A stretch of 64,000 nucleotides of DNA from Pseudomonadota bacterium. GTDB taxonomy: Bacteria > Pseudomonadota > Alphaproteobacteria > Acetobacterales > Acetobacteraceae. The DNA lies in assembly GCA_021845595.1 (NCBI GenBank), contig JAJZVV010000007.1, positions 1 to 64,000 of the forward strand, read 5' to 3'. Below, one piece after another: positions 1-64,000 of this stretch. The translations under genes and the position numbers were made by a program. The notes beneath the pieces were generated by a model. That model made no database searches. It was not told the DNA's origin and saw only the letters and a program-made list of their open reading frames with translations. Within the stretch, counting starts at the first letter, position 1; the number at the start of each line of letters is the position of its first letter.

Positions 1-123
1 GGCGCTGCGAACGATGGACGAGTTGTGGAAGGCGCTCGGCCCGGCCGCCGACACCTTCAGCCCCGCCGAATGCAGCAACTACTTCCGTCATGCCGGATAT
101 TTCCAGTCAGACTGAAATTGCTC
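1..123 (+). mobile_element. Right end of an IS630-family insertion sequence (partial)
   Basis: Only the 3' end of the element lies in the window. The transposase reading frame stops at 113-115. Eight bases later the sequence reads TTGCTC followed by TAG. IS630/Tc1-type elements insert at TA dinucleotides, so the likely boundary is after base 123 with the target TA at 124-125. The outermost bases, read inward, are GAGCAATTTCAGTCTGA. The same GAGCAA-type termini flanked by CTA occur in the palindromic element at 18028-18092. The boundary is inferred because the left end is outside the window. Confidence 0.6.
2..115 (+). CDS. IS630-family transposase, C-terminal fragment
   Basis: Reading from base 2 gives 37 residues and a TGA stop. 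The peptide includes LWKALG near its start and FSPAECSNYFRHAGY near its end. This matches the C-terminal tail of DDE-type IS630 transposases, which typically read LW..IG..LD.F.P.EC.NYF..AGY. The catalytic DDE domain lies upstream, outside the window, so it cannot be judged whether the gene is intact. The stop lies eight bases before the presumed element end, which is usual for this family. The next gene is convergent (minus strand, stop at 156). Confidence 0.75.
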   Translation, partial: ALRTMDELWKALGPAADTFSPAECSNYFRHAGYFQSD

Positions 124-155
124 TAGCGCGCCTTGGCTCAGGGCCTGGCTATCCT

Positions 156-1760
156 TCAGGGATCAAGCAGCACCCCGGGATTGAGCAGCCCGCTCGGGTC
201 GAGCGCGCGCTTGGCGGCGGACAGCGCGGCGGCGAAGAGGTCGGGGCGCTGGCGATCATACCAGGGGCGGTGATCGCGGCCGACGGCGTGGTGATGGGTG
301 ATGGTGCCGCCGGCTTCGATGAGCGCGTCGGAGGCGGCGTTCTTGATCGCGCGCCACTGTTCGATCAGGGCCTCGGGCGGGCGGCCGGGGGCGCCGAGCG
401 CGTGGAAGGTGAAATAGGGTGCGGGTCCGTCCGGATAGGCGTGAGTGAAGCGGCAGGTCACCTGCCCGGGCCGGCCGGTGGCCTCGCGGATCGCCGCCTC
501 GGTCGCCGTCGTGACCGCGGCGTGGAAGGCCTCGAACCGGTCCCAGGTGATCGCGGTCTCGAACGTGTCGTTGATGACACCCCAGCCGACCGTGTGTTCG
601 CGCAGATAGGGCATGCGGATGAAGGCGGTGCGCCAGCGCTCGGCGGCGCCTTCGCGATGGGCGTCGGCGGCATCGGTCTCCGGCCGGCCGCCGTGGTCGG
701 CGCAGCATTCCAGCGCGCGGGCCATCCAGGCGTCGAGCGCATGGTCGCCCGATTCGAAGCCCAGCACCATGATCGCGACGCTACCGTCGGCAGCACCGGT
801 GTTGAGCGCCTCCTGCGGGTCGAGAATGCGGCAATTCGCTGGGTACAGACCGGCCTGGAGCAGCGCCCGCACGGCGCGGGCGGCGGCGAGGAAGTCCGGA
901 AACCGCACCGCACCGCCGGCGCGGAAGCGTGGCCGGTCCTGCAGCCGCATCCATGCCTCGGTGATGACGCCGAGAATACCCTCCGAGCCGATGAACAGCC
1001 GGTCCGGGCTCGGCCCGGCGCCGGAGCCGGGCAGCCGGCGAGTCTCCAGCGCCCCGGCCGGCGTGATGACGCGGACGCTCTCGACCATGTCATCGATATG
1101 GGTGAGGTGCGTGGCGTAATGCCCGCCCGAGCGGGTGGCGATCCAGCCACCAAGGGTGGAATATTCGAAACTCTGCGGAAAATGGCGCAACGTCAGCGCG
1201 TGGGGACGAAGCTGCGCCTCCAGCGCGGGGCCGAAAATGCCGCCCTCGATCCGCGCCGCGCGCGACGCCCGATCGACCTCCAGCACCCGGTCGAAATGGC
1301 GCAGATCGAGCGAGACGGCGCCGTGGTAGCGCTTCGAGTCGAGCCGCGGCTCGACTCCGCCGACCACGGAGGAGCCGGCTCCGAAGGGGATCAGCGCCGC
1401 CTGTGCCCCGCCGGCCCAATCCATCACGGCGGCGAGTTCGGCTTCGTTGCGCGGGTAGGCGACGAGGTCCGGGGCGTTGGCATAGTCGCCGAGCAACCCG
1501 CGCACCGTGTCGGGGTAGGATTTGCCGTAGGTGTGGGCGGCGCGATCATATGTCCCGGCCGTGCAGATCGCGGCGAGCGTGGCCGGCGGGGTGAGGCGCG
1601 AGGCCGGCAGCGTCAGGGCATCGAGCGACGGCGCCGCCCGCTCGGGGAAGCCGTCGGCGTGGAAGCGGGCCGCGTAGCGGCGGCGCACCGCGGCCAACTC
1701 CTCCGCGCTTGCGCCCTCGCCCTCGCGCCCCCAGCCGAAATGCTTGAGCCGTGCCGTCAT
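156..1760 (-). CDS. FAD-linked oxidase, alkylglycerone-phosphate-synthase-like
   Basis: This 534-residue protein has the PCMH/VAO FAD-binding fold. A PFGAGSSVVGG stretch lies at about residues 125-135, where the FAD pyrophosphate is held. A glycine-rich IGSEGILGVIT segment follows, and a C-terminal FAD-oxidase domain ends with HHHAVGRDH near residue 489. The triple-His motif is typical of alkyl-dihydroxyacetonephosphate synthase relatives. No ether-lipid genes are adjacent, so the substrate is unknown. An in-frame ATG 18 codons upstream exists, but the ATG at 1760 is preceded by GGGAGG at good spacing and starts the conserved part. It may be a D-2-hydroxyacid or glycolate-type oxidase instead. 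The family assignment is firm and the reaction is not. Confidence 0.85.
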   Translation of the reverse strand: MTARLKHFGWGREGEGASAEELAAVRRRYAARFHADGFPERAAPSLDALTLPASRLTPPATLAAICTAGTYDRAAHTYGKSYPDTVRGLLGDYANAPDLVAYPRNEAELAAVMDWAGGAQAALIPFGAGSSVVGGVEPRLDSKRYHGAVSLDLRHFDRVLEVDRASRAARIEGGIFGPALEAQLRPHALTLRHFPQSFEYSTLGGWIATRSGGHYATHLTHIDDMVESVRVITPAGALETRRLPGSGAGPSPDRLFIGSEGILGVITEAWMRLQDRPRFRAGGAVRFPDFLAAARAVRALLQAGLYPANCRILDPQEALNTGAADGSVAIMVLGFESGDHALDAWMARALECCADHGGRPETDAADAHREGAAERWRTAFIRMPYLREHTVGWGVINDTFETAITWDRFEAFHAAVTTATEAAIREATGRPGQVTCRFTHAYPDGPAPYFTFHALGAPGRPPEALIEQWRAIKNAASDALIEAGGTITHHHAVGRDHRPWYDRQRPDLFAAALSAAKRALDPSGLLNPGVLLDP

Positions 1761-1841
1761 CGTCGCCTCCCGGATTTGGCGCCGATCTGACGCCCGCGGC
1801 GCGGCGTCGGTCAAGACGGGTCGTGGCCCCGATCCGCCCGG

Positions 1842-2420
1842 TCAGAGCAGCCGGAGCAGGAGGAAGCCGCCGATGATCCCGCCGGCCAGCAGGGTCGTCA
1901 CCAACCCCAGGCGCCGCTCGATGAAACCGCGCACCGGGTCGCCGAAGGCGCGCAGCAGCGCGGCCAGCAGCAGGAACCGCGCGCCCCGCGTCGCCAGACT
2001 CGCCATCATGAACAGGGTAAAATCGAACCGTGCCGCGCCGGAGGCGATGGTGACGAGCTTGTAGGGGATCGGCGTCAGCCCCTTGATCAGGATCACCCAC
2101 AGACCCCACCGGGCGTAGGTCTCCTGGAACCGGGCGAAGGCCGCATCGTAATGGTAGAGCTTCAGGATCGGCGCGGCGATCTGGTTGAACAGCGCGTAGC
2201 CGATGAAATACCCGAGCGCGCCGCCGGCGACGCTGGCCAGCGTGCAGATCAGCGCCAGCCGCCAGGCGCGCTTCGGCCGCGCCAGGGCCATCGGGATCAG
2301 CAGCGCATCCGGCGGCACCGGGAACACGCTGCTCTCGGCGAAGGCGACGACCGCGAGCCAGACCGGAGCTCGCGGCGAGCCGGCCAGCGCCAGCACGCGG
2401 GCATAGAGGCGATGGAGCAC
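1842..2420 (-). CDS. YqaA/DedA-family (VTT domain) membrane protein
   Basis: A 192-residue integral membrane protein. The N-terminal hydrophobic segment carries AESSVFPVPPD, the family signature E(S)xxPxPxD. It is followed by a re-entrant or transmembrane stretch (VAGGALGYFIG) and a second conserved block, ILIKGLTPIPYKLVTIASG, at about residues 115-133. C-terminal helices complete the SNARE-associated/VTT fold. DedA-superfamily proteins are linked to lipid scrambling and membrane homeostasis. The YqaA branch has no assigned reaction. The neighbouring gene on the same strand is an LpxR-like outer-membrane enzyme ending 10 bp away, so both genes may serve the envelope, which is inference. Start ATG at 2420. 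Confidence 0.85.
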   Translation of the reverse strand: MLHRLYARVLALAGSPRAPVWLAVVAFAESSVFPVPPDALLIPMALARPKRAWRLALICTLASVAGGALGYFIGYALFNQIAAPILKLYHYDAAFARFQETYARWGLWVILIKGLTPIPYKLVTIASGAARFDFTLFMMASLATRGARFLLLAALLRAFGDPVRGFIERRLGLVTTLLAGGIIGGFLLLRLL

Positions 2421-2430
2421 GGCCTGCCGA

Positions 2431-3441
2431 TCAGAACCGGAACGAGGCGGCGAGCGAGCCGAACTGGTGCAGCCCGGCGCGCTGCGTGCGGAACTCCGCC
2501 GTCTGAAAGGCTTGCGTATAGGAAATGCGCACCCCGTCGAGGATCATCGCCAGACCGATTTCGAGCTCACCCTGCAGCGGCACCAGCGAGACCGTCGGGC
2601 TGGTGCGGAAATTGTTGCCGGTGATCAGCATATCGTGCGCGACACCCTCGCCATGGGCACCGACGAACGCGTACCAGTCGAACGGCGCCACCGGCGTATA
2701 GGCATCGCCGCCGCTCGGCCCCGGGAACACCCGCGGGACGCCGAAGTCCGACTGCAGACCCTGGCCGATGCGGATGACGCCACCCGTCATCGCGTAGATG
2801 CGGAGATTGCCGAGCCCGACCGAGACGTCCGGCAGCACGTCGGTCTCCAGCCCGCCCAAGGTTCCCGTGTTCAGGCGCCAGATGCGGGCGCTGACGAACT
2901 CCGCCACCGGCTCGTCCTGGATCTGGTAGGTGCCCCAGCCTCGCGTGCCTTTCTGGCCGATGATGCTGTGGAACCCGTTCTGCACCAGCTGGCCGCCGGC
3001 GTCGGGACCGACGAGCCCGATATCCACGCCGATGATGCTGCGCGTCGTCGTGGTGTCCTGCAGCAGCGCGAAATCCGCCGTCAGCACCCCCGCGAACGGC
3101 CGGTCACCCGCCGGCGGATGCCCCGACGTGGTGTCGGCCGGCGTGTAGATCGACTGGCCGATATTGACGCTGACGCGCTGCCGCCCCTCGCCCCACAGGT
3201 CGCGCCCGATGCGACTCGCGAAGTCCGGAACGTCCTCGGTGGGCGAGGTATAGCCGAGGAGCAGGCCGTTGACGTAGTACCGATCCGGCAGGTCAGACGA
3301 CGTGATCGAGGCGTTCTCGTCCTGAAAGGTCCAGATCGCCTGCGGATCCGGCGGCGGCACCGCGGCCAGCGCGCTGCTCGCCGCCAGTGAAAGGCCGCTC
3401 GCCGCGATCAAACGCGCGATGACGGAGGAGGCTCGGGCCAT
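2431..3441 (-). CDS. lpxR: LpxR-family lipid A 3'-O-deacylase, outer membrane
   Basis: This 336-residue protein has a clear N-terminal signal peptide (cleavage near AxA, about residue 27) and a C-terminal residue Phe as in outer-membrane beta-barrels. It aligns by eye to Salmonella LpxR over several blocks: a YYVNGLLLGY strand, IGQSIYTP, DRPFAG, GLVGPDAGGQ..QNGFHSIIG and a C-terminal EFRT block. His158 in FHSIIG corresponds to the essential LpxR histidine. The N-terminal Asn-Asp catalytic pair is less clear here, because the sequence reads DENAS. LpxR removes the 3'-acyloxyacyl chain of lipid A in a calcium-dependent way. An AT-rich promoter-like patch precedes the gene. Assignment to the family is strong; activity is inferred. 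Confidence 0.85.
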   Translation of the reverse strand: MARASSVIARLIAASGLSLAASSALAAVPPPDPQAIWTFQDENASITSSDLPDRYYVNGLLLGYTSPTEDVPDFASRIGRDLWGEGRQRVSVNIGQSIYTPADTTSGHPPAGDRPFAGVLTADFALLQDTTTTRSIIGVDIGLVGPDAGGQLVQNGFHSIIGQKGTRGWGTYQIQDEPVAEFVSARIWRLNTGTLGGLETDVLPDVSVGLGNLRIYAMTGGVIRIGQGLQSDFGVPRVFPGPSGGDAYTPVAPFDWYAFVGAHGEGVAHDMLITGNNFRTSPTVSLVPLQGELEIGLAMILDGVRISYTQAFQTAEFRTQRAGLHQFGSLAASFRF

Positions 3442-3470
3442 AGGGTACCCACGGTCATTGAACGGACTTA

Positions 3471-3498
3471 TAAATATAGCTTAATTCTTGGCCTGCAA
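3471..3498 (-). promoter_or_regulatory. Possible housekeeping promoter of lpxR
   Basis: On the minus strand TTGCAG (3498-3493) and TATTTA (3476-3471) are separated by 16 bp, 30 bp upstream of the lpxR ATG. The patch is strikingly AT-rich for this genome. It is a two-box match only and has not been tested. Confidence 0.3.
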
Positions 3499-3593
3499 AC
3501 CCCACCCTGGCCCCGGCGCGATGGGAGGGGGGCGGCGTGAGGCCACGCGTCGGCGTTCGGCCCGTCGCCGGCGCGACCGCCCCGACCCGGGGG

Positions 3594-5381
3594 CTATTTC
3601 CTGTCGGGCAGGGCGAAAACCCAGAGCACGGCACCATCGTCCGGCAGGGCGACGTCCGGGGCCAGGGTCGCGAGTTCCTGCCCCTGGCCCGAGCCGTTGC
3701 CAACCGGCAGCGCGATGTACTGCTTGCCGTTCACGCTGTAGCTGATCGGGAAGCTGTTCACCGCATTGTTGGTGCGCATGTGCCACAGGACCTTGCCGGT
3801 GGCGGCGTCGAAGGCCCGAAACTCGCGGTCCCAGGAGCCCGCGAACACGATCCCGCCCGCGGTCGGCAACACCGCGCTCGTGGCCGGCGCGTGCTGGCGG
3901 AACGACCACGTCGTGGACCGGTCCGTCAGCTTCAGCGCGTCCACCCGCCCGACATTACCGTCGCTGCCGGGAACGAGGTTGCGCGAGAACATCGAATGGC
4001 CGCCGCCGGTATAAGGCTTCCCGGGTTCCAGCGGCACCGGGGTGGTGAAGGCGCAGAATTCGTTGAGCGGGAGGAACAGCGTCTGCGTGTCCGGGTTGAA
4101 GGCCGTCGCCGGCCAGCCGCGGGCCCCGGGATCGGACGGGCAGTTCAACGTCGACTGGCCGATATGGGGAATGGTGGCGGCGCTGATCGTCTTGGCGCCG
4201 GTCTTCGCGTCGATGGTCTCGACCACGTTCTGCGGCACCGTCTCCTGCGCCCACAGCCACTCGCCCGTGGTCCGATCGACCGCCTCGACGATGCCGAGCT
4301 TGCCGACGGTGACGACCATTTTGCGCACCGTGCCCTTGAACGGCAGATCGACCAGCATCTGTTCGAACGCGTCGTCGAGGTCCCAGGTATCGTTCGGGAG
4401 ATGCTGGTAGTGCCACCGCAGTTTGCCGGTGGCGACGTCGATGGCCAGGGTCGAATCCGAGTAGAGCGCCGCGTTCGTCACGCCCGGCGCCACTTTCGGC
4501 GGCTGGGTGCCGCGCATCTCGGCGATCCACGGATACGGCTCGCCGACACCGAAAAACACCAGGTTCTGCTGCGGATCGAACGAGCCGCCCGCCCACACGG
4601 AAACGCCATACCGCCCCTCCAGCGGCACGCCGTTCCAGCTGTCCGAATTGGGATCGCCCGGATGCGCGATCGTCCAGACCCGCCATTTCTCCGCGCCGGT
4701 ATTCACGTCATGGGCCGAAATGAAGCAGCCGCCGGGCTGGCCGTTGCCGCAGCCGCTCATGCCCTGAATGACCAAGCCGCGCGCGACGAGCGGACCGGCG
4801 GTGTACCGCCAGCCCTGGCGCCAGTCCGCGGTGGCGCGATCCCACACGACCTTGCCCGTTCGCGCGTCCAGCGCCACCAGGTGCGCATCGGATGTGCTGA
4901 TCAGCAGCTTGTCCTCGAAGATGGCCATGCTGCGCTTGACGAGATCGTTGCCACCGCTCTCGACCAGTTTCGGCGGCAGGTCGCGCCGATACTCCCAGAT
5001 CAGATCCCCCGTCGCGGCGTTGAGCGCCTGAACCCTGTCGCCGAAGCTGCCGATATACAGGATGCCGTCATGCACGATCGGCGTGCCCTCGGCCGCCCCG
5101 CTCGGCAGCGACCACGCCCAGGCCACCTGCAGGTCCTTGACGTTGTCCTTGGTGATTTGCTTCAGCGGGCTGTAGCCGAAGCCATCGTAGGTGCGACGCC
5201 ACATCAGCCAGTCGGCCGGGTCGGGGTGCAGCAGCATGTCCTCGCTGACCGGGCGCAGCTTGCGGGTCAACTCGGCCGAACTCGGCTGCGCCTGCGCCGG
5301 GACGCCCCCGAGCAGCATGGGGACGAGCGCAGACGCCATCATCGCGACGATCGTGGATGCGAGGCGTTTCGGGGCCGACAT
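3594..5381 (-). CDS. Periplasmic PQQ-dependent dehydrogenase (quinoprotein ADH-like)
   Basis: A 595-residue protein with a signal peptide (cleavage after AQA, about residue 32) and an eight-bladed PQQ propeller. Repeated tryptophan-docking motifs such as AATGDLIWE, ARTGKVVW, VATGKLRW, RTTGEWLW and AATGKVLWH are visible. It is close to the PQQ alcohol-dehydrogenase type that carries a GGCFISAHD block. The vicinal CC disulfide of methanol dehydrogenases is absent. Around the expected metal site the residues are Asn213, Glu281 and Asp334, with an extra Asp336 two residues on. There is no C-terminal cytochrome c domain, so an external electron acceptor is needed. The ATG at 5381 is preceded by GGAGG. 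No mxa, xox or pqq genes are nearby. Confidence 0.88.
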   Translation of the reverse strand: MSAPKRLASTIVAMMASALVPMLLGGVPAQAQPSSAELTRKLRPVSEDMLLHPDPADWLMWRRTYDGFGYSPLKQITKDNVKDLQVAWAWSLPSGAAEGTPIVHDGILYIGSFGDRVQALNAATGDLIWEYRRDLPPKLVESGGNDLVKRSMAIFEDKLLISTSDAHLVALDARTGKVVWDRATADWRQGWRYTAGPLVARGLVIQGMSGCGNGQPGGCFISAHDVNTGAEKWRVWTIAHPGDPNSDSWNGVPLEGRYGVSVWAGGSFDPQQNLVFFGVGEPYPWIAEMRGTQPPKVAPGVTNAALYSDSTLAIDVATGKLRWHYQHLPNDTWDLDDAFEQMLVDLPFKGTVRKMVVTVGKLGIVEAVDRTTGEWLWAQETVPQNVVETIDAKTGAKTISAATIPHIGQSTLNCPSDPGARGWPATAFNPDTQTLFLPLNEFCAFTTPVPLEPGKPYTGGGHSMFSRNLVPGSDGNVGRVDALKLTDRSTTWSFRQHAPATSAVLPTAGGIVFAGSWDREFRAFDAATGKVLWHMRTNNAVNSFPISYSVNGKQYIALPVGNGSGQGQELATLAPDVALPDDGAVLWVFALPDRK

Positions 5382-5579
5382 CGTTCGCGCGTTCCTCCGC
5401 TTGGTCGAGGCGACCACAACCCGGTTGTCGGGACCGGCCGCGCCGACAGCGCAACGCCCGATAGAATCGCTGGCGATCGCAGGGTGCCGGCCGGTCCAGA
5501 CGGCGTCAAGCCGGCCGATTTGACACCAGCGCGCTTCCCGACGGATCCTGGCAAGGTTCGGTAACGGCTGGAGGAACCT

Positions 5580-6098
5580 ATGCCACCTGCTGCGATGCGC
5601 GCCGCGCTCGGCTTCATTGCCGCGGCGCTCTCGGTGTTGACGTTCCAGCAGGCGGTGTGGGGGCTGCTGCATGCGCTCGCCCTGCCGGGGCTGGCGACGC
5701 CGATGCCGTTTCCGACGGACCCGGTCATTCCCTATGGGCTGCCAAGGATCCTCAACGACTGCCTGCTCGGCGGGATCTGCGGCGCGCTCTTCGGCCTCGT
5801 AGCCCCGCGGCTGGCCGGCCCGCTCTGGGTGTGGGGGCTCGCCATGGGCGTGATCGTCGCGATCGCCGGATTGGTCGTCGGCCCGGCGGTCAAGCATTAT
5901 CAGATCGGCGCCCGCTGGATGTCGCTCAGGACCTATACGACCATGCTGACCATTCTGCTCAGCTATGGCCTGCCCATGGGCACCCGTGGCGGCATGCCGC
6001 TGGCCGCGGCGCGTGCCCTTCTGGTCGACGGAGCCTGGGGCATCGGGGCCGGGGTCATTCTGGCGCTGACCGGGTCGCGACTCCGCCGCCGCACCTGA
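5580..6098 (+). CDS. Small multi-pass membrane protein of unknown function
   Basis: A 172-residue protein with about four hydrophobic segments: near residues 5-30, 58-75, 82-103 and 145-165. A soluble loop with TDPVIPYGLPRILNDC lies between the first two. It has a strong ribosome-binding site (CTGGAGGAACCT before the ATG). I do not recognise a family with confidence. It begins 198 bp from the divergently transcribed PQQ dehydrogenase and ends 131 bp before an MFS permease on the same strand, so it need not belong to either. Confidence 0.65.
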   Translation: MPPAAMRAALGFIAAALSVLTFQQAVWGLLHALALPGLATPMPFPTDPVIPYGLPRILNDCLLGGICGALFGLVAPRLAGPLWVWGLAMGVIVAIAGLVVGPAVKHYQIGARWMSLRTYTTMLTILLSYGLPMGTRGGMPLAAARALLVDGAWGIGAGVILALTGSRLRRRT

Positions 6099-6137
6099 GC
6101 CCGCAGCAGGGCGACCGCGTCGGCCGCAACCCCTTCC

Positions 6138-6169
6138 CCAATCCCCGTCTGGCCCAATCCCCGTCTGGC
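6138..6169. repeat. Tandem 16-bp direct repeat (two copies)
   Basis: CCAATCCCCGTCTGGC occurs twice head to tail between the small membrane protein gene and the MFS permease gene. No further copies were noticed in the window. It may be a slippage duplication. Confidence 0.8.
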
Positions 6170-6229
6170 GCTCGCCATCAAGTCAGTTCATTCTCGGGTC
6201 ATCCAATGAAAGCCGGGAGGGACGGACGG

Positions 6230-7531
6230 ATGACGGCAAGCTCGCCGAGGGTTCGGGCGATGCAGCGGGCAGCACTCGCGCTGCTGGTGCTCGCCGGAGT
6301 GATCAACTACATCGACCGCGCGACGCTGGCCATCGCCAACCCGTTGATCCGCCATGATCTCGGCCTTTCGATCCGCGACATGGGATTGCTGTTGTCGGCG
6401 TTCCTCTGGGCCTACGCCTTCGCGCAGCTTCCCTCCGGCGCGCTGATCGACCGGCTCGGCCCGCGCCTGCTGCTGACGCTCGGCCTCGCCGTCTGGTCCG
6501 GCGCGCAGGTTCTGGGCGGGCTGGTGCGGAATTTTCCCGAGTTCTACGGGGCCCGCATGCTGCTCGGCCTGGGCGAGGGTCCGCAGTTCCCGACCTGCGC
6601 GCGGGTCGTGCGCGACTGGTTCAACCTGCGCTCGCGAGGCCTGGCAACGGGCATCTTCAACTGCGCCTCCACCCTCGGCACGGCAATCGCCGCGCCGCTG
6701 CTCACCTGGCTGATGTTCGTCTTCGGCTGGCGCGGCATGTTCATCGTCATGGGCGTCGCCGGGCTGATCGTCGCGGCGCTGTGGTATGCCGTCTATCGGG
6801 CGCCGAGTGTCTACGGGCTCGACGCCGAGGAACGGGCGCATCTGGTCGAGGGCGACCCGCCGGGCGAGGCGCCGCGCATCACCTTTGCCGAATGGAAAGC
6901 GCTGTTCCGCTTCCGCACCACGTGGGGGATGATCGCGGGCTATTTCGGCACGATCTATCTGACCTGGATCTACACCGCCTGGCTGCCCGGCTATCTCGAG
7001 CTGGAACGGCACATGAGTATCGGCAAGACCGGCTGGGTGGCCTCGATCCCCTATGCGTTCGGGGTCGTCGGCGGCATCCTGGGCGGCTACGTCACCGACT
7101 GGCTGATGGCCCGCGGCGCGGCGCCGATCGCCAGCCGCAAATATCCCATGGCGCTGGCGCTGGCCGGGACCGCGCTGGCCACCGTTGGTGCGGCGTTGGT
7201 GGCCAGCAACGTGCTGGCGGTGGCCTTCATATCGCTCGCCATCTTCCTCGTCTTTGTCACCAGTTCGGCGTGCTGGTCGATGGCCTCGGTGGCGGCGCCG
7301 TCCAACTGCACCGCATCGCTGGGCGCGATCCAGAATTTCGGCGGCTATCTCGGCGGCGCGCTCGCGCCGACGATCACCGGCATCATCGTCCAGGAGACGG
7401 GCTCATTCGTGCCCGCCCTGCTGGTCGGCGCCGTGATCGGCCTCGCCTCTGCGGTCGCCTATGTCGTCATCATCCGGGCCCCGATCACGCCGGCGCAGCT
7501 CGGCGGGACGACGCTCGCGTACGCGGAGTGA
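6230..7531 (+). CDS. MFS permease, anion:cation symporter (ACS) type
   Basis: This 433-residue transporter has 12 predicted membrane helices. The N-terminal INYIDRATLAIANP block and the loop LIDRLGPR between helices 2 and 3 are typical of the ACS family (glucarate, galactonate, phthalate and tartrate permeases). It likely imports an organic anion with protons; the substrate is not readable from sequence. GGGAGG at 6215-6220 selects the ATG at 6230 over the ATG at 6206. The next gene is convergent and encodes a ThDP-dependent enzyme that could act on a 2-oxo acid, which is only a contextual hint. Confidence 0.88.
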   Translation: MTASSPRVRAMQRAALALLVLAGVINYIDRATLAIANPLIRHDLGLSIRDMGLLLSAFLWAYAFAQLPSGALIDRLGPRLLLTLGLAVWSGAQVLGGLVRNFPEFYGARMLLGLGEGPQFPTCARVVRDWFNLRSRGLATGIFNCASTLGTAIAAPLLTWLMFVFGWRGMFIVMGVAGLIVAALWYAVYRAPSVYGLDAEERAHLVEGDPPGEAPRITFAEWKALFRFRTTWGMIAGYFGTIYLTWIYTAWLPGYLELERHMSIGKTGWVASIPYAFGVVGGILGGYVTDWLMARGAAPIASRKYPMALALAGTALATVGAALVASNVLAVAFISLAIFLVFVTSSACWSMASVAAPSNCTASLGAIQNFGGYLGGALAPTITGIIVQETGSFVPALLVGAVIGLASAVAYVVIIRAPITPAQLGGTTLAYAE

Positions 7532-7600
7532 CCGATGGCGCGTGCCGCGCGCTGTCAGACCAGCCGGCCGAGATGCTGACACGTCTCGGCCAGTTGGTAA

Positions 7601-9310
7601 TCAAAGTGGCGGCAGCCAGACGTCGAGCACCGCGGCGCGGCCTTCGACGCGCACCGCATGCAGCGCCGCCGTGATGGCGCCGTCCAGCTCCGAGACGCGC
7701 GTCACCTTGGCGGCGAACGCGCCGCCGGCCGCGGCGGCGATGGCGCCGTAATCCGGCGGCGGATCGAATTCGACGCCGATCGCGTTGGCACGGCTGGCGA
7801 ATCCGTCCGGATGCACCGCCAGCATCGACAGTTTCGGCGACTTCCAGCCGCGGTTGTTGTAGATCACTTGCAGGAACGGGGTGCGATAGTGGCGCGCCAT
7901 CCAGTGCACGCTGGATGGCACGGAGAACATGTAGGAGCCATCCCCGGTCAGCGCCCAGACGGTCTTCTCCGGCCGGGCCAGTTTCACCCCGATCGCCGCG
8001 CCGCCATTCCAACCGAGCGAGCCGCCGCCACTGGTGAACAGCGTGCCGGGCCGCGACAGGCGCAGATGATCGATGATCACCGGATAGTTGGAGATGCCCT
8101 CGCTCAGCACCAGCGTGTTCTCGTCCAGGGCGGCGCGCAAGCGCGCGGTCAGCACGGGCCCGGTGATGGTTTCCCCCTCCGGCTGCTCACGCCGGAGCAG
8201 TTCGGCGGCACGCGCGGCGTGGCGATCGCGCCAGAAGCCGGCCCGCTCGGCAATCCGCCCACTGTCGAGCGCGACTGCGTCCAGCGCGGCGTTGAGCTGG
8301 GCCAGGGCGGTCGCGGCATCGGCGCGGTAGACGGCCTCGGCGCCGATATCGAACAGCGGCATCTGCTGCTTGATCGGATCGGTGTCGATATGCGCGACGC
8401 GGACACCCGCGCCGGGGCGGCTGACGAGAGGGATCCACGGCACGTCGCTGTCGAGGACGAGAACGAAATCGGCGGCGGCGAGCGCTGGATTCTGGATCGG
8501 CTCGTTCCACTGATTGCCCTGATAGAGCGGGTCGTCGGTGGGGAAATTGACGCAGTTGGGCACGGATTCCAGCACCCCGGCGCCAAGCCGGCGGGCCAGC
8601 CGGCAGAGCTCGACCACGGCCGCCGGGTTGCGCCCGAGATAGGAGGTCACCACCAATGGCCGCGCGGCGGCCGCGAGTGCGCGGGCAAGCGCTTCGGCAT
8701 CGGCCGGCGCCAGCGCCGCCGGGGCCAGCGCCGGAAATCCGCCCACGATGCGCGGCGGCGGTACCTCCTCCTCCAGAACCTCGCGCGCGGCCATGAGATA
8801 GACCGGTCCCTTCGGCTCGGAATGAGCGAATTGCAGGGCGCGATGCAGCATCTGGGTGATGTTGCGGCCGCTGCGGAGTTCGTTGTCGTAGCGCACGTAG
8901 CCGCGCACCAGCCCGCGCTGGTCGAACACGTCCTGGATCCACTGGATGAACTCGTTGCGGCTGCCGCGCAGCTCACCCTCCTGGGTGAAGGGCGAGGCGC
9001 CGGCCAGGATCAGCACCGGCACGCGGCCCTTGGCGGCATTATGCACCGCGCCCGCCAGCGCCTGCGTGCCGCACTCGACATGGACCAGCACCACCTGGGC
9101 GCGGCCGGAGGCCTGGGCGTGGCCGTGCGCGGCGGAGAGCGCCACCATCTCGTTCGGGCAGGTGACCAGCGCCGGCACGTCCCGCCCATTGGCCCGGGCC
9201 TCGGCCAGTGCCTCGACGATCGGCGGATGGTCGCTACCGAGATTGGCGAAGATATATGAGACGCCGGCGGCAACGAGCGCATCGATGAGCGCGGAGCTGG
9301 CAGTATACAC
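7601..9310 (-). CDS. Thiamine-diphosphate-dependent enzyme, acetolactate-synthase-like
   Basis: A 569-residue protein with the three domains of the ThDP decarboxylase/synthase superfamily. Glu54 (in CPNEM) lies in the N-terminal Pyr domain and is the conserved cofactor-activating glutamate. The central domain has the usual Rossmann-like layout. The C-terminal PP domain has the metal/ThDP motif that starts GDGSYMFS and ends in NN about 25 residues on. The usual acetolactate-synthase regulatory partner is absent, so benzoylformate decarboxylase- or oxalyl-CoA-like roles are possible. The start is GTG at 9310, chosen because of a GAGAGGATG upstream. It is divergent from hemW with only 31 bp between start codons, so promoters must overlap. 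Confidence 0.85.
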   Translation of the reverse strand: MYTASSALIDALVAAGVSYIFANLGSDHPPIVEALAEARANGRDVPALVTCPNEMVALSAAHGHAQASGRAQVVLVHVECGTQALAGAVHNAAKGRVPVLILAGASPFTQEGELRGSRNEFIQWIQDVFDQRGLVRGYVRYDNELRSGRNITQMLHRALQFAHSEPKGPVYLMAAREVLEEEVPPPRIVGGFPALAPAALAPADAEALARALAAAARPLVVTSYLGRNPAAVVELCRLARRLGAGVLESVPNCVNFPTDDPLYQGNQWNEPIQNPALAAADFVLVLDSDVPWIPLVSRPGAGVRVAHIDTDPIKQQMPLFDIGAEAVYRADAATALAQLNAALDAVALDSGRIAERAGFWRDRHAARAAELLRREQPEGETITGPVLTARLRAALDENTLVLSEGISNYPVIIDHLRLSRPGTLFTSGGGSLGWNGGAAIGVKLARPEKTVWALTGDGSYMFSVPSSVHWMARHYRTPFLQVIYNNRGWKSPKLSMLAVHPDGFASRANAIGVEFDPPPDYGAIAAAAGGAFAAKVTRVSELDGAITAALHAVRVEGRAAVLDVWLPPL

Positions 9311-9341
9311 GAGCGATCATCCTCTCTGTGGACGGACCCCG

Positions 9342-10490
9342 ATGGCGCCCCTGGCCCTCTATATCCACTGGCCGTTCTGTCTGCACAAATGCCCCTATTG
9401 CGACTTCAACAGCCATGTCCGCGCCGAGCTGCCACAGCGCCGCTTCGCCGCCGCGCTGCGCCGGGAGCTGGCCTTCGAGGCATCCCGCCTCGGGCGGCGG
9501 CGGCTGGGGTCGATCTTCTTCGGCGGCGGCACGCCAAGCCTGATGGCACCGGAGACGGTGGCGGCGCTGATCGCGGATGCGACCGCCGCCTTCGATCCCG
9601 CCGCCGATCTCGAGGTCACGCTCGAAGCCAACCCGACCAGCGTCGAGGCGGGACGCCTTGCCGCCTTCCGCGCCGCCGGCGTCAACCGCCTCTCGCTCGG
9701 CGTGCAGAGCCTGGACGATGCCGCGCTGCGCGCCCTCGGCCGCCAGCATTCGGCCGCCGAAGCCCGCGCCGCGCTGGAACTCGCCCGTGCGCTGTTTCCC
9801 CGCCTCTCCTTCGATCTCATCTATGCGCGGCCCGGCCAGACCCTCGCCGCCTGGCACGCCGAGCTGGATGCGGCGCTGGCGCTGGCGGCGGACCATCTCT
9901 CGCTCTACCAGCTCACCATCGAGCCCGGGACCGGGTTCGAGGCGCTGCATCGGCAGGGGACGCTGGTACTGCCCGGGCCGGAGGAGGGCGCCGCGCTCTA
10001 CGAGGCGACGGGCGAGGCCGCGGCGCGGCATGGGCTCGCGGCCTACGAGGTCTCCAACTACGCCCGGCCGGGTGCCGAGAGCCGGCACAACCTCGCCTAT
10101 TGGCGCTACCAGGACTACGCCGGCATCGGCCCCGGCGCGCATGGGCGGATCACCCGCGATGGCCAGGTGCTGGCAACACGCCGTCACCGCGCCCCGGAGG
10201 TATGGGCCGAGCGGGTCGAACGCGCCGGCCATGGCAGCACCGCCGAGACCGCCATCGGACCCGAGGACCGGGCGCGGGAAATGCTGCTGATGGGGCTGCG
10301 GCTGACCGAAGGCATCGACCCTGCGCGCTTCGCCGCGCGCACCGGGGTCGCGCTGGCCGCCGCGCTGGACCCTGCGATGCTCATGGCGGCTCGCGAGGAG
10401 GATTACATCGAGTGGCACGCAGGCCGGCTCCGCGCCACCGCCTCCGGCCGGCTGCGCCTGGACGCGCTGCTCGGCGCCCTGATCCGTTGA
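9342..10490 (+). CDS. hemW: HemW-type radical SAM heme chaperone
   Basis: A 382-residue radical-SAM protein. The cluster motif CLHKCPYC (CxxxCxxC) is at residues 17-24, followed by FFGGGTPSLM, the S-adenosylmethionine-binding glycine motif. A VNRLSLGVQS block and a C-terminal HemN-type domain complete it. The single cluster motif without the long N-terminal extension of true HemN coproporphyrinogen oxidase favours HemW, a heme-inserting chaperone. Many databases still call it oxygen-independent coproporphyrinogen III oxidase-like. No heme genes are adjacent. Start is ATG at 9342; the leading MAPLALYIHWPFC matches the family start. Confidence 0.9.
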   Translation: MAPLALYIHWPFCLHKCPYCDFNSHVRAELPQRRFAAALRRELAFEASRLGRRRLGSIFFGGGTPSLMAPETVAALIADATAAFDPAADLEVTLEANPTSVEAGRLAAFRAAGVNRLSLGVQSLDDAALRALGRQHSAAEARAALELARALFPRLSFDLIYARPGQTLAAWHAELDAALALAADHLSLYQLTIEPGTGFEALHRQGTLVLPGPEEGAALYEATGEAAARHGLAAYEVSNYARPGAESRHNLAYWRYQDYAGIGPGAHGRITRDGQVLATRRHRAPEVWAERVERAGHGSTAETAIGPEDRAREMLLMGLRLTEGIDPARFAARTGVALAAALDPAMLMAAREEDYIEWHAGRLRATASGRLRLDALLGALIR

Positions 10491-10650
10491 ACCGACAACG
10501 ACCGACCTGCCTTCCGATATGACGCAGGTTTCACCCGTGGCAACGGGCAATGTTCAGGTGGACAAGTCCAAATACACTTCCATCTGAACCCGAGCATCGT
10601 GCGAGTTGAATCTGGTCACGGCTCGATCGTTGAAGGAGTCTATCCTGTCC

Positions 10651-12159
10651 ATGACAAACTCGAAACTCTCTCCGCATTCGTCGCCGCGTCGCCGGATCAC
10701 GCGCGCCGCGCTCGCCCTTGCACTGCTCTCTGGCACCGCGCTCGCCGGATACGGCGCTGGCCATGGCGTGTTCGCCGGTGAAGCGATCGCGCCGGCCGCG
10801 CCCGCGGCGCGCGTGCCGGATTTCGCCGCCGTAGTGGCACGGGTGAAGCCGGCCGTCGTTTCCATCACCACCCATCTGCAGGTGAGCGAAGCCGCGCAGG
10901 AGGGGCCGGTGCCGTTCCCCTTCGCCGTCCCCAACCGGGGCGAGCCCGACGCCGCTGGCCCGCGCATGACCGAGGCGCGCGGCTCGGGCTTCATCGTCGA
11001 CGCCAACGGCACCATCGTCACCAACAACCATGTGGTGAAGAATGCCAAGTCAGTGACGGTAACCCTCTCCGACGGCACCGAACTCAAGGCCCGCGTGCTC
11101 GGCCGTGATCCTCGCACCGATCTCGCGGTGCTGAAAATCGACCCGCCGCACAGCCTGTCCTATGTCGCGCTCGGCGATTCCGACAAGGCCCAGCCCGGCC
11201 AGTGGGTCATCGCCATGGGCAACCCGTTCGGCCTCGACGGCAGCGTGACCGCCGGCATCGTCTCGGCCCGCGGCCGTGACATCGGTAACGGCCCGTACGA
11301 CAGCTTCATCCAGGTCGACGCGCCGATCAACCAGGGCAATTCCGGCGGCCCGCTCTTCACCCAGGATGGCGAAGTGATCGGGGTCAACACAGCCATCCTG
11401 TCGCCGAGCGGCGGCAGCATCGGCATCGGCTTCGCCATTCCCTCCAACATGGTCAAGACCGTGGTGGCGGAGCTCGAGAGCGATGGGCACGTCACCCGCG
11501 GCTGGCTCGGGGTCGAAGCGCAGCCGGTGGACAAGGCGCTCGCCGCCGCGCTCGGCGTGCCGGCAAAGACCGCGGCCGAAGGCGCGCTGGTGGCCTCGGT
11601 GGCGCCTGACAGCCCGGCGGCGCAGGCCGGGCTCGAACCCGGCGATCTGATCGTCGGGGTCGATGAGAAGCACGTCGCCAACCCGCGCGACCTCGCCCTC
11701 GACATCGCCGCGATGAAGCCCGGATCCTCGGCGAGCCTGGCGATCGTTCGGTCGGGCGAGACGCGGACCCTGACCGCGACGCTGGCCACGCAACCCGGCG
11801 AGCAGGTCGCCGATCGTGCCGGCGCCGCCAAGCCGGCCGATACGCCGCGGCTCGGCCTCGCGCTGCAGCCCTTGACGCCGGAACTGCGGGGCCAGATCGA
11901 CCTGCCGCGCGGCACCGGCGGGGTCGTGGTCGCCGGGGTCGAGCCAGGCTCACCGGCCGAAGCCGCCGGAATGCGGGCCGGCGACGTGATCCTCGGCGTC
12001 GGCGCGCACGCGGTGACGACACCGCAGGAAGCGATCACGGCGATCCGCACCGAGGCGCACGCGCGCCACGCCGTGGCGCTGCGCATCCTGCGCGATGGCC
12101 AGGTCGGCTACGCGGCGGTCGAACTGCGCCGCGCCGAGAAGAGCGCGGACCAGGGCTGA
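10651..12159 (+). CDS. degP: Periplasmic Do-family serine protease (DegP/MucD)
   Basis: This 502-residue protein has an arginine-rich signal peptide (residues 12-32). The chymotrypsin-like protease domain has the full triad His127 (TNNHVV), Asp157 (DLAVL) and Ser231 (GNSGGP). Two PDZ domains follow at about 275-375 and 400-490. It degrades or refolds misfolded envelope proteins. The chosen ATG lies after a GGAG and starts directly before the signal peptide; another in-frame ATG lies 15 codons upstream. A strong hairpin follows 15 bp after the stop. The short loop between domains and two PDZs match MucD/DegP length. Confidence 0.93.
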   Translation: MTNSKLSPHSSPRRRITRAALALALLSGTALAGYGAGHGVFAGEAIAPAAPAARVPDFAAVVARVKPAVVSITTHLQVSEAAQEGPVPFPFAVPNRGEPDAAGPRMTEARGSGFIVDANGTIVTNNHVVKNAKSVTVTLSDGTELKARVLGRDPRTDLAVLKIDPPHSLSYVALGDSDKAQPGQWVIAMGNPFGLDGSVTAGIVSARGRDIGNGPYDSFIQVDAPINQGNSGGPLFTQDGEVIGVNTAILSPSGGSIGIGFAIPSNMVKTVVAELESDGHVTRGWLGVEAQPVDKALAAALGVPAKTAAEGALVASVAPDSPAAQAGLEPGDLIVGVDEKHVANPRDLALDIAAMKPGSSASLAIVRSGETRTLTATLATQPGEQVADRAGAAKPADTPRLGLALQPLTPELRGQIDLPRGTGGVVVAGVEPGSPAEAAGMRAGDVILGVGAHAVTTPQEAITAIRTEAHARHAVALRILRDGQVGYAAVELRRAEKSADQG

Positions 12160-12174
12160 CCAGCGTCGCCAGCA

Positions 12175-12211
12175 GGATCAGCCCGGAAGCCCTTCGCTTC
12201 CGGGCTGATCC
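12175..12211. terminator. Perfect 16-bp hairpin between degP and the convergent chaC-like gene
   Basis: GGATCAGCCCGGAAGC (12175-12190) pairs perfectly with 12196-12211 across a CCTTC loop. There is no T-run on either side. It follows degP and overlaps the last codons and the stop codon of the convergent gene, so it probably ends transcription in both directions. Confidence 0.75.
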
Positions 12212-12924
12212 GCTCGACGCGCGGCGAGCCGCTCGTCCACCTGGGCGGCAAGCATTTCCACCAGCTCGTCATGGATGCCGAGGCTGCGCAGCCCGTCTCG
12301 CGTGCGCTGCAGATACTCGGCCGCGGTGCCGAGTTCGCCATGGGCGGTGGCGAGCCGGTGCACCACCTCCTCGCGCTCCAGATCGCCGGCATAGCTCGGG
12401 GCATCCGGGTTGATGGTGAAGGCGATGGCATCGCCGAGCCGGGTGCCATCCAGCGTGTGCACCGGCACCCAGCGCGGCACGTAGCTGCCCGCGACCATCT
12501 CGCGCCGCCACAGCAGGGACAATTCCTCCTCGAGCCCGTCGGCGGGCAGCCGCAAGGCGACGCCGACGCAGCGCCCGCCGCGGTCGAGGCCGAGCAGCAG
12601 GCCCGGGTGTTGAGGCGTGCCCCGCCCGGCCAGCGCGGCGAGGCAGAAGCAGCGGTGCCAGCCCGGAACGCAGGCCACCCGGCGTTCGGCGTAGCGCACG
12701 GTCGGGTTCCATATCAGCGAGCCGTAGCCGAACAGCCAGACCGCTTCGTCCTGGCTTTGCCGCGCGGCGAGGACCGCGCGCAGCGATGCCGCGCGCTCGG
12801 CATCGCTGAGCAGCCGCAAGGTCGGCGCGGTGCGCGCCACCATGTCCTCGATGCCGCCCTCGCGCAGCCACTCCCGCGTCAGGGCAACGCGCCCGCCGGC
12901 GGGATCGGGCGGATCCGCGCTCAC
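12178..12924 (-). CDS. ChaC-like gamma-glutamylcyclotransferase
   Basis: A 248-residue protein with the ChaC/GGCT signature VWLFGYGSLIWNP at about residue 70 and the later block ALRLP...E.L..LW.RE. ChaC enzymes cleave glutathione to 5-oxoproline and Cys-Gly in the cytosol. Start is a GTG whose bases overlap the stop of the upstream GNAT gene (GTGA), so the two are translationally coupled. The gene is the last of the yqeY-dnaG-rpoD-GNAT-chaC series on the minus strand. Its last codons lie inside the degP terminator hairpin. Family is clear; physiological substrate is inferred. Confidence 0.88.
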   Translation of the reverse strand: MSADPPDPAGGRVALTREWLREGGIEDMVARTAPTLRLLSDAERAASLRAVLAARQSQDEAVWLFGYGSLIWNPTVRYAERRVACVPGWHRCFCLAALAGRGTPQHPGLLLGLDRGGRCVGVALRLPADGLEEELSLLWRREMVAGSYVPRWVPVHTLDGTRLGDAIAFTINPDAPSYAGDLEREEVVHRLATAHGELGTAAEYLQRTRDGLRSLGIHDELVEMLAAQVDERLAARRADQPGSEGLPG

Positions 12925-13499
12925 ACTGTCCCGCCGCGCCCGCTGGCGCGCAGATGCCGCGGGATGACCAGCCCTAGCCGCAGCGGCACCGGCCATTCCT
13001 CCCGGACCGCGCGCACGGTCTGAAAGCCCACCCGGTGGTAGTTGGGCAGCGCGCGCGGATGGTCGGCCGTGCAGGTGTTCACCGTCATGGCCTTTGCCCC
13101 ATGCGCCCAGACCAGGGCGACGGCATGGCAGAGCAACGGGTAGCCGAAGCCGCGTCCGACCATATGCGGCACCAGCCCGAAATAGGCGAGATTCACCGCC
13201 GGCCAGAACCGCGCTTCCAGTTCGTAGAACCCGACCGGTTCGCCGCCGACATAGAGCACGTGCAGGCTCACCCCGGGGGCGGCCAACGCCGCGGCGAGGT
13301 CCGCGTCGGCGATGGCGCGGCGCAGCCACCACAGGTGCGGCGCGCCGACCGTGTCGTAGAGATAGCGATAGAACGCGACCGAGGGACGCGGCACCGTCAC
13401 CACCTGCGCCGGTTCAGGAAAAGGCGGCGGCGGCCCCTCCGGGGCGTGGTCCATGCGCAGAAAGGTGACGGTGACGCTGACCCGCTCGACCGGCTCCAC
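12921..13499 (-). CDS. GNAT-family N-acetyltransferase
   Basis: A 192-residue protein with a GNAT core. The acetyl-CoA-binding beta-bulge region reads YFGLVPHMVGRGFGYPLL and carries the V-x-x-x-x-RGxG motif. It is followed by a C-terminal block, NYHRVGFQTVR, typical of the fold. The N-terminal 50 residues lack family features. The GTG at 13499, just after the rpoD stop (13514), is the first start codon that avoids overlap. The ribosome-binding site there is weak, which suggests translation coupled to rpoD. The substrate cannot be told. Confidence 0.8.
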   Translation of the reverse strand: MEPVERVSVTVTFLRMDHAPEGPPPPFPEPAQVVTVPRPSVAFYRYLYDTVGAPHLWWLRRAIADADLAAALAAPGVSLHVLYVGGEPVGFYELEARFWPAVNLAYFGLVPHMVGRGFGYPLLCHAVALVWAHGAKAMTVNTCTADHPRALPNYHRVGFQTVRAVREEWPVPLRLGLVIPRHLRASGRGGTV

Positions 13500-13513
13500 G
13501 GCGCGACCCCGGC

Positions 13514-15457
<1,944 letters not shown>

Positions 15458-15557
15458 GCCTCAGATCACCCCCATCATCGCTGCGTCGGTCATGCTGTCC
15501 GGTCGCTGCCGGCGCCCGCCGGTTGCGCCCGCCCGCGCGTCTCGCGTGGCCGCCGGC

Positions 15558-17426
15558 TCAGGCGCCGGCGTCATCGGTCTCGCCCTGACGAAGACGCTCA
15601 CGCGCCTCGGCCAGGGCCAGGAGTCGCCGCTGGGTTCGTTCATCCGGCTGCTCGGCAAAATCGCGTTGCGCGGCCTCTATCTCGGCATCGAGGCGGTCGT
15701 GATGCAGGAGACCGAAAATATGCCACCATCCCGCTTCCGCCTCCGCCGACACGGCATCGGGCAACGCAAACACGGGCAACGGGAATGGCGATGACGCCAA
15801 TACCCGCTTGCTTACCGCGCCCAGCCCAATGTCGTGCAGGTGGGCGATGAGCCCGGCGCTGTCAAGCGCCAGCCCCTCGTGCCCGCGCGATTCCGCCCAG
15901 GCGAGGACCGCCTCGCGCAGCGGGGCCAACCCGGGGGGCAGGTCGATCTGCTGCCACTGCTCCTCGATGCCACCGACGAGGCTCGGGTGGTGCAGCAGGA
16001 TGGCGGCGAGGAGCCGCAGACGCTCGGACGCCGCCTCCTCCGGGGTCGGCGTGGCTCGGCTGGCGCCCGGCCGGGCCGGCTTCGGCCCGAGCGGCCCCGG
16101 CCGGCCGGCCGGCGACTGGGTCCATCCGCCGGCCGCACGCGGGCGCCCGCCGGCCACCAACCCCTGCGGGCGCCGGTTTTCGGCGAAGAACCGGTCGAGC
16201 AGTGCCTGGCGGTATTCCCGCGCCAGGCCGCGGTCATCGATCCGCGCCGCGGCGGCCTCCAGCCTGGCGCGGAAGGCAGCCCGCTGCTCCGGCGACGCCA
16301 GTGGCGCCGCGGCGCGGAGCAGGCCGTAGAGCGCGTCGGCCAGGGGCGAAGCCGCGTCGAGCACGCGCTGGAACGCGGCGCTGCCCTGCTCGCGGATCAG
16401 CGCGTCCGGATCCTGGCCCTCGGGGAGGATGGCGATGCGCAGGGTGCGCTCGGGCGCGAGCATCGGCAAAGCGGCATCGGCGGCACGGATCGAGGCGGCA
16501 CGGCCGGCGGCATCGGCGTCGAAGCACAGCACCGGCTCGGGCGCGAGCCGCCAGAGTTCTTCCATCTGCTCGGCCGTCAGGGCGGTGCCGAGTGGCGCCA
16601 CCGCGCCGGCGAAGCCGCCCTGGTGCAGGGCAATCACGTCCATGTAGCCCTCGGCGACGATCACCGGCGCGCCGGCGCGCGCGGCGGCCCGCGCCAAATC
16701 CAGGCCGTAGAGCGTGCGGCGCTTGGAAAACAGCGCCGTCTCTGGACCGTTGAGGTATTTCGGCTGGCCATCGCCGAGCGTGCGGCCGCCGAAGCTGATC
16801 ACCGCGCCGCGGCGATCGCGGATCGGGAACATCACCCGCTCGAAGAACAGCTCGAAGGGCCGCCCGCCCCCGTCGTCCTGGCGCAGCAGGCCGGCCTCGA
16901 CGAGCAGCGAGGGTTCGATGCCCTCGCGGCCAAGCTCGGCGGTCAGCGCGCCACGGCCCGGGGCATAGCCGAGACCGAAGCGGCGGATGGTCTCCTCGGA
17001 CAGGCCCCGGCCGCGCAGATAGGAGAGCGCGCGCGCCCCTTCGGGCAGTAGCAATCGGCGCTGGAACGCGGTCGCGGCAGCGGTGAGCACGCTGCCGAGA
17101 TCATGCCGCCGCCGCTCGGCCGCGGCGGCCTCGGCATTGGGCCTCGGCACATCGAGCCCGGCTTCACGGGCCAGGAGGTCGACCGCCTCGCGGAAGTCCA
17201 GCCCCTGCGTCTGCATGACGAAGCCAACGGCATCACCGTGCGCGCCGCACCCGAAGCAGTGGAAATGGTCGTCGTAGACGTAGAACGAGGGCGTATGCTC
17301 CTGGTGAAAAGGGCAGTTCCCCTTCCAGTTGCGCCCCGAGCGGGCCAGCCGCACACGCCGGCCGATCAGCGCCGAGAGCGGGGTGCGCGCGCGCAGTTCG
17401 TCGAGGAAGGCCGCGGGCAGCGCCAC
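15558..17426 (-). CDS. dnaG: DNA primase
   Basis: A 622-residue primase. The N-terminal CHC2 zinc site is formed by CPFHQEH and HCFGCG (residues 39-62). The RNA polymerase domain and TOPRIM block (VIVAEGYMDVIAL, then FDADAAGRAA) make primers on unwound DNA with DnaB. The C-terminal part, after an Arg/Pro/Gly-rich linker at about 425-465, is the helicase-binding domain. The start is a GTG directly abutting the yqeY stop (TGA|GTG), so translation is coupled. Genes and order match the conserved alphaproteobacterial yqeY-dnaG-rpoD operon. Confidence 0.97.
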   Translation of the reverse strand: MALPAAFLDELRARTPLSALIGRRVRLARSGRNWKGNCPFHQEHTPSFYVYDDHFHCFGCGAHGDAVGFVMQTQGLDFREAVDLLAREAGLDVPRPNAEAAAAERRRHDLGSVLTAAATAFQRRLLLPEGARALSYLRGRGLSEETIRRFGLGYAPGRGALTAELGREGIEPSLLVEAGLLRQDDGGGRPFELFFERVMFPIRDRRGAVISFGGRTLGDGQPKYLNGPETALFSKRRTLYGLDLARAAARAGAPVIVAEGYMDVIALHQGGFAGAVAPLGTALTAEQMEELWRLAPEPVLCFDADAAGRAASIRAADAALPMLAPERTLRIAILPEGQDPDALIREQGSAAFQRVLDAASPLADALYGLLRAAAPLASPEQRAAFRARLEAAAARIDDRGLAREYRQALLDRFFAENRRPQGLVAGGRPRAAGGWTQSPAGRPGPLGPKPARPGASRATPTPEEAASERLRLLAAILLHHPSLVGGIEEQWQQIDLPPGLAPLREAVLAWAESRGHEGLALDSAGLIAHLHDIGLGAVSKRVLASSPFPLPVFALPDAVSAEAEAGWWHIFGLLHHDRLDAEIEAAQRDFAEQPDERTQRRLLALAEARERLRQGETDDAGA

Positions 17427-17885
17427 TCAGCCGCCCAGAACCTGGCGTACCGCCGCACCCGCCGCGGCCATGTCGAGCGCGGCGCCATGGCGGGATTTCA
17501 GCGCGCCCATCACCTTGCCCATGTCCTTGACGCTGGTGGCGCCGGTCTCGGCAATCGCCGCCGCGACCGCGGCCGTCAGCGCCTCGCCCTCCAGCGCCGG
17601 CGGCAGAAACGTCTCGATCAGCGCGATCTCCGCCTCCTCCTTGGCGACCAGGTCGGCGCGGTTGCCTTGACGGTAGAGCGCGACCGATTCCTGGCGCGAT
17701 TTGACCATGGTCCGCAGCATGCCGAGGATGTCGGCATCGGGCACGCGCTCGACGCCGCGCGGCCGGGCCGCGATATCGACCTCCTTGAGCCGGGCGAGAA
17801 TCATGCGCAGCGTGGAGACGCGCGGCGCGTCGCCAGCCTTCATCGCCGCCTTCAGTTGATCGGTGAACTCGTCGCGCACGGTCAT
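17427..17885 (-). CDS. yqeY: GatB/YqeY domain protein
   Basis: A 152-residue helical protein that matches YqeY throughout: an N-terminal block containing LRMILARLKEVDIA, a central KSRQESVALYRQGNR and a C-terminal MGKVMGALKSRH. The fold resembles the tail domain of GatB, which binds tRNA. The precise role is unknown. It heads the operon with dnaG and rpoD, as commonly seen in alphaproteobacteria. The preceding intergenic region (17886-18088) must contain the promoter. It is dominated by two palindromic elements, and I could not pick out -35/-10 boxes. Confidence 0.92.
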   Translation of the reverse strand: MTVRDEFTDQLKAAMKAGDAPRVSTLRMILARLKEVDIAARPRGVERVPDADILGMLRTMVKSRQESVALYRQGNRADLVAKEEAEIALIETFLPPALEGEALTAAVAAAIAETGATSVKDMGKVMGALKSRHGAALDMAAAGAAVRQVLGG

Positions 17886-17960
17886 GGTCGATCCCCTGGT
17901 CCAGGATGAGCGGTCTATCGTCGCCGCGGCCCGGAGGGAAGCATCAACGGCCGGACCGCG

Positions 17961-18015
17961 CTCTAGGGCACGGTCCGACCTGATGGAATCATCTGGTCGG
18001 ACGGTCGTGCTCTAG
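17961..18015. repeat. Imperfect palindromic element A (possible MITE)
   Basis: The ends are CTCTAG. The left arm CTCTAGGGCACGGTCCGACC pairs imperfectly with the right arm that ends GGTCGTGCTCTAG, around a central GATGGAATCATC. It shares the GGTCGGAC core with element B 12 bp away. Confidence 0.7.
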
Positions 18016-18027
18016 AAACCATAATGG

Positions 18028-18092
18028 CTAGAGCAACTTTGCCCGACCAGACCGACCGCGAAGCGGTTCAGTCTGGTCGGACGTTGCTCTAG
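18028..18092. repeat. Imperfect palindromic element B (possible IS630-type MITE)
   Basis: 65 bp, with ends CTAGAGCAAC and GTTGCTCTAG and inner arms containing CCGACCAGAC and GTCTGGTCGG around GCGAAGC. Each end has a TA dinucleotide just outside GAGCAA, as expected for insertion at TA by an IS630-type transposase. The stop codon of the PEP carboxylase gene (TAG, 18091-18089) is supplied by its right edge. Confidence 0.75.
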
Positions 18093-20920
18093 CCGAAGGC
18101 GCCGACCTCGTGGCTGATGGCGGCGCCGATCTCGCGCACTTCGGCGAACAGATCGCGGATCGGGACGAAAATGCCGGCGTGTTCGCGCGCATAGGCGCCT
18201 GACGCCCGCGGTGAGGCCGGCTCGGCGTAGTCGCGCGCCTGCGCCGGATCTTCCGCGGCGGGAAACACCTCCGCCAGCACCGCCAGCGCGCTGGCCACGT
18301 CGAGCCGCAGCAGCCTGCCCTCCAGGGCCTGGCGGGTGAGGCCGTGGCGGGGCGAGAAATCGGGGATCTCGGTGGCCAGCAGCCAGATGCGATGGATCAG
18401 GGCCAGCCGCAGCGCGTGCAGCAGCACCTCGCGCGCGGCCATCCGTGGCGCCTCCGGCCAGACCGCGCGCAGCTGCAACTGGTCGGCCTGGATGCGGCGA
18501 AACATCGCCTGCACCGCCGCCGAAAGGCCGAGCCGCTCGACGCCGCGCGCCACCGCGGCGAGCGCGTCGCGCCGCTCCGGCCGGCGGGCATGCGCCGCGC
18601 GGTCGAACCACGAGGTCGCATCGAGACTGGCCACCACCGCGCGCAGCACATCGAGGTCCGAATGGGTCAGGGCATGCCGCGCCAGGTCGAGCGCGATGCG
18701 GAAACGCTCGCTGCCGGCGCGGAGGTCGGCAAACATGTCCGGCTGGCGCGCCGCCGCCGCACCCAGTCCGTAGAGCGTGTTCGCGCACCAGCCGAGCTGC
18801 TGCAGAATGGCGTTGTTGGGAATGGCGCGCAGCTCGCGCGGGTGGCGGATCAGCGCCGGGCCGCCGAGCCCGTCGGTCTGGCGCGCCGCCGGGCGCGAGC
18901 CGGTCGGATCCAGCAGCGCCGGGCCGAACACGCCGAGCAGAGCGGCGTAGCCCGGGTTCTCGACCAATTCCTCCATGGCCGCGCGGATGGTGGCGAAAAA
19001 ATCCGCGACATAGTCGGGCTCGGCGTAGATCGGATCGGCCGCGGCCGGGGCCGAGGCAAAGGCGTGCTCGGCGATGCGCGCGACCGCCGCGGTGGCGAGT
19101 TCGGGGGTGGCGAAGACGAGGAACCCGTCGCCGCCCTGGAACGCGCTTTCCTCACGCACCACGAGCCCGGCGCGGCCGAGCGCGTGCCGGCTCGCGGGCG
19201 GCGCGAGATAGGCCAGCCGGTCGGCCAGCCGGTCCGGATGCGCGCCGCGGCCGATGCTCTCACCATGGGTGTCGAAGAAGACGACCTCGATTGCCGCGAG
19301 CCCATTGCGCGCCAGCGTCTCCGCCAGCTGCAGCCGCAGCCGCTCGATCAGGTTGCTCGCCGCCAGCTGCCCGACATAGCGCCCGGAATCCGAGTAGCCC
19401 AGCTGCAGCGCCATCCGCCCGACGCCTTGCAGATAGGCCCGCCAATGCGGGCTCCGCAGCGCCTCTTCCAACAGCCGCACGCCGCGCTCCAGCGCCTCGG
19501 CGGTCTCGAACAGCGGGCTGATCTCGACCATCCGCTCGACGCCGAAATGCCGCGCCAGCCACAATGCGGCGAGCAGCGTGTAGCCGCTCTCGGTCTCGGC
19601 GATGAGGAAGCGCACCGGGCTGGCCGCGTCGATGTGCTTGACGATCTGCGCCACCGTCATCATCAGCCGCGCCGCCGAAGCCTGTTCCGTCAGCAACGCG
19701 CCGAAATCGACCGGAACCGGCACCACCGTGTCGAGCGCGGCATTGATCGCCGCGAGCAGGCCGCGTCGGCGCGACGCATCCTCCGGCGAGCCGGCGAGGC
19801 CGAGGCGCTGGCGCACGGCGTTATGCACCTGCGCGGCGTTGAGACGGACATGGGTGTGCGCCAGGCCCAAGCCGTGCGCAGCGAGGCCCGCGCGGGCGAC
19901 GCAGAGCGCCAGCCGCGCCGGTTCGTCGGCCGCGGCGATAGCCGACTCGAACGCCTCGAACACGGGACCGGGCGAAACCAGCGCCGCCTCGCGCCGCTCC
20001 ACCAGCGCATGGGCGAAGCGCTCGGTCTGCTCCGGATCGGCGCTGGTCGGACAGCGCGCGCATTGCTCGGCGACGGCCGCGCGGGCCGCGTCGAGCAGCC
20101 CGACCAGCGGCCCGCCGGCAGCCAGCTGCGCGACCTGCGCGTGCAGCCGGTCGAGCTGCAATGACTTCATCCGCAGCCGGAAGCCGAGCGTGTCCCACCA
20201 GCCGATATCGGTTCGCCCATCGGTATCGTAGCCGACCCAACTGGCCAGGATCACCGGGCGCGGGACCAAACGCGTCCACCGGTCCGGCCAGACGGCGCGG
20301 GCGGCGGCCAGCAGGGCGGCGCCGAGCCGGTCCAGCGCGTCGCGGCCGTTGAGGATGGCGGCGGTGGCCCGCGCGAACTCCTCTTCGAGCGTGATCGGCC
20401 CCGGCCGGTGGCTGGCGAACCGGGCCGCCGGCCGGCCGCTGGCCGCCTCGGCCAGCGCAGCGGCCACCGGCGCGGGCAGGGCGAAGGTCGGGTGGGCGGT
20501 GAATACGGCGGCGAAGCGGGGCCGCTCGACGGCGGCGCGGAACTGGGCGAAGGGAACCGGGCTATCGGCCGGATCGGGGCGCACCAGCCGTTCCGCGATG
20601 ACGGCAAGTGCGCGGTCGCTCGCCGCCGGATCAGCCCCGCCAACCATGCGCGCGAGGCGGGCCGCCCGGTCGTCGAAGGCGGCATCCCGCAAGTGCCGGA
20701 TCAGCGCCGCGATTCGGGGCAGATCGAGCGCCCCCTGGTCGAGACGGCGCGAAATCCCCAGCGCGATGGCCAGCACCGGGTTGCCGAACGGATCCTCCTC
20801 GGCGCGCAGCCGCGCAGCCTCGGTCAAGGTCAGCAACTCGGCGGCCAGCGCCTCGGGATCGGATGCGTCCACCGCGACACCATGCCCGACCCCCTGCTGC
20901 ATCGCAACATTCGTCCGCAT
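18089..20920 (-). CDS. ppc: Divergent phosphoenolpyruvate carboxylase
   Basis: A 943-residue protein of PEPC length that fixes bicarbonate onto PEP to form oxaloacetate. Recognisable blocks are FTAHPTF with catalytic His143 and [16 protein letters not shown] (canonical GYSDSGKDAGR). A third is [11 protein letters not shown] near residue 552, where the canonical loop reads HGRGGTVGRGG. The region [15 protein letters not shown] replaces the usual LRAIPWIFAWTQ. The C-terminus lacks the usual Asn-Thr-Gly end and stops inside a palindromic repeat. It clearly belongs to the superfamily but the active-site loop is altered, so the activity should be regarded as probable, not certain. Start ATG at 20920; an alternative ATG lies six codons downstream. 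Confidence 0.8.
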
Positions 20921-21003
20921 CGGCGCGCATCCACGCCCCGCGGCGTGCGGCGTGGCGGCCAGGGTTGCGGCTCCGCGCCGCTCCGCCTATGCACGCAGGC
21001 GGA

Positions 21004-22203
21004 ATGGAACCAGCGCCGAACCCACTCGCGATCGCGCATCAGCATGTCCGCTTCGCGGACGGGACCGTCCTGGATTGCGGGGTACGCCTGCCGAGCCTGG
21101 AGGTCGCCTATCGCACCTACGGCACGCTCAATGGCGAGCGGACCAACGCCATCCTCGTCTGCCACGCCCTGACCGGCGACCAGTACGTCGCCGAGCCCCA
21201 TCCGCTCACCGGCCGGCCTGGCTGGTGGGAAGCGGTGGTCGGCCCCGGGCGGCCGATCGACACGGACCGATTTTTCGTCATCTGCGCCAACGTGCTCGGC
21301 GGATGCATGGGGTCCACCGGGCCGCGCTCGGTGCGTGACGATGACCGGGGCGACGGCACCGCGCTGTGGGGCACCGCGTTTCCGCCGGTGACGATCGGCG
21401 ACATGGTCCGCGCCCAGCAGCGGCTGATCACGCATCTCGGCATCCATCGCCTGTTCGCCGTCGTCGGCGGTTCCATGGGCGGGATGCAGGCGCTGCAATG
21501 GGCCGCTTCCTATCCCGACCGCGTCTTCGCCGCGGTGCCGGTGGCCGCCGCCGCCTACCATTCGGCGCAGAACATCGCCTTCCACGAAGTCGGCCGCCAA
21601 GCGATATTCGCCGATCCTGACTGGCAGGGCGGCCGCTACTGGCAGACCGGGCGGGTGCCCGCCCGCGGCCTCGCCGTGGCGCGCATGGCGGCGCACATCA
21701 CCTACCTGAGCGAGCAGGCGCTGACGCGCAAGTTCGGCCGCCGTCAGCGCGGTGCGGAGACCGCAGGCGCCCAGAGCCCTGGCGAGGCCAGCGGAGAAGA
21801 AGGCGCCGGGCTCGGCATGTTCGATGAGATTTTCGAGGTCGAGAGCTATCTCCGTCACCAGGGCAGCACCTTCGTGCGCCGCTTCGACGCCAACTCCTAT
21901 CTCACCATCACCCGCGCGATGGATTATTTCGACCTGGCGCAGGACCATGATGGCGACCTGGCCAGCGCGTTCCGCAATGCGCGGACGCGCTTCTGCCTCG
22001 TCTCGTTCAGCTCCGACTGGCTGTTTCCGACCGCCGAGAGCCGCGCCGTGGCGCGCGCGCTCAACCGCGCCGGGGCCAATGTGAGCTTCGTCGAGATCGA
22101 GAGTGACAAGGGCCACGACGCCTTCCTGCTCGACGAGCCCGGCTTCCATCGCACGCTGGCGGGATTCCTCGCCGGCTGCGCCGAGCATGCGGGCCTCGCA
22201 TGA
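21004..22203 (+). CDS. metX: Homoserine O-acetyltransferase (MetX)
   Basis: A 399-residue alpha/beta-hydrolase that acylates homoserine from acetyl-CoA, or possibly succinyl-CoA, in methionine synthesis. The nucleophile is Ser157 in [10 protein letters not shown]. The acid Asp is in [12 protein letters not shown] and the histidine in KGHDAFLL. The early blocks [13 protein letters not shown] and [14 protein letters not shown] are characteristic of MetX. A Gly/Glu-rich insertion lies at about 245-270 before the lid helices. It is followed after 10 bp by metW, the usual partner in proteobacteria. The start is the ATG at 21004; an in-frame ATG at 20989 is possible. Acyl donor specificity cannot be judged. 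Confidence 0.95.
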
Positions 22204-22213
22204 GAGGCCCGCG

Positions 22214-22858
22214 ATGAACGCTCCGCTGCGCGGCGACGTCCGCCATGTCGCCAAGAACATGCGGGTCGATCTCCGCCTGATCGCGGACATGATCGCCCCC
22301 GGCGCGCGCGTTCTCGATATCGGTTGCGGCGACGGCACCCTCATCGCGCATCTGTTCCATACCAAAGGCTGCGATGCGCGCGGCATCGAGATCGACATGG
22401 CCGAGGTGACGCGGGCCATCGCCTTCGGCCTGCCGGTGATGCACGGCGATGCCGACACCGACCTTGCCCACTACGCCGCAGACGCGTTCGACTACGTCGT
22501 ACTGTCGCGCACGCTGCAGGCGGTGGAGAAGCCGCACGAGGTGCTGCGGCAGATGCTGCGCATCAGCGCGCGCGCGGTGATCAGCTTTCCCAATTTCGGC
22601 CATTGGATGGTGCGCTGGCAGCTGCTCGCCACCGGGCGGATGCCGATGACGCCGACCTGGGACAAGCCCTGGTATGCGACCCCCAACATCCATCCCTGCA
22701 CCATCCGCGATTTCTTCGCGCTGTGCGAGGCGGAAGGCTATGTCGTCGAGCGCTGGCTCGCCGCCGACGAAGCCGGTCGGCGCTCGCCCTGGCGACGGTC
22801 GCCGCGGCTCGCCAACCTGTTCGGCGAGCAGGGCGTGTTCCTGCTGCGCCGCCGCTGA
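22214..22858 (+). CDS. metW: MetW methyltransferase-fold protein, MetX partner
   Basis: A 214-residue class I SAM-methyltransferase-like protein. Motif I is VLDIGCGDGTLI. The blocks YVVLSRTLQAV and VISFPNFGHW are characteristic of MetW. It forms a complex with MetX in methionine biosynthesis in several proteobacteria. It sits directly downstream of metX in the same operon and converges with the chvG kinase gene, with which it abuts (stops at 22858 and 22859). No terminator fits between them, so read-through into antisense of chvG is possible. Confidence 0.93.
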   Translation: MNAPLRGDVRHVAKNMRVDLRLIADMIAPGARVLDIGCGDGTLIAHLFHTKGCDARGIEIDMAEVTRAIAFGLPVMHGDADTDLAHYAADAFDYVVLSRTLQAVEKPHEVLRQMLRISARAVISFPNFGHWMVRWQLLATGRMPMTPTWDKPWYATPNIHPCTIRDFFALCEAEGYVVERWLAADEAGRRSPWRRSPRLANLFGEQGVFLLRRR

Positions 22859-24556
22859 TCACGCCTTCGGCAGGCGCACGGTGAAGCGGGCGCCGATCAC
22901 GCGCCCTGCGGCGTCGCGGCGGTTCTCGGCGGTGATGCGTCCCTTCAGCGCGGCGACGATCTGACGGCTGATCGAAAGCCCGAGCCCGGAGTGCTGGCCG
23001 AAGCGCTCACCCTTCGGCCGCTCCGAATAGAAGCGGTCGAAGATGTGTTCGAGCCTGGCCTCGGGAACCCCCGGTCCGTCATCGTCGATGGTGATTTCCA
23101 CGATCCCGCCCATCTCGCGCGCGGCGAGCCGGATGGGGCCGTTCGGCGGGCTGAAGGACTGGGCGTTGCTGATCAAATTGCGCAGCACCTGCACCAGCCG
23201 GTCCTCCACCGCCGGCACCACGAGGCCGGTCTCCGGCGCATCGACGATCAGGCGCGGATCGCCGTCGCCGCGCGTGGCGCGATCGATGTCGGCGAGCGTC
23301 GCCAGGATCGGCGCAACATCCACCGGCGCCGTGGGCGTGCGCGACAGCTCGGCATCGATCCGGGAGGCGTCGGAAATGTCGCTGATCAGACGATCGAGCC
23401 GCAGCACATCCTCGGCGATGATGGCCAGCAGGCGTCGCTGCTGCCCGGCGTCGTCGATGCGCCGAAGCGTCTCGATGGCACTGCGGATCGACGAAAGTGG
23501 ATTCTTTATCTCGTGCGCGACATCGGCGGCGAACCGCTCGATCGCGTCCATCCGCGCCCACAGGGCCGCGGCGCTTTCGGCGAGCGCGTGCGCCAGTTCG
23601 CCGACCTCATCGCGCCGCGCCAGCAGCGCGGCCGGGACGGCACCGGCCCGCCCGCGTCCTTCGCGCATATGTTCGGCCGCTTCCGCCAGCCGCAGGATCG
23701 GCCGCGCGATGGTGAGCGACAGATACCAAGACATGATCACGGTGAGCCCGAGCGCGAAGCCGAACAGCGCCAGGATCGAGACGCGCACCGCGGACAGCGA
23801 GGCGTCGACCTCGCGCGCCTCGCGGGTGAGGAGAATGATGCCGACGGTGACCTTGTCGCGCTGCACCGGCTCCGCGACGGTGACCAGCAAGCGATTGGCG
23901 CCGGTGCGACGGATATAGGGCGGCATCTCGCGGGACTGGTTGGAGCTGTCCATGCGCAGCTCCTCCTTGACGTCCGGCTGCCAATCGAGACCACCGGCTG
24001 CCGGGCTCATCTGCAGGTCCTGCGTGCCACCTTGCGACAGGCCGGAGAGCACCCGGTCGTAGAACCACCCGATGGCGTCCAGCAGCCAGCCGGCCCGCGG
24101 CGGCGGCGGCGGTTCGGCGATCACGACCCCCGCGGCGCGCTCCAGCTCGCGGCTGTCGCCGATCAGGGTGCCGTCCGGCGCATAGAGCTTGGCCTGCGCG
24201 TTGGGCGTGGGCTCCGTGAGCCGGCGCAGCAGCGGCCGGGCGAGCTCGGGCACCAGCATCCAGCGCTGCCCGTTCTCCTCGTGCACCGCCGCCTCGCCGA
24301 GCGCGCCGGCATAGATTTTGGCCTGCTCGCGCAAGGCGGATACCTCGGCTTCAAGCAGCCCGTTCTGGTATTGGTTGAGATAGAGCAACGCCGCGACGAG
24401 CAGGGCCAGAGGCAAGGCATTGACCAGCAGGATGCGCTGCAGCAGCGGCGACACCCAGCGCCGGGACACCCGTCGGCGCGGCGCCCGGTCCGCGGCGGGA
24501 GCGTCGTCCGCCGGGCTCAGCCCGTCAATGATCCTTGTAGCGGTAGCCGATGCCAT
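22859..24556 (-). CDS. chvG: ChvG-type sensor histidine kinase
   Basis: A 565-residue membrane kinase. It has TM1 at about 40-60, a long periplasmic sensor region of roughly 195 residues, TM2 at about 256-277 and a HAMP segment. The HisKA domain has His348 in [15 protein letters not shown], and the HATPase domain carries DDGPGVPE and [11 protein letters not shown]. The periplasmic insert and the final block match ChvG/ExoS, which sense acid and envelope stress in Rhizobiaceae. Its ATG overlaps the end of chvI by about 30 bp. Where rhizobia have hprK next, metW lies here in the opposite direction. Confidence 0.93.
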
Positions 24557-25226
24557 AGAGCGTCTCGATCTGGTTGAAGTCGTCATCCACGGAGCGGAAC
24601 TTCTTGCGGATGCGCTTGACGTGGCTGTCGATGGTCCGGTCGTCGACGTAGGTGGTTTCGCCATAGGCGGCGTCGATCAGCTGGTCGCGCGACTTCACCA
24701 TGCCCGGGCGCGCGGCGAGCGCCTTGACCAGCAGGAACTCGGTCACCGTGAGGTCGATGTCCTGCCCGCGCCAGGTGCACTGGTGCTTGGTCTCGTCGAG
24801 CAGCAGTTCGCCGCGCCGGATCACGCCGGAATGGGTGCCGACGCCGTCCGCCCGCCCCGCCTCGTTGCGGCGCAGCAGCGCGCGGATGCGTTCGATCAGC
24901 AGCCGCTGGCTGAACGGCTTGGTGATGTAATCGTCGGCGCCGAGCCGAAGCCCCATCAGTTCGTCCACCTCCTCGTCCTTGCTGGTGAGGAAGATTACCG
25001 GCACCGAGGAACGCGCCCGCAGCCGCTGCAGCAGCTCCATCCCATCCATGCGCGGCATCTTGACGTCCAGCACCGCGAGATCCACCGGCCGGGCAAGCAG
25101 GCCCTGGAGCGCGCTCTCGCCATCGGTGTAAGTGCGCACGGCGAACCCTTCCTGCTCCAGCGTCATCGCGACGCTGGTCAGGATGTTGCGGTCGTCGTCC
25201 ACCAGGGCAATCGTCTGCTTGGTCAC
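24525..25226 (-). CDS. chvI: ChvI-type response regulator (OmpR family)
   Basis: A 233-residue regulator. The receiver has the acidic pair in LVDDD and phosphoacceptor Asp54 in [12 protein letters not shown], with Lys in YITKPFS. A winged-helix DNA-binding domain follows, with [14 protein letters not shown] and a C-terminal THE segment containing [15 protein letters not shown]. The GTG start at 25226 is preceded by GGAGAG. A longer in-frame start exists but would precede the receiver by 13 codons with no ribosome-binding site. It is divergent from the HugZ-like gene and pckA by 77 bp. Proximity of chvI to pckA is known from rhizobia. Confidence 0.95.
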
Positions 25227-25303
25227 GCATGCTCTCCGGTTCGCTGCTCCGGCTCGGAATGGCATGGCATTGTGGCAGAACAGGCAACAAAGGTGAACAA
25301 AAT

Positions 25304-26107
25304 ATGGCGACGATCGAGTCCGACCCGATCAAGGCGCCCGAGAATGCGCCCGCATGGCAGGCCCGCGGCCTGTTGCGCGCCGCCCGATCGGCGAGTCTGG
25401 CGACGGCCCGCGATGGCCAGCCCTATGTCGCGCTCGTGACGCCGGCGACGGCTGGCGACCTCTCGATTCTGCTGCTGCTCTCGACGCTGTCCGAGCATAC
25501 CCGCCAGCTCGCGCGCGAGCCACGCTGCGCCCTGCTGGTCAGCGCAGCGGCGGCGGAGGCCAACCCGCAGACGGCGCCGCGGGCTACCTTCACCTGCCTC
25601 GCCGCGCCGGAGCCGGACGTGGCGCTCAAGACGCGGTATCTCTCGATTCACCCCTACGCCCGGCTCTACGCCGATTTCGCGGATTTCGCCCTGTGGCGTC
25701 TGGCGCCGACCGCGGCGATGCTGGTCGGCGGGTTCGCCCGCGCCGACCGGATCCGGCGCGAGGCCTTGCTGCCTGAGCCGGCGGCGGTGGCCACGCTCGC
25801 CGCCGCCGAGCCGGACATTCTGGCGCACGTGAACGGGGAGCATGCCGACGCGCTGGCCGCCATCGCCGGCAAACCGGGCCCATGGCGGCTCACGGCGCTC
25901 GACGTGGACGGGTTCGACCTCGGTCCGGCCGATGTCCGCGACGACGGACCAACGCTGCGCTACCCGTGGTCTGGTCCGGTCCACGATGCCGACGGCGTGC
26001 GTGCGGAATTGATCCGCCTTACCCGCGCCGCGCGTGGGCTTGACGCTGCCGCCCCGGCCAAGCGAGGCTCCGTTCCCCCGACGCGCAACCAGGAACGGCA
26101 GCCGTGA
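25304..26107 (+). CDS. HugZ-like FMN-barrel protein with DUF2470 domain
   Basis: A 267-residue protein. The N-terminal pyridoxamine-phosphate-oxidase-like split barrel (residues 15-165) includes [21 protein letters not shown]-terminal DUF2470 domain includes [10 protein letters not shown]. This arrangement is found in HugZ-type heme-binding or heme-degrading proteins and in general FMN flavoproteins. Heme ligation cannot be shown here. AAGGTG lies before the ATG. The stop overlaps the GTG of pckA (GTGA), so the two genes are co-transcribed and coupled. In rhizobia the neighbour of chvI is pckA itself, so this gene is an insertion in that pattern. Confidence 0.85.
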
Positions 26108-27723
26108 CCAACGCAGAGTCACCCCACCATGTCGGCGCCGATGCCGCGTCCCCGCTCGCGGGCACGGGCGTGCATACGCTGCTGCCGGTGCACGCCAACC
26201 TCGCCCTGCCCCAGCTCCTTGCCCATGCGATCCGTCGCGGCGAAGGGCGCCTGACCACCGATGGCGCGCTGACGGTGCGGACCGGTGCGCATACCGGCCG
26301 GTCGGTGGCCGACAAGTTCGTTGTCGACGAGGCCGAGAGCAGCGGCGAGGTCTGGTGGGGCAAGGTCAACCAGCGCCTGGCGCCGGAGCGCTTCGCCCTG
26401 CTGCGCGCGCGGGTGCAGGCTTATCTGCAAGGCCAGGAACTGTTCGTGCAGGATCTCCACGCCGGGGCCGACCCGGCGCACCGGCTGCGTGTGCGCCTCG
26501 TCACCACCGATGCCTGGCACGCCGCCTTCGCGCGCAACATGTTCCTTCGCCCCGCCGCCGCCGAGCTGAGCGATTTCGTCCCGGACTACACGATCCTCCA
26601 CGCGCCGCGCTTCGAGACCGATCCCACCATCGACGGCGTGCGCAGCGCCACCGCCATCGCGCTCTCGTTCGGCCAGCGCTGCATCGTCATCGCCGGCACG
26701 CAGTATGCCGGCGAGATCAAGAAGTCGGTGTTCACTGTGATGAACTGGTCGCTACCCGCGCGCGGTGTGCTGCCGATGCATTGCAGCGCCAATATCGGAC
26801 CGAACGACGACGTGGCACTGTTCTTCGGCCTCTCCGGCACCGGCAAAACGACGCTCTCCTCCGACCCCGCGCGGCGGCTGATCGGTGACGACGAGCATGG
26901 CTGGAGCGCCGACGGTGTCTTCAACATCGAAGGCGGCTGCTACGCCAAGGTCATCAACCTCTCCGCCGAGGCCGAGCCGGGCATATGGGCGGCGACCCAC
27001 CGGTTCGGCGCCGTGCTCGAGAATGTCGTCGCCGACCCGAGCGGCCGGCTCGACCTCACCGACGCCACCTACACCGAGAACACGCGCTCCTGCTACCCGA
27101 TCGACTACGTTGCCAACGCCGAACCCTCGGGTCGTGGCAGCCATCCGCGCAATGTGGTGATGCTGACCGCTGACGCGTTCGGCGTGCTTCCGCCCATCGC
27201 GCGGCTATCGCCGGCCCAGGCGATGTATCACTTCCTGTCCGGCTACACCGCGCGCGTCGCCGGCACCGAGAAGGGGCTGGGCGCGGAACCGCAGGCGACG
27301 TTTTCCGCCTGCTTCGGTGCCCCGTTCCTGCCGCGGCATCCGGAAATCTACGCCAAGATGCTCGAAGATTTCATCGCTGCGCATGGCGCGGAGTGCTGGC
27401 TCGTGAACACGGGCTGGACCGGCGGCGCCTACGGCGTCGGCACCCGGATGCCGATCCGCCATACCCGAGCCCTGCTTGCCGCTGCCCTCGATGGCAGCCT
27501 CACAGCCGCTCGCTTCCATCGCGAACCGCATTTCGGCCTGATGATACCCGACGCCGTGCCTGGCGTGCCCGCGGCGCTGCTCGACCCGCGCCAGGCATGG
27601 TCCGATCCGCAAGCCTACGACGAGGCAGCCCGCACGCTTGCGGGCCGGTTCGAGGCGAATTTCGTCGCCTTCGCGCCACTGGTCGGCGAGGATGTCCGCG
27701 CCGTCGCCATCAGCGCCGCCTGA
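26104..27723 (+). CDS. pckA: ATP-dependent phosphoenolpyruvate carboxykinase
   Basis: A 539-residue enzyme that converts oxaloacetate and ATP to PEP for gluconeogenesis. Kinase-1a Walker motif FGLSGTGKTTLSSD, preceded by the kinase-2-region block HCSANIG, is at about 225-248. The later blocks IGDDEHGW (metal-binding Asp) and the adenine-binding TARVAGTEKG region are present. Length is normal. The GTG start overlaps the HugZ-like stop. It is 35 bp from the convergent flhA stop. With the ppc gene at 18089 it gives both directions of the PEP-oxaloacetate node in one 10-kb stretch. Confidence 0.97.
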   Translation: MTNAESPHHVGADAASPLAGTGVHTLLPVHANLALPQLLAHAIRRGEGRLTTDGALTVRTGAHTGRSVADKFVVDEAESSGEVWWGKVNQRLAPERFALLRARVQAYLQGQELFVQDLHAGADPAHRLRVRLVTTDAWHAAFARNMFLRPAAAELSDFVPDYTILHAPRFETDPTIDGVRSATAIALSFGQRCIVIAGTQYAGEIKKSVFTVMNWSLPARGVLPMHCSANIGPNDDVALFFGLSGTGKTTLSSDPARRLIGDDEHGWSADGVFNIEGGCYAKVINLSAEAEPGIWAATHRFGAVLENVVADPSGRLDLTDATYTENTRSCYPIDYVANAEPSGRGSHPRNVVMLTADAFGVLPPIARLSPAQAMYHFLSGYTARVAGTEKGLGAEPQATFSACFGAPFLPRHPEIYAKMLEDFIAAHGAECWLVNTGWTGGAYGVGTRMPIRHTRALLAAALDGSLTAARFHREPHFGLMIPDAVPGVPAALLDPRQAWSDPQAYDEAARTLAGRFEANFVAFAPLVGEDVRAVAISAA

Positions 27724-27758
27724 TCGGTCCGAACGGCCCCCCTGCCGCGCCGATGATC

Positions 27759-29858
27759 TCAGATGCTGCCGATGGTGCGGATGCGCGCGCGCGGGTGGAT
27801 TTCCGGCTGGGCGAGCACCGTCGTTGCCGGGCGCAGACGTTCGACGATGGCACGAACCTGAGGCCGCACCATAACGCTGGTCAGCACCACGGGCTGCTCG
27901 GCGGCATGGGCTTCGAGCATCGCGCGCAATCGCTGGGTGAACTCCTGCAGCCGCGACGGCGCCATCGCCAGGTGACGATCGTCCGGGCCGCCGACCATGC
28001 TCTCGGCGAAGCTCGTCTCCCATTCGGGCGACAGCACAAGGAGCGGAATGTAGCCGCCTGACCCGACATGGGCATCGCTGAGCTGGCGTGCGAGCCGGAT
28101 TCGCACATGCGCGACGATCCCGCCGATGCCGCGCCCGCCGCCCGCGGCCGCCTCGTGGATGCCTTCGAGAATGGTCGGCAGGTCGCGGATCGAGACGCGC
28201 TCGGCGAGCAGGGCCTGCAGCACGCGCTGGACGCCGCCGACGGTGAACTGTGCCGGGATGAGGTCTGAGACGAGCTTTTGCTGCTCGCGCGGCAGGTCGT
28301 CCAACAGCTTCTGCGTTTCCGCGTAGGACAGCAGCTCCGCCATGTTCTCGCGCACCAACTCAGTCAGGTGTGTCGTCAGCACACTCGGCGGATCCACGAC
28401 CGTGCAGCCGCGGGCCACGGCCTCCTCCTTGGCGGCGTCGGCGATCCAACGCGCCGGCAGCCCGAATGCCGGCTCCGTCGTGCGTTCACCCGGCAGATCG
28501 GGGACACCGCCGCGTGGATCCATCGCCAGCAGCATGGACGGTCGCACCTCGCCGCGCCCCGCCTCGATCTCCTTGATGCGAATGACATAGGCTTCCGCCG
28601 GCAGCTGCAGATTGTCCTGGATGCGGACCGGGGGGAGCACAAACCCCATCTCGGCCGCAATGGTTCGGCGCAAGCCCTTGATCTGTTCCGTCAGCCGCGC
28701 CGAGTCGCCGCCGGCGAGCGAGAGCAGCCCGTAGCCGAGTTCGAGCCGGATGAGATCGATGCGCAGCGTCTCGCTGATCGGCGGCTCCGCAGCAATGGCG
28801 GGCCCGGCGATCGCGACCGTGTCCTCCACCGCGACCGGCGGATGCTTATGGCGCAGCCAAGCTGCGCCGCCGGCGATGCCGGCAAGGCCGAGGAACGGTA
28901 GCATCGGCAGACCTGGCATCAACGCCAGCACGGTAGCCGCACCCGCGGCCACCGCCAGCGGCTTCGGGTTGTCGCCCAACTGGCGGACCAGCGCCGCGTC
29001 CGCCGAGCCCTCGGTGCTCCCCTTGGTAACCACGATACCGGCGGCCGTGGAGACGATGAGCGCAGGGATCTGCGACACCAGCCCGTCGCCAACCGTCAGC
29101 GTGGTGAAGGTTGCCGCCGCGTCCGCGAATGGCATGCCGTGGCGGATCAGACCGATGGCGAGGCCACCGATGATGTTGATCCCGGTGATGATCAGCGCTG
29201 CAATGGCGTCACCGCGCACGAACTTCGCCGCGCCATCCATCGCGCCGTAGAAGCCGCTTTCCTCCTCCAGTTCGCGGCGCCGCTTCCGCGCTGCCCGTTC
29301 GTCGATCAAGCCCGAGGAGAGATCGGCGTCGATCGCCATCTGCTTGCCGGGCATGGCATCGAGGCTGAAGCGCGCCGCCACCTCGGCGATGCGGCCGGAC
29401 CCCTTGGTGATGACCATGAAGTTCACCACCATGAGGATGGCGAACAGGATCAGGCCGATGACGACGTCCCCGCCCATCAGGAAGCCGCCGAACGCGGCCA
29501 CGACGTGGCCGGCGGCGAGACGGCCCTCATTGCCGTGCGAGAGAATCAACCGCGTTGTCGCGACATTGAGCGAGAGCCGGAGCAGCGTCGTCAGCAGCAA
29601 CAGCGTCGGAAAACTGGTGAAATCCAGAGGCCGCCTAAGGAACAGCGCCACCATCAGCACCAGTACTGCGGCGGTGATCGAAAGCGACAGCCCGAGATCC
29701 AGCACGAAGCTTGGCAGCGGCAGTATGAGCACGGACAGAAGCGCGATGACGCCGAGCGCAAGCCCGACATCGCTGCCCGGCGCAGCGCCCCGCAAGCGCA
29801 GGCTGAGCCGACTGAGCTGGGTCAGGGGCGCCGAGGCGCTGGCTGTCGCGTCCGACAT
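27759..29858 (-). CDS. flhA: Flagellar type III export gate protein FlhA
   Basis: A 699-residue inner-membrane export protein. The N-terminal half has about eight membrane segments up to roughly residue 330, with the conserved FHIPEP-family stretch DGAAKFVRGDAIAALII. The C-terminal cytosolic domain (about 350-699) forms the nonameric ring that receives chaperone-substrate complexes, for example at PPSVLTTHLTELVRENMAELL. It is last in the fliF operon on the minus strand, 118 bp after flbD, so it may also have its own promoter. AAGG precedes the ATG. Confidence 0.97.
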   Translation of the reverse strand: MSDATASASAPLTQLSRLSLRLRGAAPGSDVGLALGVIALLSVLILPLPSFVLDLGLSLSITAAVLVLMVALFLRRPLDFTSFPTLLLLTTLLRLSLNVATTRLILSHGNEGRLAAGHVVAAFGGFLMGGDVVIGLILFAILMVVNFMVITKGSGRIAEVAARFSLDAMPGKQMAIDADLSSGLIDERAARKRRRELEEESGFYGAMDGAAKFVRGDAIAALIITGINIIGGLAIGLIRHGMPFADAAATFTTLTVGDGLVSQIPALIVSTAAGIVVTKGSTEGSADAALVRQLGDNPKPLAVAAGAATVLALMPGLPMLPFLGLAGIAGGAAWLRHKHPPVAVEDTVAIAGPAIAAEPPISETLRIDLIRLELGYGLLSLAGGDSARLTEQIKGLRRTIAAEMGFVLPPVRIQDNLQLPAEAYVIRIKEIEAGRGEVRPSMLLAMDPRGGVPDLPGERTTEPAFGLPARWIADAAKEEAVARGCTVVDPPSVLTTHLTELVRENMAELLSYAETQKLLDDLPREQQKLVSDLIPAQFTVGGVQRVLQALLAERVSIRDLPTILEGIHEAAAGGGRGIGGIVAHVRIRLARQLSDAHVGSGGYIPLLVLSPEWETSFAESMVGGPDDRHLAMAPSRLQEFTQRLRAMLEAHAAEQPVVLTSVMVRPQVRAIVERLRPATTVLAQPEIHPRARIRTIGSI

Positions 29859-29976
29859 CTCAAGACCTTGGCCGCACCGCGACGGCCCGGTGGCTTCGCG
29901 CCCAACTCATCGTTCGCCTCTCCGCGGTTCGCGCCGCGCCGGAACACCTGCCGCCAGGTTCTCTGCCACCACCGGT

Positions 29977-31341
29977 TCAGCCCAATGCGACAGCGGCCAG
30001 ACCGACCGGTGGGGGTGGCACCCGCGTACCCTGCGCCGCGTAGTCGCGCAGCTTGTTGCGCAACGCACGAATGGAGATGCCAAGGATGGTGGCGGCATGC
30101 GTGCGATTGCCGAGCGTGTGCGCAAGTGTTTCCAGGATGAGCTCGCGTTCGACCTGCTCCATAGTCTTGCCGACCAGCGCGGTGACAGGGCCGCCGGACA
30201 AGTCATTGCGCGCGCCGTCCGGAGCGGCCATGGCGGACGGCACCGCTCCCGGCAGCTCGAAGGCCCCGCGGTCGATCTCCTCGCCCTCGGCCAGAAGCAC
30301 CGCGCGATGCATCGCGTTCTCCAATTCACGGACATTGCCACGCCACGGAAGGCCGGCGAGCAGAGCGTGGGCCGCCGACGAGACCGGGCGGAACGGCAAG
30401 CCGTTCACCTCGGCATAGTGACGCGCGAAATGATCTGCGAGCGCGGCGATGTCCCCCGGCCGCTCGCGCAGCGGCGGAACACGCACGGCGATGACGTTGA
30501 GCCGGAAAAACAGATCCTCGCGAAATCGCCCGGCGGCGACCTCGGCCGGCAGGTCGCGGTTGGTCGTAGCGAGGAGCCGAACATTGATGCGCACCGGGGC
30601 CGTGCCGCCGAGCCGGTCGATCTCGCGTTCCTGCACCGCGCGCAGCAATTTCGCCTGGAGGCGAATGTCCATCTCGCTGATCTCGTCGAGCAGCAGCGTG
30701 CCACCTTCAGCGGCTTCGAATTTGCCGATCCGGCGGGCGACGGCGCCGGAAAACGCGCCCTTCTCGTGGCCGAACAGCTCCGATTCCAATAGTTGCTCGG
30801 GGATCGCGGCGCAGTTCAGCGCCACGAACGGCCCGCCGGCACGCCGTGAGCGGCGATGGATGTGCCGCGCCAGAACCTCCTTGCCGGTTCCCGACTCCCC
30901 GCTGATCAGGACCGAGGCTTCCGCCGTCGCCACCTGCTGGGCACGACGCACCGTGGCCGCCATCGCCGGATCCCGCACGATCAGCGTATGGCTCTCGCCG
31001 GCGGCGGCAGCGAGGATCGCGGCAATGAGGTCCGGATCCGGCGGCAGCGGCAGGAATTCGCGCGCACCCTCCCGGACCGCGCGCGCCGCCGCCTCGGCCT
31101 CGCAATCGACACCGCAGGCGACCACCGGCGCGGCGATCCGCTCGCTCGCCATCGCGCGCACCAGCGCACCCACGTCGAAATCGATGTCGCAGAGGACGAT
31201 GTCGACATGCGCATCGGCGCGAAGCCGCGTCAGCCCCTGGGCGGGATCGTCCGCCTGCTCCAGCCGCGCGCCGCGGCCGATCGCCATCCGCGCCGCCTGG
31301 CCTAGCTCGCCCGCCAGCGAACCGATGATCAGCACACGCAT
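29977..31341 (-). CDS. flbD: FlbD-type sigma-54 transcription activator
   Basis: A 454-residue NtrC-family regulator. The receiver (1-115) keeps the acceptor Asp52 but lacks the usual N-terminal acidic pair (it reads VLIIGS), so it is degenerate. The AAA+ domain (about 120-345) has Walker A GESGTGKE and Walker B GGTLLLDEI. The sigma-54 contact loop is GAFSGA instead of the canonical GAFTGA. The C-terminal Fis-type helix-turn-helix contains NRTHAATILGISIRALRNKL. It follows fliN in the fliF operon, as in Caulobacter. It is the likely activator of the -24/-12 promoters at flgE, fliK, flbT and 61643. Confidence 0.93.
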   Translation of the reverse strand: MRVLIIGSLAGELGQAARMAIGRGARLEQADDPAQGLTRLRADAHVDIVLCDIDFDVGALVRAMASERIAAPVVACGVDCEAEAAARAVREGAREFLPLPPDPDLIAAILAAAAGESHTLIVRDPAMAATVRRAQQVATAEASVLISGESGTGKEVLARHIHRRSRRAGGPFVALNCAAIPEQLLESELFGHEKGAFSGAVARRIGKFEAAEGGTLLLDEISEMDIRLQAKLLRAVQEREIDRLGGTAPVRINVRLLATTNRDLPAEVAAGRFREDLFFRLNVIAVRVPPLRERPGDIAALADHFARHYAEVNGLPFRPVSSAAHALLAGLPWRGNVRELENAMHRAVLLAEGEEIDRGAFELPGAVPSAMAAPDGARNDLSGGPVTALVGKTMEQVERELILETLAHTLGNRTHAATILGISIRALRNKLRDYAAQGTRVPPPPVGLAAVALG

Positions 31342-31351
31342 GGCTTGCCCC

Positions 31352-31678
31352 TCAGCCGCTACGATCGGCCTTGACGATTTCGGTCATGGTGACACCGAGC
31401 CGGTTGTCATCGACCATGACCACCTCGCCGCGGGCGACCAGACGGTTATTGACGTAGATATCGATGGCCTCGCCCAGCTTGCGGTCGAGCTCGACGACGG
31501 CGCCGCGACCCAGTTTCAGAAGCTGGTTGACCTGCATCGTCGCCTTGCCGAGAACTGCGCTGACCGTGACCGGAATATCGTAGACCGCTTCGAGATCGCG
31601 CGCTCCGCGCGGCGTATTGGCATCCGTTTGACCCGCTGCGGTGCCTGTGAGCTCGGCGAATTCCATTTCATCAGGCAT
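31352..31678 (-). CDS. fliN: Flagellar switch protein FliN
   Basis: A 108-residue protein with the SpoA/FliN C-terminal domain at about 33-105: YDIPVTVSAVLG, then LLKLGRGAVVELDRKLGE and VNNRLVARGEVVMVDD. FliN lines the bottom of the C-ring and binds CheY-P and FliH. The N-terminal 30 residues are a short linker. Its ATG overlaps the fliH stop by 8 bp and it ends 10 bp before flbD. No fliM is in the window. Confidence 0.95.
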   Translation of the reverse strand: MPDEMEFAELTGTAAGQTDANTPRGARDLEAVYDIPVTVSAVLGKATMQVNQLLKLGRGAVVELDRKLGEAIDIYVNNRLVARGEVVMVDDNRLGVTMTEIVKADRSG

Positions 31679-32363
31679 CGGTCGCCTCCTTCATCGCCGG
31701 CTGCATTGCCAGCGGCTCGCCGAGCAGTCCGAGCGGCGCCAGCACCGCCTCCAGATGCGCGCGGATCGACGCCGCCTCGCGCACGGCGTGGCCGTCCTTC
31801 CAGTGCAGCCGCGCGTCACCCTCCGCCAGCAGCGGCGTTGGCTGCACGTCGACCCGGGCAGCGAGATCCGGGTCGAACCGCGCCAGCTCCGCGGTGACCG
31901 CGGCCACTTGCGCCGGGTTGACCTGAACCCGCAGGCTCGGCTCCTCTTTCATCGGCGCCAGCAAGGTGCGAACCATGCTCGCGACCTCGGCATCGCCATG
32001 ACGCGCGCACAGCGCCGGCAGAGCTGCAAGCAGCATTTCCAGCATCAGGCGCGCCAGCGAGTCCGCGGCGGCCTCCGCAGTCCGCATGGCGATCGCATCG
32101 GCGTCCGCCATTGCGGCGGCGATGACCTCAAGCGCCGCCGCCACCCGCGTGCAGGCGTCGGTCCGCATGGCGGCTTCGCCCTCGGCCCGGCCGGCCGCGT
32201 GGGCGGCAAGCCGCGCCGCTTCGAGCTCCTCGCCGGAATAGACCGGCTCGGCCGCGTCCGCGGTGATCGTGTCTGCCGGGTCGATCTCTTCGACGTCGAA
32301 ATCCTCCTCGAAGAGGACGCCCGGAATGGCACGATGCTGCAAGGTCGGGATCGGTCTGCTCAT
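31671..32363 (-). CDS. fliH: FliH-like flagellar export regulator (FlbE type)
   Basis: A 230-residue protein in the position of Caulobacter flbE, between fliG and fliN. The N-terminal acidic stretch LFEEDFDVEEIDP and the long alanine-rich helical middle (coiled-coil-like, about 45-115) are followed by a C-terminal FliH/HrpE-type domain containing NPAQVAAVTAELARFDP. FliH binds the export ATPase FliI. The sequence is poorly conserved, as is usual, so context carries weight. The ATG at 32363 lies 1 bp after the fliG stop. Confidence 0.8.
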   Translation of the reverse strand: MSRPIPTLQHRAIPGVLFEEDFDVEEIDPADTITADAAEPVYSGEELEAARLAAHAAGRAEGEAAMRTDACTRVAAALEVIAAAMADADAIAMRTAEAAADSLARLMLEMLLAALPALCARHGDAEVASMVRTLLAPMKEEPSLRVQVNPAQVAAVTAELARFDPDLAARVDVQPTPLLAEGDARLHWKDGHAVREAASIRAHLEAVLAPLGLLGEPLAMQPAMKEATDA

Positions 32364-32364
32364 C

Positions 32365-33378
32365 TCACAGCACCATCTGCTCTTCCTTGGCGTCGCTGAT
32401 CTCGATCTGGCCTTGGGCGGCGAGTTCCTTCGCGACCAGGACGATGCTCGCCTGAGCCTCGTCGACATCGCGCAGCTTGACCGGTCCGAGTGCCTCGATT
32501 TCCTCGCGCAGCATCTTGCCGACACGCTCCGATACGTTGGCGAAGAACATCTCGCGCAGCTTCTCGGACGCGCCCTTGAGCGCGAGCGGGAGCTTGTCCT
32601 TCTCGATCGAGCGCAACAGGATCTGGATCGCCGGCGACGACAGGCGCTGCAGATCCTCGAATGTGAACATGAGAGACTTGATTCGCTCCGCCGCGTCGCG
32701 GTTCCGCTCCTCGAGCGCGGCAATGAAGCGGCTCTCGGCCTGCCGGTCGAGATTGTTGAAAATCTCGGCCATCATCTCGTGTGCGTCGCGCCGCGTGCTG
32801 CGGGCGAGGTTCGTCATGAACTCCGCGCGCAACGTCCGTTCGACGCCATCGAGAACTTCCTTCTGCACGCTCTCCATCCGCAGCATGCGCATCACCACTT
32901 CCATCGCAAAAGATTCCGGCAGCATTGCCAGCACCCGCGCGGCATGGTCCGGCTTCACCTTGGACAGGACGACGGCGACGGTCTGGGGATATTCGTTCTT
33001 CAAATAGTTGGCCAGCACGGCCTCGTTCACATTGCCGAGCTTGTCCCACATCGTCCGCCCCGCCGGACCACGGATTTCCTCCATGATCTGACTGACGCGA
33101 TCGCGCGGCAGGGCGCGCATCAGCAAGCGCTCGGTGCTCTCGAACGAGCCGACCAGATTTCCGGTCGTGCCGATATTGTCGGTGAATTCCTGACACAGCC
33201 GCTCGACCATGTCGGCGCGAACACTGCCGAGCTGAGCCATGCCCGCCGAGATTTCCTTGATCTCGTCCTCGTGCATGAGCGAAAGGAGCTTGGCCGCCTG
33301 GTCCTCGCCAAGGGCCAGCATCAGAATGGACGCCTTCTGAGGTCCGGTCAGCCCACGCAGGCCGTCGTTGCGGGCCAT
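32365..33378 (-). CDS. fliG: Flagellar motor switch protein FliG
   Basis: A 337-residue rotor protein. The N-terminal domain has [20 protein letters not shown] and binds FliF. The middle domain has the EHPQ-like site, here [14 protein letters not shown]. The C-terminal torque-generating helix carries the charged residues in [13 protein letters not shown] and [21 protein letters not shown]. Length is standard. The gene starts 2 bp after the fliF stop. Confidence 0.97.
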
Positions 33379-33380
33379 GG

Positions 33381-35039
33381 TCAGGACGCCTCCTGCGCCA
33401 TCCAGCTGCGCACAATGGCGAGCGATTCGTCCGGATGCTTATCGACCAGCTCCGTCACCTTGCGAATCGACGAGGCCCGCATCTGGCCTTCGATGTTCGC
33501 CAGATTGACCATGCGTTCATCGTCGGGGGCCCGACTGCCGGCTGGCGCCGGCAGCGCCGGCACGCCTCCGGGCGCCGGGAGCGCGCCCGAAGCCGATGAA
33601 CCTGCCAGCGCCGCCTGACCTTCGCCGGCCCGCTCGGGGGCGGCCAAAGCGGCGGGAGCGACCATCGTCAGGCGCTGGACCATCGGGCGCAGTACGGCGA
33701 GCAAGGCAACGAGCCCGATCACCGCGAACAGCAGGAGCTGTGCGAGATGGAGGAGATCAGCGCGCTCAAGCGGCAGCCCGAAGGCGGAGGCCGCCCGCAC
33801 CGGCGCATCCTCGTCGCCGGCGAAGCGCATGCTGACGACCTCGACACGATCACCGCGCTTTTCATCGAACCCGATGGCACTGCGCACCAGCGCCGTGATG
33901 CGCGCGATATCCTCCTGCGGCCGCTCGTGCCAGGCCGGCTTGCCGTCGGGCCCCGCGGCGCTGGTGCCGTCCACCATCACCGCGACGCTGACACGCTTGA
34001 TCTGCGGCTCATCGTGGACGAGCGTGCGCACGGTCTTGCTGATCTCGTAGTTGGTCGTGTCCTCCTGGCGCTGATCCTCCGAGCCGGTGCCGCCACCGCC
34101 GGCATCCGCATTCGGCAGGTTGTTCTGCACCGAGACGCTGCTGTTCGCCTCGCTGGACTTCGACTTGTCCGATGTACTCTGCTGGCTGCGGACTACCTGG
34201 CCGTCGGGGTCGTAGCGTTCCTCGGTCTCGCGCAACTGGTCGAAATTCATGTCCACCGCCGCCTCGGCGCGAACGTGGCCGGGGCCGAGGCTGCGCTCGA
34301 GCATTTCCTCGACCGCGCGCGACAGGCGAAGTTCGGTGGCCTGGCGGATTTCGGCCGCGCTCAGGGAGGAACCGCCCGGCCCCACCGGAGCGCCCGCGCG
34401 GGCAAGCACATCACCACGGCTGTCGATCACGGCGATGTTGCGCGGCTTCAGCCCCGGCACGGCGGCGGCGATGAGATTGAGGACCGCCTGCACGCCCTCG
34501 CGGTCCATACGCGTTGCGCCGGCCATGCTGAGGAGAACGCTTGCTTGCGCTTCCTGCTGATCGCGCTGGAACGGCTCGCGTCGCGGCAGGACGAGATGGA
34601 CACGCACGGAGCGGACCCCACGAATGGCGCGGATCGTCCGGGCCAACTCGCCCTCGAGCGCGCGGGTGCGCGCGATGTCGATTTCGGCCGGGCTCGCGGT
34701 GAGCGAATCGGTGCGGTCGAACAGTTCGTAGCCGATGGTGCCCCCGGATGGGAGCCCATCCCGGGCCAGCAGGACCCGCGCGTCCGCAACCCGGCTGGCC
34801 GGAACGAGAATCTCGGTGCCTCCGCCGCCGAGCTGGTGGGTGATATGGGCGCGCTCGAGCTGCTCGGCCATCTGCGCGGCATCGCGCATGTCGAGGTCAG
34901 TATAGAGCGGCGCCATGCGCTCGCTGCCGCCGTGCAGCGCCAGCATGGCGAGCAGTGTCAAAGTGCCCAGCCCTACGAGAGCGAGCGCGGCCAAGCGCGC
35001 CGCCCCGAGGGCCTTCAGCCCATCCAGCAACGCTTTCAT
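33381..35039 (-). CDS. fliF: Flagellar MS-ring protein FliF
   Basis: A 552-residue membrane ring protein. TM1 is at about 15-37, followed by the periplasmic ring-building region with [17 protein letters not shown] and [22 protein letters not shown]2 is at about 435-455. The cytoplasmic tail, containing [21 protein letters not shown], docks FliG. It opens the fliF-fliG-fliH-fliN-flbD-flhA series. Upstream (35040-35184) are a CtrA-like TTAC-N7-TTAA site and a GGCA-N5-TGCC palindrome. Confidence 0.96.
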
Positions 35040-35135
35040 GCGGCGCCACCCCTTGGGGCGCGCCCGCTATGCCTGTGCTGATGCGTCCAGCTCATGCGCG
35101 GCCTCCTGCCGTGGCACAAGACTGGCGGGTGTCGC

Positions 35136-35150
35136 TTACCGCCGGGTTAA
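35136..35150 (-). promoter_or_regulatory. CtrA-like site upstream of fliF
   Basis: TTAC-CGCCGGG-TTAA, one mismatch to TTAA-N7-TTAA. It lies about 100 bp upstream of the fliF ATG, and TTAA is rare in this GC-rich sequence. In Caulobacter the equivalent operon is CtrA-controlled. Confidence 0.5.
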
Positions 35151-35155
35151 CCGGC

Positions 35156-35170
35156 CGGCAGGAACTGCCG
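35156..35170. promoter_or_regulatory. GGCA-N5-TGCC palindrome, FlbD enhancer-like, at fliF
   Basis: CGGCA-GGAAC-TGCCG lies 5 bp from the CtrA-like site. It has the same core as the paired palindromes at 37479 and 61564. By analogy with Caulobacter, FlbD bound here could repress the fliF operon. Confidence 0.45.
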
Positions 35171-35184
35171 GGTGGGTCCCGCGA

Positions 35185-35871
35185 TCAGTTGCCCACCTGC
35201 TGGACGTTGCTCATGCTCGTCTGCATGGTGCCGAGTTGCAGCTGCACGGCGTTGTTCGCGGTCGAGACGCCGGTGACGGTGCCGTTGACGGTGAACGACA
35301 GCGCACTCGGGGTGGAACCCGTCAGCCCGCCGGCGACGGCAACGGTGTAGGCCCCGTCGGGCAGCGTCGTGCCGGAATCGCTCGTCCCGTTCCAGGTCCA
35401 GCTGTTGCTGCCAGCATTGGCCTGCAACGAAACATTGCGGACCGCCGTACCACTCGAATTGTAGACGCTGATCGTGACCGGCTCGGCGGTAGGCGCGGTG
35501 AACTGCAGCGAGGCGTTGCTGTTCTGCAGCGGCAGTTGCGTCGAATTCAGCGTCACGGTCTTGCCGACGATCGAGGAGGCCTGGAGCATCTCGCTGCCCT
35601 GTGTCAGCTGAATCAGCTGGGTCAGGCTGGTATTCGTGTTGATCTGCTGCTGCACGCCCGAGAACTGCACCAGCTCGGTGGTGAAGGCATTGGGGTCCAT
35701 CGGGCTGGTGGGGTCCTGATTCTGCAGCTGCGTCATCAGCATCTGCAGGAACGAGTTCATGTTGCTCGAAAGTGACGACAGGGCGCTGGTGCCGGATGTC
35801 GACGACGTGCTGGCGCTGCTCGATGCAGCGGCGGCTTGGCTCTGCTGGGCAGCAACTGAGGCGATGCTCAT
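35185..35871 (-). CDS. flgD: Flagellar hook assembly protein FlgD
   Basis: A 228-residue hook-capping scaffold. The N-terminal conserved block FLQMLMTQLQNQDPTSPMD and the following FTTELVQFSGVQQQIN are diagnostic. A FlgD Ig-like and Tudor-like region follows, with WTWNGTSDSGTTLPDGAY. It is exported through the flagellar apparatus and has no signal peptide. The Ser/Ala/Thr-rich first 35 residues fit an export signal. It is 50 bp downstream of fliK on the minus strand and probably shares its sigma-54 promoter. Confidence 0.96.
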   Translation of the reverse strand: MSIASVAAQQSQAAAASSSASTSSTSGTSALSSLSSNMNSFLQMLMTQLQNQDPTSPMDPNAFTTELVQFSGVQQQINTNTSLTQLIQLTQGSEMLQASSIVGKTVTLNSTQLPLQNSNASLQFTAPTAEPVTISVYNSSGTAVRNVSLQANAGSNSWTWNGTSDSGTTLPDGAYTVAVAGGLTGSTPSALSFTVNGTVTGVSTANNAVQLQLGTMQTSMSNVQQVGN

Positions 35872-35921
35872 GGTGCGGGTCCTTGCGCGACAATGGAGTC
35901 GTGGTGAGTTTCAGAAAGCGC

Positions 35922-37364
35922 TCAGGCGGTGATGTCGATACCGGCGCGCTGCCAACGCACCGGGGTCAGGGACATGGGCGCGTGACCAGCCCCGCCGAGC
36001 GCACCCACGGGAGCGGGGCCCGAGCCGCCGCGTCGGCGGAAGCCCGCCTCGCCCCCGGAGCCGGCGAAGCCGCCCTGCCCGCCCCCCGATTGCGCCAGCG
36101 AAAACCCCGACGGCGCGCCGGTGGACCCGGCCAGATTCTTGTCGCCGGTACCGGGCTGGCCCGATCCACTCTGACCGGGATTGCCGCCGGCAAAAGCGCC
36201 CGCCGCGGCGGCCGAACCCGGGCTGGTTGCGCTCTGCGCGGAGGCCGCCTGGCCCGCCGTCGCTGGGCCGGCGGTCATCTGGCCATCAACCGCCTGGGCG
36301 CCGCCGGCAGTGGCGAGCGCACCCCCGGGGTCCGCGAGCTGAAAGGTCAGGCTGCGCCCGCTCTGCGCGATGCCGGCGTCGCTCAGCGCCCGCTGCAGGC
36401 CGGCCTGATCCTGGACCAGCAAGCCGAGCGTCTCCGGCCTTGCCACCTGGACGGTCACTGCCACAGCCCCCTTTGTGTCCTGGGTGAGCTGGATCGTCAC
36501 AGTGCCGAGCTCGCGCGGCGTCAGCTGCAGCGTCATTTGTTGCCCGCCGCCCGGGGCGCGGGTGAAGGAAGCCAGCGCCTGGGCGACCTGCACGGAGGGC
36601 GCGGGCGTCGTCGGGCTCGCAGCCGGCGCCGGAGGGGTCGCCGGGGTCGTGGCTCCGCCCGGTGGCGCGGGAGCGGGCGAGAGCGCCGGGACCGTCGGTG
36701 CGGCCACAGACACAGCGTCGTGGGTCGCCGCGGCGCTTCGGCCCGTCGCGGCGCTCGCCGAAGCGGCGGACGGGAGCGGCTCCGCCGAGGGAGCCTGTGC
36801 CTGCAGGGCGGGCTGCTGGGCCGGAAGGGGGATAGCCGGCGGCAAGGCTGCCGCAGGGCCAGACCCCTCGGTCGATATCGCGGCCGCTATGGGCGGGGCA
36901 GGACGCTCCGTCTGTGCGGGGGCCGGGCCGGCGGGGATCGGCGCTTCTGAAGCCGCCGCTGGCGCGGACATCCCCTCCTGGGGCAGGGACGCGGCCGTCG
37001 GCACCATCGCCGAACAGAGGGCAGTCGCCGGCGGCGGCGCTGCGACGGCGGCTCCCTTATCGGAGCGACGCTTGCCAGAAGGCTTGGCCGGCGCTGTGCT
37101 TGCCGCCGTCGGCTTTGCGCTGGTCTCCTGCCCCGTGGCCACGATGGCGCTGGGCGGCGGCGAAGTGGGGGGCGCAGCGGGCCGCGTGGGCGGCTGAGCG
37201 GGCGTCCTGTTGGCCGCTCCGCCGCTATGCAGCGTCTGATCGAGCTGGTGGGCGAAACCGCTGCCTCCGGCAGCGCCGCTGCCAGGCGCGCCAGCCGGCA
37301 CCGGCGTCGCGGACGCATGCGGCGCGACGGCCAGAGCGGCGGCGGCAGGCGGGGGAACAAGCAT
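35922..37364 (-). CDS. fliK: Flagellar hook-length control protein FliK
   Basis: A 480-residue protein. About 270 residues of low-complexity Ala/Pro/Ser sequence form the molecular ruler. The conserved C-terminal FliK domain reads TLQLTPRELGTVTIQL and, after an interval, LVQDQAGLQRALSDAGI. A Gly-rich tail follows. FliK is secreted and switches export specificity via FlhB. The ATG at 37364 is preceded by AGGAATGGCTC; a longer frame exists upstream without good start signals. A sigma-54-type promoter lies about 48 bp upstream. Confidence 0.9.
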   Translation of the reverse strand: MLVPPPAAAALAVAPHASATPVPAGAPGSGAAGGSGFAHQLDQTLHSGGAANRTPAQPPTRPAAPPTSPPPSAIVATGQETSAKPTAASTAPAKPSGKRRSDKGAAVAAPPPATALCSAMVPTAASLPQEGMSAPAAASEAPIPAGPAPAQTERPAPPIAAAISTEGSGPAAALPPAIPLPAQQPALQAQAPSAEPLPSAASASAATGRSAAATHDAVSVAAPTVPALSPAPAPPGGATTPATPPAPAASPTTPAPSVQVAQALASFTRAPGGGQQMTLQLTPRELGTVTIQLTQDTKGAVAVTVQVARPETLGLLVQDQAGLQRALSDAGIAQSGRSLTFQLADPGGALATAGGAQAVDGQMTAGPATAGQAASAQSATSPGSAAAAGAFAGGNPGQSGSGQPGTGDKNLAGSTGAPSGFSLAQSGGGQGGFAGSGGEAGFRRRGGSGPAPVGALGGAGHAPMSLTPVRWQRAGIDITA

Positions 37365-37410
37365 GAGCCATTCCTGGATGCAAGAGCCGGAGAGACGGTG
37401 CGGCGCTTCT

Positions 37411-37427
37411 TTGCAAGAGGCGGGCCA
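37411..37427 (-). promoter_or_regulatory. Sigma-54 (-24/-12) promoter of fliK
   Basis: On the minus strand it reads CTGGCCCGCCTCTTGCA. GG and GC are exactly 10 bp apart and there is one mismatch to TGGCACG-N4-TTGCA. The -12 element is 49 bp upstream of the fliK ATG. Confidence 0.65.
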
Positions 37428-37478
37428 GCCGGAAGGCTCGGCATTCTGCGGGCGAAGGCAGGCTTGGCGGGCGCGGCT

Positions 37479-37507
37479 CGGCAAATTCTGCCCGGCGAAA
37501 CCTGCCG
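37479..37507. promoter_or_regulatory. Tandem GGCA-N5-TGCC palindromes, candidate FlbD enhancer
   Basis: CGGCA-AATTC-TGCCC (37479-37493) and CGGCG-AAACC-TGCCG (37493-37507) share one base, giving a 14-bp period. An identical arrangement occurs at 61564-61592. They lie about 100-125 bp from the flgE -24/-12 element and 60-90 bp from the fliK one. Confidence 0.5.
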
Positions 37508-37604
37508 CTCGGCACACGGCCGTCCTTGTCCTCCCCAGCCCGGGCCGGCGAAAAAACCTAGCCGCAACGAGGCCGTGCCGCGGGGCCGCACGCCGCCACG
37601 CCTC

Positions 37605-37621
37605 TTGGCACAGTTCCTGCT
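37605..37621 (+). promoter_or_regulatory. Sigma-54 (-24/-12) promoter of flgE
   Basis: TTGGCACAGTTCCTGCT has GG and GC separated by 10 bp and the full TGGCAC -24 element. The -12 GC is 48 bp upstream of the flgE start. Confidence 0.75.
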
Positions 37622-37668
37622 CCATAGTCCGCGACGGGCTGTGCCCGGAGCAGCAGCAGGAGGCAGTC

Positions 37669-38958
37669 ATGTCCCTTTTCGGCGCCTTGGACACCGCGGT
37701 CAGCGGCTTGGGAGCGCAATCCGACGCGATCACCAACATCAGCGACAACGTCGCCAACTCCCAGACGGTCGGCTACAAGCGCGTCGGCACGAACTTCGCC
37801 GATTACCTCACCGTCAGCACGCCGACCCTGAACGGGCCGGATTCGGTGGTGGCGATGCCCGCCTATCGGAACGACGTGCAGGGCACCATCACGCAGAGCA
37901 GTAACCCGCTGGCGATGGCCATCGACGGCGCCGGCTTCTTCGCCGTCACCCAGGCGACCGGAACCACCAATTCCGGAACGCCGACCTTCAGCACGCAGAC
38001 ATCCTATACTCGGGCTGGCGATTTCAGCATGAACAAGGATGGCTACCTGGTGAACAGCGCCGGTAATTTTCTCGAGGCCTATCCCGTCAGCCCGACGGGA
38101 ACGGTGAACCAGACCGCGCTCGTCCCGGTGCAGATCAGCCAGGCGCAATACGCCCCGATCCCGACCTCGGGCGTCACCCTCGCCGCCAACCTGCCGCAGG
38201 GAACGACGGCGGCGACGACACCGATGCCGGGGATGGCCTCGCAGGTCGACATCTATGACCAGACCGGCGGCTCCCACACGCTGTCGCTGAACTGGACGCC
38301 ACCGGCACCTACCAGCCCGACCCCGACCTGGACCCTGACCGCCTCCGTCGACGGCGGCTCGGCCAGCCCGATCGGCAGCGTGACGTTCAACTCCAGCGGC
38401 ACGATCCAATCGGTCACGCAGAGCGGTCTCACAAACAGCACCACCGGCACGGCCGCGACCTTCAGTTTCACCCCGAGCTTCTCCGGAGCCTCGGGAACGC
38501 CCATCACCCTCAATGTCGGCACGGTCGGCCAATCCGGCGGTGTCACCAGCTACGCCGGCAGCTACGCGCTGAATAATATCAGCCAGAACGGCGTGCCGCC
38601 CGGCGCCTTCACCAGCGTCTCGGACAATGCCAGCGGCCAGATCATCGCCAACTACAGCAACGGCCAGTCCGTCACCATCGCCCAGGTGCCGCTGGTGACG
38701 TTCCATGACCCGAACGCGCTGCAGGCCCAGAATGGCCAGACCTACGCGGCGACCTCCAGCGCCGGCCCGGCGATGATCGACAGCCCGAACAACAACGGCG
38801 CCGGCAGCCTCGTCACCGGCTCGGTCGAGAACTCCAATGTCGACATCGCCAGCGAATTCACCAAGCTCATCGTCGCCCAGCAAGCCTACGGCGCCAACGC
38901 AAAAACCGTTACCACCGTGCAGCAGATGATGCAGACCGCGCTGAACATGGTCCAATAG
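37669..38958 (+). CDS. flgE: Flagellar hook protein FlgE
   Basis: A 429-residue hook subunit. The N-terminal rod/hook motif ALDTAVSGLGAQSDAITNI is followed by DNVANSQTVGYKR. The FlgE/F/G central block includes GYLVNSAGNFLEAYPV. The C-terminal DIASEFTKLIVAQQAYGAN matches the family helix. It is exported without a signal peptide. GGAGG lies just before the ATG; the open frame extends about 100 codons upstream but through the control region. It leads flgE-flgK-flgL. Confidence 0.96.
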   Translation: MSLFGALDTAVSGLGAQSDAITNISDNVANSQTVGYKRVGTNFADYLTVSTPTLNGPDSVVAMPAYRNDVQGTITQSSNPLAMAIDGAGFFAVTQATGTTNSGTPTFSTQTSYTRAGDFSMNKDGYLVNSAGNFLEAYPVSPTGTVNQTALVPVQISQAQYAPIPTSGVTLAANLPQGTTAATTPMPGMASQVDIYDQTGGSHTLSLNWTPPAPTSPTPTWTLTASVDGGSASPIGSVTFNSSGTIQSVTQSGLTNSTTGTAATFSFTPSFSGASGTPITLNVGTVGQSGGVTSYAGSYALNNISQNGVPPGAFTSVSDNASGQIIANYSNGQSVTIAQVPLVTFHDPNALQAQNGQTYAATSSAGPAMIDSPNNNGAGSLVTGSVENSNVDIASEFTKLIVAQQAYGANAKTVTTVQQMMQTALNMVQ

Positions 38959-38973
38959 GAAACGCCGCGTTAA
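38959..38973 (+). promoter_or_regulatory. Weak CtrA-like site before flgK
   Basis: GAAA-CGCCGCG-TTAA immediately follows the flgE stop. The right half-site is perfect and the left half matches poorly. The spacer resembles those at fliF and flagellin. Confidence 0.3.
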
Positions 38974-38991
38974 CCGGTCCGGTGTATCGCG

Positions 38992-40452
38992 ATGGGCATG
39001 GGACTCTCGGCTGCCCTCTCCATCGCCGCCGGCGGGCTGCACAACATCGACGCCCAGATCGGCACGGTCTCGCACAACGTCGCCAACGCGGCGACGCCTG
39101 GCTATTCGCTGGAGACGCTGCCGCAGGAGAGCATGACGGCGGGCGGCGTCGGCATGGGGGTGTTCACCGGCGTCGCGCAACGCCAGATCAACACGCAGAT
39201 GCAGGCGGATCTCTTCGCGCAGAACGCCGTGGTCGCCGGCTTGCAGACCACGGCCAACGCCTTGCAACCGATCGATGCCGCGCTCGGCTCGCCGGGCCAG
39301 AACAACGATCTCGGCAGTCTGCTCACCGGCCTGCAGAACGCGTTCTCGACGCTGGCCAACAATCCATCGAACACCGTGCAGCAGGCCCAGGTGGTCAGCA
39401 GCGCGCAGCAGCTCGCCACCGGCATCAACAATCTCGCCAGCGCCTACGGCACGGCGCGGCAGGGCGCGCAGAACGACATCGTCACCTCGGTCGGCACCCT
39501 CAACACCGCGCTCGCCACCATCGGTCAGCTCAATCAGAAGATCGTCGCCGCGCAGGCGGCCGGCCAGAGCACGGCGGACCTCGCCAACCAGCGCGACGCG
39601 GCGATGCAGACCGTCTCCTCGCTCGTCTCGGCCAAATACATTTCGCAGAACAACGGCTCCGTTCTCGTCGCCACCACCAGCGGGCTCGTGCTGCCGACGG
39701 ACGGATCCGGCCTCACCCTGAGCCCGCCGACCATGACCATGGGCCCATCCGCGTCCACCGGCAGCGCCATCCTGCTCGGCGGGACGAACGTGACCTCCCA
39801 GATGACCGGCGGGCAGATCGGCGCCGACATCACGCTGCGCGACACGACGATCCCAACCTATCAGGCGGGGCTGGACGAGTTCGCGAAAACGCTCGCCAGC
39901 GGCTTCAACGCGCAGGGCCTGGCGCTGTTCACCAACAATTCGGGCACGGTGCCGACCGGCTCGCCGCCGCCGGCACAGAACGGCTATATCGGGTTCGCCA
40001 ACCAGATCACCGTCAACCCGGCGGTTACCGCCAACCCGTCGCTGGTACGCGATGGCACCGGCGTGACGCAGAACCCGAACAACCTCGCCGGCTTCTCCGG
40101 GCTGATCACAAATGTGCTCAGCAAGACCTTCGCCGCCAGCCCCGGCGCGGGGGTTGCCGGGCTCGGCCCGTCCGGCACGCTTTCGCTTCCGTTCGCCGCA
40201 CCCGCGACGCTCGGCGCCTTCGCCACCGATCTCACCTCGACCCAATCGCAGGACGCAGCGACGGCGCAAAGCAGCCTCACCACCGAGCAATCCCTCCAGA
40301 CGACGCTCTCGACCAAGCTGCAGGCGGTGAACGGCGTCAACGTGGACAGCGAAATGGCGCAGCTCGTGCAACTGCAGAACGCCTATTCGGCCAACGCCCG
40401 CATCGTCGCCGCCGTGCAGCAGATGTTTACGACGCTGTCCAACATTCCCTGA
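38992..40452 (+). CDS. flgK: Flagellar hook-filament junction protein FlgK (HAP1)
   Basis: A 486-residue protein. The N-terminal signature is SIAAGGLHNIDAQIG with VSHNVANAATPGYS. The FlgK/HAP1 core includes LLTGLQNAFSTLANNPSN and DLANQRDAAMQTVSSLVS. The C-terminal helix is SEMAQLVQLQNAYSANARIV. It joins hook and filament. It lies 33 bp after flgE and 37 bp before flgL. The ATG at 38992 could be replaced by the one at 38998. Confidence 0.95.
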   Translation: MGMGLSAALSIAAGGLHNIDAQIGTVSHNVANAATPGYSLETLPQESMTAGGVGMGVFTGVAQRQINTQMQADLFAQNAVVAGLQTTANALQPIDAALGSPGQNNDLGSLLTGLQNAFSTLANNPSNTVQQAQVVSSAQQLATGINNLASAYGTARQGAQNDIVTSVGTLNTALATIGQLNQKIVAAQAAGQSTADLANQRDAAMQTVSSLVSAKYISQNNGSVLVATTSGLVLPTDGSGLTLSPPTMTMGPSASTGSAILLGGTNVTSQMTGGQIGADITLRDTTIPTYQAGLDEFAKTLASGFNAQGLALFTNNSGTVPTGSPPPAQNGYIGFANQITVNPAVTANPSLVRDGTGVTQNPNNLAGFSGLITNVLSKTFAASPGAGVAGLGPSGTLSLPFAAPATLGAFATDLTSTQSQDAATAQSSLTTEQSLQTTLSTKLQAVNGVNVDSEMAQLVQLQNAYSANARIVAAVQQMFTTLSNIP

Positions 40453-40489
40453 TCGCAGCGCACGCGCCAGACGGTGACGGAGAAACAGA

Positions 40490-41563
40490 ATGAGCGGCAC
40501 CAACGGGCTGGGCGCACTGGGTCCGAGCAATTACGGCCTGCTCGGCCAGCTCATCACCGACAACCAGCAGGTGCAGAACCGGCTCACCCAGCTCACGACA
40601 CAGTCGGCGAGCGGCTATATCAGCAACGACTTCGGCGGACTCGGCGCCGGCGCCGCGCCGGCGCTGGATCTCACCGCCGAGATCAGCGCAAACACCAGTC
40701 TTGCCAGCGGCATCCAGGCCAGCAACGGGGCGCTCGGGGTGACCCAGACCGCGATGCAGCAGATCGGTTCCATCGCGTCGAGCTTCCTCAGCCAGCTGAA
40801 CGAGCCGGGTGCATCCAATGTCAGCCTGCTCAGCGCCAACGCCCAGGCGGCGATGACGCAGCTCGGCCAGTTGCTGGATACGCAGAACGGCAACAGCTAC
40901 GTCTTCGCCGGGCAAGACGCCGCCAACTCACCGGTGCCAAACCCGTCGGCCCTGCCGACATCGGGTCTAGCCACGCAGATCCAGGCCGCCGTCGCCGGGC
41001 TTGCCACCAACGGCGTGGCAACGACGATGACGACGATCCAATCGATCGCCAGCTCCAATGTCGCCGGCACCACGCCCTTCTCGGCCAACCTCGCCGCCGG
41101 CGGCGTCCCCAGCAGCACCACGGTCATCGGCGCCAGCGAAACCGTGGCCACCGGCATCCTGGCCACGACCAATCTCTCCGGGCCAAGCACCGCGCCCTAC
41201 ACCACCGGCTCCGCCACCCGCGACTTGTTCGCCAGCCTCGCGACGATCGCCGCGCTGCCGTCCACCACCGCGAACACCACGGCCTATAACGGCCTCGTGT
41301 CGGCCGTGCGTGGCCTGCTCCAAGGGGTCGTCACCACCAACTCCAACGACCAGGGCATGCTCGGCATCCAGCAGAACCAGATCCAGGCCGCCGGGTCCCT
41401 GCTCACGGACACCAACACCGCGCTTCAGACGCAGCTGACATCGCTCGAAAACGTCAACATGGCGGCGACGATCTCCAACCTCAACCAGGCGCAAACCCAG
41501 TTGCAGGCGTCATACCGGCTGATCGCCAACACTTCCTCGCTGTCGCTGGCGAACTACATCTGA
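40490..41563 (+). CDS. flgL: Flagellar hook-filament junction protein FlgL (HAP3), flagellin-like
   Basis: A 357-residue protein. The N-terminal helix LGQLITDNQQVQNRLTQL corresponds to the FlgL/flagellin D0-D1 region, followed by a hook-associated core (LLDTQNGNSYVFAGQDAANSP). The C-terminal half has coiled-coil helices and the end LQASYRLIANTSSLSLANYI is typical of HAP3. Its position directly after flgK supports this. A hairpin follows seven bases after the stop. Confidence 0.93.
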   Translation: MSGTNGLGALGPSNYGLLGQLITDNQQVQNRLTQLTTQSASGYISNDFGGLGAGAAPALDLTAEISANTSLASGIQASNGALGVTQTAMQQIGSIASSFLSQLNEPGASNVSLLSANAQAAMTQLGQLLDTQNGNSYVFAGQDAANSPVPNPSALPTSGLATQIQAAVAGLATNGVATTMTTIQSIASSNVAGTTPFSANLAAGGVPSSTTVIGASETVATGILATTNLSGPSTAPYTTGSATRDLFASLATIAALPSTTANTTAYNGLVSAVRGLLQGVVTTNSNDQGMLGIQQNQIQAAGSLLTDTNTALQTQLTSLENVNMAATISNLNQAQTQLQASYRLIANTSSLSLANYI

Positions 41564-41569
41564 TGCCAT

Positions 41570-41592
41570 CGCGTCTCCGTACGTGAGACGCG
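41570..41592 (+). terminator. Hairpin after flgL
   Basis: CGCGTCTC (41570-41577) pairs perfectly with GAGACGCG (41585-41592) across a 7-base loop. No T-run follows. It separates the flgEKL operon from the flbT promoter. Confidence 0.55.
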
Positions 41593-41607
41593 TTCATCGC
41601 GGGTTAA
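41593..41607 (+). promoter_or_regulatory. CtrA-like site upstream of flbT
   Basis: TTCA-TCGCGGG-TTAA, one mismatch to TTAA-N7-TTAA, immediately upstream of the flbT sigma-54 promoter. Confidence 0.45.
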
Positions 41608-41614
41608 GCCGGCT

Positions 41615-41631
41615 CAGGCACCATTGACGCA
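41615..41631 (+). promoter_or_regulatory. Sigma-54 (-24/-12) promoter of flbT
   Basis: CAGGCACCATTGACGCA has GG and GC 10 bp apart and GGCAC at -24. The -12 GC lies about 59 bp upstream of the flbT ATG. No GGCA-N5-TGCC palindrome was found nearby. Confidence 0.55.
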
Positions 41632-41688
41632 CTGAGCACGCAGCGGGCCAAGCCCGCGCTTCGCAACAAGCTGGTCCCGTAGGAGCCC

Positions 41689-42114
41689 ATGTCTAATCTG
41701 GTTCTCGAGCTGCGACAGGGCGAAATGATGATCGTCAATGGCGCGGCGATCCGCTTCCGCACCAAGACACGCATCGAACTCACCGCCCGCGCACGCTTCC
41801 TGTTCGGCAAGCAGATCATGCCGATCGAGCAGGCGGACAGTCCGGCGCGGCGGATCTATTTCGCGCTCCAAATGGCGTATATCGGCAACGATACCGAACG
41901 CGCCGAGGGCCTGCACACCGCACGCGTGCTCGCCCAGGCGTTCAAGGCGGCGACCACCTCCGCCCTCGCGCGCGAGATTCTCGACCGCGCTATCGCCGCC
42001 GTCGAAGCGGATGATTGCTACCAGGCCTTGCGCCTCGCCCGACGCATCATCCGCCACGAGGACGCGGTGCTCGGCCGCGATACCGAGCGCGAACTGGTGC
42101 CGAGCGTAGGTTAA
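41689..42114 (+). CDS. flbT: FlbT, flagellin expression regulator
   Basis: A 141-residue protein with the FlbT signature: LVLELRQGEMMIVNGAAIRF at the N-terminus and LFGKQIMP shortly after. The YQALRLARRIIRHE block follows near the C-terminus. In Caulobacter FlbT binds the flagellin mRNA leader and blocks its translation until the hook is complete. Its nearness to flagellin and flaF fits. GGAG lies upstream of the ATG. The flagellin leader has a hairpin at 43057-43072 that could be its target, which is speculative. Confidence 0.94.
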   Translation: MSNLVLELRQGEMMIVNGAAIRFRTKTRIELTARARFLFGKQIMPIEQADSPARRIYFALQMAYIGNDTERAEGLHTARVLAQAFKAATTSALAREILDRAIAAVEADDCYQALRLARRIIRHEDAVLGRDTERELVPSVG

Positions 42115-42135
42115 GCCGGGCGCTGCCCGGACCCG

Positions 42136-42157
42136 CCAAGGGCCGGGAGGCCCTTGG
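42136..42157. terminator. Bidirectional hairpin between flbT and the DUF1217-type gene
   Basis: CCAAGGGCC (42136-42144) pairs perfectly with GGCCCTTGG (42149-42157) over a GGGA tetraloop, between convergent stops at 42114 and 42170. Confidence 0.7.
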
Positions 42158-42169
42158 AACCCGATCCGC

Positions 42170-42937
42170 TTACGCCAGCAGCGATAGCGATCCACTGCTC
42201 GAAGAACCCGCGCCGAACAGGTCCAGCACCGTCGCCGGCGCGTTGGAGGCTGGCGGATTCTGCTGAGCCAGCGCCAGATAGTGCTCGACATATTGCTTGA
42301 CGTAGTCCGGGTTCTGGAACTTCGTCACATCCACCGCCTTGGTCAGAATCGCCTGCTGCTGCGTGAAGCCGAGCAGGCCGAACTGCACCGGCTGGCCAGT
42401 GACCGTCTCGACGACGCTGAGCAGCGTCTGGTCCGACATGATGGCATCGATGCTGGTGGCGGAGGCAATGGTGCGGGCGAAATAGAGCGCCTGTTGCATG
42501 CCGGGCATCTGCTGGCCCTGTTGCTGCTCGAACTGGTTCGTTTGGTACTGGCTGACGATCGTCTGCACCGTCTGCGCATTGGCCAGCGGCGAGGTCGTCC
42601 AGTTGGACATGAACTGGGCGAACCGCTGATACACCGGGTTGGCCGATTGCTGGGCGAAGGATTTCGGATCGGACGGGTTCTGCGTCATCAGATCCTTCAG
42701 CAGCCCGGTCTCGCCGATCTGCCCGCTCATGCCGAAGGCGCCCAGCACCACCTGCAACGAGCGATAATCCTTCAGCAGCGCCGCGGGCGAGGTGATGGTC
42801 GGCGCCTGCTTCTGGAAATAGGCGATGGCCGCCTGGCCCGCCGGGTCCGTCTTCGCCATCTTGGCGACATAGGCGGGCTCGTTCTTAGTGATGGCGAGAT
42901 ACATCGGGATCGGCGCGAGGCCAGCGATGCCGGACAT
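42170..42937 (-). CDS. DUF1217-type flagellar-associated protein
   Basis: A 255-residue protein rich in Gln, Ala and Thr, with no signal peptide or membrane segment. The blocks ALLKDYRSLQVVLGAFGMSG, RIAQ-like segment QRFAQFMSNW and VKQYVEHYLALAQQNPPASN resemble the DUF1217 proteins found in alphaproteobacterial flagellar clusters. Some of these are needed for motility, but the role is unknown. The composition suits an exported flagellar component. AAGGAG precedes the ATG at 42937. A near-sigma-54 sequence (TGGCACGGGGTAGGGT) lies about 60 bp upstream but lacks the -12 GC. Confidence 0.75.
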   Translation of the reverse strand: MSGIAGLAPIPMYLAITKNEPAYVAKMAKTDPAGQAAIAYFQKQAPTITSPAALLKDYRSLQVVLGAFGMSGQIGETGLLKDLMTQNPSDPKSFAQQSANPVYQRFAQFMSNWTTSPLANAQTVQTIVSQYQTNQFEQQQGQQMPGMQQALYFARTIASATSIDAIMSDQTLLSVVETVTGQPVQFGLLGFTQQQAILTKAVDVTKFQNPDYVKQYVEHYLALAQQNPPASNAPATVLDLFGAGSSSSGSLSLLA

Positions 42938-43014
42938 CAAGGCGTCTCCTTCGTCTCAAAACCAGGACGAAATTTGCGGTTCGGGGCGATTTTTTGACCC
43001 TACCCCGTGCCAGC

Positions 43015-43029
43015 TAAACGCCGGGTTAA
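43015..43029 (+). promoter_or_regulatory. CtrA-like site upstream of flagellin
   Basis: TAAA-CGCCGGG-TTAA has a spacer identical to that of the fliF site, one mismatch from TTAA-N7-TTAA, and lies 72 bp upstream of the flagellin ATG. Confidence 0.45.
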
Positions 43030-43101
43030 GGTTTCCGCGCCATCTTCGCGTCATCGCCGGCCAAAACGCCGGTCGTTATCTCTCAAGAGAAGAGAACCAC
43101 G

Positions 43102-44334
43102 ATGTCCTTTTCGGTCAACACGAACCTCGCCTCCCTCGCCGCGCTGCAGACGCTCAACATGACCGAGCAGATGCTGACGCAGACGCAGAACGTGATTTCC
43201 ACCGGCCAGAGCGTCTCGTCGGCCCAGGATAATCCCGCGCTGTATTCCATTTCCAACACCATTCAAGCCAGCATCGCCAGCCTCACGGCGGTGCAGAACA
43301 ATCTCTCCTTCGGCCAGTCCACGCTCGGCGTCGCCAGCAACGCCGCGTCGCAGATTTCCAGCCAGCTCGCCACTCTGCAGCAGACGGTGACCCAGGCCGA
43401 TCAGGCGGGCATCAGCCCGACCACGATGCAGAACCAGGTCAATGCGATTCTGACCAATATCAATCAGTTCGCCACCACGGCCACGTTCAATGGCGTCAAC
43501 CTGCTCGATAATGTAACGACGTCCCGGCTGAACATCGTCCAGGATACGATTGGCAATAGCATCGCCGTCACCAACCAGAACGCGACCACAACCGGGCTTG
43601 GCCTCACCGGCCTGTCGGTAACCGGTAGCAACATGACGTTCGCCGGCCTGGCCAATCAGGCAACGGCCGCCGGCGACACGCTCATCTTCAAGGGGGCCGG
43701 CCAGACCAATACTACCTTGACCACATACACGTTCACTTTCGCGACCTCAGGGAACAACGGCGCGGTGTCGGGCGGGGGAACATCCGCCGTCGGCGTCAAC
43801 GTCGTCATCGGCCCCTCCCAGGCTGCGACGATGTCGAATCTGATTTCGGCTATCCAGGGCATCCAAGGTAACGTGCCAAGCACCGGATCGGCAGTGACGC
43901 CGCAAGGCCAGATGTTCAGCGCGACACTCGACACTGCCGGAAATCTCGTCGTTGCATCGAACTCGACGGCGTCGACCTCCGCGCTGAGCGCCGGATCGTA
44001 CACCCCGGCTACCGCTACCGCGACCGATGCAGCAATTACCGGAACGGCCGGCACCAGCGCGCAGCAGGCCATCCTCATCGTCCAGAACGCCATCACGCTG
44101 ATGAACGCAAAGGCCGCCGTGCTCGGCAGCGCCGAGCAGCAGGTCACCGGGTTGCAGAACTTCAACACGCAGCTCAGTGCCAGCTTCACCTCCGGCGTCG
44201 GCGCGCTGACGGACGCCAACATGGCGGCCGAGAGTGCGCAGCTCGCCTCGCTGCAGACCAAGCAGCAGCTCGGCATCCAGTCGCTCTCCATGGCGAATGC
44301 CCGGCCGCAGATGATGCTGCAGCTCTTCCGCTGA
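43102..44334 (+). CDS. fliC: Flagellin
   Basis: A 410-residue filament protein. The conserved N-terminal D0/D1 region (1-140) reads NTNLASLAALQTLNMTEQML and later NPALYSISNTIQASIASL. A variable Thr/Gly/Ala-rich centre (about 180-320) contains no cysteine. The C-terminal D1/D0 helices include SAEQQVTGLQNFNTQL and AESAQLASLQTKQQLGIQSL. It is exported without a signal peptide. The leader contains an inverted repeat. FlaF follows 85 bp downstream. It is the only flagellin in this window. Confidence 0.96.
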   Translation: MSFSVNTNLASLAALQTLNMTEQMLTQTQNVISTGQSVSSAQDNPALYSISNTIQASIASLTAVQNNLSFGQSTLGVASNAASQISSQLATLQQTVTQADQAGISPTTMQNQVNAILTNINQFATTATFNGVNLLDNVTTSRLNIVQDTIGNSIAVTNQNATTTGLGLTGLSVTGSNMTFAGLANQATAAGDTLIFKGAGQTNTTLTTYTFTFATSGNNGAVSGGGTSAVGVNVVIGPSQAATMSNLISAIQGIQGNVPSTGSAVTPQGQMFSATLDTAGNLVVASNSTASTSALSAGSYTPATATATDAAITGTAGTSAQQAILIVQNAITLMNAKAAVLGSAEQQVTGLQNFNTQLSASFTSGVGALTDANMAAESAQLASLQTKQQLGIQSLSMANARPQMMLQLFR

Positions 44335-44343
44335 ACCATGGCC

Positions 44344-44371
44344 GCCGGCCGGGCGGGCGCGCCCGGCCGGC
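44344..44371 (+). terminator. Strong GC-rich terminator after flagellin
   Basis: GCCGGCCGGGCG (44344-44355) pairs perfectly with 44360-44371 over a 4-base loop. CTTTC follows. It would separate the abundant flagellin transcript from flaF. Confidence 0.7.
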
Positions 44372-44419
44372 CGGCTTTCGCGCGGCTCATCGTTCGTTAC
44401 CGGCCAGGAGCGTTAAGGA

Positions 44420-44824
44420 ATGCGGGGACTCGCCCAATACGCCAGCACCAACAGCGTCGGCGCCTCGGCGCAGGAGGAGGAGTTGCTGGCCTTCAGCATC
44501 GTCACCTCGCATCTCAGCAGCGCCACCAGCGAGGACGACCGCATCCGCGCCCTCTATCGCAACCAGCAGCTCTGGTCCTGCGTCCTCAACGACGTCGCGC
44601 TCAGCACCAACCGCCTGCCGCAGACGCTGAAGGACGACATCACCCGCGTCGGCCTCTGGGCGATGCGCTACAGCACGCTCGCCATCCCCCAGCGCCTGCC
44701 CGTGGCCCCGCTGATCGAGATCAACCGCAACATCATGGACGGGCTGCGCGACCAGATCGCCAACCTGAAAAAGCTGCCGCCGCCTGCACCGCAGCGCTTG
44801 GTCGGGCAGGCCGTCGCGGTGTAG
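44420..44824 (+). CDS. flaF: FlaF, flagellin export/synthesis regulator
   Basis: A 134-residue protein with FlaF features: LAQYASTN near the start, the RALYRNQQLWSCVLNDVAL block, and TLKDDITRVGLWAMRYS. FlaF is needed for flagellin synthesis or secretion and works opposite to FlbT in Caulobacter. Translation starts at the ATG at 44420, just after TTAAGGA. A TTAA lies upstream but no second half-site at 7 bp was found. Confidence 0.93.
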   Translation: MRGLAQYASTNSVGASAQEEELLAFSIVTSHLSSATSEDDRIRALYRNQQLWSCVLNDVALSTNRLPQTLKDDITRVGLWAMRYSTLAIPQRLPVAPLIEINRNIMDGLRDQIANLKKLPPPAPQRLVGQAVAV

Positions 44825-45036
44825 CCTACGACCACCGCCGCCAGCCAAGCCGCCGCGGTTTGGTGGCCTGATCCCGATCACCACGTGCGGTGACTCGCCA
44901 CTGCTTTTTCGCAGACCAGTGCCTCTCGGGTAGAACGAGAGGCACCAGTCCTGCACACGCAGGTTAGGACGGAGAGAGACCGCCCCGGCCGATTACCCCG
45001 AGGTTGGGGTTCGCCGAATTGCTGCTGGCCTAGCCC
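44825..45036. other. 212-bp intergenic region with several inverted repeats
   Basis: The strongest stem is GTGCCTCTCG (44919-44928) with CGAGAGGCAC (44936-44945) over GGTAGAA. Nearby are CTGC/GCAG around a T-rich loop (44901-44914) and CACTG/CAGTG enclosing it. I see no tRNA T-arm and no cobalamin-riboswitch B12 box. It could be terminators of the two converging genes or an unassigned structured RNA. Confidence 0.4.
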
Positions 45037-45255
45037 TTAGGTTGCGGCGACCCACTCTCGCAGCGCCAGGCGCATTGCCAGCCGCGCCCGCTCCTTCGAC
45101 TGATTCAACTCGTGGAACTCGGCCAGCGAGGCACCAGAAAGCAAGCGCGAATCCTGCGGGTCACGGCGAGGATGATTTAATGTCCGCCTATGTAGGGCTA
45201 CAAATTCATCCATTGCCCTCCTGTACTCAGCACGTAATACCCTAACGTCAAGCAT
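45037..45255 (-). CDS. Small basic protein of unknown function downstream of nrdA
   Basis: A 72-residue, highly charged, probably helical protein (RRAMDEFVALHRRTLNHPRR near the start, SKERARLAMRLALREW near the end). AAGGAGAACGAGG before the ATG is a good ribosome-binding site, and it lies 24 bp after the nrdA stop. Its codons differ sharply from the neighbours: AGG three times, plus TTA, GTA and CTA, in a locally AT-rich stretch. This suggests recent acquisition. No recognisable family. nrdB, which usually follows nrdA, is absent here. Confidence 0.6.
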   Translation of the reverse strand: MLDVRVLRAEYRRAMDEFVALHRRTLNHPRRDPQDSRLLSGASLAEFHELNQSKERARLAMRLALREWVAAT

Positions 45256-45279
45256 CCTCGTTCTCCTTTTGCATGGCGC

Positions 45280-47151
45280 TCACTGGCAGGCCAGGCACTC
45301 CTCATAATCCATCGGCTTCGCCGCCAGCGGCGCCTTCGCCGCGTCGTTCGCCGGCGTGAGGAACGCGGCCGGGCCCACCGCCTTCTCGCTCACCGTGTCG
45401 GCCCGCTGGATGGACATCGAGCGGCAGTAGTAGAGCGACTTCACGCCGCGCTTCCATGCCAGGAAATGGATCTGGTGCAGATCCCGCTTGTGCACGTCGG
45501 CGGGAACGAAAATGTTCACCGACTGGCTCTGGCAGATATACGGCGTGCGATCGGCCGCGTGCTCGACCACCCAGCGCTGGTCCAGCTCGAACGCGGTCTT
45601 GAACACCGCCTTCTCGTGCTCGGTGAGGAAATCGAGATGCTGCACGCTGCCGGCGCGCAGCGTGATGGAGGACCAGGTCTCCTCGTCGTCGTGCCCGCGC
45701 TCGGCGAGCAGCTTCTGCAGGAACCGGTTGCGCACCGAGAAACTGCCCGAGAGGGTTTTCTGCAGGAACACGTTCGCCGCGATCGGCTCGATCCCCGGGC
45801 TGGCGTTGCCGGCGATGATCGAGATCGAGGCCGTCGGCGCGATCGCGATCTTGTTGGAGAACCGCTCCGTCACGCCATACTCGGCGGCATCCGGGCAGGC
45901 GCCGCGCTCGGCCGCCAGCTTGCGCGAGGCAGCATCCGCCTGCTCGCGGATATGCTTGAAGATGCGCCGGTTCCAGACCTTGGCGATGACGCTCTCGAAC
46001 GGCACCGTCTGCGATTGCAGGAACGAGTGGAACCCCATCACCCCGAGCCCCACCGAGCGCTCGCGCATCGCCGAGTATTTCGCCCGCTCCATCCCCTCCG
46101 GCGCGCGCGCGATGAAGTCCGAGAGCACGTTGTCGAGGAAGCGCAGCGCGTCCTCGATGAAGCGCGGCTCGCCGTGCCACTCGTTCCAGTAATCGAGGTT
46201 CAGCGATGCGAGACAGCAGACCGCGGTGCGCTGCATGCCGTGCTGGTCGATCCCGGTCGGCAGCGTGATCTCGCTGCATAGGTTCGAGGTCTTCACCTCC
46301 AGCCCGGCCAGCTTCTGATGCTCCGGCCGGGCCCGGTTCACATGGTCCGAGAAAACCAGGTAGGGCTCGCCGGTTTCGATCCGCGCCAGCAGGATGCGGA
46401 TCCACAGCGCGCGGGCCGAGATTTTGCGCACCACGGCACCATCCTTGGGCGAGAGCAGCGGCCAGGCCTCGTCCGCCTCCACCGCGCGCATGAACGCGTC
46501 CGGCAGCAGAATGCCGTGATGCAGGTTCAGCGCCTTGCGGTTCGGGTCGCCCCCGGTCGGGCGCCGCATCTCGACGAATTCCTCGATTTCCGGATGCGAG
46601 ACCGGCAGATACACCGCCGCCGAACCGCGCCGCAGCGAGCCCTGCGAAATCGCCAGCGTCAGACTGTCCATCACCCGGATGAAGGGAATGACCCCCGAGG
46701 TCTTGCCGTTCTGCCCGACCTTCTCGCCGATCGAGCGCAGATTGCCCCAGTAGCTGCCGATGCCGCCGCCCTTGGAGGCGAGCCAGACATTCTCGTTCCA
46801 CAGCCCGACGATCCCCTCCAGACTGTCGGCGGCCTCGTTGAGGAAGCAGGAGATCGGCAGCCCGCGGCTGGTGCCGCCGTTGGAGAGCACCGGGGTGGCC
46901 GGCATGAACCAGAACCGGCTGATATAGTCGTACATGCGCTGGGCGTGCGCCGCATCGTCGCCGTAATAGCTGGCCACGCGCGCGAACAGATCCTGGTAGC
47001 TCTCCCCGGGCAGCAGATAACGGTCATCGAGCGTCGCCCGGCCGAACTCGGTCAGGAGCGCATCCCGCGACCGGTCCACCCGCACCTGGTAGCGCCCGGG
47101 CATCTGCACGGTGTCCAGCATCACCGACTCTTCGCGCGCAGCCGCACTCAT
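45280..47151 (-). CDS. nrdA: Class I ribonucleoside-diphosphate reductase, large subunit
   Basis: A 623-residue catalytic subunit that reduces ribonucleotides to deoxyribonucleotides. The N-terminal segment begins without an ATP-cone domain, so activity-site regulation may be missing. Catalytic-barrel motifs include FMPATPVLSNGGTSRGLPISC, the central NLCSEITLP cysteine, and the SQGSLRRGSAAVYLP region. The C-terminal pair in ECLACQ shuttles electrons. The small subunit NrdB is not in the window. Two NrdR-type boxes 31 bp apart lie upstream. The ATG at 47151 precedes the conserved start; the open frame goes 31 codons further with no signals. Confidence 0.94.
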   Translation of the reverse strand: MSAAAREESVMLDTVQMPGRYQVRVDRSRDALLTEFGRATLDDRYLLPGESYQDLFARVASYYGDDAAHAQRMYDYISRFWFMPATPVLSNGGTSRGLPISCFLNEAADSLEGIVGLWNENVWLASKGGGIGSYWGNLRSIGEKVGQNGKTSGVIPFIRVMDSLTLAISQGSLRRGSAAVYLPVSHPEIEEFVEMRRPTGGDPNRKALNLHHGILLPDAFMRAVEADEAWPLLSPKDGAVVRKISARALWIRILLARIETGEPYLVFSDHVNRARPEHQKLAGLEVKTSNLCSEITLPTGIDQHGMQRTAVCCLASLNLDYWNEWHGEPRFIEDALRFLDNVLSDFIARAPEGMERAKYSAMRERSVGLGVMGFHSFLQSQTVPFESVIAKVWNRRIFKHIREQADAASRKLAAERGACPDAAEYGVTERFSNKIAIAPTASISIIAGNASPGIEPIAANVFLQKTLSGSFSVRNRFLQKLLAERGHDDEETWSSITLRAGSVQHLDFLTEHEKAVFKTAFELDQRWVVEHAADRTPYICQSQSVNIFVPADVHKRDLHQIHFLAWKRGVKSLYYCRSMSIQRADTVSEKAVGPAAFLTPANDAAKAPLAAKPMDYEECLACQ

Positions 47152-47504
47152 GCCCCAAACCCCTCGTTGCAAGACATCGGGGGAACACAACCCCGCAGAC
47201 CTGTCATCATCGGACCGAACGCCGGCCGCGTCAAGCAAAACCACACCATATGTGGGATGCCTTGGCCTTGGCCTAACTATATCATGTGGATCGCCTCGAC
47301 TCGGCCGCCTCGCCTCCTCAGCGCTGCACGATCAGCGTGGTGCCGACATTGGGGCCAAGCATCGCGTCGCAGCGCCGGGCATAGGCACGCTGGATGCTCG
47401 TCTGCACCATGCACGCGGTTGCCGAACCGCGACGATACCCTCTTTACGTGGCGACGGGTGACGGGCAGCCTTGCAGCGGCTGCAGAGCGGAGGAACGCGC
47501 CAGG
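47152..47504. other. nrdA/MFS divergent intergenic region (353 bp)
   Basis: It holds the nrdA promoter with two NrdR-type boxes (47243-47289) and the upstream region of the MFS gene. The MFS reading frame extends back to 47394 but the good ribosome-binding site supports a start at 47505. A 30-codon frame at 47318-47410 on the minus strand has no ribosome-binding site I trust. Confidence 0.5.
47243..47289 (-). promoter_or_regulatory. Two NrdR-type operator boxes upstream of nrdA
   Basis: Box 1, ACACCATATGTGGG, starts at 47243. Box 2, TAACTATATCATGTGG, starts at 47274. Both keep the C-x-A-T-A-T core and the downstream G of the NrdR box. Their starts are 31 bp apart, about three helical turns, the arrangement NrdR needs to bind cooperatively. 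They lie 92-138 bp upstream of the nrdA ATG. Confidence 0.6.
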
Positions 47505-48800
47505 ATGGACGCCGAAGCCCCAACAGTCCGCCTCAGCGCGCCCGAGATTCGCCGCGCCATCATCGCCTCGACGATCGGCAACGGGCTCGAATGGTTCGAC
47601 TTCCTGATCTACGGCTTCTTCGCCGCGATCATCAGCGGCGTGTTCTTCCCGGCCGGCAACCACGCCGTCTCGCTGATGCTGACCTACGCCACCTTCGGCG
47701 TCGGCTTCGTCGTCCGCCCTTTCGGCGGCATCCTGCTCGGCCTCTACGCCGACCGCGCCGGGCGGCGGGCGGCGCTCAGCCTGCTCATCCTGCTCATGGC
47801 CGCCGGCACGCTCATTCTCGGCCTGACCCCGTCCTATGCCAGCATCGGCATCGCCGCGCCGCTGATCGTGCTCGGCGCGCGCATCCTGCAGGGGCTGTCC
47901 GTGGGCGGCGAATTCGCCTCCTCGACGGCGATGCTGGTCGAATACGCCCCGCCGGGAAAGAAGCTGTTCTACGGCGCCTTCCAGATGTGTGCGCAATCCT
48001 TCGCCCTGACGCTGGCAGCCGGGTTCGGCTTCGTGCTGACCACCAGCCTGTCGAAGGAAAGCCTGGCGCTGTGGGGCTGGCGGGTGCCGTTCCTGCTCGG
48101 CGGGCTGGTCGGGCCGGTCGGCTTCTATATTCGCCGCCGGGTCGCCGAATCGCCGGAGTTCACCGCCATCCTGCGCGCCCCGCCGACGCGCCGCCCGGCC
48201 GTCGCGAGCCTGGCCGGGGCCCATCTCCCAGCCGTCGTGTTCGCCATCGGCACCGTCGTCGCCGGCACCGCCGGGGTCTATCTCTGGAACACGTATCTGC
48301 CCGTCTATGTGGTGCAGACGCTGCACCTGCCGCTCTCGACCCCGCTCGGCAATGCCGCGATCCTGGGCGCGATCAACATCGTGCTCAACCCGCTGATGGG
48401 CAAGCTGGCCGATCGCGTCGGCGCCTATCGCGTGTTCGTGCCGGCGGTGGCGATTTCGGGGCTGTTGGCCTATCCGCTGTTCGCCTTTGTCGTCGCGCAC
48501 CCGTCCGCGGGCAATCTGTTCGCCGTGCAGATGGTGGCGAGCCTGCTCGGCACCGGCATCGCGGCGCCGATCCCGGGGTTGATGGCCCAGAGCTTCCCCA
48601 CCGCGCTGCGGTCGACCGGCATGGCGGTGGCCTATAATTTCTCGGTCGCGATCTTCGGCGGCCTGGCCCCGCTCACCGTGACCGCCCTGCGCGAGGCCAC
48701 CGGCAGCCGCTTCATCCCGGCCTATTATCTGGCCGCCGCCGCGGCGCTCACCCTGGCGCTGGTGCTCGCCTTCCGCCCCCGCGTCACGCCGAGGCGGTGA
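47505..48800 (+). CDS. MFS permease, metabolite:H+ symporter (ProP/MHS) type
   Basis: A 431-residue, 12-helix transporter. The MHS-type start STIGNGLEWFDFLIYGFFA and the loop FGGILLGLYADRAGRRAAL place it with ProP, KgtP and ShiA-like proton symporters. Substrates in the family are organic acids or osmolytes; this one is unknown. GGAGG lies upstream of the ATG at 47505. It overlaps the stop of the convergent aminotransferase gene by 17 bp. Confidence 0.88.
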   Translation: MDAEAPTVRLSAPEIRRAIIASTIGNGLEWFDFLIYGFFAAIISGVFFPAGNHAVSLMLTYATFGVGFVVRPFGGILLGLYADRAGRRAALSLLILLMAAGTLILGLTPSYASIGIAAPLIVLGARILQGLSVGGEFASSTAMLVEYAPPGKKLFYGAFQMCAQSFALTLAAGFGFVLTTSLSKESLALWGWRVPFLLGGLVGPVGFYIRRRVAESPEFTAILRAPPTRRPAVASLAGAHLPAVVFAIGTVVAGTAGVYLWNTYLPVYVVQTLHLPLSTPLGNAAILGAINIVLNPLMGKLADRVGAYRVFVPAVAISGLLAYPLFAFVVAHPSAGNLFAVQMVASLLGTGIAAPIPGLMAQSFPTALRSTGMAVAYNFSVAIFGGLAPLTVTALREATGSRFIPAYYLAAAAALTLALVLAFRPRVTPRR

Positions 48801-49977
48801 ACCAGGCCATCGCCGCCGCTACCCCGCCGGCGCCGTGCGGCACGCCCGCGAGCGTCAGGCTCATCTCCACCGCTCCGAGCGCACCCAGCACCATCGTCTC
48901 GTTGAGATCGCCGAGATGGCCGATCCGGAACACCTTACGCTCCAGCCGACCCAGCCCGCCGCCGAGGGCGACGTTGAAGCGCCCGCGCGCGATCGCCCGC
49001 ACCGCCTCGGCATCGTGGCCCTCGGGCATCAGCACGGCGGTGACGGAATTCGAGTAGCGCGCCGGGTCGGTGCAGAAAATCTCCGGGCCCCGATTACCGC
49101 TCCACACCCGCACCGCCTGGCGCACGCCCTCGGCGAGGCGGGCGTGCCGGGCGAACACCGCCTCCAGCCCTTCCTCCTCGATCAGCCGCACCGATTCCTG
49201 CAGCCCGTAGAACAGCGTCACTGGCACGGTGCCGACGAAGCTGCGATGCGGCCGGTTCAGCATCGCCGACCAGTCGAAATAGTGCCGCGCCAACCGCGCC
49301 GTTCCGTGCGCGGCCATCGCCTTCGGTCCGGCGGCGGTGAAGCTGAACCCGGTCGGCAGCATCAGACCCTTCTGCGACCCGCCGACGATGGCATCGATGC
49401 CCCATTCATCCATGCGCACGTCGAAGCAGCCGAGCGAGGAGATGGTGTCGGCGAGGAGCAGCGCGGGATGGCCCGCGCCATCGAGTGCCGCACGAATCTC
49501 CGGCAGCGGCAGGGCGAGACCGGTGGCCGTTTCGTTGTGCACGACGCACACGGCGCGGATGCGGTGGGCACGGTCCTCGGCCAGGGTTCGCGCCAGGGCG
49601 GAGATGTCGGCCCCGCGCCGCCAATCGGCCGGCAGCGTCCGCACTTCGAGCCCGAGCTTGCCGGCCATCAGCGCCCAGGTCTCGGAGAAATAGCCGCTCT
49701 CGATCATCAGGATCGCGTCGCCCGGCGAGAGCAGGTTCTGCAGCGTCGCTTCCCACGCCCCGTGGCCGGAGGCGGTGTAGAGGAACACCTCGTGGCGGGT
49801 GCGCAGGATGCGCTTCAGCCCCTCGACGCCGGCGCGGAAGGTGGCGAGGAAGTCTGGCGCGTTGAAATCCACCGTGGGGTGGGCGACGGCGTGCAGCACG
49901 CTGTCCGGGATATTGGTCGGCCCTGGGCCGGCGAAGAGATGCCGCCCGCGGATCGGCCCCTTATGCGATTCTGCCAC
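48784..49977 (-). CDS. Class V aminotransferase, serine-glyoxylate aminotransferase-like
   Basis: A 397-residue PLP enzyme. The lysine lies in VGGSQKGLMLP. The N-terminal HLFAGPGPTNIP and the later block TVPVTLFYGLQESVRL match serine-glyoxylate aminotransferase (SgaA), which makes hydroxypyruvate and glycine. Alanine- or aspartate-glyoxylate activity is possible. The start is GTG at 49977, after GAGGAAA. No other serine-cycle genes are adjacent in the window, though a PEP carboxylase is encoded 29 kb away. Confidence 0.88.
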   Translation of the reverse strand: MAESHKGPIRGRHLFAGPGPTNIPDSVLHAVAHPTVDFNAPDFLATFRAGVEGLKRILRTRHEVFLYTASGHGAWEATLQNLLSPGDAILMIESGYFSETWALMAGKLGLEVRTLPADWRRGADISALARTLAEDRAHRIRAVCVVHNETATGLALPLPEIRAALDGAGHPALLLADTISSLGCFDVRMDEWGIDAIVGGSQKGLMLPTGFSFTAAGPKAMAAHGTARLARHYFDWSAMLNRPHRSFVGTVPVTLFYGLQESVRLIEEEGLEAVFARHARLAEGVRQAVRVWSGNRGPEIFCTDPARYSNSVTAVLMPEGHDAEAVRAIARGRFNVALGGGLGRLERKVFRIGHLGDLNETMVLGALGAVEMSLTLAGVPHGAGGVAAAMAWFTASA

Positions 49978-50150
49978 GTCCGTTTCCTCGTCCGCTTGCG
50001 GTCCCGCGCCCACAAGGCGCGCCGCTCGTCGCCTGGGATAGCACACTGGCCCGTCGCCACAATCCCGCGTCGCCGGGGCGCGCAGATGGCTGGCTCACTC
50101 GGCGGTGATGGTTGGCGCGGCGCGTTCGACACCCTATGGTGCGCTGCATC

Positions 50151-52721
50151 ATGGTCATGGTGCGGCATCCCCAGGCGCAGCGCTTCTCGGCCGATCGCCT
50201 GTTCCGGCCCCGCTCGATTGCGGTGCTCGGGCCGGATACGCCGGTCGGGGCCCGGATTCTGGCGAATCTCGCGGCCGGCGACTTCGCCGGGCCGATCTGG
50301 CCGGTGGGTCCGGCGCCGAGCTACTGCGGGCGCCAGGCCTTCGCCGCCCTCGCCGCACTGCCGGGACCGGCGGACCTCGCCATCGTCGCGCTGCCTCCGG
50401 CCGAGGTCGCCTCCGCCCTGGCCGAGCTCGGTGGGCGCGGCACGTTCGCCACCGTCGTCCCGGGAATCGTAACGGGATTGGCCGAAGCCGCCCGCGCCGC
50501 CGGCGTTCGGGTGCTCGGGCCGGGCTCCTTCGGCATCGCAGTGCCCGAGATCGGGCTCAACGCGACCCAGTCCCATCTCGCGCCGCGTCCAGGACGGGTA
50601 GCGCTCGCAGCCCAATCGGCGGCGCTGGCCCGCGCGGTGCTGGACTGGGCCGAACCGAACGGCATCGGCTTCAGCCACATCGTCGGCATTGGCGGCAATG
50701 CCAATATCGGCTTCGGTCTGACCCTGGACTGGCTCGCGCGGGATCCCGGAACCTCGTTGATCCTTCTCGACATTCGGCGCATCCGGAACCGCCGCGCCTT
50801 CCTCTCGGCGGCCCGCGCGGCCGCACGGCTCCGCCCGGTGGTGGCGCTGCGCGAAGGCGGGCGCCTGGCGGACCCCTCCGGCCTGGCCGAGGCCGCAGTG
50901 GACGCCGCGCTGCGCCGGGCCGGCATCCTGCCGGTCTCCGGTTTCGAGGATCTGCTGGCGGCGGCCGAGACCTTGACCCGCGCCCGGCCGGTGCGCGGTG
51001 AGCGGCTCGCCATCGTCACCAATGCGATCGGCCCGGGGCACATGGCCGCCGACGCGGCGCTGCGCAGCGGGCTGGCCCTGGCCGAACCGGCCGCGGCGGT
51101 GCGCGACGCGCTCCATCTGGCGTTGCCGCCGGAGGTCAGCGGCGGCCAGGCGGGCGGGCCGGTCTATGTCGGTCTCGAGGCCCCGACGCGCCTCGCCGAG
51201 GCGGCAGCCATGCTCGCCGTCGCACCCGAGGTCGACGCGGTGCTGGCCGTGCATGCGCCGACCGGGCCGAGCGACGACGCCGGGATCGCGGCGCTGGCCG
51301 CGGCCGCGCAGACGATCAAGGTGCCGCTGCTCGTCTGCGCCATGGGCGAGACCACCGGTGCGGCGCATCGCCAGCGGCTGGCCGATGCGGGCGTCGCCGT
51401 GTTCGCGGCGCCCGAACAGGCGGTGGCCGGGTTCGTCCATCTGGTCCAGCATCGCCGAAACCGTGCCGCCGCTCGCGAACTGCCGCCGCGCTCGGTGCTG
51501 CAGATCACCCCCGACCACGCCCAGGTCGGTGCCCTGTTCGCCCAGGCGCGCGCGGCCGGGCGCCGGTCGCTGCTGCAGGACGAAGCGATGGCCGTGCTGG
51601 CCGCCTATGGCGTGCCGGTGGTGCCGACGCGGGCGGTGATCGCCGCCGAGGATGCGCCGGTGGCGGCCTCGATGCTCGGCTATCCGGTGGTGCTCAAGCT
51701 GCGGCGCGCGACGCGAAGCGGACCAGGACAGGTTCGCCTCAACCTGCGTGACGCGGGGTCGGTGGCGGCCGCCGCGGCGGCGCTCGCCGGCGAAGGCCCG
51801 AGCGGGCTGATCGTACAGCGCCAGGTCGGGCGCGCCTATCAGATGCAGATCCGCGTCCAGGAGGACGCGATGTTCGGGCCGGCGATCGGCTTCGGGTTCG
51901 GCGGCAGCGCCGGCGAGGTCCTGCCGGAGCTGGCGATCGATCTGCCGCCCCTCAACCTGCCGCTGGCCCACGCGCTGATGGGCCGCACCCGCGTCGCGCG
52001 TCTGCTCGCCGCCCGCAACGACGCCCCGGCCGCGAACGCCGCGGCGGTCGCCGAAACCCTGGTGCGGGTCAGCCAGCTCATCGTCGATTTCCCGGAGATC
52101 GCCGGCCTGTCGATCGACCCGCTGTTCGTCGACACGGACGGCGTCCTCGCCGGCGACGCCACGATCGAATTGCGCGCGGCGGGCGAGCGCGGCCATCTCG
52201 CCATTCCCCCCTACCCGGCCGATCTCGCGGAACATTGGAGCGGGGGCGGCGAGACGCTGCTGATCCGTCCGATTCGCCCCGAGGACGCCGAAGCGCATGG
52301 CGCCTTCTTCAAGCGGCTTGCGCCGGAGGATGTCCGCTACCGCTTCTTCACCCCGATGCGCGAGCTGTCACCCGAGATGATGGCGCGCCTGACCCAGGTT
52401 GATTACGAGCGGGAGATGGCCTTCGTCGCGGTGCGCGAGGCGGCTGGGGAGACGGTGGCCGTGGCCCGCCTGGTGCGCGAGATCAACGAGACCGAGGCGG
52501 AATTCGCCGTCATCGTCCAGCCGGACATGAAGGGCCGCGGCCTTGCGGCGCGCCTGATGCAGCGCCTGTTCGCGTGGGCGCGGACCCAGGGCATCACCGA
52601 GATCATCGGCCAGGTTCTGGCCGACAACGCGCCGATGCTCGCCTTCGTCCGCCATCTTGGCTTCACCGTCCGCCGCGCGCCGGGCGAGGAGGATGTCATG
52701 GAAGCGCGGCTGAGCCTGTAG
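50151..52721 (+). CDS. Pat-like protein: ADP-forming acyl-CoA synthetase fused to GNAT acetyltransferase
   Basis: A protein of about 856 residues with four parts in order. These are a CoA-binding domain (about 10-125), succinyl-CoA-ligase-like flavodoxin domains (about 140-450, including RLAIVTNAIGPGHMAADA), an ATP-grasp domain (about 470-690) and a C-terminal GNAT domain (about 700-856). The GNAT domain has VIVQPDMKGRGLAARLM as acetyl-CoA binding motif. This layout matches PatZ/Pat lysine acetyltransferases that inactivate acyl-CoA synthetases. Whether the synthetase half is active is unknown. Several ATGs (50136, 50151, 50157) are possible and no clear ribosome-binding site decides. Confidence 0.88.
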   Translation: MVMVRHPQAQRFSADRLFRPRSIAVLGPDTPVGARILANLAAGDFAGPIWPVGPAPSYCGRQAFAALAALPGPADLAIVALPPAEVASALAELGGRGTFATVVPGIVTGLAEAARAAGVRVLGPGSFGIAVPEIGLNATQSHLAPRPGRVALAAQSAALARAVLDWAEPNGIGFSHIVGIGGNANIGFGLTLDWLARDPGTSLILLDIRRIRNRRAFLSAARAAARLRPVVALREGGRLADPSGLAEAAVDAALRRAGILPVSGFEDLLAAAETLTRARPVRGERLAIVTNAIGPGHMAADAALRSGLALAEPAAAVRDALHLALPPEVSGGQAGGPVYVGLEAPTRLAEAAAMLAVAPEVDAVLAVHAPTGPSDDAGIAALAAAAQTIKVPLLVCAMGETTGAAHRQRLADAGVAVFAAPEQAVAGFVHLVQHRRNRAAARELPPRSVLQITPDHAQVGALFAQARAAGRRSLLQDEAMAVLAAYGVPVVPTRAVIAAEDAPVAASMLGYPVVLKLRRATRSGPGQVRLNLRDAGSVAAAAAALAGEGPSGLIVQRQVGRAYQMQIRVQEDAMFGPAIGFGFGGSAGEVLPELAIDLPPLNLPLAHALMGRTRVARLLAARNDAPAANAAAVAETLVRVSQLIVDFPEIAGLSIDPLFVDTDGVLAGDATIELRAAGERGHLAIPPYPADLAEHWSGGGETLLIRPIRPEDAEAHGAFFKRLAPEDVRYRFFTPMRELSPEMMARLTQVDYEREMAFVAVREAAGETVAVARLVREINETEAEFAVIVQPDMKGRGLAARLMQRLFAWARTQGITEIIGQVLADNAPMLAFVRHLGFTVRRAPGEEDVMEARLSL

Positions 52722-52747
52722 CGGCGGCCAGACGGGGCGCCCCGGCA

Positions 52748-54727
52748 TCAGGCCGCGACGCGAACGCCGAGGCCCTGCATCACCGCGGCGACGGCTTGGC
52801 CCGTTGCCTCATCGAGGCGGAACTGGATGCGGGTCCGCCCGGCCTCGGTGCCACAGACCCGACCCTCGATCGAGGTCCCGCCACCGAAACGGAGCCGGAC
52901 CGGATGGCCGACCGGCGCATCGACGGCGCCATCGACGGCCGCTCCGCCCTGGGAAACGTCGAGGAGGCGGCAGGGCAAGGACGCGCCGGCGAGGACGAGT
53001 TCGACGGGCACATCGCATGCGACCCGCTCGAAGCTCCGCCGCTCGCCGGCCGTGCCGATCGCGGCGAGGAACTCCTCGACCTCGCCGCGCAGCCGTCCGG
53101 CCTGGGCGGTGAGGCCTTCGGCGGAGCGCAACACCTGAGTGGCGGCCGAACCGGTGGCGCTGCTGGCCTCGTTCACGACGACCATGTTCTGCGTCACGTC
53201 CTGCGTGCCGGCAGAAACCTCGGCCGCGCTGCGGGCGATGGACTGGGTCGCCTCGGCCTGCTCGTTCACCGTCTGGGCGATGGCACCGGAGGCCTGCTCG
53301 ACCGCGGCGATCGTGGTGCAGACCTGCGACATGATCCCGGCGGCGTCGCGCGCGGTGGCCTGGATCATGCCGATGCGCTCGGCGATCTCGCCCGTGGCGC
53401 GGGCGGTCTGGGTGGCGAGCTGCTTCACCTCGTTGGCGACGACGGCGAACCCTTTGCCGGCCTCACCGGCACGCGCCGCCTCGATGGTGGCGTTGAGCGC
53501 GAGAAGATTGGTCTGGCTGGCGATGCCGTTGATCAAATTGACGATCGTCCCGATGCCGTCGGCTGCCTCGGCGAGGCCGGTCACGGTATCGCCGGCGCGC
53601 CCGGCTTCGCGGACGGCCTCGCGGGTCGTCTCGGTCGCGCGGCCGACTTGGCGCGTGATTTCCTGCACCGTCGCCAGCAACTGCTCGGACGCAGCCGCCA
53701 CCATGGCGACATTCCCGGACGCCTGCTCGGAGGCCGTGAGCACCGCGCCAGCCCGTCGTGACGTGCTGTCGGCGGCTTCGTTCATCGACCGTGCCGTCTC
53801 CTGCAACCCCTCCGCAGCGGTGGAAACCTCCTTGAGGCTGCCGGTTACCGCGGCGTTGAAATCAGCCGTCAGCTGCTCCAGCGCCGCCGCCCGACGCCCC
53901 TTGGCCGAGGCTTCGGCGACTCGCTCGGCTTCCAAATTCACCCGCTGGACGACGCTCGCCCGCAGCGTCGAGACCGATTCCGCCATGCGCCCGATCTCCG
54001 AGCCATCGCGCAGGTCCGGCACGGTGATGTCGAGCCGGCCCTCGGCGAGATCGAGAATTGCTCTCGTGATCTGGCCCATCGGGCGCAGGCTGCGGGCGAT
54101 CGCCCAGCCGATCGCGATCATGCCGCCGAGCAGCACCGCGACGACGATCGCGATCTTGCCGGTAAGGCTCCAGAAGGTCCGCTCGATGTCATCGACATAG
54201 ACGCCCGTACCGATGACCCAGCTCCAGGGCTCGAAGGCGATGACGAACGAGGATTTCGCCACCGGCCGGCTCGTCCCGGCCCGCGGCCAAGCATAGTTGA
54301 AGAAGCCCTCGTGGCTCTGGCGCGCGATTTCCGTGGCACGAACGAAGACCGCGACCCCGTTCGGGTCGCGGATCCCGTCCGCGGGCTTGCCGATCAGCGC
54401 CGGGTTCGGATGGGCCAGAACGGTCTTCGAAAAATCATTGACCCAGATATAGTCGTTGGCGCCGTAGCGCAGGCCAAGGATGACCTTGAGCGCGGCCTGC
54501 TGCGCCGCCGCCTCCGTCATCTCGCCGCTCTCGGCGCGGTGGTGGAAGTCCGCCACGATCGAGGCGGCCGCCTGCCCGAGGTTGCGCAGACGCGCGTGGT
54601 TGGCATCGACCATACTGCTGTACAGAAACCCGAGGCCGGCGCCCGTCAGTAGCAGCAGCGACGCCGCCCCGAGCAGAACCAGGGCGTAGATGCGGCGAAC
54701 GATCGACATGCGGGCGAGCAGGCTCAT
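52748..54727 (-). CDS. Methyl-accepting chemotaxis protein with C-terminal PilZ domain
   Basis: A 659-residue chemoreceptor. TM1 is at about 14-36. A periplasmic sCache_2 domain (about 40-175) has [13 protein letters not shown] and [15 protein letters not shown]2 is at about 182-205, followed by HAMP and a long signalling coiled-coil. The hairpin tip has [20 protein letters not shown]. The tail (563-659) is a PilZ domain with both c-di-GMP motifs, R564-xxx-R568 and D590-x-S-x-x-G595. Such receptors, for example Tlp1 of Azospirillum, couple chemotaxis to c-di-GMP. GGAGG favours the second of two adjacent ATGs. A TTAA-N7-TTCA site (CtrA-like) lies upstream. Confidence 0.93.
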
Positions 54728-54729
54728 CA

Positions 54730-54747
54730 TGGCACCTCCGGGTGCCA
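54730..54747 (-). promoter_or_regulatory. Hairpin over the ribosome-binding site of the MCP-PilZ gene
   Basis: TGGCACC and GGTGCCA form a perfect 7-bp stem with a 4-base loop. On the mRNA the GGAGG sits partly in the stem and loop, and the A of the first ATG is the last paired base. This could dampen translation. Confidence 0.45.
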
Positions 54748-54764
54748 GATCTATCATCGAGCCC

Positions 54765-54779
54765 TGAATTTCCGATTAA
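54765..54779 (-). promoter_or_regulatory. CtrA-like site upstream of the MCP-PilZ gene
   Basis: On the coding strand TTAA-TCGGAAA-TTCA, one mismatch from TTAA-N7-TTAA, about 40 bp upstream of the start. Confidence 0.4.
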
Positions 54780-54795
54780 GCCGCTCATTTCGGTG

Positions 54796-55542
54796 TCAGT
54801 CCCGCGCGCTGAGCCCGGCCGCCGCGAAGCCCCCGTCCACCGCCAGCACGTGGCCGCTGACGAAGCTCGCCTCGTCGCTGGCCAGGAACAGCGCGGCGCC
54901 GGCGATCTCCTCCGGGGCGGCGTAGCGATGCATCGGCGTCACCCGCGTCCAGGCGGCGCGGATCGCCGGGTCATGCATCGTGGCCACCAGCGGCGTGTCG
55001 ACCGGGCCGGGGGCCAGTGCGTTCACCCGCACGCCGCAAGGCGCGAGCTCGGTCGCCATCACCTGGGTCAGCGTCACCACCCCGCCCTTCGCCGCCCCAT
55101 ACGCCGCGCGGCCGATATTACCGCGCAGGCCGGAGACCGAGGCGATATTGATGATCGCTCCCCGCCCGGCCGCCACCATGGCGCGCGCGCAGGCCTGCCC
55201 GACCAGGAACGTGCCGCGCAGATTGACCGCGATCATGCGGTCGAAGACCTCGACCGGAGTGTCCAGGAAAGCGACATCGCGCCCGATCCCGGCGGAGTTC
55301 ACCAGGCAGTCGATGCGACCATGCGCGGCCAGAACGGCTTCGACCAGGGCGCCGACGCTCGCCGGTGCGGCGACATCGCAGGCGAACGGCGCGATGGCGG
55401 CGTCGGCCGCGAGCGGCGCGGCCGGAGCGGTGAGGTCGGCGGCGATCACGCGCGCACCGACAGCGGCGAAACGGGCAGCGATAGCGGCCCCGATGCCGGA
55501 GAGGCCGCCGGTCACGATCGCCACCTGCCCATCGAGCCTCAT
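54796..55542 (-). CDS. Short-chain dehydrogenase/reductase (FabG-like)
   Basis: A 248-residue classical SDR. The NAD(P)-binding motif is TGGLSGIGAA at residues 11-20. Other SDR elements are NSAGIG, a catalytic Ser in NIASVSG and the YxxxK pair in AAYGAAKGG. The C-terminal SGHVLAVDGGFAAAG is typical of the FabG/BdhA class. Its ATG overlaps the stop of the upstream TRAP binding-protein gene (ATGA), so substrate uptake and oxidation may be linked. Substrate unknown. Confidence 0.9.
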   Translation of the reverse strand: MRLDGQVAIVTGGLSGIGAAIAARFAAVGARVIAADLTAPAAPLAADAAIAPFACDVAAPASVGALVEAVLAAHGRIDCLVNSAGIGRDVAFLDTPVEVFDRMIAVNLRGTFLVGQACARAMVAAGRGAIINIASVSGLRGNIGRAAYGAAKGGVVTLTQVMATELAPCGVRVNALAPGPVDTPLVATMHDPAIRAAWTRVTPMHRYAAPEEIAGAALFLASDEASFVSGHVLAVDGGFAAAGLSARD

Positions 55543-56537
55543 GCGAGCGACCCCACCACCGATTCCAGTGCCGTCCAGCCCGTCTCGCCGAAGCGCTTGC
55601 GCCAGTCGGCGTAGAATCCGGCCTTGCGCAGCGCCTCGCGGAAGGCCGCATGGTCGGTGTCGTTGGCGACCATGCCCTGGCTCTTCAGCGTCTCCCCCAG
55701 ATTGGCGTTGAGCTTGGCGGTATCGGCGCGCTCCGCCTCGGCGGCGCGGTTGAACTCGCGGCGAACGATCTCCTGCAGCGGCGCGGGCAGCGCGGCCAGC
55801 GCGCGGGGATTGGCGAGGAACCAGAAGCCGTCCCACATGTGGCCGGTGAACGAGAGGTATTTCTGCACCTCGTAGAGTTTCGCCGTCTCGATCAGCGCCA
55901 GCGGGTTCTCCTGCCCGTCGACGATATGCGTCTGCAGCGCGGAATAGACCTCGGAGAAGTTCATCGAGGTGGGCGAGGCGCCGAAGGCACGGAACATGCT
56001 GGTCCAGAGCGGGGCGATGGGGACGCGGATCTTGAACCCGTGCAGATCCTCCGGCGCGCGCACCGGACGGGTCGAAGCCGTGATCTGGCGGAACCCGTTG
56101 TCCCAGATTTTCTCGAACGCCGTGAGGCCGCGCTTGGCGATGGCCGCGCGGACGAAAGCGCCGACCGGCCCGTCCATCGCCTGCCACACCTGGTCATAGT
56201 CCTTGAAGGCGAACCCGACGCCGTTCAGCGCCGCTTCCGGCACCAGGGTCGAGAGGATCAGGCCCGAGAGGGTGAAAAATTCGAGCGCGCCGCTGCGCAG
56301 CTGGCTCAACATGTCGGTATCGGAGCCGAGCTGGTTGTTGGGGAAGACCTGGATTTCGAGCCGGCCCTCGGTGGCGGCCTTGATCCGCTCGGCGGCTTCC
56401 TGGGCGCGGATCACCTGCGGGTGGGTCACGGGCGTGTCGGAGCCGTATTTATAGGTGAACTCGGCGGCCCGCGCGTAGCGGGCGATGGTGAAGACGGGCA
56501 GCGCGGCGCCCGTGGCGAGCAGCGTTCGGCGTCTCAT
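55539..56537 (-). CDS. TRAP transporter solute-binding protein (DctP family)
   Basis: A 332-residue periplasmic binding protein with an arginine-rich signal peptide (RRRTLLATG, about residues 2-25). The DctP core includes FPNNQLGSDTDMLSQLRSGALEF and GFKIRVP with the ligand-carboxylate Arg. SEVYSALQTHIVDGQENP is a family hallmark. No DctQ or DctM membrane genes are adjacent, and the gene is followed directly by an SDR. It must therefore use a permease encoded elsewhere. Confidence 0.92.
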   Translation of the reverse strand: MRRRTLLATGAALPVFTIARYARAAEFTYKYGSDTPVTHPQVIRAQEAAERIKAATEGRLEIQVFPNNQLGSDTDMLSQLRSGALEFFTLSGLILSTLVPEAALNGVGFAFKDYDQVWQAMDGPVGAFVRAAIAKRGLTAFEKIWDNGFRQITASTRPVRAPEDLHGFKIRVPIAPLWTSMFRAFGASPTSMNFSEVYSALQTHIVDGQENPLALIETAKLYEVQKYLSFTGHMWDGFWFLANPRALAALPAPLQEIVRREFNRAAEAERADTAKLNANLGETLKSQGMVANDTDHAAFREALRKAGFYADWRKRFGETGWTALESVVGSLA

Positions 56538-56598
56538 TCTGGTTCCTCCCGGCGTTGGCGGATTGTTCCCGATCGCGGCGGCGATGCAAAGTGGCGTG

Positions 56599-57225
56599 AT
56601 GACCGGAGCGGACGAAACCTTGCCAGCCGGAGTGCTGCTCGCCGGCGGCCGGGCGCGGCGCATGGGCGGAGGCGACAAGGCGCTCCTCACCCTCTGCGGC
56701 CAGACCCTGCTCGGCCGTGCCGTCGCCGCCCTGCGCCCACAGGTCGCCGCGCTGGCGCTATCGGCCAATGGCCCCGCCGAGCGCTTCGCCGCCTACGGGC
56801 TCGAGGTTCTGGCCGACACCCTCCCAGACCGGCCTGGCCCGCTGGCCGGCATTCTCGCCGGCATGCTCTGGGCCCGACACGCGGTGCCGAAGGCCACCCA
56901 TCTCCTGAGCGCCCCGGCGGACACGCCGCTCCTGCCTTCGGACCTGGTCGCCCGGCTGCGGGCGGCGGCGGCTGAAGGCATCGCCTGCGCCGGCTCCGTC
57001 GGACGCGCCCACCATGCCATCGCGCTCTGGCCGCTGCACTTGGCGCCGGCGCTGGCCGCGGCCCTCGAACGGGGCGAGCGCGGCGTCGGCGCATTCGCCG
57101 CGAGCCATGGCGCCACGGTCGTGTGGTACCCGGAAGGCAGGGTCGACCCGTTTTTCAACGTCAACACGCCGGACGATCTCGCCGCCGCCGCCGCCCTGCT
57201 CGCCGGCCGGCCGAACCCAAGCTAA
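56599..57225 (+). CDS. mobA: Molybdenum cofactor guanylyltransferase (MobA)
   Basis: A 208-residue nucleotidyltransferase. The GTP-binding N-terminal loop reads GVLLAGGRARRMGGGDKALL. The middle keeps DRPGPLAGILAGM and the Asp of SAPADTPLLP that binds metal. The C-terminal FNVNTPDDL block is diagnostic. It attaches GMP to molybdopterin for bis-MGD enzymes. Start is the ATG at 56599 or one five codons earlier. No molybdoenzyme genes are in this window. Confidence 0.92.
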   Translation: MTGADETLPAGVLLAGGRARRMGGGDKALLTLCGQTLLGRAVAALRPQVAALALSANGPAERFAAYGLEVLADTLPDRPGPLAGILAGMLWARHAVPKATHLLSAPADTPLLPSDLVARLRAAAAEGIACAGSVGRAHHAIALWPLHLAPALAAALERGERGVGAFAASHGATVVWYPEGRVDPFFNVNTPDDLAAAAALLAGRPNPS

Positions 57226-57273
57226 TGGGCTGACGCTCGGTGATCGATCCGAAACCGGCGGAGTACCGGAGCG

Positions 57274-57302
57274 GGGCCCGACCTGCTGGCATCGTCGGGC
57301 CC
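57274..57302. terminator. Bidirectional hairpin between mobA and the MFS gene
   Basis: GGGCCCGAC (57274-57282) pairs perfectly with GTCGGGCCC (57294-57302) across 11 bases, between convergent stops. Confidence 0.7.
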
Positions 57303-57319
57303 GTCCGGGTGTGTCTGCC

Positions 57320-58672
57320 TCAGCCTTCGGGGGGCTTCTCCAGTTCGCTGTCGTGTTCGAGCGAGAGCGCCAGCAAGGCGGCGAGCCCGACCAGGGCGAC
57401 GATGGCGAGCAGGCCGACGGTGAAGGTTCCCGTGCTGTCCTTGATCTTGCCCATCACGAACGGCCCGGCAAACCCCGCGAGGTTGCCGATCGAGTTGATG
57501 ATGGCGATGCCCCCGGCCGCCGCGGCGCCGGAGAGGAAAGCCGTCGGCAGCGTCCAGAACACCGGCAGCACGGCGAAAATGCCGAAGCCCGCCGCCGAGA
57601 AGGCGATCATCTTGCCGATGGTGCCGTCGGTCAGCGTCGCCGCGGCGACGCCGAAACCGATGATCAGCGAAGCGAGCGCGACATGCTCCTTGCGCTCCGC
57701 CAGACGATCCGAGCGGCGCCCCCAGTAGATCATGCCCAACAGGCCGACGACGAAGGGGATGGCGTTGACGAACCCGGTCTCCAGGTTCGTCAGCCCGAAT
57801 GCCTTGATGATCTGCGGCAGAAAGAAGCTGAGCCCGTAATTGGCGGCGACCACACCGAAATAGACGATCGAGAGCAGCAGCACCTTGGTATCGCCGAGCG
57901 CCTCCAGCACCGAGAAATGCCGGGCCTCCTCGCGCTGGCGCTGCTCCGCCTCCAGGCGCGCCACCAGCCAGGTGCGCTGCGGCGCGGACAGCCAGTGCGC
58001 GTCCCCGGGACGGTCCGTGAGATAGAAGAACACCACGACCGAAAGCAGGATCGCCGGCACCGCTTCGAGGATGAACAGCCACTGCCACCCCTCCAGCCCG
58101 CCCACGCCGTCCAGCCCGAGCAGGGCGCCGGAGATCGGCGAGCCGATGACGGTGGAGAGCGGGATCGCGGCCATGAAATAGCCGATCACACGCGCGCGAT
58201 AGACGCCGGGGAACCAGATGGTCAGGTAGAAGATGATCCCGGGAAAGAATCCCGCCTCGGCGACGCCGAGCAGCAGGCGCACGGCATAGAAGGAACTCGC
58301 GGAGGACATCCCCGTAGTGGTGGCGATCCAGGGGATGAAGGCGGTGAGCCCGGAGACCAAGCCCCAGGAGAGCATGATCCGCGCGATCCATTTGCGCGCG
58401 CCGAAGCGCTCCAGGAACAGGTTCGATGGCACCTCGAAGATGAAGTAGGCGATGAAGAAGATGCCGGCGCCGAGCCCGTAGGCGGTGGCCGAGAGGCCGA
58501 GCGCCTTGTTCATGGTCAGCGCCGCGAACCCGACATTCACGCGGTCCAGATAGGCGGCGAAGTAGCAGATGATGAGGAAGGGAACGAGGCGGCGCATCAC
58601 GCGCGTCATCGTCTCCCGTTCGATCTCGGCGGCGCCGCCGGCGGGCGCAGCGTTGGGGTTGGCGATGTCCAC
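57320..58672 (-). CDS. MFS permease, anion:cation symporter (ACS) type
   Basis: A 450-residue, 12-helix transporter. The motifs ICYFAAYLDRVNVGFAALTM, ERFGARKWI and AEAGFFPGIIFYLTIWFP are hallmarks of the phthalate/tartrate ACS permeases. GTG at 58672 follows GGGAGG at ideal distance, so it was preferred over an ATG 13 codons earlier. It is the last gene of the tadA-ECH-SDR-isomerase series, so it may bring in the aromatic or alicyclic acid they degrade. Confidence 0.9.
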   Translation of the reverse strand: MDIANPNAAPAGGAAEIERETMTRVMRRLVPFLIICYFAAYLDRVNVGFAALTMNKALGLSATAYGLGAGIFFIAYFIFEVPSNLFLERFGARKWIARIMLSWGLVSGLTAFIPWIATTTGMSSASSFYAVRLLLGVAEAGFFPGIIFYLTIWFPGVYRARVIGYFMAAIPLSTVIGSPISGALLGLDGVGGLEGWQWLFILEAVPAILLSVVVFFYLTDRPGDAHWLSAPQRTWLVARLEAEQRQREEARHFSVLEALGDTKVLLLSIVYFGVVAANYGLSFFLPQIIKAFGLTNLETGFVNAIPFVVGLLGMIYWGRRSDRLAERKEHVALASLIIGFGVAAATLTDGTIGKMIAFSAAGFGIFAVLPVFWTLPTAFLSGAAAAGGIAIINSIGNLAGFAGPFVMGKIKDSTGTFTVGLLAIVALVGLAALLALSLEHDSELEKPPEG

Positions 58673-58755
58673 GGTTGTTTCCTCCCGATCGGGTTCTTTG
58701 CCGTCCTTCATTCCTTCACGTGGCGCGCGTTGGCAAGACCCCGCCCGCCGGAGAC

Positions 58756-59370
58756 CTATCGGCTCGGGCGCTGGCGGCCGATTTCGGCTTCGACCTCGGC
58801 GAGGCGGTCCTTGCCGAAGAACATCTCGTCGCCGATAAAAAAGGTCGGCGCGCCGAAGCAGCCGCGGGCGACCGAGGCGGCGGTGGTCTCGGCCAGCGCC
58901 TGCTTCACCGCCGGCGACTGCGCCTGTTCGAGCAGCGCCGCGGCATCGAGGCCGGCTTCCTCGATCGTCGCGCGCAACACCGCGAGATCGTCGAGCTTGC
59001 GCCCCTGCTCCCACATCGCGGCGAAAGCGGCGTCCACATAGGGCGCAAGAGACCCGGCCCGCTCGGCCGCGATCGCCACCCGCATCGCGGCCAAAGTGTT
59101 GACCGGGAAATGGGGGTTCGGCTGGTAGCGGGTGAGCCCGTGCGCGGCCACGAAGCGCGCCATCTCGAGGCGCATGTAGGCGAGCTTGGCCGGCACGGCG
59201 GCGAACGCCTCAATGGGCGAGCGGTTGCCGGTGGCCTTGAAAATACCGCCGAGCAGCACCGGCACGTAAGTGAACCTCACCCCCGTCCGCCGCTCGATCG
59301 CCGGCAGCACGGCATGGCAGAGATAGGCATTCGGGCTGCCGACGTCGAAATGGAATTCGGCCGCGCTCAT
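58756..59370 (-). CDS. 2-Hydroxychromene-2-carboxylate isomerase-like DsbA-fold protein
   Basis: A 204-residue thioredoxin-like protein. The N-terminal EFHFDVGSPNAYL contains the SP-x-AYL block where the family's serine binds glutathione. The C-terminal RGCFGAPTFFIGDEMFFGKDRL is characteristic (VFGVPTF in many members). There is no CxxC, so it is not an oxidoreductase. True HCCA isomerases act in naphthalene and polycyclic aromatic breakdown; many homologues have other unknown substrates. It lies 10 bp after the SDR gene. Confidence 0.87.
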   Translation of the reverse strand: MSAAEFHFDVGSPNAYLCHAVLPAIERRTGVRFTYVPVLLGGIFKATGNRSPIEAFAAVPAKLAYMRLEMARFVAAHGLTRYQPNPHFPVNTLAAMRVAIAAERAGSLAPYVDAAFAAMWEQGRKLDDLAVLRATIEEAGLDAAALLEQAQSPAVKQALAETTAASVARGCFGAPTFFIGDEMFFGKDRLAEVEAEIGRQRPSR

Positions 59371-59380
59371 TCTCGTCTCC

Positions 59381-60157
59381 TCACCAGCGCTCGCCATAGG
59401 GGCGAAGGTCGAGCTCATGCGTCCAGGCATCGCGACCCTGGCGGTGCAGATGCCAGTATGTGGCCGCGATCGAGGCCGGGTCCATCAGCGTATCGGGCGC
59501 GACGGCGGCCTCGCCACGCTGGCGCCGCTGCTCGCGAACCCATTCGGTGTCGACGCCGGCATCGATGACGAGATGGGCGACATGGAGGTTGCGCGGCCCG
59601 AACTCGCGGGCCAGGCTCTGGGCGACCGCGCGCAGCCCGGCCTTGGCGCTGGCGAAGGCGGCGAAGCCCGCTGCCCCGCGCATGCTGGCGGTCGCGCCGG
59701 TGAAAAAGATCGAGCCGCGCCCGTGCGCCAGCATCCGTCGCGCCGCCTCCCGACCGGTGAGGAAGCCGGCGTAGCAAGCCATCTCCCAGACCTTGCGGAA
59801 CACACGCTCGGTGGTCTCCAGCGCCGGGAAGCGGACATTGGCGCCGACGTTGAAAACGCAGACCTCGAGCGGCGCGACGGCGTCGGCCTCGTCGAGGAAG
59901 GCGGCGATCGCCGTCTCGCTGCGGGCATCCAGCGTGCGGCCCGTGCATTGTCCGCCGGCTTGCGCGATTTCGGCCACGAGCGGGCCGAGCTTTTCGCCCT
60001 GGCGCCGGCCGGCGAACACCGGATGGCCCTCGGCGGCGAAGCGGCGCGCGATCGCCGCGCCGATGAAGTCGCCCGCGCCGACGACGGCGACCGATCCCGC
60101 GCCGCCAGCGGCGACAGATCCCGCGCCGCCAGCGGCGACAGATCCCGCGCCGCTCAC
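59381..60157 (-). CDS. SDR-family protein with N-terminal tandem repeat and Phe in place of catalytic Tyr
   Basis: A 258-residue SDR-like protein. The nucleotide motif is SVAVVGAGDFIGAAIA. It is preceded by two exact copies of an eight-residue GSVAAGGA unit, created by a 24-bp DNA repeat. At the active site the YxxxK pair reads F168-ASA-K172, so the catalytic tyrosine is lacking; a normal dehydrogenase mechanism is doubtful. GTG start overlaps the enoyl-CoA hydratase stop. It may bind a CoA-ester or act as a non-catalytic partner. Confidence 0.8.
   Translation of the reverse strand: MSGAGSVAAGGAGSVAAGGAGSVAVVGAGDFIGAAIARRFAAEGHPVFAGRRQGEKLGPLVAEIAQAGGQCTGRTLDARSETAIAAFLDEADAVAPLEVCVFNVGANVRFPALETTERVFRKVWEMACYAGFLTGREAARRMLAHGRGSIFFTGATASMRGAAGFAAFASAKAGLRAVAQSLAREFGPRNLHVAHLVIDAGVDTEWVREQRRQRGEAAVAPDTLMDPASIAATYWHLHRQGRDAWTHELDLRPYGERW
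60093..60152. repeat. 24-bp tandem repeat (2.5 copies) in the SDR coding start
   Basis: The unit GATCCCGCGCCGCCAGCGG plus CGACA occurs at 60093-60116 and 60117-60140, with a third partial copy at 60141-60152. It encodes GSVAAGGA repeats in frame. Confidence 0.9.
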
Positions 60158-60957
60158 CGCCCGCTCTTCCCCTGGGCGAAAAAGGCCGCGAACGCGTCCT
60201 GCGCCGCCTGGCTGCCACGCAGGGCGTGGAACCGGACCGCCTCGGCATCGATCGTCTCGCGCACGGCGGTCTCGCTACCCCGGCGCAGGAGGGCCTTGGT
60301 CGCCCGCACCGAGTCCGCCGGCAGCGCGGCCAGCGCGCGCGCGCTCGCCATCGCCGCCGCGAGCGCCATGCCCGGCTCGGTGACGCTGTTGACGATGCCG
60401 GCGCGCAGCGCTTCCTCGGCGGTGAAGGCGCGGCCGAGCAGCAGCAGTTCGGCGGCGAATTTCGGCCCCGCGGCGAGTGGCAGCAGATAGCTGGAGGCGC
60501 CCTCCGCGCACAGGCCCAGCGGCACGAAGGGCAGGCGGAACTGGACGTCCCGCGCGGCATGGACGAGATCGCAATGCAGCAGCATCGTGGTGCCGATGCC
60601 GATCGCGAAACCCTCCACGGCGGCCACCAGCGGCTTCGGAAAGCCGCTGATCACGGCGAGAAACTCGAGCCCGGCGCTGGCCGGCAGCGCGGCCGGGTCC
60701 GCCGGCGCCGACGACCCGTCCGCATCGCGGAAGTCGGCGAGATCGTTGCCGCTGGTAAAGCACCCACCGGTCCCGGTGAGGACCACAGCGCGGACCTCGT
60801 CCGCAGCGGCGGCGGCGGTCAGCGCCGCGCCCAGGGCCCGGTAGGTGGCGCGATCGAGCGCATTCCGCCGGCGCGGCCGGTCGATGGTCAGGGTCCGAAC
60901 CCCGGGTTCCGGCGTGGCCACGGTAACACTGGGGGCTTGAATGGGTGCGTCCATCAT
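60154..60957 (-). CDS. Enoyl-CoA hydratase/isomerase family protein
   Basis: A 267-residue crotonase-fold protein. The oxyanion-hole strands are GGCFTSGNDLADF and VEGFAIGIGTTMLLHCDLV. The following FRLPFVPLGLCAEGASSYLLP holds one acid residue where hydratases have two, so it may be an isomerase. The C-terminal helix is AFAAFFAQGKSGR. GGGAGGAG precedes the ATG. It is coupled to the SDR gene by a GTGA overlap and follows tadA by 120 bp. Likely acts in a beta-oxidation-like route. Confidence 0.9.
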   Translation of the reverse strand: MMDAPIQAPSVTVATPEPGVRTLTIDRPRRRNALDRATYRALGAALTAAAAADEVRAVVLTGTGGCFTSGNDLADFRDADGSSAPADPAALPASAGLEFLAVISGFPKPLVAAVEGFAIGIGTTMLLHCDLVHAARDVQFRLPFVPLGLCAEGASSYLLPLAAGPKFAAELLLLGRAFTAEEALRAGIVNSVTEPGMALAAAMASARALAALPADSVRATKALLRRGSETAVRETIDAEAVRFHALRGSQAAQDAFAAFFAQGKSGR

Positions 60958-61077
60958 CGCCGCTGCTCCTCCCCGCCGCCCGGCGCCGACCCGGCGACTT
61001 CCCGGACGGCGCTGCGGAGCTGCCATTCCGGCTCTGGCATGGCCGCTCGCCGCCGTCAACGACAGTGGCCGGATGCG

Positions 61078-61518
61078 TCAGCGACGTTCGGCGAAGAACG
61101 CGCGCAGCAGGTCGCCCGCCTCGGTCTCGCGCACCCCGCCGACGACCTCGGGCGCATGGTGGCAGGAGCGAGCAGCGAACACCCGCGCGCCGTGCTCGAC
61201 GCCGCCGCTCTTCGGATCATAGGCGCCGAACACCAGGCGACGGACGCGGAACAGGCTCGCCGCCTGGGCGCACATCGGACAGGGTTCGAGGGTCACGAAC
61301 AGGTCGCACCCTTCCAGCCGCGGCCGGGCGAGCCGGGACGCGGCAGCGCGCAGGGCGATCAGCTCGGCATGGGCGGCGGCATCGTGGCCGGCCTCGACAG
61401 CGTTGCCGGCCTGCGCCAGCACTGCCCCATCCGGGCCGATCACCACCGCCCCCACCGGCACCTCGCCGCGCGCGGCGGCGGCGCGGGCTTCGGCGAGGGC
61501 GAGGTCCATGGGCGTCAT
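61078..61518 (-). CDS. tadA: tRNA adenosine(34) deaminase TadA
   Basis: A 146-residue zinc deaminase that makes inosine at the tRNA wobble position. His50 and Glu52 (HAEL) with Cys80 and Cys83 (EPCPMC) form the zinc site. The FGAYDPKSGGVEHG region is a TadA hallmark. It starts 167 bp from the divergent Ala/Ser/His-rich gene at 61686. Confidence 0.95.
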   Translation of the reverse strand: MTPMDLALAEARAAAARGEVPVGAVVIGPDGAVLAQAGNAVEAGHDAAAHAELIALRAAASRLARPRLEGCDLFVTLEPCPMCAQAASLFRVRRLVFGAYDPKSGGVEHGARVFAARSCHHAPEVVGGVRETEAGDLLRAFFAERR

Positions 61519-61563
61519 GAGCGCCGATGTGCGCGCGCCGGCCGCACCGAGTCCAGGGTCAAT

Positions 61564-61592
61564 GGGCAGAAACTGCCCGGCACGCGATGCCG
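61564..61592. promoter_or_regulatory. Tandem GGCA-N5-TGCC palindromes, candidate FlbD enhancer
   Basis: GGGCA-GAAAC-TGCCC (61564-61578) and CGGCA-CGCGA-TGCCG (61578-61592) share one base, giving a 14-bp period. The pair at 37479-37507 has the same geometry. The left edge of the sigma-54 promoter is 51 bp downstream. Confidence 0.5.
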
Positions 61593-61642
61593 GGTGCGGC
61601 CCATCCTACCGGGCATCGGCTCGGGATTCCGTCATGTTCGGG

Positions 61643-61658
61643 TGGCACGCGGCTTGCT
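61643..61658 (+). promoter_or_regulatory. Sigma-54 (-24/-12) promoter of the Ala/Ser/His-rich gene
   Basis: TGGCACGCGGCTTGCT is a perfect match to TGGCACG-N4-TTGCW. The -12 GC lies 29 bp upstream of the ATG at 61686. Confidence 0.8.
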
Positions 61659-61685
61659 GCGGGAGAACGCGTCCAACCTGGAGCC

Positions 61686-62261
61686 ATGACCATGTCCCTG
61701 AGCCTGTCCGCCCTCTCCTCGTGGTGGCCGCCGAGCAGCAGCGCGGCGGGCGCAGCCCCCAGCGCCGCGTCCACGGCCGCCGCCGCCGGAACGGGCCCGA
61801 CGAGCCAGTCGTCCGAGGCGTCGGCATCGCAGTCGGCCGGCAGCTCGTCCGCGGCATCCGCGGCCGGCGCCGGCTCCATCAATCTGTTCCAGCAGCTCGC
61901 CGCCGTCATGCAGGCGGCTCTGATCCAGATGCAGAGCGCTGCCTCCGGCAGCGCCGCTCAGTCCACGGCCTCCGGCGCCAATTTGACGGCTACGGGGACG
62001 AGCGGGTCGACGCAAATCGGCACCAGCACCAGTATCGGCGGGCAGCTCGCCAGCCTGGGCTCGGCCGCGCCACATCACCATCACCACATGAGCGGCGCGG
62101 ACGGTGACGGCGATGGCAGCGGGTCGAGCGCCACCAGCGCCGCGAGCGCGGCCAACGCCAACTCAGCCACGGGCGTCACCGGCAGCCTGACGCAGGCGAT
62201 TCAATCCTATGCCGGCTCCGCCGCGTCCGGCCTCACCACCACGGCCTCGTCTCTCGCCTGA
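61686..62261 (+). CDS. Ala/Ser/Thr/Gly-rich protein with His and Asp/Gly tracts, sigma-54 controlled
   Basis: A 191-residue low-complexity protein with no cysteine, no signal peptide and no membrane helix. About two-thirds of residues are Ala, Ser, Gly or Thr. A helical INLFQQLAAVMQAALIQMQS lies in the middle. A five-His run is followed by GADGDGDGSG, which resembles an EF-hand calcium loop. The composition is like the exported flagellar proteins FlgD and FlgE. GGAG lies just upstream of the ATG. A perfect sigma-54 promoter and a paired palindrome like those at flgE/fliK precede it. I do not recognise a family. A hairpin follows. Confidence 0.75.
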   Translation: MTMSLSLSALSSWWPPSSSAAGAAPSAASTAAAAGTGPTSQSSEASASQSAGSSSAASAAGAGSINLFQQLAAVMQAALIQMQSAASGSAAQSTASGANLTATGTSGSTQIGTSTSIGGQLASLGSAAPHHHHHMSGADGDGDGSGSSATSAASAANANSATGVTGSLTQAIQSYAGSAASGLTTTASSLA

Positions 62262-62290
62262 CCGCGGCATCGGTCGGGTCGCGTCGTCAC

Positions 62291-62310
62291 GCCGGCCGGT
62301 CATGGCCGGC
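62291..62310 (+). terminator. Hairpin after the Ala/Ser/His-rich gene
   Basis: GCCGGCC (62291-62297) pairs with GGCCGGC (62304-62310) over GGTCAT, and TCGTCTTT follows. It lies between convergent genes. Confidence 0.6.
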
Positions 62311-62338
62311 TCGTCTTTGGGCAGGCGGTTTGGGCGCC

Positions 62339-62710
62339 TCAGCGCCCCATCCCGCCCCCCATGCCGCCGCCACGCCCGGCGCCGGAGCCCATTCCGGGCC
62401 CCATCCCGCCACCGGGCCCCGTCCCGCCGCCCTGGCCCGGGCTAGGCGGCATGTCCGGCAGCCGAACGCCCCGCTCACGGGCGCGTTCCTGCATCTGTTT
62501 GTGGTGCTCGGCGCGGATCCGGTTACGCTCCTCCGCGGTGCGGGCCGAGCGGAGACGCTCGCGATAGGTGCCCAACTCCTCGCGGCTCATCAACTGGCTG
62601 CCATAGACCGTGGGCTGGCCCCACGCCGTGCCGGCAAGCGGCGCCAGCGCCAGCACGCTCGCCCATCCGAGCAGACCGCGCCGGCTCAACGAGGTCACGG
62701 CCGAGGTCAT
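62339..62710 (-). CDS. Small exported protein of unknown function, Gly/Met-rich tail
   Basis: A 123-residue protein. The N-terminus is a signal peptide with a twin-arginine-like SRRGLLG and cleavage after AWG. The middle has YGSQLMSREELGTYRERL and a charged helix ending RARERGVRLP. This block recurs in uncharacterised periplasmic proteins of proteobacteria. The tail is Gly/Met/Pro-rich. GGAGGG precedes the ATG at 62710. Role unknown; metal or stress binding is conceivable. Confidence 0.78.
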   Translation of the reverse strand: MTSAVTSLSRRGLLGWASVLALAPLAGTAWGQPTVYGSQLMSREELGTYRERLRSARTAEERNRIRAEHHKQMQERARERGVRLPDMPPSPGQGGGTGPGGGMGPGMGSGAGRGGGMGGGMGR

Positions 62711-62840
62711 CACACCCTCCTTGCTGGTTGCGTGTCGCAAGCGTGCTGTCATCAACGCGGAACCGCATTGATCCGGATCAACATCGATGGCGCGGGACCC
62801 AGGCTTGCCCCCTCGTCATGGCCCGGCTACTGAGCCGCCC

Positions 62841-63556
62841 ATGACCATGCGGCGATGCCTGATCGGCCTGACCCTCGATGCCGAGACCCCTGGCGGCTAT
62901 TCGCAATATGACTGGTACGCGCTGCGGGCGAACTATGTCGGTGCCATCGAGCAGGCCGGCGGCATCGCCGTCGGGCTGCCGCACAGCGCCGCCATGGCCG
63001 CCGATCTGCTCGACCGCATCGATGGTCTGGTGGTCACCGGCGGCGCCTTCGATATCGATCCGGGCCTCTACGGCGCCGCCGAGCGCCATCTCACCGTCAC
63101 CCTCAAGGAGGGACGGACGGCGGCCGAGCTGGCTTTGCTGACCGGCGCGCTCGAACGCGGCATGCCGGTGCTGGGCATTTGCGGCGGCGCCCAGCTTCTC
63201 GCCGTCGCCCTCGGCGGGACACTGGTTCAGCACATTCCCGACGAAATTCCCGGCGCCCTGGAGCATGAGCAGGTCAATCCGCGTCACGAACCGGGCCACA
63301 CCATCACCATCCAATCGGGCACACGCCTGGCCGCGATCGTCGGAACCGAGCGCATGGCGGTGAATTCGGCTCATCATCAGGCGGTGCGCGATCCCGGCCC
63401 GCGCGCGGTCATCAATGCCGTCGCACCGGACGGCGTGATCGAGGGAATCGAGGATCCGGCGGCCCGCTTCTGCCTCGGCGTCCAATGGCACCCGGAGTTC
63501 GGCATCGATCCCGGCGACGGCCGCCTCTTCACGGCCTTCCTCGCCGCCTGCCGGCA

Positions 63557-63560
<4 letters not shown>
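62841..63560 (+). CDS. Class I glutamine amidotransferase, PuuD-like gamma-glutamyl hydrolase
   Basis: A 239-residue peptidase C26 enzyme. The nucleophile is Cys114 in GICGGAQ, where GICRGxQ is more common. His and Glu of the triad lie in QWHPEF near the C-terminus. LVVTGGAFDIDPGLYG replaces the usual LPGGxDxxPxxYG oxyanion region. PuuD-type enzymes hydrolyse gamma-glutamyl-GABA in putrescine use. No other puu genes are adjacent. It overlaps the next gene by ATGA. Confidence 0.88.

Positions 63561-64000
<440 letters not shown>

Follow-up and report, generated by a model that had tools for sequence, protein, structure and literature searches.

The control region described here is closest to that of the class III-IV flagellar genes of Caulobacter, for which passages of two studies describe how FlbD, acting under FliX, uses ftr sites to activate sigma-54-dependent hook and flagellin genes after the early structure has formed (PMC3930126, PMC3096577). 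The Caulobacter RpoN motif appears in a passage of a further study as GGCNC-N4-CTTGC (PMC4287350). As to the encoded protein, the nearest comparison is with early substrates of flagellar export, above all FlgD. In the portions of PMC8983047 that deal with FlgD export, early substrates are described as needing a small nonpolar N-terminal signal (SIAV), and a hydrophobic gate recognition motif (FLTLL in FlgD) as docking at FlhB; the two lie at least 19 residues apart in FlgD, and the stretch between them can be replaced by polar repeats.

Here we describe gene A, which lies in a 64,000-nucleotide stretch of DNA (the window, contig C46 among the 50 of a 3.6-Mb genome; C, G and L numbers denote contigs, genomes and loci). 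Like the Caulobacter genes, gene A has a sigma-54 box that also fits the RpoN motif and palindromic sites upstream of it, FlbD is encoded in the same genome, and sister elements precede hook, rod and P-ring genes; unlike them, it does not encode any known flagellar part, and its locus lies about 17 kb from the flagellar cluster, a distance that the original prediction had given correctly (the flagellin ORF ends at 44334). The sites are called 'ftr-like' here after their palindromic form and upstream position. What is new is that gene A, judged by its sequence relatives, belongs to a family that is recurrently linked to a flagellar control element.

Gene A and its control region

The features of the locus are collected in Table 1. 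Translation of gene A is likelier to start at 61692 than at 61686, since the in-frame first ATG is absent from the same-genus orthologue, 12 of 13 aligned members have an MS start, and the GGAG is, by eye, better placed for the downstream codon. None of the genes around gene A gave a flagellar match, and neither a tRNA nor an Rfam match was found near it.

Table 1. Coordinates of gene A, its control elements and related features of the window
Feature	Position	Strand	Basis or remark
flbD, presumed activator	29977..31341	-	Best match of the NF050807 model (E 6.6e-205); its 681 bits fall short of the curated cut-off of 750
Comparable tandem, fliK/flgE divergent control region	37480..37506	.	One mismatch; fliK and flgE named by eye
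Divergent neighbour, TadA-kind deaminase, non-flagellar	61078..61518	-	Pfam/NCBIfam search
ftr-like site 1, GGCAGAAACTGCC, presumed FlbD enhancer	61565..61577	.	GGCC, one mismatch, in two other species
ftr-like site 2, GGCACGCGATGCC	61579..61591	.	Half-sites kept, spacer differs among three species
Sigma-54 -24/-12 box, TGGCACGCGGCTTGC	61643..61657	+	Exact; T at 61658
Gene A, 189-aa, Ala/Ser/Gly/Thr-rich (70%), Cys-free protein	61692..62261	+	Alternative first ATG 61686
N-terminal MSLSLSAL, possible hydrophobic export signal (relatives MSISSIAS, MSIGSIAS)	61692..61715	+	A6 alignment; putative role after passages of PMC8983047
Core helix, FQQLAAVMQAALIQMQ, possible FlhB-docking motif	61887..61934	+	No amino-acid change between gene A and its orthologue
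HHHHH run	62073..62087	+	A6, 13 rows: two His columns invariant, one nearly so
DGDGDG segment	62100..62117	+	Similar acidic run in L272; not general in A6
C-terminal motif LTQAIQSY (relatives QALQAY)	62187..62210	+	A6 alignment

The original prediction described an exact sigma-54 box and paired GGCA-N5-TGCC palindromes upstream of gene A, and both are there, the palindromes with a 14-bp period and their 15-mers overlapping at the shared base C61578. It also claimed the same geometry for the flgE/fliK control region, where the geometry indeed matches but one half-site is off (GGCG). The genome carries 13 exact copies of the box and, with up to one mismatch, about as many boxes (110+122 matches) as reversed boxes (104+117), so that the box alone is no evidence; single GGCAN5TGCC sites likewise show no enrichment in the window, with 4 found where 2.2 are expected. 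Taken by themselves, these counts would suit promoter-like elements that had come together by chance in front of an ordinary low-complexity ORF. The exact tandem, on the other hand, occurs a single time in the 3.6-Mb genome. Tandems with one mismatch were found at C18:272985, upstream of a second gene (gene B), and at 37480 of the window (flgE), and three more places have two mismatches; since the six places found at this threshold compare with four for the reversed pattern, the two-mismatch places mean little alone. Of the inexact tandems, one precedes flgE, another gene B, and a third a flgF-type gene whose divergent neighbour is fliL-like. The signal is the combination of box and sites, rather than either part singly.

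A same-genus orthologue of gene A (G001) is 77% identical to it and, as the original prediction had proposed to check, keeps the promoter, with one mismatch in the tandem and one in the box (TGGCATGGGGCTTGC). The comparison gives a dN of 0.145 and a dS of 0.321, and by these values the reading frame is under moderate constraint. All four tandem sites (those of gene A, flgE, the flgF/fliL-like pair and gene B) are present with at most two mismatches in the three species examined, in which tandem places at this threshold number 6, 5 and 7, against 4, 1 and 3 for the reversed control. Gene A itself is absent from the third species (G002, L021), which is best read as an assembly gap, since the contig stops about 10 bases behind the gene A tandem.

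Gene B, the second orphan, encodes 131 aa on contig C18, and the gap between its tandem and its box, 51 bases, is identical to that of gene A. All three species conserve it, as does G091, a genome of another genus (E 2.7e-12), where gene B also has a tandem and a box. The gene B protein encoded at L239:203-601 in G250 reads identical to that of G002 (L023), and G250 is assigned to another genus than G002; the L239 contig is perhaps misplaced. G002 also holds a further tandem (one mismatch) and sigma-54 box before a short ORF (L025, about 1155-1527, minus strand) that adjoins a gene reading like a squalene-hopene cyclase.

A single exact ftr-like site lies at 35157-35169 of the window, 118 bases upstream of the start of a fliF-like ORF (35039, minus strand); in Caulobacter, according to a passage of PMC3930126, fliF is repressed by FlbD via ftr4.

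The element and FlbD across the Acetobacteraceae

A strict form of the element (GCCCGGCA-N5-TGCC, then 38-75 bases, then TGGCAY-N6-TGC) was found in 113 of 397 Acetobacteraceae genomes, belonging to 48 of 102 genera, and the reversed pattern in none of the 397. By this distribution the element is real, and the same counts argue against a chance origin of the gene A promoter.

The loci that were read comprised all listed strict places except G275:C33, which lies at a contig end, together with 30 loci and 40 places chosen by eye from a longer list obtained with a looser pattern. They yielded 151 distinct elements (L073-L250, 127 of them strict; L103 is the sole representative of gene A's own genus), and because of the choice by eye the gene counts that follow describe a non-random sample. 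Script calls placed 41 of these elements before flgI, 29 before flgE-like, 13 before flgF and 26 before other rod/hook-type genes, 109 of 151 altogether, and left 42 unclassified. Inspection by eye of the 42 revealed 24 small orphan proteins (9 gene-A-like, 7 gene-B-like and 8 of a type C), one gene each of the flgE, flgI and fliL kinds that the script had missed, three FliK-like proteins, three of a conserved type, one DUF1217-like protein, one GGDEF protein (Pfam), three elements without a called ORF and four others.

Several of these unclassified proteins merit separate description. The type C proteins, from eight genomes of genus g120 (L077, L151, L152, L154-L158), have 74-88 aa, a start like MILP..QPIAYAGG, a core like LQATLAQLQAT and a His-rich stretch. 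The conserved type, from three genomes of genus g70 (L195, L196, L197), contains FGE[FM]L[SA]ALNPLHHIP, and the L197 protein has no Pfam match. In G076 a GGDEF diguanylate cyclase (L127:565-1239, Pfam E 3.1e-38) lies directly behind a strict ftr/sigma-54 element, which suggests that c-di-GMP synthesis may be FlbD-timed in this genome. The flagellar cluster of the window encodes a DUF1217 protein (42170-42940, Pfam E 4.8e-39), and a protein similar to it by eye lies directly behind the element in G097 (L232).

FlbD was scored at E<=1e-120, a level reached in 227 of the 397 genomes; none of these matches passes the curated cut-off, which the Caulobacter control does. A match is present in 102 of the 113 genomes with the strict element and in 125 of the 284 others (Fisher 8.5e-19). 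The 11 element genomes that lack a FlbD match at this level include G091, the source of the other-genus gene B.

A protein family behind the element

Because most of the earlier members had been found through the promoter, we searched the 397 genomes with the protein sequence alone. A profile of seven rows (A3) found 11 places outside the training genes, with E values from 7e-24 to 7e-4, and ten of them have the plan of gene A or part of it (L031, L257, L259, L260, L261, L262, L263, L264, L266 and L270; L266 is without the His run, and L270 has the start and the core only). Seven of the ten (L257, L260, L261, L262, L263, L264 and L270) are closely preceded by an exact ftr-like site and a box with no more than two mismatches, a combination that occurred at 200 of 20000 random positions in the examined loci, many of which carry elements, and at 0 of 20000 in reversed DNA. 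At L031 the box is present and the contig ends before the enhancer region. No element was found upstream of L259 and L266, which are distant and look like members. L263, the row of the A6 alignment nearest to gene A outside its own genus (44%), has two exact sites with the same 14-bp period. When the A6 profile was searched against 87 genomes across the class, it found one further member, L272 (E 6.6e-15), which comes from a different family and is preceded by two exact sites and a box with one mismatch. With the elements recovered in this way, and in another family too, a chance origin of the promoter is highly improbable; as far as the upstream regions tell, it is already disfavoured. The link between promoter and protein family is frequent, recurring across genera and in another family of bacteria on the evidence of these loci.

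Two candidates were set aside as chance matches, namely L265, which encodes an unrelated longer protein, and L273, which encodes a different short one. L031, a weak match of the first profile, had been suspected of the same and proved to be a member.

The original prediction had assigned gene A to the FlbD regulon. The flbD gene in the window, the promoter of the orthologue and the seven of ten homologues found by protein all speak for this, and gene A is very probably under FlbD/sigma-54 control. FlbD is also matched in 14 of the 15 genomes that have a gene-A-type protein at E<=1e-5 (p 0.003, relative to its overall frequency), and the remaining genome is 75% complete. The family is sparse, and since only these 15 of the 397 genomes have a member at this threshold, a gene-A-type protein is not needed for a flagellum.

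The A6 alignment of 13 rows reveals a common plan, not all four parts of which are present in every member. An MS[ILV]-like start is followed by a linker of Ser, Ala, Thr and Gly, a core like FQQLA-x-x-[LIM]Q-x-x-L-x-Q-x-Q, a His run and a QALQAY-like end. In the second half no feature is as constant as the His run, which recurs across genera; the DGDGDG segment is echoed in L272 and is not general. Among 28 members found promoter-first or in the same genus (10 of type A, 8 of type C and 10 of type B), a core pattern matched 16 and a C-terminal pattern 8, compared with 1 of 1732 background ORFs for each; both patterns were composed after the members had been seen, and many members miss one or both. 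In leave-one-genus-out profiles, L235, L244, L223, L218, L134 and L210 beat all 1000 local shuffles, L140 was matched by 16 of 1000, and L231 did no better than shuffles (112/1000). Gene A, scored with the first small profile from which its own genus was omitted, reached only 4.7 bits, a value equalled by 13 of 1000 local and 0 of 1000 full shuffles. We conclude that the gene-A-type proteins very probably form a true family. BLASTP between gene A and a gene B orthologue showed no useful similarity, and it is L264 and L270, in which a gene-B-type start is joined to a gene-A-type core, that connect the two types.

Gene A has no match in Pfam, NCBIfam or PHROGs and gene B none in Pfam or NCBIfam (Pfam and NCBIfam at E<=1), and the relatives tested against model libraries gave weak matches or none. 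A plasmid search with one member, L244, found no match. A PDB profile search at E<=1 gave 444 matches, the best of them at E 1.5e-4; the 60 that were listed, nanobodies and other constructs that align mostly at or near the His run, we took to be tag artefacts. In the open-licence literature, nothing was recognisable by title or abstract start as describing gene-A-type proteins. The statement in the original prediction that gene A has no recognised family is true of the three model libraries, but the gene has relatives and is not isolated. By these searches, the family is undescribed and was missed by the model libraries searched. Such proteins are easily overlooked because low-complexity sequence hides their homology; this family became visible through its promoter, and an anonymous low-complexity ORF is now a member of a family tied by promoter to a flagellar checkpoint.

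Possible export and metal binding

In all 13 rows of A6, residues 2-8 hold two to four of ILVAM, a weak criterion, and the core begins at residue 47-87. The family thus resembles early export substrates, FlgD above all, in having a short hydrophobic N-terminus, a polar linker of more than 19 residues and, after it, a hydrophobic helical motif. It differs in that the core fits the F-x-x-x-hydrophobic docking motif only approximately (most rows have A or S at position 5), that gene A matches no FlgD, FlgE or rod model in Pfam, and that the FlgD of the window is not significantly similar to the family profile (hhalign E 0.095, probability 0.6%). The hydrophobic moments of six helix pieces showed no strong excess over shuffles (0.05-0.18). 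The AlphaFold model of gene A is poor (pLDDT 44, pTM 0.21) and contains two helices only, one of which, predicted with low confidence at residues 59-85, spans the core. Because the fit to the docking motif is rough and the similarity to FlgD non-significant, we infer export with restraint and put the chances that the gene A product leaves through the flagellum at about even.

The same two short conserved helical segments in a small protein, under control of the kind that hook genes have, might instead belong to a cytoplasmic protein, controlled by FlbD, with a role like that of FliX, FlaF or FlgM, its helices binding a regulator or an assembly factor of the flagellum. This seems unlikely, given that the members vary in length (126-259 aa in A6) and in their linkers, that their distribution is sparse and that the His run is atypical; to our knowledge, such a run is unusual in FliX-, FlaF- or FlgM-like factors. 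A secreted or surface protein that shares FlbD timing, leaves by another route and serves a non-flagellar task, such as metal or pH handling or adhesion, would account for a locus away from the flagellar cluster, for the sparse distribution and for the recurrent His run. We regard it as less probable still, as no signal peptide is visible by eye and the N-terminus and linker are closer to those of rod and hook substrates.

On balance, we favour the reading that gene A encodes a FlbD/sigma-54-controlled accessory protein, from a family not previously described, that is perhaps exported as an early-type flagellar substrate. The element, the family and their frequent linkage are read from the sequence, and we infer FlbD binding, export and action as follows. 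In this view gene A, at its orphan locus, would behave as a class-III-like flagellar gene, with FlbD binding the tandem ftr-like sites and activating sigma-54 polymerase at 61643 and, on the Caulobacter model, doing so after the basal body is in place. Its product would be a disordered protein that exits unchaperoned through the flagellar type III channel, since the layout of its short hydrophobic N-terminus, polar linker and FQQLA...LQ..L helix is similar to that of the paired export signals in rod and hook substrates; the His run and the QALQAY-type C-terminal helix would then have their effect on the flagellum or in the surroundings of the cell. Export would make these proteins non-structural cargo of the flagellar channel whose timing is set by FlbD. 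A wider and speculative proposition, which we hold to be rather doubtful, is that this channel also serves, in the Acetobacteraceae and at least one other family of the class, to release a set of fast-evolving, disordered, His-rich proteins produced only after FlbD has signalled the readiness of the basal body; if true, the flagellum would have a second role in the timed secretion of non-structural proteins, which might respond to metals or to pH.

EF-hand and other calcium-binding, Ser-rich small proteins of proteobacteria offer a further comparison. Gene A shares with them the Ser-rich linker, DGDGDG and a His-rich stretch, but it has no EF-hand match (no Pfam family at E<=1), and the acidic run is not general in its family; six other A-type members gave weak unrelated Pfam matches or none, and no EF-hand. 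The calcium- or metal-binding segment of the original prediction therefore fares unevenly, with the His run recurring across genera and the DGDGDG part not doing so. Metal binding by the gene A product is possible, with the balance somewhat against it, and it is the His run that suggests binding of metal or a response to pH.
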